A stretch of DNA of 45,225 bases from IMG/VR virus record IMGVR_UViG_3300012944_000031, positions 1-45,225 of that record; one strand, written 5' to 3'. The notes beneath the pieces are model-generated. The model worked only from the letters and a program-made list of their open reading frames with translations. It was not told where the DNA came from and ran no database searches. Positions 1-45,225 of this stretch are shown here, piece by piece. Origin of the DNA: a virus. Made by a program: the position numbers and the translations under genes. Numbering within the stretch: the stretch's first letter is position 1; every line of letters begins with the position of its first letter.

Positions 1-859
1 CCTTCGCGCTGGCGCCGGCGTAGCGTACCAGCTCGCGGCCGAGCGTCTCGAGCACCTTCTCGTGACGGCCGCCGCCGATGTGGATCACGCGCGTCTCTTC
101 GATTTGCTGCGCGCCCCAGACTCGGTGATTGCCGCAAACATACTCGTAGAGGAATGACAGAATGTTGAAGGCGCCGCCGCCGACTTCGTTGTTCGTCAGG
201 AAGAATCCGCGGCCGAGGCCGCCGCCCTTGTCGGTCTCGAATATGCGGCGCTCGTTATCGACCATGAAAGCGAACATGTCGCGATCGCCGAGGTACAAGC
301 CGCGCGAGCCGTCGAAGGCCTCCGGCGCGGGCTGCCACGGGCCCGAGGCCTCGAGCTTCATCAGCTCGCGGATCAAGTCCACATTCCAGACGCGGCCGTA
401 TTTCTGCGAGGTGATGGCGCGCGCGGTCAGGTCTTTGCCCTTGCCGGAAAACAGAAGCTGGCGGCCCTCGCCATCCTCTTGCGTGTAGGCGTCGGCGTGC
501 TTGTCGAGGCCTTCGTTGATGGCAGCCGCCGCGAGCTTCGGCGACAGCGTGCGCAGATAGGCGGCCGGCGCTTTGGCGATATGCGCGAGCTGGCCAAAGC
601 TCCAATTCGTGAGCGCGCCGCCCATAATGCCCTCGCCTTCGATCGCGATGTCGGGACCGCGTGCGATGGCGCGCAGCGCGTTGGCCTTGATCTCGGCGAC
701 GGTCGCCGTCGTCTTGTCGTGGTCGGCAACCGCCAGCATGGCGGCGAGCGAGCCGAAACGCTGATCGGCCGGGCGGCTTTCCCACTGCGCGTTGGCCTGC
801 GTCAAAGTCGTGCCGCTGGCGCGGACGGAGCGGGGGCGGGTGGTGGTGGTCGTGTTCAT
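1..859 (-). CDS. DUF932-like phage/plasmid protein, partial (C-terminus off the left edge)
   Basis: The frame opens with ATG at 859 and stays open to base 1, giving 286 codons with no stop, so the C-terminus lies outside the window. The N-terminus is Thr-rich and unstructured. The middle contains WNVDLIREL, then a DUF932-like block with GLYLGDRDMFAFMVDNER, GRGFFLTNNEVG and YVCGNHRVWG (about residues 160-255). DUF932 proteins are common next to radC and antirestriction genes on plasmids, ICEs and phages; their biochemical role is not settled. It is the last gene of the leftward cluster seen here, 42 bp downstream of the 92-aa gene at 902-1180, and probably shares its transcript. The family call rests on recalled motif shape. 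Confidence 0.8.
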   Translation of the reverse strand, partial: MNTTTTTRPRSVRASGTTLTQANAQWESRPADQRFGSLAAMLAVADHDKTTATVAEIKANALRAIARGPDIAIEGEGIMGGALTNWSFGQLAHIAKAPAAYLRTLSPKLAAAAINEGLDKHADAYTQEDGEGRQLLFSGKGKDLTARAITSQKYGRVWNVDLIRELMKLEASGPWQPAPEAFDGSRGLYLGDRDMFAFMVDNERRIFETDKGGGLGRGFFLTNNEVGGGAFNILSFLYEYVCGNHRVWGAQQIEETRVIHIGGGRHEKVLETLGRELVRYAGASAK

Positions 860-901
860 GATCGTGGTTCCTGGTGTGTGTGTGAGTGATGAAAGTGAGG
901 G

Positions 902-1180
902 TCAGTCGTCGCTGTAGGAGGCGAAGGCGATGCCCTCGCAGTTTCCGGCGTTGGCACGATCGGCCGCCGCCTGCGCTTCCTCTTGAGTTTCCCAAAGCTC
1001 TTCGACTTGGGCGCCCCAAGGGGTTTTCTTCGAGGGATTGATTTTGCGGCCGACAATCACGCTGCCGGTACCCGCACCCGGATAACGGTTAATGTCGTAC
1101 CCGGCGACAACCTGCACCGACTGGCCGGCCGGTGTGACCTGGTAGTCGACATGGACGTTAACGGAGAATGAGCTAGACAT
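902..1180 (-). CDS. Hypothetical protein, 92 aa, behind a radC-type leader
   Basis: Start ATG at 1180, chosen because a GAGGG Shine-Dalgarno lies just upstream; the same frame is open further up but has no ribosome site there. The sequence is an alternating hydrophobic N-terminus (SFSVNVHVDYQV) followed by a charged helix ending in Asp. No family recognised. It directly follows leader copy A and precedes the DUF932 gene, so it is probably the first gene of a two-gene transcript. The shared leader hints at an antirestriction or DNA-interacting role, but this is inference only. Confidence 0.75.
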   Translation of the reverse strand: MSSSFSVNVHVDYQVTPAGQSVQVVAGYDINRYPGAGTGSVIVGRKINPSKKTPWGAQVEELWETQEEAQAAADRANAGNCEGIAFASYSDD

Positions 1181-1224
1181 TCGGGCTTCCCTCTGGAGTG
1201 GGGACCGGCCAGCGCCGTCCCTGT
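1181..1224 (-). promoter_or_regulatory. radC-type structured leader, copy A
   Basis: Read on the minus strand, a hairpin GGGAC-GGC, tetraloop GCTG, GCC-(G)-GTCCC sits at 1200-1221. It is followed by a small CTCC/GGG pairing that includes the Shine-Dalgarno of the gene at 1180. The same arrangement recurs at 4962-5004 and 5725-5768. It resembles the published radC RNA motif, found 5' of radC and of antirestriction, methylase and integrase genes. The assignment is from memory of that motif, not from a covariance search. Confidence 0.6.
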
Positions 1225-1235
1225 GAAAAGAGATT

Positions 1236-1251
1236 GCCGAATAAACTCGGC
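1236..1251 (-). promoter_or_regulatory. Palindromic operator-like site GCCGA-N6-TCGGC (site 1)
   Basis: Perfect 5+5 dyad with the AT-rich centre ATAAAC on the plus strand, 55 bp upstream of the start at 1180 and just upstream of leader A. Member of the recurrent dyad set described in the findings. Likely operator or promoter element. Confidence 0.65.
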
Positions 1252-1325
1252 GACCGCAAGTCAATTCGACCGCGGGCGCCAATTTATTTTACAGGATCGT
1301 TTTCTCACCTTTGGCCTTTAAATCT

Positions 1326-1523
1326 TCATGACCGAAAGAGGGTCAGCACGCCGTTGTGGTGGATGCAATTCCGCTCGATCACTGAGGTGAATGCACCCTC
1401 GCCATAGGCGAGCGGTTCGCCCCGAAGAGCGCACATCTGGTTTTCAGCTTGCATGCCGGCGATCTCCGCCATCGCGCAAGCTGCCTGCGCGATGACATAT
1501 GCGGCTTGTTGTTCTGGCGTCAT
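1326..1523 (-). CDS. Hypothetical protein, 65 aa
   Basis: Start ATG at 1523 overlaps the stop of the upstream gene (ATGA type), which fixes the start. The protein is MTPEQQAAYVIAQAACAMAE at its N-terminus with a mixed C-terminus ending LTLFRS. It has a helical Ala-rich first half and two Cys. No family recognised. It is the last gene of the leftward run before leader A, so its 3' end is followed by the control region of the next unit. Confidence 0.75.
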   Translation of the reverse strand: MTPEQQAAYVIAQAACAMAEIAGMQAENQMCALRGEPLAYGEGAFTSVIERNCIHHNGVLTLFRS

Positions 1524-2122
1524 GGCTCGCACCTCCGCACCAGGTCTGTTGCCTTGATCCGGATATCTTCCGGGCCGAGCCCGCCCTTGCGCGTGATCGC
1601 GGCTTGCACGTGCGCGGGATAAAGTTTGAAAACGCGCGCCGTCTCGTCCTTCATCGGCGCATGGGTCAGCATGTTGGTCATCCAATGAAATCCGAGTATG
1701 GCGCGATCGGTCGCGCAGATCTTGTCCGCCGGCACCATCAACCAGAGCGTGGCCGCCGACCATATTGCGTCGTCGAGCACGACGCTCTGCCCGCGCGCGA
1801 TCGCGGCGCGCACTTGCGCCTCATGCGCCTTGATCGAACCGCCCATGTTGTCGCCGCCATCGATCACGATCGTGCCGCTCTCCGGTACCGGCCGCGGGTT
1901 GGCCGGCTTTAATGCGGGTATTGAGATTTGCGCGGGCGTCACGATCGGCGCCGGCGCGGGCGGCTCTCGCACGGTGGAATAATCCGGCAGTGGCGTCTGT
2001 CTCGAGGGCGGTTCGGTCGAATACCAGGCGCCGGCGCAAGCTTGCCTAGCCGGCAACAGCATCACCAGGATAAAAAACGCGGCGAGCGAACCGAGCGCCA
2101 CGGATATCAAAAACCTGCACAT
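1520..2122 (-). CDS. Exported ClpP-like (COG3904-type) protein, 200 aa
   Basis: Start ATG at 2122 follows a GGGAG ribosome site. Residues 1-30 form a signal peptide or membrane anchor (MCRFLISVALGS, then a hydrophobic stretch ending PARQACAGA). A Pro-rich linker follows. The second half (about 80-200) reads IVIDGGDNMGGSI, QSVVLDDAIWSAATLWLM, DKICATDRAILGFHW. This matches the shape of ClpP/SppA-fold periplasmic proteins: a glycine-rich oxyanion region, a small-residue nucleophile turn and a GFHW block. The usual nucleophile motif (SACA-like) is here WSAATL, so Ser is plausible as nucleophile but catalysis is unproven. Probably acts at the inner membrane or periplasm. Neighbours give no clear substrate. 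Confidence 0.65.
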   Translation of the reverse strand: MCRFLISVALGSLAAFFILVMLLPARQACAGAWYSTEPPSRQTPLPDYSTVREPPAPAPIVTPAQISIPALKPANPRPVPESGTIVIDGGDNMGGSIKAHEAQVRAAIARGQSVVLDDAIWSAATLWLMVPADKICATDRAILGFHWMTNMLTHAPMKDETARVFKLYPAHVQAAITRKGGLGPEDIRIKATDLVRRCEP

Positions 2123-2124
2123 GT

Positions 2125-2427
2125 CTACGTCTCCCGTTTCTTCCACCGCCCGTTCACGTCGGGCAACCTCAAACGAATTGTAGCGCCGCCATCGAGCTGG
2201 ATCACGGCGAACGTCATTGCGCGCCTTTCGTCCTGGTCGTGATCGACTTCGATATCGATGATCGCACCAGCCTGGCCGTCGTATGTTCCGATATCGCATA
2301 TCGCCGGCGCGCGTTCCGGCACCGGCCTTGCGACCGTGAAGCGCGTCAAGTTTAGCTCACGGCAATAGCCGAACGAATGACAGGCCAACGGCGACCGACA
2401 CCGGCCTTTGAGACAGGGCAACGTCAT
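2125..2427 (-). CDS. Hypothetical protein, 100 aa
   Basis: ATG at 2427 overlaps the stop of the upstream gene by four bases. The N-terminus has three Cys in MTLPCLKGRCRSPLACHSFG, followed by a Cys at YCREL, a possible small metal-binding knuckle. The C-terminal 30 residues (MTFAVIQLDGGATIRLRLPD...) could form a separate small beta domain. An internal ATG sits there, but the frame is continuous. No family recognised. Part of the leftward ATGA-linked cluster. Confidence 0.75.
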   Translation of the reverse strand: MTLPCLKGRCRSPLACHSFGYCRELNLTRFTVARPVPERAPAICDIGTYDGQAGAIIDIEVDHDQDERRAMTFAVIQLDGGATIRLRLPDVNGRWKKRET

Positions 2428-2636
2428 GGCGCGCGCCTTATATCCTGACACGTGATGCACTGGCATTGCGTGCCGGTGATCCGCGCGGCCTCGTGCAGCA
2501 AGTTGGTCGCCTCGCCGCGTTCGGTTTTCTCAAAGCAGGCGCACGCGATCGCGTCGAGCTGCGCCGGCGAGTATCGATCTTTGAAGTAGAGCGCCAGCTT
2601 GCGCCAGCTCTCGAGTGATCGCTTATCGAGGGTCAT
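2424..2636 (-). CDS. Hypothetical protein, 70 aa, Cys-containing
   Basis: ATG at 2636 overlaps the preceding stop. Helical N-terminus (MTLDKRSLESWRKLALYFKD) followed by CACFEKTERGEATNLLHEA and a C-terminal CQCITCQDI cluster, which suggests a small zinc-binding fold. No family recognised. Translationally coupled on both sides. Confidence 0.75.
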   Translation of the reverse strand: MTLDKRSLESWRKLALYFKDRYSPAQLDAIACACFEKTERGEATNLLHEAARITGTQCQCITCQDIRRAP

Positions 2637-2911
2637 GGCTTGTCCTCGAGCTCGGCGGCCAGACGCTCGCAGCGTTCCGCCTGTTTGAGCAGAGCGCGCG
2701 GCGTTAGACCGCGCGCGGCGAAGTCGCGACACTGCGCGGCCTCGCGCAACAGGCGCTCGCGCTGCGTCGGTTGCGGCGGCGGGCCTGGCCGAGCAAGTCC
2801 ACCAGGTCCGAAGAGCTCGAGCGCGGTGCGCTTCATTGCGGCCGCTCGAGCGCGCTTGCTCATGCGCCCGCTTGGGCTCAACAGCCCGTGGTCGATCGAG
2901 GGCCGGCTCAT
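2633..2911 (-). CDS. Hypothetical protein, 92 aa, basic helical
   Basis: Start ATG at 2911 is set by overlap with the upstream stop. Very Arg/Ala-rich: MSRPSIDHGLL, then KRARAAAMKRTALELFGP, a Pro-rich turn, and a C-terminal helix REAAQCRDFAARGL...ERLAAELEDK. Net positive charge and helicity would suit nucleic-acid or partner binding, but no domain is recognised. Confidence 0.7.
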   Translation of the reverse strand: MSRPSIDHGLLSPSGRMSKRARAAAMKRTALELFGPGGLARPGPPPQPTQRERLLREAAQCRDFAARGLTPRALLKQAERCERLAAELEDKP

Positions 2912-3243
2912 GCGAACGCTCGCGCGGTGTGGCGATCGGGATCCGCGCCCGGGACGTGCCAGCCGTTCATTGAACCGATCACCATCGCCAGCGCCTGCGC
3001 GGCCGTCACCTCGAGGCGGGAATTGATTTCGTTGACGGTCCATTCGGCCTGGTCGGGCGTCATGTGCGAGCCGTCCCAATCGGTCGCATAGTATCCGCTC
3101 TCGCCGCGCTTGATCATGCAGATACGCTGACCGACAGGATTGTGGCGCTGAAACACGGCGCACATTTCGGGGAGCTTGGCGAGATTGCGCGCGGTCGCAT
3201 CATAAGGCAGGCACGTATCGGCGGCGTTCTTGTCGTGCGTCAT
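2908..3243 (-). CDS. Conserved phage hypothetical protein, 111 aa
   Basis: ATG at 3243 overlaps the stop of the methyltransferase gene. Features: MIKRGESGYYATDWDG, then AEWTVNEINSRLEVTAAQALAM and the end block GSMNGWHVPGADPD. This block recurs in alphaproteobacterial phage proteins as I recall them; no function is known. It does not contain the missing methyltransferase motifs IX or X (see findings). Confidence 0.8.
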   Translation of the reverse strand: MTHDKNAADTCLPYDATARNLAKLPEMCAVFQRHNPVGQRICMIKRGESGYYATDWDGSHMTPDQAEWTVNEINSRLEVTAAQALAMVIGSMNGWHVPGADPDRHTARAFA

Positions 3244-3977
3244 CGGATCTTCTCCAACCGTTTGAGGAAAAACTCGGGGTGATAAATCGCGCCTGGCGCT
3301 GCGCCCATGAAGAGCTGGACGCGCTTGCCGGCAATGTGCATGTGGTCGACGCGGTGGCCGAGAATGAAAACGCGCTTGCGATTCTGCGGCACGCCGAAGT
3401 CCGCGGCGTTGAGAATATCCCACTGCACGTCATAGCCGACCTCGGCCAGGTCCTCGCAGATTTGGCACATGACAGTGCCGCCGCCCATGCTGATCAGGCC
3501 TGGCACGTTTTCCAGAACGAAGAACCGCGGAAGCGCCTCGCCGATCACGCGCACGCATTCGCGGTAAAGGCGATTGCGCGGATCATCGATCATGCGCTTG
3601 CCCGACGTCGAAAAGCCCTGGCACGGAAACCCGCCCTCGAGGCAATCGGCCTCGCCGATCGCGAGCTCGGCCGCGGCGAGTATCTCGGCAGTCGAGAGCT
3701 TGGTTAGGTCCGCGCGCATTATCACCGGGTCGCGGCGCTGGTGCCACGGCCGCCGCTCTGACTTCGGCGCGCCGCGCGGCGGCTTGATCCAATTGGCCGC
3801 GAGAGTCTCGCAGCACGTCTCGTCAAACTCGACGAATACGCGCACCTCAAATCCGGCCTGGCGGATGCCGAGCGCAGCACCGCCGCAACCGCTGAAAAGC
3901 GATATCAGTGTCGGCTGCTTGCGACGCGCTCGCGAATCGATCTCGAGGCGACGCAGAAATGTAGCGGGCTGGACCAC
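3240..3977 (-). CDS. C5-cytosine DNA methyltransferase, short form lacking TRD and motifs IX-X
   Basis: Motifs of the Dcm/M.HhaI family are clear: I, LISLFSGCGGAALGIRQAGF (SAM binding); IV, GGFPCQGFS (catalytic Cys); VI, FVLENVPGL; VIII, GVPQNRKRVFILG. After motif VIII only about 40 residues remain. The target-recognition domain, motif IX (RE.ARLQ.FP) and motif X (GNAVPP-like) are absent, so the chain is about 245 aa against the usual 320-450. I prefer GTG at 3977, with a GGAGG seven bases upstream and placed right after the previous stop; a TTG at 4025 is the alternative. Expected role: modify phage DNA against restriction. As written, activity would need a partner subunit, as in split enzymes such as M.AquI. 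Confidence 0.88.
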   Translation of the reverse strand: MVQPATFLRRLEIDSRARRKQPTLISLFSGCGGAALGIRQAGFEVRVFVEFDETCCETLAANWIKPPRGAPKSERRPWHQRRDPVIMRADLTKLSTAEILAAAELAIGEADCLEGGFPCQGFSTSGKRMIDDPRNRLYRECVRVIGEALPRFFVLENVPGLISMGGGTVMCQICEDLAEVGYDVQWDILNAADFGVPQNRKRVFILGHRVDHMHIAGKRVQLFMGAAPGAIYHPEFFLKRLEKIR

Positions 3978-3978
3978 G

Positions 3979-4188
3979 TCACCGCCTCCGCACGGCGCGG
4001 CGGGTGGCGGCGAGCGAAGTGTCAAGCGCGCGACCGGCCGCGGCGATCGCCGCCTCGGTTTTCGCTTCGCGCCAGCCGCGCGCCCAGAGCGTGCGCGCCT
4101 GCGAGCCGATCGCGAACGGGTTTCCGGATGCCGGTATGCCGGCGCGATACGCGCGCGCGCCGGTTTCGGAAATCGTGGGCGCTCTCAT
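3979..4188 (-). CDS. Ribosome modulation factor (RMF/CrpP)-like small protein, 69 aa
   Basis: ATG at 4188 overlaps the upstream stop. The core ARAYRAGIPASGNPF, then LWARGWREA, fits the RMF/CrpP signature: A...G followed by NP and W..GW..A. Host RMF dimerises 70S ribosomes in stationary phase; phage-borne versions are common in alphaproteobacteria and not characterised. The C-terminal extension is Arg-rich (TRRAVRRR). Could act on ribosomes or simply bind RNA; the family call is moderately sure, the function is not. Confidence 0.65.
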   Translation of the reverse strand: MRAPTISETGARAYRAGIPASGNPFAIGSQARTLWARGWREAKTEAAIAAAGRALDTSLAATRRAVRRR

Positions 4189-4421
4189 GACGTCAACCCC
4201 CATGTTGCCTTGCGCGCTGGCCACGTATCGGTGAGCCACAACGCGGCCGCCGGCCGGGTCACGATCTTGCCGTTGATCTTCCACTCATGTGGATGGCCAT
4301 AGACCCATCGGCACGTCAGGACGTCGTTGCCACTGTGGCAGGCGGCGATAAAGCCGCCCGCCGCTGCATCACCGCTCGAGGCGCGGACTTCCATCTGGAG
4401 CACGTTGCGATAAATCGACAT
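4185..4421 (-). CDS. Hypothetical protein, 78 aa
   Basis: ATG at 4421 with GGAAGGG upstream; it begins three bases after the stop of the 178-aa gene, so translation is coupled. Sequence features: MSIYRNVLQMEVRAS, a Gly/Ala turn, then GNDVLTCRWVYGHPHEWKI and a Trp-rich end (ALWLTDTWPARKATWG). No family recognised. Confidence 0.75.
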   Translation of the reverse strand: MSIYRNVLQMEVRASSGDAAAGGFIAACHSGNDVLTCRWVYGHPHEWKINGKIVTRPAAALWLTDTWPARKATWGLTS

Positions 4422-4424
4422 GGC

Positions 4425-4961
4425 TCACCCTTCCAGGAGCTGGAGCGCGGCGACCGCGTCCGCGCCGCCGTCGGATACCGCGTCCTCGAGCTTGGCCGCG
4501 TTGATCTTGTCGGCGAGCGCGATGTTGCGGCGGATGATCTCGGCGACGCGCGAGCGCTTCACGCCGCGCGCCGGCCAGTAGCCGTATTTGTCGAAATACT
4601 TTCGGTCGACCGTGATCGTGACGAGCTTTGCCGGCGAGAACAGCCGAACCATTTTATCGCCTTCCTCGAGCACGACGAAGAGGCGGCGGCCGGAGCCGAC
4701 GGCCGAATCGTCGACGCTGATCTCGACGAGCTGGCAGTCAGTCACAGCTTGCGTGCCGCGAAAGATCACGGGCGCAACGGCGCCGATGCCGACCAGATCC
4801 GCGGAGGTGTGGACGTTGTGCACGCCGGCGGGCTTGGCCTCGACCGGCGCTGGTGCCGGCATCGCTGCAACGCTGGTCATCAGCGCGGCGGCCGCGGCGC
4901 GGGCGCGGCGCGTCGCCCAGGCTTTGTGTGCGGCGTTCATTTCGGGGGCTGTCGTCGTCAT
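4425..4961 (-). CDS. Hypothetical protein, 178 aa, behind a radC-type leader
   Basis: Start ATG at 4961 directly follows leader copy B. The N-terminus contains KAWATRRARAAAAA, closely matching KAAATRRARKAA at the start of the RadC encoded just upstream. An Ala/Pro-rich linker follows, then a beta-rich domain (about 60-125: LVEISVDDSAVG, RRLFVVLEEGDKMVRL, VTITVDRKYFDKYG) and a C-terminal helix. No family recognised. Leader and N-terminal sharing with RadC point to the same regulatory group, possibly DNA-binding or antirestriction. Confidence 0.75.
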   Translation of the reverse strand: MTTTAPEMNAAHKAWATRRARAAAAALMTSVAAMPAPAPVEAKPAGVHNVHTSADLVGIGAVAPVIFRGTQAVTDCQLVEISVDDSAVGSGRRLFVVLEEGDKMVRLFSPAKLVTITVDRKYFDKYGYWPARGVKRSRVAEIIRRNIALADKINAAKLEDAVSDGGADAVAALQLLEG

Positions 4962-5004
4962 GGTCTTTTCCCTTCGGAGTGGGGGCCGGCCTATGCCGTC
5001 CCAG
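4962..5004 (-). promoter_or_regulatory. radC-type structured leader, copy B
   Basis: Minus-strand hairpin GGGACGGC-ATAG-GCCGGCCCC (4982-5002), followed by TCC-GAAG-GGA, which overlaps the ribosome site of the 178-aa gene. The loop changes from GCTG (copies A, C) to ATAG while both stems are kept, which supports RNA structure. Confidence 0.6.
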
Positions 5005-5015
5005 GTGGATAGTGT

Positions 5016-5031
5016 GCCGAGTTTTATCGGC
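5016..5031 (-). promoter_or_regulatory. Palindromic operator-like site GCCGA-N6-TCGGC (site 2)
   Basis: Perfect 5+5 dyad with centre GTTTTA (plus strand), 54 bp upstream of the start at 4961. This is nearly the same spacing as site 1 to its gene. It sits in the short gap after the radC stop, so the 178-aa gene probably has its own promoter. Confidence 0.65.
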
Positions 5032-5049
5032 GAACGCAAACCTTATTTT

Positions 5050-5724
5050 TCACATCATCCGCAGACCCTTGAGCGAGGCGATGTCGTTCCGGCCGACAAT
5101 GATGTGGTCGTAAATCGCGATCCCGAAAACGCCCATCACCTTGACCAGCTCTTTGGTCATTTCGACGTCGGCGCTCGACGGCGTCGGGTCGCCCGACGGG
5201 TGATTGTGCGAAAGAAAGATGGCGCTGGCGCCGAGCTCCAGGGCGCGCTTGGCAACCTCGCGCGGGTAAACCGGAACGTGGTCGATCGTGCCGACGCCCA
5301 TCACTTCGTCGGCGACCAGCTCGTTGCGCTTGTTCAGGAAGAGAACGCGAAATTGCTCGGTTCCTTCGGTCCGCATGGAGGCCCGGAGGTAGTCCGTCAC
5401 GGCCGCGAAACTGGAGAGGCAGCATTTGCCGGCGAGCTCGCCCCGGGTAACGCTGATGGCGGCCATGGCGAGCGCCTTCACGGTCCGCGCGGTGGTCGTG
5501 CCCGTCAGCTCGGCGATCCGCTCGAGCGGGGCTGCGACGGTCGCGGCGAGGGTGCCAAATTCGCGGATCAAGACGTCGGCCTGCTGGCCAATGAAAGTCG
5601 CCAGCAACGCCAGGTCGCCGAGCTGGCCGGCGTCGGCGAGGCCGGGCGCCCGGGCGGGGGCGATCATGGCGGCCTTGCGGGCGCGGCGGGTGGCGGCGGC
5701 TTTCTGGGCGGGAGAGAGGGTCAT
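5050..5724 (-). CDS. radC: RadC-like JAB/MPN domain protein
   Basis: 224 aa, the normal RadC length. The C-terminal half (about 100-224) is the JAB1/MPN domain with the complete metal-binding motif SHNHPSGDPTPSSAD: His173, His175, Ser183 and Asp186. It is preceded by FRVLFLNKRNELVADE and followed by VFGIAIYDHIIVG. The N-terminal helix-hairpin part is short and begins with KAAATRRARKAA, also seen in the next gene. RadC proteins are frequent on phages, plasmids and ICEs; the old DNA-repair role is doubtful and a metalloprotease or nuclease activity is inferred from the fold. The start at 5724 is fixed by leader C with GGGGAAAG as ribosome site. First gene of the leftward cluster. Confidence 0.93.
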   Translation of the reverse strand: MTLSPAQKAAATRRARKAAMIAPARAPGLADAGQLGDLALLATFIGQQADVLIREFGTLAATVAAPLERIAELTGTTTARTVKALAMAAISVTRGELAGKCCLSSFAAVTDYLRASMRTEGTEQFRVLFLNKRNELVADEVMGVGTIDHVPVYPREVAKRALELGASAIFLSHNHPSGDPTPSSADVEMTKELVKVMGVFGIAIYDHIIVGRNDIASLKGLRMM

Positions 5725-5768
5725 CTGAGGCTTTCCCCTTTGGGTCCGGAACCGGCCAGCGCCGTCCG
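5725..5768 (-). promoter_or_regulatory. radC-type structured leader, copy C
   Basis: Minus-strand hairpin GGACGGC-GCTG-GCCGGTTCC (5747-5767), then CCC-AAA-GGGG pairing across the RadC Shine-Dalgarno. Located 5' of a radC gene itself, the classic context of the radC RNA motif. The upstream dyad seen at copies A and B is degenerate here (GCCTGAATATTGAAAAG at 5781-5797). Confidence 0.65.
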
Positions 5769-6013
5769 TGATCTGTTTGTGCCTGAATATTGAAAAGATT
5801 GCAATAGGTTCGTTTTCGCAACCGGCAGGATATAAAACCTCTCCGTTCCCGGTCGGGGCCGGAAACCTGTCAACCCCTTTTGACCACCTGGCGCCGGTGA
5901 ATGTCGGGCAAATCCCGGGCCGATCGCGACGCGCTGGCGCGCGAGGAGCTATTGCAGCCGTAAGAGAAAATGGCGATCGGAGAACGCACCGCGAACGCGG
6001 CCTCACGCGCTTG

Positions 6014-6054
6014 TGATTTCTCTTTCGATCAAAATAAGCGCAATCGAGAAATCA
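6014..6054. repeat. Inverted repeat, 9-bp arms
   Basis: TGATTTCTC (6014-6022) and GAGAAATCA (6046-6054), separated by a 23-base AT-richer spacer. Perfect arms in a GC-rich background. Possible protein-binding site upstream of the radC operon. Confidence 0.5.
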
Positions 6055-6081
6055 GCCTCGCGCAGCAGTAGAACGCGCGGA

Positions 6082-6123
6082 AGCAAAGGCGCCGCGCGCC
6101 AGCGCTCTTAGGCGCCTCTTGCT
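6082..6123. repeat. Strong hairpin, 12-bp stem with one bulge
   Basis: AGCAA-AGGCGCC (6082-6093) pairs with GGCGCCT-c-TTGCT (6111-6123) around a 17-base loop. No T-run follows, so this is not a standard terminator. Could be an RNA structure or a DNA cruciform. Confidence 0.5.
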
Positions 6124-6346
6124 GACGCCAGGCAGCCTACAGTATCTCAAACATCTGAGCTTAACTGCCCCGCGCGGTATCTTTAACCCAGCCTCTCCAC
6201 CTTGCTAACTCTCACCGCGCGTAAAGTCGCGTCGCGCTATGGCGCTCGCTCTTTCCGCGCCGAGTGCCAGAGACTACAATCTCCAATGCATCAGAGCCTA
6301 TAACCGAACGGCCGCTTTGGGGCCGGCTCGCGCGTGCGAGGTTATG

Positions 6347-6407
6347 CCGGGAACGATTTCGGGAACCGGGAACGATTGCCGGGAACGATTTTTGCGATCG
6401 TTCCCGG
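6347..6407. repeat. Iteron-like repeats CCGGGAACGATT (three direct, one inverted)
   Basis: Exact copies at 6347-6358, 6366-6377 and 6379-6390. A partial CGGGAAC sits at 6360-6366, and an inverted ATCGTTCCCGG at 6397-6407 makes an 11-bp stem with copy 3. Spacings are 19 and 13 bp. The pattern is typical of iterons or a clustered operator. Confidence 0.65.
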
Positions 6408-6433
6408 TAATGCTGGCGATTACCTCGAGCGGT

Positions 6434-6449
6434 TTTTTCACGTGAAACG
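6434..6449. promoter_or_regulatory. parS-like ParB-binding palindrome
   Basis: The 12-bp perfect palindrome TTTCACGTGAAA lies inside a 16-mer that matches the chromosomal parS consensus TGTTTCACGTGAAACA at 14 of 16 positions. It lies 27 bp from the iteron-like cluster. A single site, so binding is inference. Confidence 0.5.
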
Positions 6450-6639
6450 CATGCTGCGCGTGCGGGCTTGGTGTGATGCTCGTTATGCTGCCGGTGATGA
6501 CGAGCGCGATAATTTTCGCGGGCTCATTCGAGGCCCGAAGGGTCTAAGTCAGCTCTTCGCTTGACCGCTGCGCGGCCGCGGCGCACGATCGTGTTGCTCG
6601 GCGGACCCAGAAGGCGAGCCCGGCGTTCACCACCCCCGC

Positions 6640-6668
6640 GCCGCCGAACTGTTCACCAGCTCGGCGGC
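6640..6668 (-). terminator. Terminator-like dyad downstream of the winged-helix gene
   Basis: Perfect 8-bp arms GCCGCCGA (6640-6647) and TCGGCGGC (6661-6668) with a 13-base loop, about 95 bp beyond the stop of the leftward gene ending at 6763. No clear T-tract, so intrinsic termination is uncertain. Confidence 0.35.
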
Positions 6669-6762
6669 GCGACTGCGTTCATGGCCTGTCCGCAAGCTGC
6701 AGCGCCAGACTGCAGGTTCGCCGTCCGTTCCTATCGTGACCTGACCGTGATTTGGGCGTGAA

Positions 6763-7059
6763 TTATGCGGGCTGTCTGCGGCGCGCATTGCGCCGTATCA
6801 ATTCGCGACCGGCGATGAGGGCGAACGCGATCTTGCCGCGATCGGTCGCCGTCCATGGACAGTTGAACCGCCCGAACTGCGTTCGCTCGAGCAACCCGAT
6901 TCGCCGAAGCTTCGCCATGGCACGACTGCATGTCCCCTCGGAGTAGCCGGCGAGCTGGTGCACCTCGCGGCGGCATAGAGGCTCGTTGATGCAGAACACC
7001 TCGAGCACGACGCGCTCATAGGGCAAGAGGCCGAGACGGCTGGCGCTATCGCTGATCAT
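6763..7059 (-). CDS. Winged-helix transcriptional regulator, 98 aa
   Basis: Start ATG at 7059 with GAGGGA at a good distance; the frame runs further upstream but without a ribosome site and with low-complexity translation. The protein reads LLPYERVVLEVFCINEPLCRREVHQLAGYSEGTCSRAMAKLRRIGLLER. This is a helix-turn-helix followed by a wing, MarR/ArsR-like in layout, with a basic C-terminal tail (RRNARRRQ). It stands alone between two control regions, facing the rightward early operon, as a phage repressor or switch protein would. It is one of two candidates for the protein that reads the GCCGA-N6-TCGGC sites. Ligand unknown. Confidence 0.75.
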   Translation of the reverse strand: MISDSASRLGLLPYERVVLEVFCINEPLCRREVHQLAGYSEGTCSRAMAKLRRIGLLERTQFGRFNCPWTATDRGKIAFALIAGRELIRRNARRRQPA

Positions 7060-7135
7060 GGTCCCTCGAGACACGAACGCCGCCGACCCGGGGTTGGTCG
7101 ACGGCGCTCGCGCGGCCAGCGCGCCTGAGCTTGAA

Positions 7136-7155
7136 CCCCTGCGGGTGCGCAGGGG
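7136..7155. repeat. Hairpin with perfect 8-bp stem
   Basis: CCCCTGCG (7136-7143) and CGCAGGGG (7148-7155) around a four-base loop, in the leader of the winged-helix gene. No T-run. May act in attenuation or mRNA stability. Confidence 0.4.
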
Positions 7156-7333
7156 AGGGGGCACTCTCACTCAGGCCCGCGTCTGAAACTCCCCGCCGGT
7201 GCCGCAGTGCGCGCAGCTCCGGCGGTTGAGAGGGGCACAGGCGCTCCGAGCAGCACCGATTTTCGCCGGCTATAGAGCGGTGCGCACACAGACCGCATCC
7301 ACAAACGGCGTTTCACCCGACCGGCGCAGGGTG

Positions 7334-7349
7334 ACCGAATATTATCGGC
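7334..7349 (-). promoter_or_regulatory. Palindromic operator-like site (site 3)
   Basis: ACCGA-ATATTA-TCGGC: core CCGA-N6-TCGG perfect, outer pair mismatched. Upstream of the leftward winged-helix gene. Confidence 0.6.
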
Positions 7350-7542
7350 GATGCAAGAGGTGATCGGCCGGCAAGATGAGCCGGTGAGAGGAAACCCGCG
7401 GGCGCCGGCCTCGTTCACTTGCGCGCTGCCTCCTAGCCGTCATGTTCAGGACGCGCAAACACGGGGTCTCGCCGGCCGATCGTGACCGCAGCGCCGGGGC
7501 TCTCAGAGTCTCACCGGCATCCGCGATCGCGCGCAGATTAGC

Positions 7543-7564
7543 ATTGCCGAAAATAATCGGCAAT
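7543..7564 (+). promoter_or_regulatory. Palindromic operator-like site, longest copy (site 4)
   Basis: ATTGCCGA-AAATAA-TCGGCAAT: perfect 8-bp arms. Ends 14 bp before the ATG at 7579, so a bound protein would cover the promoter or ribosome-binding region of the early operon. The best-conserved copy in the window. Confidence 0.7.
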
Positions 7565-7578
7565 GGCATGCTGCAACG

Positions 7579-7986
7579 ATGGCGCAAATGAATTGGGATG
7601 CCTCCGACGCAAAGACCCGCGCACAGCTCGAGGCGCGGCTCAAGGCTGCGCTCGAGCAAGTGGCGACGGCGACGCACGAATCCGTATTGCGTCAAGCCAT
7701 GGGCGCGCGGAGCGCAGGCGCGCCTGGCTCGTTCTCGAGTGCTGGTGCGACGAACACGACCTGGCGCGAGGTGAAGCCGGCAGAGCCAGAGAAGCCGGCA
7801 CCAGGCGCGCGATCAGGAATCATCATGCGAGACTTTCACGGCATGGCGGAGCTGTGGTGCACCAACGTGCTTGGCCAGCGCGTGCCCCTGTTCAACCAGT
7901 TCGGCGATATCGCCACGATCTTGAACGACCCGCCCGCGCTGCACCGCGCGCTCTCAACCCTCACAGCAATGGACAAGCTGCCATGA
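7579..7986 (+). CDS. Hypothetical protein, 135 aa, first gene of the early operon
   Basis: ATG at 7579 lies just behind operator site 4; an alternative ATG is at 7588. The Shine-Dalgarno is poor for both, which may mean a leader-poor transcript. The N-terminal helix is charged (DAKTRAQLEARLKAALEQVA), then a Ser/Gly/Pro linker, then a compact C-terminal part (GMAELWCTNVLGQRVPLFNQ). No family recognised. Its stop overlaps the next start. Confidence 0.8.
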   Translation: MAQMNWDASDAKTRAQLEARLKAALEQVATATHESVLRQAMGARSAGAPGSFSSAGATNTTWREVKPAEPEKPAPGARSGIIMRDFHGMAELWCTNVLGQRVPLFNQFGDIATILNDPPALHRALSTLTAMDKLP

Positions 7987-8558
7987 TGCAAACCCTTTAC
8001 GAGACCGCGCGCGAAATGCCCTGGTGGATGCACGCGCTTACTGCGATCGCCATCTTCGTGTCGGTGCTGGCCGGGATGCTGCGCCCATGGCGCTTGCGAG
8101 CGTGGGGACCGCCAGAATCGGAGTTGTCGCCGATCGGGCGGTTCAACGCCGGCGCGTTCGAGATCGCCGAGACCACTTGGCCGGAGTCGACGTTCTCGCT
8201 GCGCGGTGAACAGATTTGCGACGGCTCGGTGAAAGCGTCGGCCGATCCGCTCAACGAGCTCGCGCGCCTGATCGGCCAACCTAATCCATTCGTCTCGCCG
8301 AACCATGCGCGCCTCGCGCGCGAGCTGCACGCCGGAAGAAACCCGCTCGACGATATGCCGTCTGGCAAGCCGCACGACTTCGAATGGATGGCGGTTGTTC
8401 ACGTCTATGAGCTGCTCGAGCAAAAGCGAAAGACCGCATCGCCAGGCCTGGCTCTGACCATCACCAATGCGCGCACAACGATGTTGCGCCTGTGGCCTGA
8501 CATGCTTGAGCGCGCCGACCCAGGAAGGCGCGTGCCGCCTCATGGGTCGGGACCGTGA
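7983..8558 (+). CDS. Membrane-anchored hypothetical protein, 191 aa
   Basis: ATG at 7983 overlaps the previous stop (ATGA). A transmembrane segment lies near the N-terminus (WWMHALTAIAIFVSVLAGML, about residues 13-32). A soluble part follows with WGPPESELSPIGRFNAGAFE, LNELARLIGQPNPF and a helical C-terminus (VVHVYELLEQKRK...LWPDMLERAD). No enzymatic motif seen. Heads a run of small membrane proteins. Confidence 0.8.
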   Translation: MMQTLYETAREMPWWMHALTAIAIFVSVLAGMLRPWRLRAWGPPESELSPIGRFNAGAFEIAETTWPESTFSLRGEQICDGSVKASADPLNELARLIGQPNPFVSPNHARLARELHAGRNPLDDMPSGKPHDFEWMAVVHVYELLEQKRKTASPGLALTITNARTTMLRLWPDMLERADPGRRVPPHGSGP

Positions 8559-8725
8559 CGCCGCAGCTTAATCGATATCGCCGCGAGGTGCGGCCGCATC
8601 CTGCGTATCCGCCGACGTGGTGGCGCGTGCCGATCCCGTGGCGCCGGCGGATCATTCGGGCCGCGAACTCGTTGCTCCTGTTCGTCATCGTCTGGTGCCT
8701 CATTCTGCTATGGTCCCAGCCGTGA
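8555..8725 (+). CDS. Small single-pass membrane protein, 56 aa
   Basis: GTG start at 8555 overlaps the preceding stop (GTGA). A basic N-terminal half (NRYRREVRPHPAY, PWRRRIIRAAN) is followed by one transmembrane helix (SLLLFVIVWCLILLW). Below the size at which genes are usually called, but the coupling and the clean topology support it. No family recognised. Confidence 0.65.
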   Translation: MTPQLNRYRREVRPHPAYPPTWWRVPIPWRRRIIRAANSLLLFVIVWCLILLWSQP

Positions 8726-8749
8726 TGTCCGTCACAGGAGGGATTCGCC

Positions 8750-8914
8750 ATGTCACTCGGCACGATCATTTTGATTATTCTCGTCATCGCGCTGCTCGGC
8801 GGCTTCTCAGGCATAGGCGGCGCGCCGTTCTACGGCTCCGGCTATTACGGCGGCGGTGGCCTCGGCCTGGTAATTGTGATTCTGCTGATCCTGGTGCTGC
8901 TCGGGAGGCTCTGA
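8750..8914 (+). CDS. DUF3309-like small membrane protein, 54 aa
   Basis: ATG at 8750 with CAGGAGG upstream. Two hydrophobic stretches (LGTIILIILVIALLGGF and LGLVIVILLILVLLGRL) flank a Gly/Tyr turn (FYGSGYYGGGG). The order and the GRL end match DUF3309, a small membrane family common in Hyphomicrobiales. Function unknown. Supports the host assignment. Confidence 0.75.
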   Translation: MSLGTIILIILVIALLGGFSGIGGAPFYGSGYYGGGGLGLVIVILLILVLLGRL

Positions 8915-8917
8915 GCC

Positions 8918-9031
8918 ATGAAAGCGATGCTGACCGGATATCTGGTGCTCTACCTGATGGCCGCCGGCGGGCTCTGGACGATCTATGGTCTGACCTGCGC
9001 GGCCTCGTTGGCTTTTCGATTGTCTGTCTGA
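8918..9031 (+). CDS. Small membrane protein, 37 aa, possibly the first half of a split two-helix gene
   Basis: ATG at 8918, three bases after the DUF3309-like stop, with GGGAGG upstream. Encodes one hydrophobic helix (LTGYLVLYLMAAGGLWTIYG) and then LTCAASLAFRLSV. In the -1 frame the sequence immediately continues into a second, very plausible transmembrane helix up to 9090 (next entry). Either this is a genuine 37-aa protein, or the gene has suffered, or uses, a -1 frameshift near 8985-9000. Confidence 0.5.
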   Translation: MKAMLTGYLVLYLMAAGGLWTIYGLTCAASLAFRLSV

Positions 9032-9090
9032 TCGCGGCCTTCGTCGCGCTCGCCATGGCCGAATTGATCTATTCCACACTTGCCGAATAA
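8992..9090 (+). pseudogene. Open -1-frame segment encoding a second transmembrane helix
   Basis: Frame reading DLRGLVGFSIVCLIAAFVAL, then AMAELIYSTLAE, then stop. There is no ATG, GTG or TTG start in this frame near its beginning, yet the translation is a textbook membrane helix. Joined to the 37-aa frame it gives a two-helix protein of about 57 residues, holin-like in size. No standard slippery heptamer was seen at the junction. Confidence 0.45.
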
Positions 9091-9097
9091 TTTCGGT
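9082..9097 (+). promoter_or_regulatory. Palindromic operator-like site (site 5)
   Basis: GCCGA-ATAATT-TCGGT: core perfect, outer pair mismatched. 37 bp upstream of the ATG at 9135, overlapping the end of the membrane-gene run. Suggests a second promoter within the early operon. Confidence 0.6.
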
Positions 9098-9134
9098 GCG
9101 GATACGCTGCGCGCCTCAACCGGAGGCGATCGCC

Positions 9135-9590
9135 ATGACACTGCGCCAGACCCACACCTATGCCGAGCTGGAAGTTTCGCCCGGCACCTATGATGAGATC
9201 GCCGGCAAGCTGCGCGTTGCCGGATACGATCAAGCGTTTGCAAGCGATGGCACGATCGACATGCATGGCATCGGTCTCACGCGCGAGGCTGAAGGCGGCG
9301 CCGCTGCCATCAATCGCAAGCCGGTGTTCGCAGTGATCCCGGAAGGCACAGGCGACGGCGTCCCCGTCGTGATGATCCAAATCCCGCGCCTGGCTCTCGA
9401 GGAAATGCTCAAGGGCATCGGCAAGGAATTTGATTTTACGCGTATCGGCATCGGCGCCAAGTTTATCATCGCCGGGTGCGAGACCAACGACAGCGGAGTG
9501 AGGCTGCTTGAAAAGGAAGCCGCACGTCGCGGCGTTCCGCTGCTTGACGAGCGCCGCAGGGATTTTTCCATCTTCCCGACAAAGGTTTAA
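9135..9590 (+). CDS. Conserved hypothetical protein, 151 aa
   Basis: ATG at 9135 preceded by CGGAGGCG; upstream in-frame codons are ignored because operator site 5 lies there. The first 55 residues (TYAELEVSPGTYDEIAGKLR, then DGTIDMHGIGL) look like a small phage domain. A second half (VPVVMIQIPRLALEEMLKGI, then FTRIGIGAKFIIAGCE) follows. No catalytic motif recognised. Confidence 0.82.
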   Translation: MTLRQTHTYAELEVSPGTYDEIAGKLRVAGYDQAFASDGTIDMHGIGLTREAEGGAAAINRKPVFAVIPEGTGDGVPVVMIQIPRLALEEMLKGIGKEFDFTRIGIGAKFIIAGCETNDSGVRLLEKEAARRGVPLLDERRRDFSIFPTKV

Positions 9591-9594
9591 GCGC

Positions 9595-9858
9595 ATGCCG
9601 CTGCGCGATCGCTGTAGAGAATTTCTCGATGATCTGGCGCGGGACAACATGCTGCGCCAGGGCGACCAGGTCGCGAAGCTGATGGCGTTCGTGTCGGCCG
9701 AAGTCGGCCGCTGCGGCGATGACTCGCTCGATGATGCGGCGCCGATCGTTATGTACCTCGACGACACAGACCACGCGCAGGTGATGGCGGCGTTCAAGGA
9801 AGTCTATCCGAATGCGGTTTTGATCCGCGCGCCTGGCGGGAGGCTGATTAAGCCATGA
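9595..9858 (+). CDS. Hypothetical protein, 87 aa
   Basis: ATG at 9595, four bases after the previous stop. Mixed alpha/beta: LRDRCREFLDDLARDNMLRQ, GDQVAKLMAFVSAEV, IVMYLDDTDHAQVMAAFKEV, PNAVLIRAPGG. No family recognised. The stop overlaps the next gene's ATG. Confidence 0.78.
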   Translation: MPLRDRCREFLDDLARDNMLRQGDQVAKLMAFVSAEVGRCGDDSLDDAAPIVMYLDDTDHAQVMAAFKEVYPNAVLIRAPGGRLIKP

Positions 9859-10292
9859 TGATACATCGCCTTGACGGCCTCGAGCTTCCAGGCGGCCTTT
9901 GTGACGATTGCCCGCCGATCGATTATCCGACCGACAAGACGCGCTGCCTCGAATGTCCGTGGCGTGTGGCGTTCGATAAAATCGTTGCCGGCGTATGTCC
10001 GCGCTGCGGTCAGCGCGGCGTGTGCGCGTGCTTAACTCTGCGAGACCCCATCAACATTAAACCGGAGTCGACGATGCCACATCCCGACCACGAACCGATT
10101 TTGCAGTTCTTCGCCTATTCGCATTTGCCTGAGCGCCTGGCGCGCGTGTCAAGGCCGTTCGGCGAGATGGCGCATAAGATCGTGCGGGATCTTCCGCGCA
10201 ATCCTGAGCGCACCGTCGCGCTGCGCAAGCTGCTCGAGGCGAAAGACGCCGCGGTGCGCGCCGAGCTCTACACCGCACCAGGTGCAGAATGA
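9855..10292 (+). CDS. Cys-rich domain fused to an Acb2/Tad1-like domain, 145 aa
   Basis: ATG at 9855 (ATGA overlap). Residues 15-55 hold CDDC, CLEC, CPRC and CAC, a likely double zinc knuckle. After a linker, residues 74-145 form a helical hairpin domain: FFAYSHLPERLARVSRPFGE, then LPRNPERTVALRKLLEAKDA. Phage proteins with this second block are, as I recall, grouped with the Acb2/Tad1 hairpin domain. Acb2 proteins sequester cyclic nucleotides and block CBASS and related defences. An internal in-frame ATG at 10074 with GGAG six bases upstream could make the hairpin domain alone. The zinc part is recognised only by Cys spacing. Confidence 0.75.
   Translation: MMIHRLDGLELPGGLCDDCPPIDYPTDKTRCLECPWRVAFDKIVAGVCPRCGQRGVCACLTLRDPINIKPESTMPHPDHEPILQFFAYSHLPERLARVSRPFGEMAHKIVRDLPRNPERTVALRKLLEAKDAAVRAELYTAPGAE
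10074..10292 (+). CDS. Possible internal translation product: Acb2/Tad1-like domain alone, 72 aa
   Basis: In-frame ATG at 10074 with its own CGGAG ribosome site, starting MPHPDHEPILQFF. This length matches stand-alone phage proteins of the family. Whether it is made besides, or instead of, the 145-aa form cannot be told from sequence. Known family members bind cyclic di- and trinucleotides; the binding residues were not checked here. Confidence 0.45.
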   Translation: MPHPDHEPILQFFAYSHLPERLARVSRPFGEMAHKIVRDLPRNPERTVALRKLLEAKDAAVRAELYTAPGAE

Positions 10293-10732
10293 CGTTGCTC
10301 GCGATCGCCGGCGACACGTGCCCCGCCTGCGGCGGCGGCGACGTCCGCGCGGTGTCTGCAGCCGAAGCACACAACGGCGTGGTGATGATCGACGGGTGCG
10401 TGAGTTGCGGCAAGGCATGGGAACGTGAGACGCGTCTGGTACCGGCGCTCGAGCCCTGCACCAATTGCGCCTTCATGGCGGGTTCGCCCGAACAGGTCGA
10501 CGGGCGGTTCTGGCAGATCATCCGCAACACGGTCGAGGGCGACGGCCTGTTCTATTGCCACAAGCGCCTGCCATTCGACGCGCGCGAGGCCTGCGCGACC
10601 GGCAATGCGCTATTCGAATCGCACGTGACGGACGATGGCAAGCGCATCACCAATGCGCCAATATGCGCGGGCTGGATCCGCGCCAAGCTCAGGGAGAAAC
10701 GCAGCCATGACGTTGAGATGCATTCTGAGTGA
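10289..10732 (+). CDS. Zinc-binding hypothetical protein, 147 aa
   Basis: ATG overlaps the previous stop. Three CxxC pairs appear: CPAC near residue 11, CVSC near 37 and CTNC near 57, followed by a part with GRFWQIIRNTVEGDGLFYCH, DAREACATG and ICAGWIRAKLREK. The spacing suggests one rubredoxin-like knuckle plus a second metal site. No known family. Member of a run of Cys-rich early proteins. Confidence 0.8.
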   Translation: MTLLAIAGDTCPACGGGDVRAVSAAEAHNGVVMIDGCVSCGKAWERETRLVPALEPCTNCAFMAGSPEQVDGRFWQIIRNTVEGDGLFYCHKRLPFDAREACATGNALFESHVTDDGKRITNAPICAGWIRAKLREKRSHDVEMHSE

Positions 10733-10910
10733 CACCGAGCTGCGCGAGCTGTTCGCGCTCGAGCTCGAAAAGCATAGTGACCGGCTCGACATGCTGGCGC
10801 TGGCCACCAATGTCCGCGCCGGCATTGATAATAGCTTCGGCGGTGTCGCGGCGATCGAGGCTATGCGCCAGGCGTGCATCAAAGCGCAGACCATCATGGC
10901 GGACGGCTAA
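10707..10910 (+). CDS. Hypothetical protein, 67 aa
   Basis: ATG at 10707 with AGGGAG upstream; overlaps the previous gene by 26 bp. All-helical and acidic: LSDTELRELFALELEKHSDR, then LALATNVRAGIDNSFGGVAA and EAMRQACIKAQTIM. No family recognised. Confidence 0.7.
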   Translation: MTLRCILSDTELRELFALELEKHSDRLDMLALATNVRAGIDNSFGGVAAIEAMRQACIKAQTIMADG

Positions 10911-11245
10911 TGACCAGGTGCACCGTCAAGGGCGAAGAGCCAACCATGCCGGCGAGCTCGCCGGCGCCGACCGCGGAGCGCCTGGCCGACGGTCAGCACG
11001 CCGATCATTGGGCGATGTGCCCCACCGAGCTGATGACGACGCCGACGAAGCGGCCGGTCCGCCGCGACTATCTCCACAGCATATGCGGCGGTGTCACGAC
11101 GGCGCCCGTACAATGCGCCGAGACCATGGCGCGCGATCCGAGCTACTACACCTCGACGTTCTGCTGTACCTGCCGCAGCTATTTCTCGATCGGCGCCGCC
11201 GGCAATTTTACCTGGTGCGATGACGGCACAAAGGTCGGCACATGA
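10910..11245 (+). CDS. Cys-rich hypothetical protein, 111 aa
   Basis: ATG at 10910 shares a base with the previous TAA (TAATG). Contains SICGGVTTAPVQCAE and a C-terminal CCTCRSYFSIGAAGNFTWCD block, a likely zinc ribbon. The N-terminal third is Pro/Thr-rich. No family recognised. Confidence 0.72.
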   Translation: MTRCTVKGEEPTMPASSPAPTAERLADGQHADHWAMCPTELMTTPTKRPVRRDYLHSICGGVTTAPVQCAETMARDPSYYTSTFCCTCRSYFSIGAAGNFTWCDDGTKVGT

Positions 11246-11469
11246 GCGGCAACGTCGGGCACCCGAGCACCTTCGGGTTCATGCTGCGCAAAGACCAATC
11301 GCGCAAAGAGTGGATCGTCTGGGAATCGCCCACCGGCATTCTGCATGCATGGGCAAAGTATGAGATGGCGGCGGTGTTGCGTACCGGACCTGGCGTCTAT
11401 GCCGGCGGCATGATTGTCCTGCATGATCACTTCGCGAGAAAGAAAGCCGATGGCCGCAACTGTTACTAA
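11242..11469 (+). CDS. Hypothetical protein, 75 aa
   Basis: ATGA overlap with the previous stop. Compact beta-rich protein: HPSTFGFMLRKDQSRKEWIV, then ESPTGILHAWAKYEMAAVLR, GMIVLHDHFARK. No family recognised. Confidence 0.75.
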   Translation: MSGNVGHPSTFGFMLRKDQSRKEWIVWESPTGILHAWAKYEMAAVLRTGPGVYAGGMIVLHDHFARKKADGRNCY

Positions 11470-12031
11470 TCGCGCGTTCGATCTCGCCGCGCTCAAGAAT
11501 GATCCGCGCAATGCGCGTGAGCACGGCGACGCGCAGATCGCGAACATTGCCGAGTCAATAGATACATTCGGATATGTCGACTGGATCATCGTACAGCCCG
11601 ACGGCCAGATCATCGGCGGCCACGCGACGCTGCAGGCGCTGCTGCGTCTCGGCCGAACAAACGAAATGTGCATCGTCGTCGAGGGCCTGACGCCGGCGCT
11701 GTACTCGGCGCTCGGCCTGGCGCTCAACAAGCTGCCCGAGGACTCGCACTGGAACGCCGCCACGCTGCGCCAGGTGGTCGACTCCATCGGTGATGACGAG
11801 CTGCTCGGCGCCGCCGGCTTTGATGCGGACGAGCTCGAGTCCATGCGTGATGACGGGGATCCGCTCGAGGTGAAGCGCGTCGCGACGTCGTCGGTCGATG
11901 ACGTGTTCTGGATCGCCGTGCGCGGTCCCCTGCAGCACCAGGCCGCGGCGCTCAACCGCCTCGAGGTGCTGATGGCGGAATTTCCCGGCGTCGAAGTGGA
12001 GCTAGGAACGATCAATGTCGATACCGAATAG
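11450..12031 (+). CDS. ParB-like N-terminal domain protein, 193 aa
   Basis: ATG at 11450 preceded by GAGAAAG. Residues 10-70 match the ParB/Srx fold used by phage DNA-modification accessory proteins: DPRNAREHGDAQIANIAESI, then TFGYVDWIIV, DGQIIGGHATLQALLRLG. The arginine and GGH motifs are kept (GGHATL where ParB has GHRR-type). There is no central HTH DNA-binding domain, so it is not a plasmid-type partition ParB. Phage proteins of this kind usually sit beside DNA methylases, as here (methyltransferase-like gene at 12531). A C-terminal part (FWIAVRGPLQHQAAALNRLE) is unassigned. Whether it hydrolyses CTP or cuts DNA is unknown. Confidence 0.82.
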   Translation: MAATVTNRAFDLAALKNDPRNAREHGDAQIANIAESIDTFGYVDWIIVQPDGQIIGGHATLQALLRLGRTNEMCIVVEGLTPALYSALGLALNKLPEDSHWNAATLRQVVDSIGDDELLGAAGFDADELESMRDDGDPLEVKRVATSSVDDVFWIAVRGPLQHQAAALNRLEVLMAEFPGVEVELGTINVDTE

Positions 12032-12299
12032 CTGCAAGCACGAACGGTTTCAGGTGCAGAACCAGGTGGCGCGCTTGCTGGTGCCGATGACCGATCGCGT
12101 CGAGTTTATGTTCGTCGTGCGCGTCTGGTGCCGCGACTGCGGCGTTGAATTTGGCTTCAAGGGCATCGAGTGCACCGAGGGCAATCCGGACCAACCGTGG
12201 ATCGGCGCCTATGGCACCACGCTCCGCGCTCCGCTGGCGCCTGCATTGCTTGCGCCGCGCTATGGCGAGAAACCGAAAATCATCATGGAGGGGAGTTGA
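12015..12299 (+). CDS. Zinc-binding hypothetical protein, 94 aa
   Basis: ATG at 12015 overlaps the ParB-like gene by 17 bp. Cys/His positions: SCKHERF near the start and VWCRDCGVEFGFKGIEC in the middle, resembling a small zinc ribbon. The C-terminus is Pro/Ala-rich. No family recognised. Coupled to the ParB-like gene. Confidence 0.75.
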   Translation: MSIPNSCKHERFQVQNQVARLLVPMTDRVEFMFVVRVWCRDCGVEFGFKGIECTEGNPDQPWIGAYGTTLRAPLAPALLAPRYGEKPKIIMEGS

Positions 12300-12303
12300 C
12301 GAC

Positions 12304-12534
12304 ATGGCGAAAGTAACTGCCGGAATTACGAGGATCGCGAAGGCCGACACGCCGATCGGCGCACTCGTTCGGCTGAAGAGCGGCGGCCCGGTGATGGTCG
12401 TGGTCGACCATGGTACGTTGGAAGATGATCCCGATAGCGCGGTGCTGTTCGTGGAATGGTTCGACACCGAGCAGCACGCGCAAGAAGCGTCGTTCTCGCC
12501 GGCAGTGCTCATTCTCGAGGAAGGCAAGCCGTGA
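12304..12534 (+). CDS. DUF2158/YodC-like small protein, 76 aa
   Basis: ATG at 12304 with GGAGGGGAG upstream. Core GALVRLKSGGPVMVVVD followed by VLFVEWFD matches DUF2158: V.LKSGGP.M.V with a WF about 25-30 residues later. This is a small SH3-like beta barrel of unknown role, common in bacteria and phages. The copy carries about 15 extra N-terminal residues and an acidic insert before the last strand. Confidence 0.7.
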   Translation: MAKVTAGITRIAKADTPIGALVRLKSGGPVMVVVDHGTLEDDPDSAVLFVEWFDTEQHAQEASFSPAVLILEEGKP

Positions 12535-13190
12535 AGCGCAAGCGCATCAACAAGCTCGGCGTCGGCCGCGATAGCGCAAAGAAGGTCGACAACAATCCGG
12601 CGGCGGAAAAGGCCAAGCTCCAAATCCGCAATCAGGTGCTCGAGGCGATGCCGAAGCCGCGGCACGTGTTCGATGCGTTCGCCGGCAGCGGCCAGATGTT
12701 CGCGGGCGCCTGGTCGAGGGCCGAGGCCTATTGCGGCTGCGATCAGAAGTACATTCGCGATCGCCGCCGGCTGATGTATGTCGCGGACAATCGCCGCGTG
12801 CTCCGGTCGATCGACCTTCGCGCCTATAACGTGTTTGATCTCGACGCCTACGGGATCCCCTGGGAGCAAGCGGTCATCATTGCCGACCGCCGGCCGGTCG
12901 CGCCGGCCGAGCTGATCGGATTCGCGTTCACCGATGGCGCTGGTCTGTCGTACAAGGCGAACAACGTGCCAGGCGCGGTGCAAGAGCTCGCGCAGCTCAA
13001 TCCGCGCTTCACCGGGCTCAACCGCTGGCGCGACCAGCTCACGAATCGCACGATCGCCGGCCTGGCCGAGCGCATGCGCTGCGAGGTGCTCGAGCGCTGG
13101 GAGGCGCACGGCAAGACCGGAATGGCCGTCGCCTATATCGGTGTCGTGTTTCGCGGGCTCCCCTACAAAGTGAAGGCCGCGGCGGCTTGA
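12531..13190 (+). CDS. Class I SAM-methyltransferase-like protein, 219 aa
   Basis: GTG at 12531 overlaps the previous stop (GTGA). Basic N-terminus (KRKRINKLG). SAM-binding motif I is RHVFDAFAGSGQMFAGAW (about 44-61), with an acidic residue at the end of the next strand (YCGCD). No DPPY/NPPY or PC motif is evident, so the target (DNA base, rRNA, protein) cannot be assigned. The C-terminal half contains FTDGAGLSYKANNVPG and a helical domain. It may work with the ParB-like protein two genes upstream, a common phage pairing. Could also be a degenerate methyltransferase fold. Confidence 0.65.
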   Translation: MKRKRINKLGVGRDSAKKVDNNPAAEKAKLQIRNQVLEAMPKPRHVFDAFAGSGQMFAGAWSRAEAYCGCDQKYIRDRRRLMYVADNRRVLRSIDLRAYNVFDLDAYGIPWEQAVIIADRRPVAPAELIGFAFTDGAGLSYKANNVPGAVQELAQLNPRFTGLNRWRDQLTNRTIAGLAERMRCEVLERWEAHGKTGMAVAYIGVVFRGLPYKVKAAAA

Positions 13191-13205
13191 CCGGAAATCG
13201 TCGGC
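13190..13205 (+). promoter_or_regulatory. Palindromic operator-like site, degenerate (site 6)
   Basis: ACCGG-AAATCG-TCGGC, one core mismatch. Placed exactly like the others: after a stop and 36 bp before the ATG at 13242. Confidence 0.4.
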
Positions 13206-13241
13206 AGCCTATGGTCTCGCCGCAACCAGAGGACACGAACA

Positions 13242-13595
13242 ATGGGGTGGTGGGATCACGTCATAGCGCGGCAGCAACAGGCGGCCCCGCAATCGAACTA
13301 TGATCACACGACGTCACAAGCCGTCCTCTCAACCCTCAGACGATTGGAGCACTCCATGGCCACGAAAGCCGAACTCGACGCAATCGCCGCCGCGATCGCG
13401 AACCTCACCACCCAGGTCAGCGCTGTTGCCGCCAGTATCAAGACATCCGCACAGGCGATTGTCGACGCGCATGAAGCCGAAGACGACGAAGCCCTCGCCG
13501 GTGCGGTGAAGAATATCAATGCCCAGGCTGACGCTCTCGGCGCATTGATTCCCCCGGTAGTCGCTCCGGTCGCCGCCGCGACCCCGTCGCCCTAA
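13242..13595 (+). CDS. Helical/coiled-coil hypothetical protein, 117 aa
   Basis: ATG at 13242 with AGAGGAC upstream. From residue 39 a long amphipathic helix runs (MATKAELDAIAAAIANLTTQ, then VSAVAASIKTSAQAIVDAHE), followed by an acidic helix and a Pro/Ala-rich tail. An internal ATG at 13356 would give the helical part alone. Such coiled-coil proteins occur in phage lysis or virion modules; no family is certain. Last gene of the early operon, followed by hairpins before the convergent cluster. Confidence 0.7.
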   Translation: MGWWDHVIARQQQAAPQSNYDHTTSQAVLSTLRRLEHSMATKAELDAIAAAIANLTTQVSAVAASIKTSAQAIVDAHEAEDDEALAGAVKNINAQADALGALIPPVVAPVAAATPSP

Positions 13596-13605
13596 AACGT
13601 TCCAC

Positions 13606-13675
13606 GTCGGCATCGCGCCGACAATGAAGGCCCGCGGGCCAAGGCGCCGCCTCCGATCGGGGCGGCGTTCTTCGT
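13606..13675 (+). terminator. Terminator region between convergent operons
   Basis: Two hairpins in tandem: GTCGGC-ATCGC-GCCGAC (13606-13622) and CGCCGCC (13645-13651) pairing with GGCGGCG (13661-13667). The second is followed by TTCTTCGTTT. The plus-strand operon ends at 13595 and the opposing gene ends at 13677, so termination is expected here. Confidence 0.6.
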
Positions 13676-13676
13676 T

Positions 13677-13925
13677 TCAGAGGCCGCCGGCGCGCTCGAT
13701 AGCCTGGTCGCGCAAGCGGTCCCACATGATGCCGGCGAGATCATATCGACGCCGCTTGCGAAAGAGCCGCAGCCGCCGGCGCCAGCTCTTGCTCGTCAGC
13801 CGCCAATGATCAGCACAGACCCACCTCGAGCCGGCCGGATAGCGCCTGGTGCCGTGCCGGCAGAACGGCACTTCGCACGCAATGCGGCTTGACGCCGGCG
13901 TGCGCTGGTCTATCTTGCGTTTCAT
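13677..13925 (-). CDS. Basic Cys-containing hypothetical protein, 82 aa
   Basis: ATG at 13925 behind a GGGGGG ribosome site; a GTG two codons upstream is less likely. Sequence: MKRKIDQRTPASSRIACEVP, then CRHGTRRYPAGSRWVCADHW (a probable C-C-H-C-H zinc site) and an extremely Arg-rich block (SWRRRLRLFRKRRRYDL). It would bind nucleic acid if folded. Separated from the rest of the leftward cluster by a terminator, so it may have its own promoter. Confidence 0.7.
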   Translation of the reverse strand: MKRKIDQRTPASSRIACEVPFCRHGTRRYPAGSRWVCADHWRLTSKSWRRRLRLFRKRRRYDLAGIMWDRLRDQAIERAGGL

Positions 13926-14006
13926 AAACACCCCCCAGTGAAATGGGTTGCGGACGTCGCCTGCCTGATCAGCACCGGGGCGTTCCTATAGGACCCAAAA
14001 GCCTGG

Positions 14007-14041
14007 AAACCCCGCGGCGCCGACGAAGGGCCGCGGGGTTT
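14007..14041. terminator. Strong intrinsic terminator
   Basis: AAACCCCGCGGC (14007-14018) pairs with GCCGCGGGGTTT (14030-14041) around an 11-base loop. A/T ends make it usable in both directions. It lies just beyond the stop of the leftward gene ending at 14048 and probably ends the long leftward transcript. Confidence 0.8.
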
Positions 14042-14047
14042 GCCGTT

Positions 14048-14335
14048 TCATGGAAGCCGCGGCCGAGGACACTGCCGCGCTCGATTGAGATAAATCCGCG
14101 CGTTATGCCAGGCCTCTTCGCGATCGCGCGCGGTCGAGGACAGCACGCCGAGGTGAAACCAGAGCACGCGATAATGCAGCCACCACAGCGAGAGGTTCAG
14201 GGCTTCAAAGCCTTCCTCGACGGTGTTCGGGATTCGCCAGCCGCGTTCGTTCTCGACGTGCGACGCCGCGAGCTTTTGGTTGAGGTGATATTGATAACCG
14301 TGGATCATCCGGCCGCCGCGGTTCTCTCGTCTCAT
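14048..14335 (-). CDS. Hypothetical protein, 95 aa
   Basis: ATG at 14335 overlaps the upstream stop. Helical: MIHGYQYHLNQKLAASHVEN, then NTVEEGFEALNLSLWWLHYR and REEAWHNARIYLNRARQ. Aromatic-rich, with no Cys sites or membrane segment. No family recognised. Last gene of the 22-gene coupled run. Confidence 0.75.
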   Translation of the reverse strand: MRRENRGGRMIHGYQYHLNQKLAASHVENERGWRIPNTVEEGFEALNLSLWWLHYRVLWFHLGVLSSTARDREEAWHNARIYLNRARQCPRPRLP

Positions 14336-14487
14336 GTGGCGAGTCCCGCGGCCGCCGCGATCGCATCGAGCAGCTCGGACGACGGCTCGAGTCGGCCGTA
14401 GTCTGTTTCGCCCCACCATCGCCGCTTGAGCTCCGCCGGCAGCTTGTGCCAAATCGCCGGTATGTCCTCGCGCGTGATCATCTTCAT
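14332..14487 (-). CDS. Hypothetical protein, 51 aa
   Basis: ATG at 14487 overlaps the upstream TGA. One small helical domain (MKMITREDIPAIWHKLPAEL, then KRRWWGETDYGRL and SSELLDAIAAAAG). No family recognised. Confidence 0.7.
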   Translation of the reverse strand: MKMITREDIPAIWHKLPAELKRRWWGETDYGRLEPSSELLDAIAAAAGLAT

Positions 14488-14660
14488 CCGCCCCGCAGTA
14501 GTCGCTTGCCTTCGCGCTCGGCCCATAGGGCGACGCTAACGCATTTATCGAGGAGCCAGGCGGCCCAGCGCGGCCCGCGTCGTCGAGCCCTTTGATATTC
14601 TGCGGCGATCTCTCGGCGCGCGCGAACCGCTTCGTCTTGATCGTCTTGTGTCCAGTTCAT
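14484..14660 (-). CDS. Hypothetical protein, 58 aa
   Basis: Small frame linked by four-base overlaps on both sides, ATG at 14660. Reads MNWTQDDQDEAVRARREIAA, then a basic turn RARRRGPRWAAWLLDKC and helix VSVALWAEREGKRLLRGG. Amphipathic and positively charged. Supported mainly by perfect coupling to both neighbours. Confidence 0.7.
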   Translation of the reverse strand: MNWTQDDQDEAVRARREIAAEYQRARRRGPRWAAWLLDKCVSVALWAEREGKRLLRGG

Positions 14661-14830
14661 CGCCGGCGCTCCCAGAAGTTTTCAAGCTCGGCGATGATCG
14701 CGAGGTACTCTTCGCGCTCTTGATCAGTTTCGAGCTCTTCCTTGCGCGAGCCTATGCGATCGTCCATCGCGTTGCGCCAATCGATGACGAGCTGGCGCAA
14801 GCGATTGAAGTTGTCGGCGGCGATCGCCAT
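14657..14830 (-). CDS. Hypothetical protein, 57 aa
   Basis: ATG at 14830 overlaps the upstream stop (TGATG). Two charged helices: MAIAADNFNRLRQLVIDWRN and SRKEELETDQEREEYLAIIA. Ends RRR. No family recognised. Confidence 0.7.
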   Translation of the reverse strand: MAIAADNFNRLRQLVIDWRNAMDDRIGSRKEELETDQEREEYLAIIAELENFWERRR

Positions 14831-15078
14831 CAGTGCCTCGTTCTCGGCGTGGCCTCGCCGAAGTTGGGCGGCGTTTCCTCTTGGCCCATGCCCTCGGCGA
14901 CCTTGCCGCACGCCTCGATCTGGCGCCCGAGCCAGGCATAGCTTGCGTCTTGAACGATTTGGTCGGAAGCCCAAACGCGCACCTTGCCGCTCTTAGCGAT
15001 CAGCGCGACGCCGACAATCTCTTCGTCGTCGAGACCTTCGAATAGATCGTCCAAGCGAATGCGGCTGTTGTCCGACAT
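14830..15078 (-). CDS. Hypothetical protein, 82 aa
   Basis: ATG at 15078. LDDLFEGLDDEEIVGVALIA, then KVRVWASDQIVQDASYAWLG and a tail ATPRTRH. Small alpha/beta look, strongly acidic N-terminus. No family recognised. Confidence 0.75.
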   Translation of the reverse strand: MSDNSRIRLDDLFEGLDDEEIVGVALIAKSGKVRVWASDQIVQDASYAWLGRQIEACGKVAEGMGQEETPPNFGEATPRTRH

Positions 15079-15082
15079 GGCG

Positions 15083-15304
15083 TCACTTCCGAAGTATATA
15101 GACCGCCGCCATAATCAAGAAAACCGGCCATAGCACAACGATCAGAGCGGCCCAAATATACGGCACGAACGGCGGCATGCGGCGGCCGTAGATGGCGAGC
15201 GCCTTCTGGTTGGTGAAGCGCGCGACGTCGGCGAAGTTGACCACGCGGGTCACGCTGATGGTGATGAGCTCGCCAATGATGAGCCAGAGCAAGAGGCCGG
15301 TCAT
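15083..15304 (-). CDS. Two-pass membrane protein, 73 aa
   Basis: ATG at 15304 immediately follows the upstream TGA (TGATGA). Hydrophobic segments at about 3-16 (LLLWLIIGELITIS) and 51-71 (YIWAALIVVLWPVFLIMAAV), joined by a basic loop (RFTNQKALAIYGRR). Topology would place the loop in the cytoplasm. No family recognised. Confidence 0.75.
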   Translation of the reverse strand: MTGLLLWLIIGELITISVTRVVNFADVARFTNQKALAIYGRRMPPFVPYIWAALIVVLWPVFLIMAAVYILRK

Positions 15305-15543
15305 CAGTCGAGCACCATTCTCATATCGAACGAGACGAGCTCCCGATCGGCCTTCACCAGGCGCAGCTCTTTCTCCCATTGCGCCTGCTCTTCCGGCGAA
15401 GCGTCTTTGTGGAGACCGACGCACGGGATATAGGCGATGACCCGCGCGCCGTTGTATGTGCCGCGCCAGATGCGGCATTGCACGCGACCGCTCGCCTGGC
15501 TCACGGTCTCGAATGTGCCGGTCGGCTCGAGTTCGATTTTCAT
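15304..15543 (-). CDS. Hypothetical protein, 79 aa
   Basis: ATG at 15543 overlaps the upstream stop. LEPTGTFETVSQASGRVQCR, then IWRGTYNGARVIAYIPCVG (beta) and a charged helix ASPEEQAQWEKELRLVKADR. No family recognised. Confidence 0.75.
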   Translation of the reverse strand: MKIELEPTGTFETVSQASGRVQCRIWRGTYNGARVIAYIPCVGLHKDASPEEQAQWEKELRLVKADRELVSFDMRMVLD

Positions 15544-15926
15544 AGCGGCTTATCCTTCCACAAAATCCAACCGCCGTTGAACTCTTCAACGCGGTGCGTC
15601 GCCTGCCAAAAGGCTTCCATGTCGTCGAAGTTCTCAAAGCCGTCGAACACGGCGAAGCGATCGAGATCCGCGCGCGCGATGATGGTGCGCTTTGGCCAGG
15701 CCACAAGAGGCCGGCGTTTAAAGGCGAGACGTATCGGCAAGTAATCGACACATGTCTCTCGGCCGAAGAGATAGGCGCGCGGCGTGCGCAAGCCGGTGTA
15801 GAGGTGTATCTCGCCGCCGAGTTGCGCGTGGTCTCGGCCGTCTTTGCGGTGCGCACGAATAGTACCGCCCTTCCTGCCGGCGATGTAGGGCGGGACGAAA
15901 CGAACCTTGCATCCGAACGCGGCCAT
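15540..15926 (-). CDS. ASCH-domain-like protein, 128 aa
   Basis: ATG at 15926 fixed by coupling. VRFVPPYIAGRKGGTIRAHR, then GGEIHLYTGLRTPRAYLFG and a C-terminal DGFENFDDMEAFWQATH. The G-K-TIR-R pattern followed by G..L.LYTG fits the ASCH fold, an RNA-binding or nucleoside-handling beta barrel related to PUA. Phage ASCH proteins are common and uncharacterised. Likely binds a nucleic acid or modified nucleoside. Confidence 0.7.
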   Translation of the reverse strand: MAAFGCKVRFVPPYIAGRKGGTIRAHRKDGRDHAQLGGEIHLYTGLRTPRAYLFGRETCVDYLPIRLAFKRRPLVAWPKRTIIARADLDRFAVFDGFENFDDMEAFWQATHRVEEFNGGWILWKDKPL

Positions 15927-16126
15927 CAAGCGGATTCCTTGTCGCGCCACCACGTCGCGGTTTCGAGATAGCCGGCATATTCGCCGATCTGGTTTCGCAG
16001 CACAGTTCGGCTGTCGTCGCCCGGTGCTTGAAGCTCCATGATCTCGCCGAGCGCCTGGTGCGCTTTCCACATTGCGACGATCGCGCGTTCGTAGCGGCGG
16101 TGTCTGGCGGTCTTATTGTTTGGCAT
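15926..16126 (-). CDS. Hypothetical protein, 66 aa
   Basis: ATG at 16126, 14-bp overlap with the upstream gene. Helical throughout: RHRRYERAIVAMWKAHQALG, then DDSRTVLRNQIGEYAGYLET. No family recognised. Confidence 0.72.
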   Translation of the reverse strand: MPNNKTARHRRYERAIVAMWKAHQALGEIMELQAPGDDSRTVLRNQIGEYAGYLETATWWRDKESA

Positions 16127-16313
16127 CGGTCATCCTCCCCGCGGGCACCGCGTAGCTTTTGAGATACTCTGCCGTTTTTCGGCATCGCTGCGCGCCTTGT
16201 CGTTCGGCAAGAGCGTCGGCCTCTAATGCATTGGCGTGAACCTCGCGCTCGCGCGCCTCATTTTCGAGGGCGCGAATGCGGTACTGCAGATATGGTCCGC
16301 CCGCGGTGGTCAT
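16113..16313 (-). CDS. Coiled-coil hypothetical protein, 66 aa
   Basis: ATG at 16313 overlaps the upstream stop. A single long charged helix (YLQYRIRALENEAREREVHA, then NALEADALAERQGAQRCRKT) predicts a coiled coil. May partner one of the neighbouring small proteins. No family recognised. Confidence 0.7.
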   Translation of the reverse strand: MTTAGGPYLQYRIRALENEAREREVHANALEADALAERQGAQRCRKTAEYLKSYAVPAGRMTDAKQ

Positions 16314-16705
16314 CCTATTCCCTGGGATGCATCCGCGCGGTCCTGGTGTCGCGCCAGCGTGTAGAGCCGGCCGGTGATGCTGTTCGGTCGGCGATTGCCG
16401 AGCGCGCGCGCGATCGCCGCTGGCTTGAGACCCTCGGCGGAGAGCTCGAGCATCTTCGCGTCCTCTTCCGGCGAGAATGGCCGCACCGTTCGGCCGTGCC
16501 GGGTGAAGGGCTTTGTTTGCGGTTGCCGCAGGACCGGAATTTTGCGGCCTGGCTTCTCGATGCCTTGCTTCAAGCAATACCAAGAGACCGAACCTTCGGC
16601 GATCTTGAGCTTGATGGCGATCCGCGCGTAGGACCACCCGCGGCCCTCGCGCAATTCCGCGATCAGATCTTTCTGTTCGTCTGTCAGGCTCGGCCTGCGT
16701 CCCAT
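16310..16705 (-). CDS. Two-HTH DNA-binding protein, 131 aa
   Basis: ATG at 16705. First HTH at about 6-45 (LTDEQKDLIAELREGRGWSY, then ARIAIKLKIAEGSVSWYCLK), like resolvase or homeodomain-type phage HTHs. A basic linker is followed by a second HTH at 78-120 (FSPEEDAKMLELSAEGLKPA, then AIARALGNRRPNSITGRLY), GcrA/SANT-like in pattern. Operator site 7 lies 21 bp upstream of its start, so autoregulation is plausible. It is the second candidate, with the winged-helix protein, for the regulator that reads the dyads. Starts a sub-operon of the leftward cluster. Confidence 0.8.
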   Translation of the reverse strand: MGRRPSLTDEQKDLIAELREGRGWSYARIAIKLKIAEGSVSWYCLKQGIEKPGRKIPVLRQPQTKPFTRHGRTVRPFSPEEDAKMLELSAEGLKPAAIARALGNRRPNSITGRLYTLARHQDRADASQGIG

Positions 16706-16725
16706 GGTGCACCTCTCTGTGATGT

Positions 16726-16741
16726 ACCGAAGATATTCGGC
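16726..16741 (-). promoter_or_regulatory. Palindromic operator-like site (site 7)
   Basis: ACCGA-AGATAT-TCGGC: core perfect. In the 49-bp gap between the stop at 16755 and the start of the two-HTH gene at 16705. Suggests a separate promoter there. Confidence 0.6.
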
Positions 16742-16754
16742 GATTGCGGAAACG

Positions 16755-17141
16755 TCAACGCCAGACATTGCATTTGAAAACGACGGCTGCGCCATAGATG
16801 GCGGGCAGGCGCTCGGGGTCGAGCTTGGCGCGGGGGTCTTTCGAGTGCGCGATCATGTTCGCGCGGTAAATCTTGGTCGCGGCCTCGTTGCGCGGCAGAC
16901 CCTTGGAAATCGATTGCTCGTCGACGAACATCGAGGCGTAAATTTCCTGGTGCTTGTCCCATATGCGCACGTGCTCGATTGAGCCGCCAATGAGCGGCGC
17001 GACCTTGGCGGCGAGCTCCGCATAGGCCGGTACCGGCGCCATCGTGAGCTCGAGGCGCCGGCGCTTGGCGCCTGGCGTCAAAACGTCGACGGGGAATTGC
17101 CTGGTTTTGGTGGCCGTGGGGCGCGCTGTTTCGTCGGACAT
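16755..17141 (-). CDS. Hypothetical protein, 128 aa
   Basis: ATG at 17141. A disordered, Thr/Lys-rich N-terminus (SDETARPTATKTRQFPVDVL), then LELTMAPVPAYAELAAKVAP and SIEHVRIWDKHQEIYASMFV, DEQSISKGLPRNEAATKIYR. Looks like a conserved phage protein that I cannot name. A 55-bp gap on its 5' side breaks the strict coupling of the cluster. Confidence 0.78.
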   Translation of the reverse strand: MSDETARPTATKTRQFPVDVLTPGAKRRRLELTMAPVPAYAELAAKVAPLIGGSIEHVRIWDKHQEIYASMFVDEQSISKGLPRNEAATKIYRANMIAHSKDPRAKLDPERLPAIYGAAVVFKCNVWR

Positions 17142-17196
17142 AGGACGGTGCTCCGGTCGTGAAATAATCGCTGTGGCGGGCTGTGGCGGCCGAGGG

Positions 17197-17535
17197 TCAA
17201 TCCTTGCCGGCCATTCGAGACTCGATGATCGCGGCATCGAGGCGGACGGTCGAGGCCGCGATAAGGAACCCGACCTGGCCGTTCAATTTGGCGATGCGCT
17301 CGCTTTTGTAGAGTTGATAGAGCTTGCGGGCGCGCTCGTCGTCGCCGAGGGCATCGGCCAGCATCGCGAGCGCGAGTTGCGCCGGCCCGCTCCCCTCATA
17401 GCCCCATCCGAATCCCGTGGGCGAATGGCGCGCCAGGTCCAGGCGCGGATTGAGATCGCGCATCCCGCCGGCCCAAACCACCTGGACGATGGCCGAGCCG
17501 CGCCGCGCGACATAACGCTGATCGCCGGCCGTCAT
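17197..17535 (-). CDS. DUF6166-like protein, 112 aa
   Basis: ATG at 17535 overlaps the upstream stop. The core LNPRLDLARHSPTGFGWGYE, then GSGPAQLALAMLADALGDDE, is the hallmark of DUF6166 as I recall it, with A..LY..YK..R-type helix after it. Widespread in bacteria and phages; no known activity. The call rests on the HSP.GF.WGY.GSGPAQLAL block. Confidence 0.75.
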   Translation of the reverse strand: MTAGDQRYVARRGSAIVQVVWAGGMRDLNPRLDLARHSPTGFGWGYEGSGPAQLALAMLADALGDDERARKLYQLYKSERIAKLNGQVGFLIAASTVRLDAAIIESRMAGKD

Positions 17536-17951
17536 GACGGCTCACCGAACTTTTCCGCGCCGCGCAGATCGCAGACCAGCGTGGCTGGCCTGTAGAGATA
17601 GCGATCGCCGGGATATTCCGCCGGCGCGACCAGGCGCACGCCTTCCGGCGTGATGATCAAATCCGGCACGCGCGGGCCGTCCCATTGAACGACAAATTCC
17701 ATGTCCGGGATGCCGGCAATGTCGTCGCGATGGACGAAACAAACGAACTCGAGCACGTTCGGATTGGCGATGAGCTTGAAGGTGCCGAGCGCGACCCATT
17801 GCGTCGTTTCGTGATTGATCCTCGGCGCCTGCGACGTCGGGTGCTGCGTCGTTTGATATTTGATCTTCCAGCTGTTGGCCGAGGCCTCGATCACCTCGCC
17901 GATCGCGCCGCTTTCGTTCATGCGAATCCAGTTACCGACTTTCGCCGTCAT
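17532..17951 (-). CDS. Hypothetical protein, 139 aa
   Basis: ATG at 17951 with AGAGGAAAT upstream. Two beta-rich halves: VGNWIRMNESGAIGEVIEAS, SWKIKYQTTQH (barrel-like), then MEFVVQWDGPRVPDLIITPE and a tail LRGAEKFGEPS. The first half resembles small SH3/KOW-type barrels. No family recognised. Confidence 0.72.
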   Translation of the reverse strand: MTAKVGNWIRMNESGAIGEVIEASANSWKIKYQTTQHPTSQAPRINHETTQWVALGTFKLIANPNVLEFVCFVHRDDIAGIPDMEFVVQWDGPRVPDLIITPEGVRLVAPAEYPGDRYLYRPATLVCDLRGAEKFGEPS

Positions 17952-18183
17952 GGCCTGATTTCCTCTTGCTGCCGAATAGCGGCACGACGTCGCCGCCGGG
18001 TGACGCACTGCTTGCCGCCATAAGCTGCTCTTGCAGCTTGCCGGAAGCGATGTTGAATTGCTCGCGGCCTAATGCGCTGAGATAACCCGGGTGCGGCGTA
18101 GAGCCGACGATGCGCCCGAGCAGCGCAGTCCATTCGCGGCCCGTCATGCGCACCGCAACCTCGCGATCGGGGAAAGGTGTCAT
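17932..18183 (-). CDS. Hypothetical protein, 83 aa
   Basis: ATG at 18183 overlaps the upstream stop and runs 20 bp into the next gene. EVAVRMTGREWTALLGRIVG, PGYLSALGREQFNIASGKLQ and a Ser/Lys-rich tail. No family recognised. Confidence 0.72.
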   Translation of the reverse strand: MTPFPDREVAVRMTGREWTALLGRIVGSTPHPGYLSALGREQFNIASGKLQEQLMAASSASPGGDVVPLFGSKRKSGHDGESR

Positions 18184-18467
18184 GGCTCTTCCACCTCGAC
18201 CATTGGCCAGCGCTCGGGAGTGTTGGGGCGGAGCGTCCCCATCATCGAGGTGACAGCGCGCAAATCCATCGCGATGGCGAGGTTTCGATTGTCGGGCTTG
18301 GCGAGATAACCGAGCAGGCGCTCGTCCGCCCACACCTGGATTGCGTGGCGATCGTGCTCGTTCTTGGGCTCGCGGATAAGGCCAACAGTGTAGCCATCGG
18401 CCATTGATGCGACGATGCGTTCGGTGCCGTGGTATTTCATGCCGACCAGCTTTTGCAGTGTCTTCAT
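18180..18467 (-). CDS. HIRAN-domain protein, 95 aa
   Basis: ATG at 18467 overlaps the upstream stop. LVGMKYHGTERIVASMADGY, then VGLIREPKNEHDRHAIQVWA and LLGYLAKPDNRNLA fit the HIRAN pattern: G..YHG, L.REP.N.HD..AI.V, LGYL. HIRAN domains bind 3' ends of single-stranded DNA and are known from HLTF/Rad5 helicases; stand-alone forms occur in bacteria and phages. Likely a DNA-end or fork binder in phage replication or anti-defence. Confidence 0.82.
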   Translation of the reverse strand: MKTLQKLVGMKYHGTERIVASMADGYTVGLIREPKNEHDRHAIQVWADERLLGYLAKPDNRNLAIAMDLRAVTSMMGTLRPNTPERWPMVEVEEP

Positions 18468-18694
18468 TGCGGGTGCCTCGCCTGATAGAGGAATTGCTCG
18501 CGCGCATGATTGAGCGACGGCGCGATGACCGCCACCTCGTTGATGTCGCCTGGACGAAAATTGGCCTGCCGGCAGATCTCGTCCGCCTGCTCTTTGGAGT
18601 AGCGACCGGCCATGTGCGTCAACGTCGTGTAGCCGCGGCCGCCGGGCGCCCACCAAGCCGCATGCTCATTGCTCCAAACGAGATAGTCAGTCAT
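18464..18694 (-). CDS. Hypothetical protein, 76 aa
   Basis: ATG at 18694. TDYLVWSNEHAAWWAPGGRG, then YTTLTHMAGRYSKEQADEIC. This WS(N)EH..WW..G..GYT...A..Y pattern is a small recurrent phage protein in my memory, without known role. Coupled on both sides. Confidence 0.75.
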   Translation of the reverse strand: MTDYLVWSNEHAAWWAPGGRGYTTLTHMAGRYSKEQADEICRQANFRPGDINEVAVIAPSLNHAREQFLYQARHPQ

Positions 18695-18876
18695 CAGTCG
18701 TACCCGAGATCGCGATCGAGCCGCGCGTGCGCCTCTTCGCGTTGCTCTTGCAGGCAATCGCGAGCCTCGCGCGCGCATGCTGGCGCGCCGCAATGGTCGA
18801 GCGGGTCAACCGCGATGAAAACGCCGAGTTCGGCGCCGCAGTTGAAACAGCGTTGCATCGTGGGAGTGCGTGCCAT
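18694..18876 (-). CDS. Zinc-knuckle small protein, 60 aa
   Basis: ATG at 18876. RCFNCGAELG, then DHCGAPACAREARDC: a four-Cys site with C-x2-C and C-x4-C spacing, followed by a charged helix (QEQREEAHARLDRDLG). No family recognised. Confidence 0.72.
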   Translation of the reverse strand: MARTPTMQRCFNCGAELGVFIAVDPLDHCGAPACAREARDCLQEQREEAHARLDRDLGYD

Positions 18877-18878
18877 GG

Positions 18879-19109
18879 TCAGTCCTCTTCGTCTCGAGGG
18901 ATGGAATCAAAGTAGGCGTTATCCTCGCGGCTCTGCTCAAGCTCCGCGTCGGGATCTCGGCCGGAGTGCACCGGGCACCAGGGATCGCGGATCGGCTCTG
19001 GCGGATCGATCGATGCAGAATGCGTCGTCGACATGGTGCACGTGCAGCCGGCGCAGCCGAACGTATCTTCAAAGTTATGCGGACCTGGCCGCTCTTCGTC
19101 GTCGCACAT
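18879..19109 (-). CDS. Cys-rich acidic small protein, 76 aa
   Basis: ATG at 19109. HNFEDTFGCAGCTCTM near residues 11-26 gives a compact Cys cluster, followed by WCPVHSG and an acidic tail (AELEQSREDNAYFDSIPRDE). A small metal-binding protein of unknown role. Confidence 0.7.
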   Translation of the reverse strand: MCDDEERPGPHNFEDTFGCAGCTCTMSTTHSASIDPPEPIRDPWCPVHSGRDPDAELEQSREDNAYFDSIPRDEED

Positions 19110-19112
19110 GGG

Positions 19113-19277
19113 TCACTTGCCCCGCTCGAGATCGTTGCGCGCCTCGCGCGCGGTGCAGCCGTAGCCGATGACCGTCGGCGCGCTATCGCGCCAGGCCGCG
19201 TACCGAAACCAGTTGCCGCCCGGTCCGCGCTTCCATTCGTCGGACGGCAACTCGCGCGTTTGAACGTCGTCGGCCAT
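19113..19277 (-). CDS. Hypothetical protein, 54 aa
   Basis: ATG at 19277, directly at the upstream stop. DVQTRELPSDEWKRGPGGNW, FRYAAWRDSAPTVIGYGCTA, then REARNDLERGK. Small alpha/beta. No family recognised. Confidence 0.7.
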   Translation of the reverse strand: MADDVQTRELPSDEWKRGPGGNWFRYAAWRDSAPTVIGYGCTAREARNDLERGK

Positions 19278-27799: not shown

Positions 27800-27980
27800 A
27801 AAGCACCGCCGCTCGCGACCCACGGGAGACCGGAGCGGCGGTCCTTCCAAAGCCAAGCCGCCGCGACCCACGGGAGACCGGGCGGATAGTGAACCGGCGC
27901 AGATGCGCCAATCACAATCACACGCGCGCCTGCAAGGCCGCGTTCGGTCGCTGGCTTGCAGGGCTTTGGAGTTTCACCAC
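27800..27980 (+). other. Structured leader of the major capsid gene
   Basis: Untranslated 181 bp with three hairpins: 27806-27841 (8-bp stem CCGCCGCT/AGCGGCGG), 27858-27885 (CCGCC/GGCGG) and 27929-27962 (CCTGCAAG/CTTGCAGG). Hairpins 1 and 2 present the same 19-mer in their loops. Probably an mRNA control, processing or stability region. See findings. Confidence 0.65.
27815..27881 (+). repeat. Tandem 19-bp direct repeat carried in hairpin loops
   Basis: GCGACCCACGGGAGACCGG occurs exactly at 27815-27833 and 27863-27881 (48-bp period). Each is enclosed by a different but complementary stem, so the loop sequence is more constant than the stem. Confidence 0.8.
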
Positions 27981-29492
27981 ATGTCGAACTTTTCGGCCGA
28001 GACGCTCGCGGCAATTCGCGATGCGTTGAGCAAGGGCGCAGTGACCGGGTTGATTCCCGATGATCTGCTCAAAGCGTGGAATCAGTCCGCCTCTCAGACC
28101 ACCGGCATTACCGCTTATGATCTCGAGGGACCGGCGAAATCTTTCGTTCCCGTCATCACTCCGCTGCGCAACCGCATCCCGCGCGTCGGCGGCGGCACGG
28201 GCATCGCCACGAACTGGAAAGCGGTCACCGCGGTCAACACCGGCAAGACCGGCCTTGGCGTCGCGCAGGGCTTGCGCGCTCCCGTGCAAGCGGTCGCGAC
28301 GAAGGATTATACGGCGCCCTACAAGACGATCGGCCTCGAGGACTATGTGACGTTCGAGGCGGACCTGGCGGCCAAGGGCTTTGACGACGTCAAGGCGCTC
28401 GCGGTGCTCAACCTGTTGCGCGCCGTGATGATCGGCGAAGAGGGCTTGCTGGTCGGCGGCAATGCTTCGATTGCGCTCGGCACCGCCGGCACGCCGACGC
28501 TCGTCGCCTCCGCCTCGGGCGGCACGCTCGCCACCATCACGCTTTCCGTGATCGCGGTCGCGCTCACGCATGAGGCCTATGTTGCGGCCGATCAATCGCT
28601 CGTCTCGGCGACGTCGATACCTGTCTCGGGCAACCGCACGCTCGCCGACGGCAACGTGCAATTCTACAACGCCGGCACCGGGCAGAAGTCGGCGAATGCG
28701 ACCGTCGCCGTCACCGGCGCCACCGGCAGCGCGACGGCTTCGATCCCCGCGATCAATGGCGCGGTCGGATACGCCTGGTTCTGGGGTCTCGCCGGCGCGG
28801 AAGTTCTCGGCGCGATCTCGACAATCAACAGCGTCAAGATTATCGCCAACGCGACGGGGACGCAGACGCCCGCGTCGTTCACCGCGGACTTTAGCCAAAA
28901 CTCGTTCGTCTTCGACGGCCTGCTCTCGCAAATCTGGACTCCGGGTTCTGGCTCCTACGTTCTGCGTCTGGCGACCGGCGTTGCCGGTACCGGCACGCCG
29001 CTGACCGCGGACACCGAGGGCGGCGTGGTCGAGATCGACACCGCGTTGCAGTGGTTCTGGGACAACCTGCGTCTCTCGCCGACCGACATGTATATCGGTT
29101 CGGCCGCGCAATCCGCGATCTATAAGGCCATCCTGCAGGGCGGCACGAACACCGCGACACGATTCGTCATCAACGTCGACCAGGGCAACCTGAAGGGCGG
29201 CTTCATGGTGAAGTCGTACCTCAACAAGTTCACGATGGCCGGCGCGCAGGAAATCGGAATCCATCTGCACCCGAACATGCCGCCCGGCATGATCATGTTT
29301 TATACCGACCAGGTGCCGTACCCGCTTTCCAACGTCGCGAACGTGCTGCAGGTCAAGACCCGCCGCGACTACTATCAGCTCGAGTGGCCGCTCAAGACCC
29401 GCCGCTATGAGTACGGCGTCTATTCGGACGAGCTCTTGCAGAATTATTTCCCGCCGGCGTTCGGCGTGATCTCGAATATCGCCGGGGCTTAA
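27981..29492 (+). CDS. Major capsid protein, HK97 fold with an inserted beta domain, 503 aa
   Basis: ATG at 27981 with TTGGAG; the upstream open frame is the hairpin leader and is not translated. N-terminal MSNFSAETLAAIRDALSKGA, then PLRNRIPRVGGGTGIATNWK and IGLEDYVTFEADLAAKGFDD (A-domain and spine). Residues about 175-300 are Ala/Gly/Thr-rich and beta-like (TLADGNVQFYNAGTG...), an Ig-like insertion. The C-terminal part (IYKAILQGGTNTATRFVINV, KSYLNKFTMAGAQEIGIHLH, RDYYQLEWPLKTRRYEYGVY) is the conserved P/A-domain end. Size and place after the protease fit the main shell subunit. Confidence 0.9.
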   Translation: MSNFSAETLAAIRDALSKGAVTGLIPDDLLKAWNQSASQTTGITAYDLEGPAKSFVPVITPLRNRIPRVGGGTGIATNWKAVTAVNTGKTGLGVAQGLRAPVQAVATKDYTAPYKTIGLEDYVTFEADLAAKGFDDVKALAVLNLLRAVMIGEEGLLVGGNASIALGTAGTPTLVASASGGTLATITLSVIAVALTHEAYVAADQSLVSATSIPVSGNRTLADGNVQFYNAGTGQKSANATVAVTGATGSATASIPAINGAVGYAWFWGLAGAEVLGAISTINSVKIIANATGTQTPASFTADFSQNSFVFDGLLSQIWTPGSGSYVLRLATGVAGTGTPLTADTEGGVVEIDTALQWFWDNLRLSPTDMYIGSAAQSAIYKAILQGGTNTATRFVINVDQGNLKGGFMVKSYLNKFTMAGAQEIGIHLHPNMPPGMIMFYTDQVPYPLSNVANVLQVKTRRDYYQLEWPLKTRRYEYGVYSDELLQNYFPPAFGVISNIAGA

Positions 29493-29516
29493 ACCCCCGG
29501 GCGATGTTGACGGATT

Positions 29517-29549
29517 AGCGCCTGGCGGGCACCGTGCCCGCCGGGCGTT
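29517..29549 (+). terminator. Hairpin after the capsid gene
   Basis: Outer CGCC/GGCG, a T-G wobble, and inner GGCGGGC (29524-29530) pairing with GCCCGCC (29536-29542) around ACCGT: a 12-bp stem followed only by TT. Another hairpin GCCGGGG/CCCCGGGC straddles the stop codon at 29481-29502. May give partial termination or protect the abundant capsid mRNA 3' end. Confidence 0.5.
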
Positions 29550-29585
29550 GCCCCATCACGACGAACACGCGAAGGACACCGACAG

Positions 29586-30137
29586 ATGAAACGAATCCGC
29601 ACTGCCGAACCGAACCAGCCCTTTACCCATGGCCCGACCGGCGAGAGCTTCGTCTCTGACGAAAACGGCTATGCGTTTGTGCCGGACCTGCTCGCCAAGG
29701 AAATGACGGAAACGCACGGCGCGCGCTATGCGACCGACGACGAACGGGACTCGCTCACGGTCACCGAACCGAAGCCCGGGCAATTCGTCGTGACGACGGC
29801 GGACGGAACGCCGGTGCATGAGGGCTATTTCGATACGCGATCGATCGCGACGATGATGGCGCAGCACATGAAGCCGCCGACAGATTCGATGCCGATATCG
29901 AACCCGACACGCGAGCAGCGCGCGAGCGCGGCCGAGACGCTGGCACGCGGTACGCAGGTCGACATGCTCGAGAAAGCCGCGGCCATCGATGCGAACGCGA
30001 TCGGCAACGAACAGCGCGCGCATGACGTCAAGCAGCAGCCCGAACAGGTGCCGTTCCCGCCCGACCCGCCCGCGGCGCCTCTCGCGCCGCCGGCGCCGCT
30101 CACACCCGTTCCGCCGCCCCCGCCGCGCGGCGAGTGA
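29586..30137 (+). CDS. Head-region hypothetical protein with Pro-rich tail, 183 aa
   Basis: ATG at 29586 with GAAGGAC. N-terminal domain (FTHGPTGESFVSDENGYAFV, HGARYATDDERDSLTVTEP) is small and beta-like. The last 35 residues are mostly Pro and Ala (PLAPPAPLTPVPPPPPRGE). Lies between the capsid and connector genes. Possibly a head accessory or linker. No family recognised. Confidence 0.78.
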   Translation: MKRIRTAEPNQPFTHGPTGESFVSDENGYAFVPDLLAKEMTETHGARYATDDERDSLTVTEPKPGQFVVTTADGTPVHEGYFDTRSIATMMAQHMKPPTDSMPISNPTREQRASAAETLARGTQVDMLEKAAAIDANAIGNEQRAHDVKQQPEQVPFPPDPPAAPLAPPAPLTPVPPPPPRGE

Positions 30138-30143
30138 TGATCA

Positions 30144-30956
30144 ATGGGCGCGAACGATCTGACTACGCTGACCGCCGTCAAGTCGTGGCTCAAAGTTCAA
30201 AACGCGACTGATGACGCGCTGCTCTCTGGCCTGGTGTCCGCGTGCAGCATCGCGTTCCTGCAACAGATCGTTCGCGATACCATTTTCAAGCGCAGCGTGA
30301 CGCGAACGCTGCAGGGTGTCGCCGGCAACTATGTCATGTTGCCGACGGCGCCCGTGATCTCGGTGAGCTCACTGATGATTGCCGGCGTTGCCATCCCGGC
30401 CGCGACGACGTTCGGGACCGCTGGATATCTGCTCGAGCCCTTCGACGGTCTGCCGCCGGCGAACCTGCAGCGCCTGACCTTGAACGGATTCGGCTTCTCG
30501 CGTGCGCCAGGCGGCGTCGTGATCTCCTATGTTGACGGCTATTTCATTCCGGATGAGCCGGCCACGATCGCCGCGGGCGCGGTCACGGTGAGCGCGTTGG
30601 CCGGGGTGTGGGGACGTGACGAAGGTGTGAAAACGGCCGCAGGCGTGACGATGACGCGCGTGAGCGGTACGCCTGGCGTTGGCCAATACCAAGTCGACGT
30701 CGCCACCGCCGGCAAATACAATTTCAACAGCGCCGACAACGGCACCGCGGTGCTGGTCTCGTACAGCTATATCCCGGCCGACATCTGGCAGGGCGTGACG
30801 GAATGGTGCGCCGAGCGATATCGATATCGCGATCGCATTGGGCAAACCTCGCACACGCTGCAGGGCCAGCAGACGACGGCGTTCGACAATTCCGGCGTGC
30901 CGAAGTTCGTCGCCGCGATCATCGGCCGATATCAAGCAAAGGTACCGGTCGGATGA
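30144..30956 (+). CDS. Head-tail connector protein (HK97 gp6-like), 270 aa
   Basis: ATG at 30144. N-terminus TTLTAVKSWLKVQNATDDAL, then LVSACSIAFLQQIV, typical of gp6/gp15-like adaptors. At about 168-215 it carries a beta insert (SGTPGVGQYQVDVATAGKYN, FNSADNGTAVLVSYSYIP), after which IWQGVTEWCAERYRYRDRIG returns to the adaptor helices. The insert resembles one in the tail tube gene downstream. Joins portal to head-closure proteins. Confidence 0.82.
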   Translation: MGANDLTTLTAVKSWLKVQNATDDALLSGLVSACSIAFLQQIVRDTIFKRSVTRTLQGVAGNYVMLPTAPVISVSSLMIAGVAIPAATTFGTAGYLLEPFDGLPPANLQRLTLNGFGFSRAPGGVVISYVDGYFIPDEPATIAAGAVTVSALAGVWGRDEGVKTAAGVTMTRVSGTPGVGQYQVDVATAGKYNFNSADNGTAVLVSYSYIPADIWQGVTEWCAERYRYRDRIGQTSHTLQGQQTTAFDNSGVPKFVAAIIGRYQAKVPVG

Positions 30957-31456
30957 TCAATGCAGTGCTGGTCGGCGACCGCGAGCTGATGCAGCGTTTC
31001 ACGCGCTACATTCCCGATAAGGTCCGTATGTCGCTACGTCGCAAGGTGACGTCGCTGGCTTTGAAGCTCGAGGCGCACATCAAGCTCAACAAGCTGTCGG
31101 GCCAGGTGCTGGGCATCATCACCGGCGATCTGAAATCGAGCATCCACTCCGAAGTGCGCGAGACGAAAGACGAGATCATCGGCCGCGTGTTCTCGGCGAA
31201 TGTGAAGTATGCGGCCATCCACGAATTCGGCGGCACGATCAATCACCCTGGCGGCCAGCCCTATATGGTGATCGCGGGCAAGGGCGCGGTTTTCGTATCG
31301 AAGGCGAAAGCTGGATCCAAGGGCATCGCCGGCTATACCAAGGCGCACGTCATCAACATGCCGGAGCGGTCCTATATGCGCTCGGGCATGCGCGACCTTC
31401 AAACGCAAATCACGGAAGGTCTCAAAGACGCCGTGCGCGAGGGGCTCGCCAAATGA
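30953..31456 (+). CDS. HK97 gp10-like head-closure/tail-joining protein, 167 aa
   Basis: ATGA overlap sets the start at 30953. Pattern of the gp10/tail-completion family: LRRKVTSLALKLEAHIKLNK, LSGQVLGIITGDLKSSIHSE, VKYAAIHEFGG (the conserved YA.iHEfGG), PERSYMRSGMRDLQTQITEG. Lies between the adaptor and tail terminator, as usual. Confidence 0.88.
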   Translation: MINAVLVGDRELMQRFTRYIPDKVRMSLRRKVTSLALKLEAHIKLNKLSGQVLGIITGDLKSSIHSEVRETKDEIIGRVFSANVKYAAIHEFGGTINHPGGQPYMVIAGKGAVFVSKAKAGSKGIAGYTKAHVINMPERSYMRSGMRDLQTQITEGLKDAVREGLAK

Positions 31457-31890
31457 TCGCCCGCGAGACCGCGATGGCTGCTCTGTTCACGCACGTCACC
31501 GGCCTGGTCGCGTTCAAGAGCGCGATGCGGCGCTTCGATCCCTGGGACAAGATCAACGACGCCGACAAGCCGGCGTTGCGCTGGCTCGAGGACGGCGAGA
31601 CGAACACGCGCACCAATATCGCGGTGCCGACGTATCGCATCCTGCGCGTCAAGCTGCTGGTCTATGACTTTTACGGCGACTATGCGACAACCATCACGAC
31701 GATGCGATTTAACGCGCTGCTCGAGTCGGTCGATGGGGCCTTTGCCGTGGACAAGCTGACAAACCGCTGCGATCTCGGCCTCTTCCCGCAAGTGCAAGAT
31801 GCCTGGATTGAGGGAGACACGCTAAAAGACCCTGGCGACGTCGACGGGCAGGCCGTCGCCGTGGTGCCGGTTCATGTGCTAACCGTCTGA
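31453..31890 (+). CDS. Tail terminator protein, 145 aa
   Basis: ATGA overlap. Layout FDPWDKINDADKPALRWLED, then IAVPTYRILRVKLLVYDFYG and FPQVQDAWIEGDTLKDPGDV, ending VVPVHVLTV. Size, beta-rich core and position between the gp10-like protein and the tail tube match the lambda gpU/HK97 terminator role. It caps the tail tube. Confidence 0.75.
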   Translation: MIARETAMAALFTHVTGLVAFKSAMRRFDPWDKINDADKPALRWLEDGETNTRTNIAVPTYRILRVKLLVYDFYGDYATTITTMRFNALLESVDGAFAVDKLTNRCDLGLFPQVQDAWIEGDTLKDPGDVDGQAVAVVPVHVLTV

Positions 31891-31906
31891 AAAGGGAGCG
31901 CGGATC

Positions 31907-32647
31907 ATGTCTCAATTCTTCTTCGGCATCGGCACGCTGATCGCGAAGCGAACCGATATCGCAAACGCTCAACCGGCCTTTCTGGGTACGGTGCAAGAGG
32001 TGAGCGTCGATTTTGATCGGACGCTCGTTCCGCTCAACGGCCAATACAATCTTGCGGACGCGGTCGGCGGCGGCGAGCTCAAGGTGGTGTTGAAGGCCAA
32101 GTTCGCCAACATGAAGCTGACCCAGTTCGGCGACATGTTCCTGAACCAGACGGCGGCGACCGGCTCAACCGACATGGCGCAGGCCGAGACCGGCACGCCG
32201 ACGGGATCCCCGAAGATCATCACCACGGTGAACGCGGCGACCTTCGCGGAAGATCTTGGCGTGTTCAATGCCGACGGATCGCAGATGACCCCGGTTGCCT
32301 CGGCGCCGGCGATCAATGCCTATAGCGTCGCCGCCGGCGTCTATACCTTCAACACCGCGGAGACCGGCCTAAAATCGATCTATTACAGCTATACGCTGGT
32401 GAGCGGGAAATCGATTCTGATGGCCTCGCAACTGATGGGCCCGCTCCCGACGTTCGCGCTCTATCTCAAAGAGCAATGGGTCGACCAGGGCGGGAATAAG
32501 AAGAACCTTTACCTGAAATTCAATTCTGTCGTCGCCGGCAAAGTCGCAATGCCGTTCAAAAACAAGGATTGGATGATCGAGGATTTGGACATGCAGGCGT
32601 TCGCCGACGCCTCGCGCAATCTCGGCACGCTCAACATGACTGAGTGA
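31907..32647 (+). CDS. Major tail tube protein, 246 aa
   Basis: ATG at 31907 with AAGGGAGC. VQEVSVDFDRTLVPLNGQYN, LADAVGGGELKVVLKAKFAN and KKNLYLKFNSVVAGKVAMPF, then MIEDLDMQAFADASRNLGTL are the tube fold with the usual end. Residues about 135-170 hold an inserted beta unit (AINAYSVAAGVYTFNTAETG, LKSIYYSYT) like that in the connector. Polymerises as hexamer rings around the tape measure. Confidence 0.85.
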   Translation: MSQFFFGIGTLIAKRTDIANAQPAFLGTVQEVSVDFDRTLVPLNGQYNLADAVGGGELKVVLKAKFANMKLTQFGDMFLNQTAATGSTDMAQAETGTPTGSPKIITTVNAATFAEDLGVFNADGSQMTPVASAPAINAYSVAAGVYTFNTAETGLKSIYYSYTLVSGKSILMASQLMGPLPTFALYLKEQWVDQGGNKKNLYLKFNSVVAGKVAMPFKNKDWMIEDLDMQAFADASRNLGTLNMTE

Positions 32648-32673
32648 CGGCAACGCGGCAGGACACGGGGACA

Positions 32674-33153
32674 ATGGAAAAAAACGACGCGATCGACATG
32701 CGGGATGCACCGAGCATCACGCTCGGCAAGGGCGCGAACGCCAGGACGTTCAAGATACCGGAGCTCGCGGCGAAGCAAGCCGGCAAGGTCTCGGAAATCG
32801 TCTATGACATGATGACGGTTTTCGCGCACATGGCCGCAGCGTTGAAGAGTGGCGAGACGCCGCAAGTCAAGATCACTGAGGATCACTTCAATCGCATGGT
32901 CGAGGTCGTGTGGCTCGGCATCGTGCGCAACTATCCGGAGGTGACGCGCGAGGCGATGGACGATTGGCCGTTCGGCCTGCTGCAGCTCATCCCCGCGTGC
33001 ATGACCGTCGCCAAGCAAGCCGGCATGTTTCCCGAAGAGGGCAAGAGCGTGCCAGGCCCTTTGGAGGTGGCGGAGGCGCTCGCGAGCGGCCCGATTGGCG
33101 CGGCGCCATCGCCTCCGTCTGCGCAAGAACAGGCTGGACCTGGGACTACGTAG
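32674..33153 (+). CDS. Tail assembly chaperone, short form (gpG-like), 159 aa
   Basis: ATG at 32674 preceded by a GGGG site; a GTG at 32644 overlapping the tube stop is the alternative. APSITLGKGANARTFKIPEL, VSEIVYDMMTVFAHMAAALK and MVEVVWLGIVRNYPEVTREA are typical of G-type chaperones. It lies between the tail tube and tape measure genes. A -1 frameshift near its end would make a longer GT form (next entry). Confidence 0.85.
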   Translation: MEKNDAIDMRDAPSITLGKGANARTFKIPELAAKQAGKVSEIVYDMMTVFAHMAAALKSGETPQVKITEDHFNRMVEVVWLGIVRNYPEVTREAMDDWPFGLLQLIPACMTVAKQAGMFPEEGKSVPGPLEVAEALASGPIGAAPSPPSAQEQAGPGTT

Positions 33154-33338
33154 AGAACACGCTGACGATCTCGCGTTTGCGTGCGCTTCAAGCGGAATGG
33201 CTCATCACCCCGCCGCTGAATGAAGTGGTCTTTCAATCTGCGCTGGCTATGGAGCTCATCCAAAAGCCGCGCAAGCCAAAGGACTACAGCCCGCTCGAGG
33301 ATCTCGTCTCCATGTTTCCAACCGGGATGATTCAGTAA
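33063..33338 (+). CDS. Tail assembly chaperone -1 frameshift extension (gpGT-like)
   Basis: This frame has no good start of its own, but slipping at CCCTTTG (33057-33063, in the X XXY YYZ register) joins it to the short form. The predicted fusion is 221 aa (32674-33063 joined to 33063-33338). The extension reads WRGAIASVCARTGWTWDYVE, ISRLRALQAEWLITPPLNEV and DYSPLEDLVSMFPTG, with the W..L..PPL pattern of T-domain chaperones. It ends two bases before the tape measure ATG. Frameshifting is the rule at this position in long-tailed phages. Confidence 0.7.
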   Translation, partial: GGGGGARERPDWRGAIASVCARTGWTWDYVENTLTISRLRALQAEWLITPPLNEVVFQSALAMELIQKPRKPKDYSPLEDLVSMFPTGMIQ

Positions 33339-33339
33339 A

Positions 33340-35430
33340 ATGGCCGATGACGTTGCCGTACAATTTGGCGCGCAGATCGCAGGCCTGACCAACGGCCTGG
33401 CTCAGGCCGGCACGCAGGTGTCGCAGTTCACCGATCGCGTCAAATCGAGCATCGGAGGCCTGCAGACACCGTTCGAGCAGCTCAACAAGGCAATCCTAGG
33501 CGTGGCCGCCGTGGCGGCGGGCGGCCTGGTGTTCAAGAGCTTTGTAGACTCCGCGACGACGGCCGCGAGCGAAGTGCTCAAGCTGCAAAAGGCGCTCGGC
33601 ATCAACTCGGAGGCTGCGCAGCAATTGCGCGTGCAGCTCCAAGGTACCGGCAACACGGTCGACGATTATGTGAGCTCGTCGCTGCGCCTCGACCGCCAGG
33701 TGCGCCAGAACGAAGAGACCATCCGCAAGACCGGCATGGCGACGCGCGATGCTAACGGCGAATTCCTGAACGGCGATCGCCTGATGATGAACGCGATTGC
33801 GACGCTCAAGAATTACAAGGAGGGCACCGACCGCAATATCGCAAGCCAAGTCATCTTCGGCCGCGGCGCCGGCGACATCGCCGGCTTTATGAAGCTCAAT
33901 GCCGCGAGCTTTGAGCAGGCCGCCAAAGACCTGAAGGAGCTCGGCCTCGAGGTGACGCCGCAGGCCGCGGCGAACGCGAAAGCTTACAAGGCCTCGATGC
34001 ATGAGCTCGAGCTCTCGTTTATGGGCATCAAGGAGGCGATCGGCAACGCCGTGCTGCCGTACCTCACTGCGTTCGCGACCTGGTTCCGCGGACAGGCGCC
34101 GGGCCTCATTTCCGGCATGAAAGAAACCACCAAGACGATTATCGAATGGGCCTTCGATGTCGCCGCCGGCTTCGTCAAGTTCGCTGGCACGGTCGGCGAA
34201 GCGATTTTCAACGTCTTCACGATCTATCAGTACGTCCAGACGAAGCTCGGCAACCAGACTGAAGCCGGCGCGCATGCGGCGCTCGATGCGCTGCAATCCA
34301 AGCTCGATGCCTTCGGCAAGATGCGCAAGACCGCGCTCGAGGCGATCGCCAGCTTGAAAGAAACGACGCTCGCCGGCGGACCGAATGCGCCTATTCCGGA
34401 TGCCAGTCCGGCCGGAACGAAGAGCGCGGGAGGCTTGACCGCAGGCGCAAACAAGGCGGGCGAGATTGCTAAAATCCGCCTCGAGGCGGAGCGGCAGGTT
34501 TCGGCCATCCAGCTCGAGCAGCAAAAGGAAAACCTCAACGCCCAGGTCTCGCAATACCAGATCACCGAGAACCAGAAAAACGCGATCCTGCTGCGGTCGA
34601 CCGAAGAGCAGTATCAGACCTCGCTCTTGCTGCTGAATAAGGAAGCCGCGGCGCTCGCCGGCGATGCGGTCAAGCGCGAGCAGGTGCTGGCAAAAATCAA
34701 GGTCGCGCGCGCCAAGCACGAATTGGATATCCAAAAGATCAATAACGATTCGATCGCCAAGCAGCAGGCAAAATACGAGCAGCTTTTCTCGACGATACAA
34801 GGCGCATGGGATTCGCAGCTCAAGGGGTTGCTGTCTGGCACGACGACGTGGGCGCAGGCCTGGAAAAACATCCTCGCGGACCTGACGCTGCAATTCATCT
34901 CGTTCGCGGAAAAAACTGCGCTCAATTGGGCCGCGGCCGAGCTCGCCAAGACGACGGCGACCACGACCGGCGTTGCGACGCGCACCGCGGCAGAGACCGC
35001 CGGCGCTGCCACCGGGATATTCACCACGATCGCCAATGCGCTAAAATCAATCTTGTCGTCGGTCGGCATCACGATCGCGGGCGTCACCGCCAACCAGGCG
35101 CCGATTGTCGGGCCGCTCGCGCCGGCCGAAGGCATCGCCGCCGGCGCGGCGACGATGGCGGCGGCGACGGCGGTGCTGCCCTCGTTCGACGTTGGCGCCT
35201 GGCGCATTCCGCGCGACACGACGGCGACGGTGCACCGTGGCGAGACGATCATTCCTGCAGGGCCAGCCGCGGCGTTCCGCAAGATGCTCGAGAGCGGCAA
35301 CGATGCCGGCGGCGACGTTCACCTTCACATCAACACGATAGACCAACGTGGCATGCGATCGTGGCTGATGGAAAACAAGGACGGCGTTGCGGCGGCCGGT
35401 CGCGCCGCCGCGCGCAACCTGAATAGGTGA
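33340..35430 (+). CDS. Tape measure protein, 696 aa
   Basis: ATG one base after the chaperone stop. N-terminal helix (AQIAGLTNGLAQAGTQVSQF, TDRVKSSIGGLQTPF), a hydrophobic stretch ILGVAAVAAGGLVF (about 52-65), long coiled coils (AKIRLEAERQVSAIQLEQQK, KIKVARAKHELDIQKINNDS) and a C-terminal Gly/Ala region ending in VHRGETIIPAGPAAAFRKML. At about 1.5 angstrom per residue, a tail near 100 nm is inferred. Sets tail length and is injected with the DNA. Confidence 0.9.
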   Translation: MADDVAVQFGAQIAGLTNGLAQAGTQVSQFTDRVKSSIGGLQTPFEQLNKAILGVAAVAAGGLVFKSFVDSATTAASEVLKLQKALGINSEAAQQLRVQLQGTGNTVDDYVSSSLRLDRQVRQNEETIRKTGMATRDANGEFLNGDRLMMNAIATLKNYKEGTDRNIASQVIFGRGAGDIAGFMKLNAASFEQAAKDLKELGLEVTPQAAANAKAYKASMHELELSFMGIKEAIGNAVLPYLTAFATWFRGQAPGLISGMKETTKTIIEWAFDVAAGFVKFAGTVGEAIFNVFTIYQYVQTKLGNQTEAGAHAALDALQSKLDAFGKMRKTALEAIASLKETTLAGGPNAPIPDASPAGTKSAGGLTAGANKAGEIAKIRLEAERQVSAIQLEQQKENLNAQVSQYQITENQKNAILLRSTEEQYQTSLLLLNKEAAALAGDAVKREQVLAKIKVARAKHELDIQKINNDSIAKQQAKYEQLFSTIQGAWDSQLKGLLSGTTTWAQAWKNILADLTLQFISFAEKTALNWAAAELAKTTATTTGVATRTAAETAGAATGIFTTIANALKSILSSVGITIAGVTANQAPIVGPLAPAEGIAAGAATMAAATAVLPSFDVGAWRIPRDTTATVHRGETIIPAGPAAAFRKMLESGNDAGGDVHLHINTIDQRGMRSWLMENKDGVAAAGRAAARNLNR

Positions 35431-35434
35431 ACCC

Positions 35435-36037
35435 ATGTCGACGCAGGTTTATCCGGTGCTCAATGGGCTTGGCTTTCCCGTCACGCGCTCGTCGGTGTGG
35501 AGCAACAACATTCAGCGCAACGTGTCGGGCAAGCGCGTCGCCATCGCACTGTGGTCCTATCCGCTCTACCAATGGGAGCTCACCTATAACTATCTGCGCG
35601 CGGCGATCGCGTTCGGCGAGATGCAGACGTTAGAGGGCTTTTTCAACAAGCGCCAAGGCAGGTTCGATTCCTGGCTCTTTGCTGATCCGGACGACAACGC
35701 CGTGACGGCGCAGGCGATCGCGACCGGCGATGGCGTCAAGTCGACGTTCCAGCTTCAGCGCACGTTCGGCGGCGCAACGATGCCGGTGCTGGCGCCGAAC
35801 GTGCTCACGGCCGCGAAGATCAATGGCGTCACGCAGGCGGGCGTGACGATGACGGTCTGGGGATCGGCAACGCCTGGCATGATCACGTTCTCGGCGCCGC
35901 CCGGCAACGGGACCGCCATCACGGCGGATTTCTCATACTACTTCCCCTGCGAGTTCACCGACGACACGATGAGCTTTGAGAAGTTTCTCGCGACGTTGTG
36001 GAGCGTCAAGAGCGTCAAGTTTCAGAGCCTAAAATGA
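35435..36037 (+). CDS. Distal tail protein, DUF2460 (GTA gp12-like), 200 aa
   Basis: ATG at 35435. VYPVLNGLGFPVTRSSVWSN, ALWSYPLYQWELTYNYLRA, then ARG-type GFFNKRQGRFDSWLFADPDD are the DUF2460 signature. A C-terminal beta part (TVWGSATPGMITFSAPPGNG) follows and ends SVKSVKFQSLK. First gene of a four-gene block in the same order as GTA genes g12-g15. Caps the tube and carries the hub. Confidence 0.9.
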   Translation: MSTQVYPVLNGLGFPVTRSSVWSNNIQRNVSGKRVAIALWSYPLYQWELTYNYLRAAIAFGEMQTLEGFFNKRQGRFDSWLFADPDDNAVTAQAIATGDGVKSTFQLQRTFGGATMPVLAPNVLTAAKINGVTQAGVTMTVWGSATPGMITFSAPPGNGTAITADFSYYFPCEFTDDTMSFEKFLATLWSVKSVKFQSLK

Positions 36038-36906
36038 GACCGTCATCGCCCGCACTGCGCGACCTTCTCGCCTCGCGGCAATTCGTCACCGCGGCATTGC
36101 TCACCTTTACGCTCATCGATGGCACCAAGCTGCGCTATTGCACCGGCGATCGGGACATCACGTCGGCCGGCCACCTCTTCACCGCCGGCGGACAGACGGG
36201 GCCGTATTGCTTCACCGAAAGCGCCTTTCCCCAGGTCACAGAAAAGATCGGCACCGACGTTTCGACGCTGATGTTCACCGTGCTGCCGGGATCCTCGACA
36301 GTCGGCAGCGTGCCGTTCCGCGTTGCGATCAAGGTCGGATTATTTCAGGGTGCCGAATTCGACTACGAACGCGCCTACATGCCGATCTATGGCGATGTGT
36401 CGGTCGGCACCGTGCTCCGATTCTCTGGCCTGGTCGGTCAGGTCGACGTCGGCCGATCGGGCGTCTACTTCTCGATCAACAGCCATACCGAGCGGCTCAA
36501 CAAGCAATTGCCGATCAACCTCTTCCAGCCAGGCTGTCTGAATACGCTTTACGATACCGGATGCACGCTCAGTCGCGCAGCCTTCGCGATTCCTGGCGTC
36601 GTGCTCGCCGGAACGACGAACCGGGTGATCGTGACCGGCGCGATCTCGGCGCCGGATGATCTCGATCTTGGTTCGATCGTGTTCAACGATGGCGTCGCCG
36701 CGACGATGGCGCGCATGATTCGAACCTTTGACGGCGTGGCAACTCTCATTCTCGCTTCTCCGCTGCCCGTCACACCGCAACCGCTCGACACCTTCACGGC
36801 GTACCCAGGCTGCGATAAGACGGAGACGCGGTGCACAAGCCGCTTTCTCAATCACGTCAACTTTCGCGGCGTGCCGGACATTCCCGCGGCGGAAACAGCA
36901 GTATGA
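36034..36906 (+). CDS. Tail hub protein, DUF2163 / BR0599-like (GTA gp13-like), 290 aa
   Basis: ATGA overlap at 36034. N-terminal DUF2163 (ALLTFTLIDGTKLRYCTGDR, FTAGGQTGPYCFTES). The C-terminal part carries the conserved Cys set QPGCLNTLYDTGCTL and YPGCDKTETRCTSRFLNHVN, then FRGVPDIPAAE. These four Cys correspond to the metal or Fe-S site of this hub family, as in lambda gpL-like proteins. Forms the tail-tip ring that seats the megatron protein. Confidence 0.9.
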   Translation: MRPSSPALRDLLASRQFVTAALLTFTLIDGTKLRYCTGDRDITSAGHLFTAGGQTGPYCFTESAFPQVTEKIGTDVSTLMFTVLPGSSTVGSVPFRVAIKVGLFQGAEFDYERAYMPIYGDVSVGTVLRFSGLVGQVDVGRSGVYFSINSHTERLNKQLPINLFQPGCLNTLYDTGCTLSRAAFAIPGVVLAGTTNRVIVTGAISAPDDLDLGSIVFNDGVAATMARMIRTFDGVATLILASPLPVTPQPLDTFTAYPGCDKTETRCTSRFLNHVNFRGVPDIPAAETAV

Positions 36907-37370
36907 GCGAAGAGGCGCAGCGCGCGAACGTGGTGGCGATCGCCGAGAGCTGGTTGCGCACGCCGTATCATCACCTCGGGCGCGTCAAAGGCGTCGGCGT
37001 CGATTGCGGCACGCTCTTGGTCGAGGTGTTCGTTGAGGCCGGCCTGATCACGGATTTCGAAGTGCCCTACTATCCGCAGGACTTCAACCTCAACCGCGGC
37101 GAGGAATTCTACCTCCAAACCATCGAGAGATTCGCGCGCCAGATTTCGGACGAGCCAAAGCCCGGCGATGTTGCGGTGTGGAAGTTCGGGCGATGCTTCA
37201 GTCATGCGGCGATCGTAAAAGAATGGCCGATGGTGATCCACGCCTACCGCGGCCGAACCGTGTCGATCGAGGATGCCGTCAGCGCAAGCTGGCTCAATGT
37301 CATGACGGAGGATCGATCCAATAGCTGGCGGCCGCGGCGCTTCTACAGCTATTGGGCGCCGCCGGCATGA
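36903..37370 (+). CDS. NlpC/P60 family cell-wall peptidase (GTA gp14-like), 155 aa
   Basis: ATGA overlap. Catalytic Cys35 in KGVGVDCGTLLVEVF, His101 in GRCFSHAAIV and His113 in VIHAYRG make the NlpC/P60 triad. AIAESWLRTPYHHLGRVKG is the usual N-terminal block. Expected to cut peptide crosslinks of peptidoglycan locally during DNA entry. Tail-associated, not a lysis endolysin. Confidence 0.92.
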   Translation: MSEEAQRANVVAIAESWLRTPYHHLGRVKGVGVDCGTLLVEVFVEAGLITDFEVPYYPQDFNLNRGEEFYLQTIERFARQISDEPKPGDVAVWKFGRCFSHAAIVKEWPMVIHAYRGRTVSIEDAVSASWLNVMTEDRSNSWRPRRFYSYWAPPA

Positions 37371-40300
37371 GCTTCCTATTCGGATCAAAGCAGCCCGAAG
37401 CGCAGGCGAACAAGACGCAGAACGTCACCGGCGTGCCGGTGCAGACGAGCGCATTCGGCGGCGTGGTGCCGATCCTCTACGGCACGCAACGCGCCGCCAT
37501 CAATTGCATCTTCTATGGCGACTTCACCGCGACGCAGCAGCAGAACGATGCGGCCGGCGGCGCCGGCAAGGGCGGCATCTTCGGATCGCCTGCGCCCGCA
37601 AGCCCGACATACACTTACAGCGCCGCGTTCGCCTTCGCGATCTGCGAGGGGCCGATTGCCGCAATGCCCGGCACGGTCTGGCAGAGCAAGGCCGTCACGA
37701 CGCTGTCGGCGCTCGGCTTCTCGACGTTCCTCGGGACGTATCCGCAAACGCCGTGGGGCTATCTCACGACGAACCACCCGAGCCAGGCGCGCGGCTACAA
37801 CGGCTTTGCCTATATCGCGGCGGCCAATTACCAGCTCGGCACGACCGCAGAAATGCCGAACCATTCGATCCTGGTGCAGGCGCTGCTCTATGACGCCGCG
37901 ATCTCGAGCGGCGATAGCGATGCCTCGCGCATCATGGTCGACATCCTGACGAGCCCGCATTACAGCAACGTCTTCCCGGCCTCGCGCATCGCCGCGCTGA
38001 CGAACTACCAAAATTATACGCGGGCCTCCGGCCTGGTGCTCTCGCCCGGCTATGGCGAGCAGCGCAGCGCGGCCGACATCGTCAACGAGCTGTGCCTGGT
38101 GACGAATTCGGCGGCGCGGTTCTCGTCCGGCGTTCTCGATATCGTGCCCTATGGCGACGAAGCGGTTTCGGGACACGGCTTTTCCTACGTGCCGCCGGCG
38201 ACGCCGCAATATGATCTCGGCGACGATGATTTTTTCACCGACAGCCCGAACGATGATCCGGTCAAGCTGCTCACGCGCAGGCCGTCCGACATCGTCAATT
38301 CGATCAAGATCGAATTTCGCAATCGCGCGAAAGATTACAATGTCGACCTGGCGCAGGCGAAAGACCAGGCGCGCATCGATGCCTATGGCCTCATTCAGAA
38401 TGCCGCGCTTCAGCAGCACCTGCTTTGCGATCCGGCCGTCGCGCAGCTCTCGGCGCATTTGCAGCTCCAGCGCCTGGCGGTCCCGAACGACTATGAGTTC
38501 ATGCTTGATCAGCGGTATGCGCTGCTCGAGGTGATGGACATCGTGTCCCTGACCGATTCGGTTCTCGGCCTCGATCACCAATGGGTGCGCATCAGCGAGA
38601 TCAGCGAGCGCGACGATGGGATTCTTCAGTTCAAGGCTGAGGAATATCTCGGCGGCGCCGGCACCTCGGCGCAGTATTCGTTTCAGCCCTCGACCGGATT
38701 CCAAGCCGACTACAGCCAGCCGCCCGGCGATATCAACGCGCCAGTGATCTTCGAACCGACGTCCGCGCTTAGCCAGGGTCTGTATGTCTATTTCGGGATC
38801 TCGGGCTCAAGCGTCGAATGGGGCGGCTGCGAGGTGTGGGCGGCGGACGATAGCGCGGGGCCATACCGACTCCTTGGCCAAGTCAACGGCAAGGCGCGCA
38901 TGGGCACGATCGGCGGCTTGCCGGCCTTTACCGCGGTAGCCGGCGGACAGACGATCGACCAGACGAACACGCTGCACGTCGACCTTTCGCAGAGCTCCGG
39001 CGACCTGATGACGGCAACGCAGGCTGACGCGCGCGCCTACAACACGCTGCTCTATGTCGGCGGCGAATTCATCAGCTACGGGACCGCAACGCTCACGTCG
39101 TCGAATCAATATGATCTCACGTACCTGGTGCGAGGATCGTTCTCGACGTTCCCCGTGGTGCACGCGGCCGGCGAGCCGGTGGTGCGCATCGATAGCGGCC
39201 TGTTCAAATGGCCGTATTCATCGGATCGCATCGGCCAGACGCTCTATTTTAAATTCCCGTCGTTCAATCGTCACCGCGGCGGTCTGCAGTCGCTATCGAG
39301 CGTCGGCTTCCACGCCTATACGCTGACCGGGATCGGCGCCACTCCGATGAAAGTCGCCTTCGATAATCTGACCGCGCAGCTCCAAAGTTATATCGCCTTC
39401 CAGGTCGACGGCGCGCAGCAGTCGGCGGACTTTGCAGCCTTCGCTCACGACCGCGCCATATTTGCGCAACAGGACGCAGTCGCGCGCGTAAAGGTCGAGA
39501 GCGATACGCGCCAGGATGCCGATCAATCCATTGCCTCTCAGATCACCACCGTGTCGGCTGCGCTCTCCGGCGAGATCAGCGCGCGCGGCGATGCCGTGCA
39601 GACGCTGGCGAGCCAGGTGACGAGCGTCGCCGGCAGCGTGACAGTGATCTCCGGGTCACTGAGCGACATCACGGCACGGCTGGATTCGCCGACGCTCGGA
39701 TTGTCTGCGCTCGCCTCTGCGCAGAACACACTCAGCGGCCGGGTCGGGATCGTCGAGGGCGCCGTATCGGCACAGGCCACATCGCTCTCCCAGGTGCAGA
39801 CGACGGTCAACGGCGTCACGAACACGGTGCAACAGGAGATCACGGCGCGCACGAACTTCGATGGCTCGATGACCGGCTATTGGGCCGTGCGCATGAGCCA
39901 GGAAAATGGGACCGCGGCGCGATTCTCCGGCGTGCGTTTGATCTCGACGACGGGTGTCGATAGCACGCAGCTCTCGCAATTCATTTTCGAGATCGACAAG
40001 ATACTATTCGCGCCGCCCGGTGGCGTGGCGACCGCGGTGCTGGTGCCCGGCACGGTGAACGGCGGAGCCTATTTCGGACTGCGCGGCGATATGGTGATCG
40101 ACGGCTCGCTCACAGGCACCAAGATCGCGGCTCAGACGATAACCTCCCAGCACATTCAAGTCGGGTCGCTGACTGGCGACCGCATCGCGGCCCAAACGTT
40201 GACTGCGAACAACTTCCAGGCTGACGCGGCGCTCTATCAGCGCACCGCGTTTTTGCCGAACACCAACTTTGTTTGGAGCCCGAACGCCCCTTGTCCTACG

Positions 40301-40651
40301 ACGGTGCTGCTCAATCGCTCGGCTACGATCCTGCGTGGCGTCGCAACCGTCTTCATGGGCGTGCGCGGATCAATCAATGCGTTCGCCGGCGATACGGGAC
40401 ACTTTTCCCTGTATATCAACAGTTCCGAGCTTTATAGGTTTGGCTCATTCGCGGCGCCGGCCGCGGGCGGTGTTGCCGGCGTGCAGAGCTTCATGATGGT
40501 GCAGATTCCAAATCTCCCGCCGGGAAATCATTTGCTGTCGATCGTCGCGAGCGGTGACACCGCCTCGCATGCGGTCGGCACCAACGTCAACATGATCCTG
40601 GCGGCAGATATCGTCGTGTCAGAACCCAGAAACCTGCTAGGTAGCGATTAG
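37367..40651 (+). CDS. Tail tip / baseplate megatron protein (GTA gp15-like), 1094 aa
   Basis: ATG at 37367 overlaps the peptidase stop. N-terminal KTQNVTGVPVQTSAFGGVVP, ILYGTQRAAINCIFYGDF, then the phage-tail/GTA TIM-barrel-like part and RRPSDIVNSIKIEFRNRAKD, followed by fibronectin-like beta domains and, from about 700, repeated amphipathic helices (ASQITTVSAALSGEISARGD, ASQVTSVAGSVTVISGSLSD). The last 200 residues (IDGSLTGTKIAAQTITSQHI) form a central-fibre beta-helix-like end. Binds the hub and host surface. Similar layout to lambda J. Confidence 0.88.
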   Translation: MSFLFGSKQPEAQANKTQNVTGVPVQTSAFGGVVPILYGTQRAAINCIFYGDFTATQQQNDAAGGAGKGGIFGSPAPASPTYTYSAAFAFAICEGPIAAMPGTVWQSKAVTTLSALGFSTFLGTYPQTPWGYLTTNHPSQARGYNGFAYIAAANYQLGTTAEMPNHSILVQALLYDAAISSGDSDASRIMVDILTSPHYSNVFPASRIAALTNYQNYTRASGLVLSPGYGEQRSAADIVNELCLVTNSAARFSSGVLDIVPYGDEAVSGHGFSYVPPATPQYDLGDDDFFTDSPNDDPVKLLTRRPSDIVNSIKIEFRNRAKDYNVDLAQAKDQARIDAYGLIQNAALQQHLLCDPAVAQLSAHLQLQRLAVPNDYEFMLDQRYALLEVMDIVSLTDSVLGLDHQWVRISEISERDDGILQFKAEEYLGGAGTSAQYSFQPSTGFQADYSQPPGDINAPVIFEPTSALSQGLYVYFGISGSSVEWGGCEVWAADDSAGPYRLLGQVNGKARMGTIGGLPAFTAVAGGQTIDQTNTLHVDLSQSSGDLMTATQADARAYNTLLYVGGEFISYGTATLTSSNQYDLTYLVRGSFSTFPVVHAAGEPVVRIDSGLFKWPYSSDRIGQTLYFKFPSFNRHRGGLQSLSSVGFHAYTLTGIGATPMKVAFDNLTAQLQSYIAFQVDGAQQSADFAAFAHDRAIFAQQDAVARVKVESDTRQDADQSIASQITTVSAALSGEISARGDAVQTLASQVTSVAGSVTVISGSLSDITARLDSPTLGLSALASAQNTLSGRVGIVEGAVSAQATSLSQVQTTVNGVTNTVQQEITARTNFDGSMTGYWAVRMSQENGTAARFSGVRLISTTGVDSTQLSQFIFEIDKILFAPPGGVATAVLVPGTVNGGAYFGLRGDMVIDGSLTGTKIAAQTITSQHIQVGSLTGDRIAAQTLTANNFQADAALYQRTAFLPNTNFVWSPNAPCPTTVLLNRSATILRGVATVFMGVRGSINAFAGDTGHFSLYINSSELYRFGSFAAPAAGGVAGVQSFMMVQIPNLPPGNHLLSIVASGDTASHAVGTNVNMILAADIVVSEPRNLLGSD

Positions 40652-40659
40652 AGGGGCCC

Positions 40660-41661
40660 ATGACGATCCGCCCATATATCTACGGCACCAACGCCGACAG
40701 CGGCACCGGCACTCACGCGACCGTAAACACCGGAAGCGATATCGTGACCGGCGTCGGACTGACAGCCTTTACCGGAATCAGTTTTGCGGACTGGTTCTCG
40801 ATGGGCGGTGTGGCGGTCCCGGTTCTCGAGATCACGGACGATTCTCACCTCAAGCTTGCCTATGTCTGGCCCGGCGGCAACATCGTCGCGGGCGCCTACA
40901 CGATCAGCGCCGGCATCGATCCGACCGATGCGCGCCGCTATGGCTGGTTCGTCGCGAACTATTACCAGCGCCTGCAATCGATCCCGACCGACACCGTGGC
41001 GTTCCGCGACCAGGCTATCGCGGCGGCGGCGGATAGTGCGGCCTCGGCGGTCACCAGTGCAAACTCGGCGACGCTCTCACAGGCTTGGGCCAACACTGCG
41101 TACAACACGAACGTTCCTGGTGCGGCGGGAGGCTCAAGATCCTCGCTGCATTATTCGGTGATCGCTTCGCAGCAAGCGACGGCGGCCACGACGAACGGCG
41201 CGGCGCAAGTCAGCCTCGCGGCCGCGCAAGTGGTGCTTGCCACGGCTCAGGTCGCGATAGCGCAAGCCTGGGCCTCGGCTCCGCCCAATACCGACGTGAC
41301 GGCCTTCGGCACGCGCTCATCGCTGCATTATGCGAATGCTGCGCTCATCATCTACAACAACGCCGTCAACCTGCAAACGACGGTGCAGGGCTATGTGACG
41401 GTCACGTCGCAGAATGTCCAACTCTCGGCCGATTGGGCACAGAAAGCCGTCGGCCTGGATGTCAACGGCGTCGGCACACGCTCGAGCTATCATTGGTCGA
41501 CGATCGCGCAAAGCTACTCGAACTCGGCGAGCAGCTTTGCCTCCAACTCCGCAGCGTCTGCAGCCGCGGCCGCAGCGAGCGCGCTAGTTCTCGGTAGCCC
41601 CGACTATGGTCTCATCACCGCGGCACCGACCGACTTCGTCGACTACGGTACGGTCCCTTAA
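40660..41661 (+). CDS. Tail fibre protein with internal repeats, 333 aa
   Basis: ATG at 40660 with GAGGGG. Residues 1-95 are a beta N-terminal domain (DIVTGVGLTAFTGISFADWF). From about 115, Ala-rich helices alternate with three related units containing a Trp-Ala motif, NTNV/NTDV/LDVNG and SRSSLHYS, TRSSLHYA, TRSSYHWS. Resembles trimeric fibre shafts. Ends with LITAAPTDFVDYGTVP. Confidence 0.8.
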   Translation: MTIRPYIYGTNADSGTGTHATVNTGSDIVTGVGLTAFTGISFADWFSMGGVAVPVLEITDDSHLKLAYVWPGGNIVAGAYTISAGIDPTDARRYGWFVANYYQRLQSIPTDTVAFRDQAIAAAADSAASAVTSANSATLSQAWANTAYNTNVPGAAGGSRSSLHYSVIASQQATAATTNGAAQVSLAAAQVVLATAQVAIAQAWASAPPNTDVTAFGTRSSLHYANAALIIYNNAVNLQTTVQGYVTVTSQNVQLSADWAQKAVGLDVNGVGTRSSYHWSTIAQSYSNSASSFASNSAASAAAAAASALVLGSPDYGLITAAPTDFVDYGTVP

Positions 41662-41673
41662 GGAGCGCGATGC

Positions 41674-42090
41674 ATGTCTATCCAAATCCAATTGCGAAGA
41701 GGTTCGGCCGCAGCGCATGCCACGTTCACGGGCGCGCAGGCAGAACCGACTTACGACACCACGGCGAAGAGCATCCGGATTCACGATGGCACGACAGCCG
41801 GCGGCTGGTTGCTGGCAACGCAATCCTGGGTCTCGGGACAATTGATCGCCGGCGTCGCCGATAGCACGCTGACGCCGGTAAAGTTCGCCGACACTGCGCA
41901 ATTCACGATGCTGGGCCGCGTCCTGAGCGGCAGCGGCCCGCCGGCCTGGCTCAATCAGACCGACGCCAGGACCGCGATCGGCATGACCACGATCGGCTCG
42001 GGCGTCGCGATCGCCGGTACACCGACGGCCGCGGCCCTCGCGCTCGGATTTGCTCAACTCACGCAATTGGGTTGGATGCTTTCGCGCTAA
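41674..42090 (+). CDS. Tail fibre/tip accessory protein, 138 aa
   Basis: ATG at 41674 with AGGAGCG. N-terminal block IQLRRGSAAAHATFTGAQAE, PTYDTTAKSIRIHDGTTAGG, then WLLAT is the recurrent fibre-attachment motif (LRRGT...F.GA.AE...DT....R.HDG...GG). The C-terminal part is small and Thr/Gly-rich. Likely a short trimeric fibre or adaptor. Confidence 0.78.
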   Translation: MSIQIQLRRGSAAAHATFTGAQAEPTYDTTAKSIRIHDGTTAGGWLLATQSWVSGQLIAGVADSTLTPVKFADTAQFTMLGRVLSGSGPPAWLNQTDARTAIGMTTIGSGVAIAGTPTAAALALGFAQLTQLGWMLSR

Positions 42091-42115
42091 CCCTCAACCT
42101 CTGGAGAACTGAATC

Positions 42116-42514
42116 ATGGCGGCAGCGGCAGAATACTTCGTCACCCCGAAATATGGTCGAGCTCTTGTCTCGAGCGCGAATGCAAACCGTGACGGTACCG
42201 GTTCGCTCTCCGCGGCCATTCTCACCGGCTCCGCCAATGGCACCAAGATTGAGCGCCTCAAGTTCAAGGCGCGCGATACGACCACGATCGGCATGGTCAG
42301 ATTTTTCATCTTCGACGGCAGCGCGACCTATACGCTGATCGACGAGTTAAATGTCGTGGCTCTGGTGCCATCGGCATCCGTCAAGAGCGCAGAGGACGAT
42401 ATCGATTATTCGGTGCCGGAAAAATACACGGTCCTGCCGTCGGGCTATCAGTTGCTCGCCTCTACGCATAATGCGGAAGCGATCTTCGTGATGGCCTGGG
42501 GCAACGACCGCTAA
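42116..42514 (+). CDS. Virion-associated hypothetical protein, 132 aa
   Basis: ATG at 42116 with TGGAGAA. Beta-sandwich look: KYGRALVSSANANRDGTGSL, SAAILTGSANGTKIERLKFK, RFFIFDGSATYTLIDELNVV, LPSGYQLLASTHNAEAIFVM. Similar small proteins sit among phage fibres as structural or receptor-binding parts. No family recognised. Confidence 0.75.
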   Translation: MAAAAEYFVTPKYGRALVSSANANRDGTGSLSAAILTGSANGTKIERLKFKARDTTTIGMVRFFIFDGSATYTLIDELNVVALVPSASVKSAEDDIDYSVPEKYTVLPSGYQLLASTHNAEAIFVMAWGNDR

Positions 42515-42535
42515 AACCTTTGAAGGGCTGATCAG

Positions 42536-44095
42536 ATGGCAAACTTCGGCGCGTTCGGACCCAATCAGGGGTCAGCGGTCATGAGCCTCGCGCGCCGAGC
42601 GCGCAGCTCCGGCAATGGACTTCTCGGCGCTCCATATTATCGGAGCGTCGCGCTCGGCACAGACGGCGTCTTGAACCTGGGCAAGGTGAGCAACTCGCGC
42701 ATTCTCGCCGGCGTCGCGGGCACTGTGTCGTCATTCGGCAAGGGCCGGAATCTGATCAAGTTCGTCAAGTGGAATGCCGTGCAGACGATCACGCGCAATG
42801 CGGTTACGCTCGAGACGCCGACGCAAGCGAACATCACGACGTCCGTCGGCGCGACCGCCGTCGCGATGTCGGACGAGTTCGGCAATTGGGTGATCTTCGC
42901 CTATTCGAATACAGGCGTTGGCCTGTTTGCCGGCAACAGCCTTTCGGAGCTGATCGCGACGGGCTCGACCGCACGCGCGAACATCGGCGCATCGCCGCTC
43001 GATCCGATCGCGGAGCTAAATGACGTCGTCAATCCGGCGATGGAGGTTTCGCTTGAGAACGGCACGACCGGCGTCGTGCTGACGGCTGTCGGATCGCAGT
43101 CGGTCAAGTATACGGTCGATGGTGTATTCGCGGCCTACCGCGGCTCATTTGTCGCGACGATAGCGCAAGTGACCGATGCGCCGCCCGGCTTCAACAATTC
43201 GATCAAGATGACGGTTGGCACCGCGCAAGCTGCGATGACATCCAACGACTACATGCTTCTCGTTATGCCGATCGAGGGCATGCGCATCAGCAACGCAGGC
43301 TTCGGCGCCGCCGGCGCGGCCTCGGTGAGCTTCGGCGTGATGGTCAAGGCGCATCGCACCGGCAATTATTCGGCGGTTATCCTCAACGGTGCGGTTCAGG
43401 GCGGGGCCACCCGCTCCTATGGCGTCACGTTCGCGGTGAACGTTGCCGACACCTGGGAGCTCAAGACCTTCACGATCCCGGGCGACGTCACGGGCACATG
43501 GAATAAGACGAATGGCACCGGCCTTTATTTCGGCGTGGTCATCGCCTCGGGCAGCGGATTCACGGGCGCGGCCGGCGCGTGGTTTGCCGGATCATTGACC
43601 GGCGTCACGGGGACCACGAACGGGGTCGCCGCGACGACAGACACATTCCAGATCACGGGCGCGGTCATCATTCCTCGCATCGATCTCACGCAGTTCGATC
43701 AAACGCAGCTCAGTGCGCGCTGGCCATCGTTGATGCGGCCGGCCGATCAGGAAGACTTTGTTTGCCGGAGATATTTTCACTGGAGTGGTGGCGTGGGTCG
43801 CGCGGTCGGCGCCGCCGCCGTTGGCAGCCAGCGTTTCATCATGGCGGCCGGTGGCGGCACGGACATCCTAATTCACTTCTTCTACCCAAGGCCGATGCGA
43901 AACACGCCAACGATAGTGCCTTATGACGATGCCGGCACGGCGAACAGAATATTTCTTGAGACCGGCGCCAGCGCCGGCAACAACTATGCCGGCTATACGG
44001 TCCAGCAAGCCAACGAGCTCGGGTTCGGCATGTACTCACCGGGATCGTCCAACGGATTCCGTTTTGACTTCAAGGCAGATGTGAGGCTCGCATGA
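42536..44095 (+). CDS. Large fibre/receptor-binding protein, 519 aa
   Basis: ATG at 42536 with AAGGG. Residues 1-165: beta-prism-like (FGAFGPNQGSAVMSLARRAR, ITTSVGATAVAMSDEFGNWV) ending in the STARANIGAS linker found in fibres. Residues about 170-390 look like a carbohydrate-binding jelly roll (EVSLENGTTGVVLTAVGSQS, AYRGSFVATIAQVTDAPPGF, MLLVMPIEGMRISNAGFG, AQLSARW-type end). C-terminal part (PADQEDFVCRRYFHWSGGVG, LIHFFYPRPMRNTPTIVPYD) resembles the tip of fibre proteins. Likely binds a surface sugar. Confidence 0.8.
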   Translation: MANFGAFGPNQGSAVMSLARRARSSGNGLLGAPYYRSVALGTDGVLNLGKVSNSRILAGVAGTVSSFGKGRNLIKFVKWNAVQTITRNAVTLETPTQANITTSVGATAVAMSDEFGNWVIFAYSNTGVGLFAGNSLSELIATGSTARANIGASPLDPIAELNDVVNPAMEVSLENGTTGVVLTAVGSQSVKYTVDGVFAAYRGSFVATIAQVTDAPPGFNNSIKMTVGTAQAAMTSNDYMLLVMPIEGMRISNAGFGAAGAASVSFGVMVKAHRTGNYSAVILNGAVQGGATRSYGVTFAVNVADTWELKTFTIPGDVTGTWNKTNGTGLYFGVVIASGSGFTGAAGAWFAGSLTGVTGTTNGVAATTDTFQITGAVIIPRIDLTQFDQTQLSARWPSLMRPADQEDFVCRRYFHWSGGVGRAVGAAAVGSQRFIMAAGGGTDILIHFFYPRPMRNTPTIVPYDDAGTANRIFLETGASAGNNYAGYTVQQANELGFGMYSPGSSNGFRFDFKADVRLA

Positions 44096-44556
44096 GACCG
44101 ACACTCGACCAGTTCGGGACCTCCGTCAGGACCGACATCGGCGATATCCCGTGGGATGCAGCGAACAATCGCCCGCTCGATCATGAAGGAAAGGCGGGCT
44201 ACGATTGGAAGGTGATCATGCAAGAGCATGGCATCACCACTCCCGATGCTTACGTGGCGCCGCCGGCGCCCGTGCCCGAGATCATCACCGACGTGCAGTT
44301 CTTCACCGCGCTCGCGCACGCCGGCAGCATCTCGGAGGCGGAGGCGATCGCAGCGGTGGCGACGGGCACAATCCCGGCGGCAATCCTCGCGGCTGTCAAT
44401 GCGCTGCCGGCCGATCAGCGGTTCACCGCGCAGATGAAAATCAGCGGACAAACGCAGTTCATGCGCGCTTCTCCGATCGTGGCCGCGCTGGGCCAGGCCT
44501 TGGACTGGACACCGGAAAAAATCGATGATCTATGGCGGACGGCCTCCGCGCTCTGA
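44092..44556 (+). CDS. Hypothetical fibre-operon protein, 154 aa
   Basis: ATGA overlap with the fibre gene. N-terminal DIGDIPWDAANNRPLDHEGK, then a Pro linker and a helical C-terminal half (TDVQFFTALAHAGSISEAEA, AALGQALDWTPEKIDDLWRT). The C-terminal part is similar to small phage proteins of tail-fibre operons. Possibly a fibre chaperone; no family sure. Confidence 0.72.
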   Translation: MRPTLDQFGTSVRTDIGDIPWDAANNRPLDHEGKAGYDWKVIMQEHGITTPDAYVAPPAPVPEIITDVQFFTALAHAGSISEAEAIAAVATGTIPAAILAAVNALPADQRFTAQMKISGQTQFMRASPIVAALGQALDWTPEKIDDLWRTASAL

Positions 44557-44584
44557 TGGAGGTGGCGAACAGGAACATCGCGCC

Positions 44585-44914
44585 ATGACCGAAGTAAAGA
44601 TCAACGCACCCCAACTTCCCGCCGATCTTTATCGAACCACGATCGGCCCTTTTCTCATTCAGACGCAGCCCGGCCGCCCGCTCATGTTCTTCGTTCAGGC
44701 CGGTCCGGATCAATGCATCGAGATCAAGCTTGATCCGCCGATTGCGATGGCGATCGCGCGCTCGCTCGAGGCGGCGGTCAATATCATGATGGCTCCGGTG
44801 ATGATGGTGGCGCCGCAGGCGGATGGCATCACGCCAGATGACAAGGGCGATATTGCCGAACATGCCGAACGCGAAGAGGATGCCGGCGCGATCGAAACCC
44901 AGGTCTTGCAATAG
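44585..44914 (+). CDS. Hypothetical protein, 109 aa
   Basis: ATG at 44585; upstream in-frame codons lack a ribosome site. TTIGPFLIQTQPGRPLMFFV, then CIEIKLDPPIAMAIARSLEA, AVNIMMAPVMMVAPQ, and an acidic tail. Mixed alpha/beta; not membrane-like. No family recognised. Follows the fibre block. Confidence 0.72.
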   Translation: MTEVKINAPQLPADLYRTTIGPFLIQTQPGRPLMFFVQAGPDQCIEIKLDPPIAMAIARSLEAAVNIMMAPVMMVAPQADGITPDDKGDIAEHAEREEDAGAIETQVLQ

Positions 44915-44924
44915 AGGTGCACCG

Positions 44925-45225
44925 ATGCATATCGCCGTAGATGTCCGCGCCGGCACCGTCAAAACGATCGAAGAGCGCGCCGGCGGCCTCCCCCCGATCG
45001 TGACAGAGTTTCCGGTGACCATGCCGCCGGTCCCCGAAGGTTGCGTGCGCGTCGGCTGGAATGACGATGAGCCGCATGTCGAAGCAATCGAGCTCGAGGA
45101 CGGCGATGAGGGCGAACGCGCAAAGACCGTTCAACGCGGCAAGGGCATGATGACGTTTGCTGACGGCGAAGGCCTGCGCAACGAAGTGATCCTAGACCGC
45201 GCCGCCGTCGAGCCCTTCCTCGCCG
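44925..45225 (+). CDS. Hypothetical protein, partial (runs off the right edge)
   Basis: ATG at 44925 with AGAGGTG; 100 codons open to the window end. Begins MHIAVDVRAGTVKTIEERAG, then VTMPPVPEGCVRVGWNDDE and an acidic stretch. No family recognised; the rest is outside the window. Confidence 0.7.
   Translation, partial: MHIAVDVRAGTVKTIEERAGGLPPIVTEFPVTMPPVPEGCVRVGWNDDEPHVEAIELEDGDEGERAKTVQRGKGMMTFADGEGLRNEVILDRAAVEPFLA

Follow-up and report, generated by a model that had tools for sequence, protein, structure and literature searches.

What does an identical sequence, presented twice on hairpins in the gap before a capsid gene, do for a phage? For each portal, tailed-phage head assembly consumes hundreds of capsid subunits, and it is often unclear how a single operon sets the capsid:portal ratio. 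The window analyzed here, a stretch of viral DNA of 45,225 nucleotides, contains head genes in the order terminase (21015), portal (22709), a 218-aa protein, protease, leader, major capsid protein (MCP), and head-tail connector genes. The repeat lies in the leader, bounded as follows.

25757..27799, + strand: head-protease-like gene, upstream (weak PHROG and Pfam Peptidase_S78_2 matches)
27800..27980, + strand: leader, the 181-nt gap from protease stop to MCP start
27968..27971, + strand: Shine-Dalgarno GGAG of the MCP gene, read from the sequence
27981..29492, + strand: MCP gene, 503 aa (PHROG 13692, E 1e-123)

The protease-like product has 680 aa when counted from the start at 25757, and its frame is open from 25484; intergenic calls were made with a simple custom gene caller, with approximate gene starts. 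PHROG 13692 carries no function label, and the window MCP shares approximately 30% identity with proteins of the Arthrobacter phages Sonali and Mufasa8 that bear an MCP annotation. The AlphaFold model of the protein (pLDDT 53) was too poor for a fold search, so its identity as an MCP rests on sequence.

The first-pass annotation had proposed three hairpins in this leader, with an identical 19-mer in the loops of the first two. The identical repeat in both hairpins is real and is present as two exact copies, each one base longer than described (20 nt, CGCGACCCACGGGAGACCGG). The described stem lengths were recovered for hairpin 2 (5 bp) and hairpin 3 (8 bp), and hairpin 1 was found to have 10 rather than 8 bp. 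The supposed open loop was not recovered: each copy instead consists of an 8-nt 5' bulge (GCGACCCA) and then CGG[GAGA]CCG, a small hairpin of 3 bp with a GNRA-type tetraloop.

27814..27833, + strand: repeat copy 1, CGCGACCCACGGGAGACCGG, exact 20 nt (19/20 in the relative L463)
27862..27881, + strand: repeat copy 2, identical to copy 1 (19/20 in L463)
27805..27842, + strand: hairpin 1, outer stem of 10 bp (27805-27814 with 27833-27842)
Hairpin 1 interior, + strand: bulge 27815-27822, apical stem 27823-27825 with 27830-27832, GAGA loop 27826-27829 (tip kept in L463)
27858..27885, + strand: hairpin 2, outer stem of 5 bp (27858-27862 with 27881-27885)
Hairpin 2 interior, + strand: bulge 27863-27870, apical stem 27871-27873 with 27878-27880, GAGA loop 27874-27877

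The outer stems differ between the two window copies. Throughout the window, the two copies are the sole matches to the repeat at up to 3 mismatches, as compared to 0.02 expected by chance, and dinucleotide shuffling of the leader gave no repeat of such length in 3,000 trials. One G[GRGA]C hairpin of this kind occurred in 2% of shuffled leaders and two in none. No terminator-like site (GC-rich hairpin with T-run, + strand) and no sigma-70 promoter by consensus was found in the window leader. A lone TTGACA at 27755 was rejected as a promoter element, being without enrichment in relatives. Resemblance to a T7-type promoter (TAATACGACTCACTATAGGGAGA core) was judged a coincidence: the window has CGACCCAC and then directly GGGAGACC, with the TATA part missing, and the resemblance is not common to relatives.

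Conservation of the pair was examined in viral contigs by a scan for tandem CGGGRGACCG, which returned 59 stretches. This MCP was encoded at the match only in a near-identical record (L009) and in L463, the remaining stretches being coding, low-complexity, or unrelated. The MCP of L463 is 61% identical to the window MCP at the protein level, and its two copies (CGCGACCCTCGGGAGACCGG, at 7355 and 7410 of the locus) occupy the same place as the window pair, with 37 nt from the end of copy 2 to the MCP start. Both match the window repeat at 19/20 positions and carry the identical single change, A to T. Outside the copies, the two leaders align no better than shuffled sequence; the flanking DNA is 71% (MCP) and 63% (protease 3' end) identical. 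All copies in both phages retain the GAGA loop, and in each entire record they are the only ones at up to 2 mismatches. Outer stems pair in three of the four copies and differ in sequence (CUC/GAG and GCC/GGC in the window, CGCC/GGCG in L463 copy 2); L463 copy 1 could form an outer stem GCC/GGC, and its isolated fold picks a slightly different arrangement. The AGGAG of L463 is open. The window-type unit (GCGACCCWCGGGAGACCG; GCGACCCNCGGGAGACCG as the pattern form of the pair before the MCP) is known from only two distinct phages, in two copies at the same place. Since the tip is conserved on differing stems, the initial idea of selection on the loop holds for copies 1 and 2, and a recent duplication absent from relatives is contradicted by the presence of both copies in L463.

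Broader searches added little to this pair. An exact 16-mer scan of viral contigs yielded, beyond L009, ten matches, all single copy and in chance contexts. The pattern TCGGRGACGA found one extra MCP leader (L472) and otherwise unrelated places, and a looser unit scan gave four stretches, all without this MCP. Phage and plasmid collections contained no DNA relatives of the window leader, a 25-nt plasmid match (E 0.6) being meaningless. The MCP reading frame is open across the entire leader back to 27757 (window 27757-27980), which would formally allow translation to begin upstream and yield a capsid protein with a longer N terminus. The idea that the leader encodes such an extension was rejected, given that the frame is interrupted by a stop in L463, where the copies are spaced 55 nt apart, which is not a multiple of 3.

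A related theme, two to three hairpins capped by G[GRGA]C before the MCP, is found in approximately 36 of 155 nonredundant relatives. In the first 97 MCP-related loci, C-G[GRGA]C-G hairpins occurred in leaders at approximately 30 times background frequency. When all 256 tetraloops were counted on stems of at least 5 bp across 263 MCP loci (158 nonredundant), GGGA ranked first (38) and GAGA second (10) in MCP leaders, with the next counts at 4; other gaps (149 kb) gave 9 and 5, an approximately 26-fold enrichment in MCP leaders. The hairpins are strand biased, with 48 on the + strand and 18 of the mirror loop of GGGA on the − strand. When sites were chosen on GGRGAC alone, pairing of the flanks was more frequent than at control sites elsewhere, and at six of the seven positions it exceeded all shuffles. 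In an alignment of 16 two-hairpin leaders (A1), the first hairpin carries a purine-rich internal loop (RA/RA) that separates the outer stem from an apical stem of 3 bp, and the second hairpin is longer. Five measures of pairing and covariation in this alignment exceeded 500 of 500 shuffles and all slid registers, and six pairs showed double changes; pair 41-52, for example, is GU in 9 sequences, AU in 6, and CG in 1. Constant GRGA loops on covarying stems thus lend the loop-selection idea support from the wider class. Loop types within one leader agree in 43 of 53 pairs (27.5 when shuffled), counts that are inflated by relatedness among the phages, and in one leader both loops have changed to GGAA. 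Stems differ within a leader, so duplication of entire hairpins does not suggest itself as the cause. Spacing between hairpins varies from 14 to over 50 nt, and the tips lie 36-230 nt upstream.

Position before this one capsid gene proved nearly exclusive. Viral sequences were scanned at the DNA level for CCGGRGACGG occurring twice within approximately 60 nt, with coding and low-complexity repeats removed. Among the 24 nonrepetitive, intergenic matches listed, 20 lay directly before this MCP gene, 1 directly after (L169), and 3 elsewhere; 18 of the 20 matches before the gene were confirmed by BLASTP, and the 2 at a contig end were judged by N-terminal residues. Among 21 phage records, the decamer occurs exactly twice in several long genomes (Polewnik, Strzyga, G009, G010, G012, G014, and G017). 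Both decamers are inside the leader in Polewnik and Strzyga, and in the five others they are 28-30 nt apart, like leader copies. In 385 alphaproteobacterial genomes, the tandem pattern occurred 9 times as compared to approximately 10 for the reversed control, with none near this MCP, and covariance-model matches there (23-29 bits) fell in unrelated sequence. Mapped onto the MCP tree, the motif (36 of 155 leaders) requires nine changes, at least eight on well-supported branches, and is found in one large clade as well as on separate branches, of which the window is one. Approximately 77% of MCP relatives lack the element, which is thus not essential for the gene. A search for a partner gene by neighborhood association gave no more than two genes linked to the clade, and the window was found to have neither.

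Are the window pair and the main-clade hairpins one element? Position, number, the G[GRGA]C tip, and matched loops per leader are common to both forms, as is an internal loop topped by an apical stem of 3 bp (in the window as in the main-clade first hairpin). In its protease-MCP gap the window has two CGG[GAGA]CCG hairpins, each a G[GRGA]C hairpin with a stem of 3 bp or more, and both have the same loop, GAGA. A covariance model of the main clade (R1), under which members score 43-77 bits, gave at best 6.7 bits (E 1.5) on the window leader, below chance matches elsewhere in the window. Intermediates between the two forms were not detected above the reverse-complement control. Since R1 misses the window and no intermediates were found, the window-type form rests on two phages, and kinship between the forms is inferred; the window may be a variant that works like the main-clade element.

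With the hairpin pair kept in L463 and similar pairs before the same capsid gene in dozens of phages, the leader looks like an undescribed RNA control element. We consider it about an even chance that the pair acts in cis as a selected RNA element of the MCP mRNA, with its tips a putative double binding site for a trans-acting factor. A recognized tip is indicated by its constancy while stems turn over, and recognition as RNA rather than DNA by the G-U pairs and the strand bias. The constant tips, GCGACCC(A/T)CGG[GAGA]CCG in the window and CG[GRGA]CG in the wider class, would most likely be the double site; one factor would read the tip, and the stems would merely hold it up. As the motif is tied to one MCP family even in separate branches, the simplest putative ligand is the MCP itself or a head protein never separated from it. 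The association with the MCP could reflect inheritance, or hitch-hiking with a gene block, rather than binding by the MCP. Binding might tune MCP output post-transcriptionally, through translational feedback or through protection or processing of the capsid mRNA. A more tentative proposal, which we regard as rather doubtful, is that a family of tailed dsDNA phages controls capsid production by a dedicated double RNA operator, either tandem GRGA hairpins or the GCGACCCWCGGGAGACCG variant, read by a capsid or head-assembly protein and acting as RNA feedback on capsid dosage.

Among the rival explanations, the one with most support, albeit unlikely, is that the leader is a transcription attenuator or pause site, in which the last hairpin is terminator-like and a tip-bound, possibly antitermination-like factor controls read-through into the MCP gene. 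As in intrinsic terminators and attenuators, a T-run (T at 4 or more of 8 positions) comes after the last hairpin in 10 of 40 leaders, as compared to 0 of 43 earlier hairpins. Two leaders (L034 and L079) have a GRGA tip on a terminator-like stem with U5, and GRGA-lacking leaders often carry a terminator-like hairpin approximately 30 nt before the MCP start. However, most GRGA leaders, including those of the window and L463, lack a T-run after the hairpins, conserved tips are not a terminator feature, and a terminator ahead of the most abundant late product needs an extra assumption.

Quite unlikely, in our estimate, is a passive 5' stabilizer or processing boundary, whereby stable GNRA-capped hairpins, bound by no specific ligand, protect the capsid mRNA or part it from the message upstream. 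Such a role is consistent with the placement of stable hairpins between genes that differ greatly in dosage, and with ribosome-binding regions that are on average as open in GRGA leaders as in other leaders (0.57 versus 0.50 unpaired). A passive role nonetheless leaves unexplained the preference for GRGA over other GNRA loops or UUCG, the matched loops, and the 19/20 conservation that includes the bulge. Very unlikely is an RNA-RNA contact in which the tips dock with one another or with a receptor (GNRA tetraloop-receptor, CCC/GGG pairing), such that the leader folds or dimerizes without protein; copies are always paired, their loops are matched, and CCCWCGGG is nearly self-complementary between copies, yet no covarying receptor was identified and the hairpin spacing is variable. 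Chance, a recent duplication, or a DNA-level signal such as packaging or a recombination boundary (packaging and boundary signals had been listed as alternatives in the first-pass annotation) would suit short GC-rich inverted repeats with one exact tandem copy in the window, but is highly improbable given two copies conserved in L463, covarying positions whose G-U pairs exist only in + strand RNA (e.g., pair 41-52 of A1), and the bias of 48 + strand hairpins versus 18 mirror loops.

The predicted minimum-energy fold of the whole leader, at -96 kcal/mol, is more stable than shuffles (z -3.7). In this fold, hairpins 2 and 3 do not coexist and hairpin 2 is absent, its 5' arm being base-paired to the 3' arm of hairpin 3; forcing both hairpins costs approximately 10 kcal/mol by single-sequence thermodynamics.

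27929..27962, + strand: hairpin 3, stem of 8 bp (27929-27936 with 27955-27962)
27846-27854 (TCCAAAGCC) with 27962-27970 (GGCTTTGGA), + strand: long-range helix predicted by the single-sequence fold, covering the Shine-Dalgarno

Pairing as long as this helix arose in 92 of 3,000 leader shuffles. Neither hairpin 3 nor the helix covering the Shine-Dalgarno is present in L463, the one relative that keeps the repeat, and hairpin 3, which had been counted as part of the unit, probably lies outside the conserved element. Folding in isolation does not always give the two GRGA hairpins as the predominant structure. The GCGACC of the hairpin 2 bulge (27863-27868; also in the hairpin 1 bulge) is exactly complementary to GGTCGC at 27946-27951, near the tip of hairpin 3, so that a bulge-loop contact is possible, with hairpin 3 not being conserved.

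This arrangement is reminiscent of several known systems. In lambdoid nut sites, the boxB RNA hairpin is bound by the N peptide, which reads a GNRA-like loop on a stem that may vary; boxB is reportedly counted among GNRA-like cases. The elements described here are likewise small phage RNA hairpins with a GNRA-like loop, but they are paired tetraloops, with no pentaloops seen, and precede one structural gene rather than lying in early leaders. The coat-protein operators of ssRNA phages (MS2, Qbeta type) are bulged-A hairpins at the start codon. They too are mRNA hairpins beside capsid-related genes, and the capsid autoregulation suggested in the first-pass annotation would work likewise; in contrast, the present case concerns a tailed dsDNA phage, with two GNRA-type tips, putatively bound, 36-230 nt upstream. 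In mini-ykkC (guanidine-II), a single regulatory unit is built from two hairpins whose loops are the same and whose stems are free, a tandem arrangement seen here with a different loop (GRGA or GCGACCCWCGGGAGACCG). Rfam 15 gave no match at the gathering score for the window or 12 relatives, and a lax search of the leader gave only chance-level matches; a search of the open literature found no description of such an element. The element is a structured mRNA leader, unusual in its location and degree of exclusivity, and is undescribed in Rfam and in the literature searched. Phage genome annotation would gain an RNA motif not described before. As an element tied to one capsid family, with loop conservation and covariation, it occurs in the cultured Brevundimonas phage Polewnik, which makes the question directly testable; the Polewnik leader spans 27262-27395 of ON529863, and its host is Brevundimonas pondensis LVF1.

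Additional features were observed around this capsid gene. In a few relatives, GRGA hairpins also occur directly 3' of the MCP, before the next head gene (L169:8805-8848; L259; L052:6451-6466; L034:4128-4155). Long palindromes resembling mobile elements (GTCATTCCGG..CCGGAATGAC) occupy the protease-MCP gap in L035, L041, L046, L047, and L075, and repeats of approximately 60 nt (CCCCTTCGTGTTGTATCCACCCACCGGGTGGAGCAGGCATTTATGCC) occupy that of L080 and L081. In leaders lacking GRGA hairpins, the terminator-like hairpin approximately 30 nt before the MCP start is found in 26 of 118 on the + strand versus 6 on the − strand, often as CCCGG..CCGGG with T5-T6 (e.g., L018, L272, L320, L329, L333, L341, L347, and L382), a puzzling placement for a terminator, immediately ahead of the late gene with the greatest abundance.
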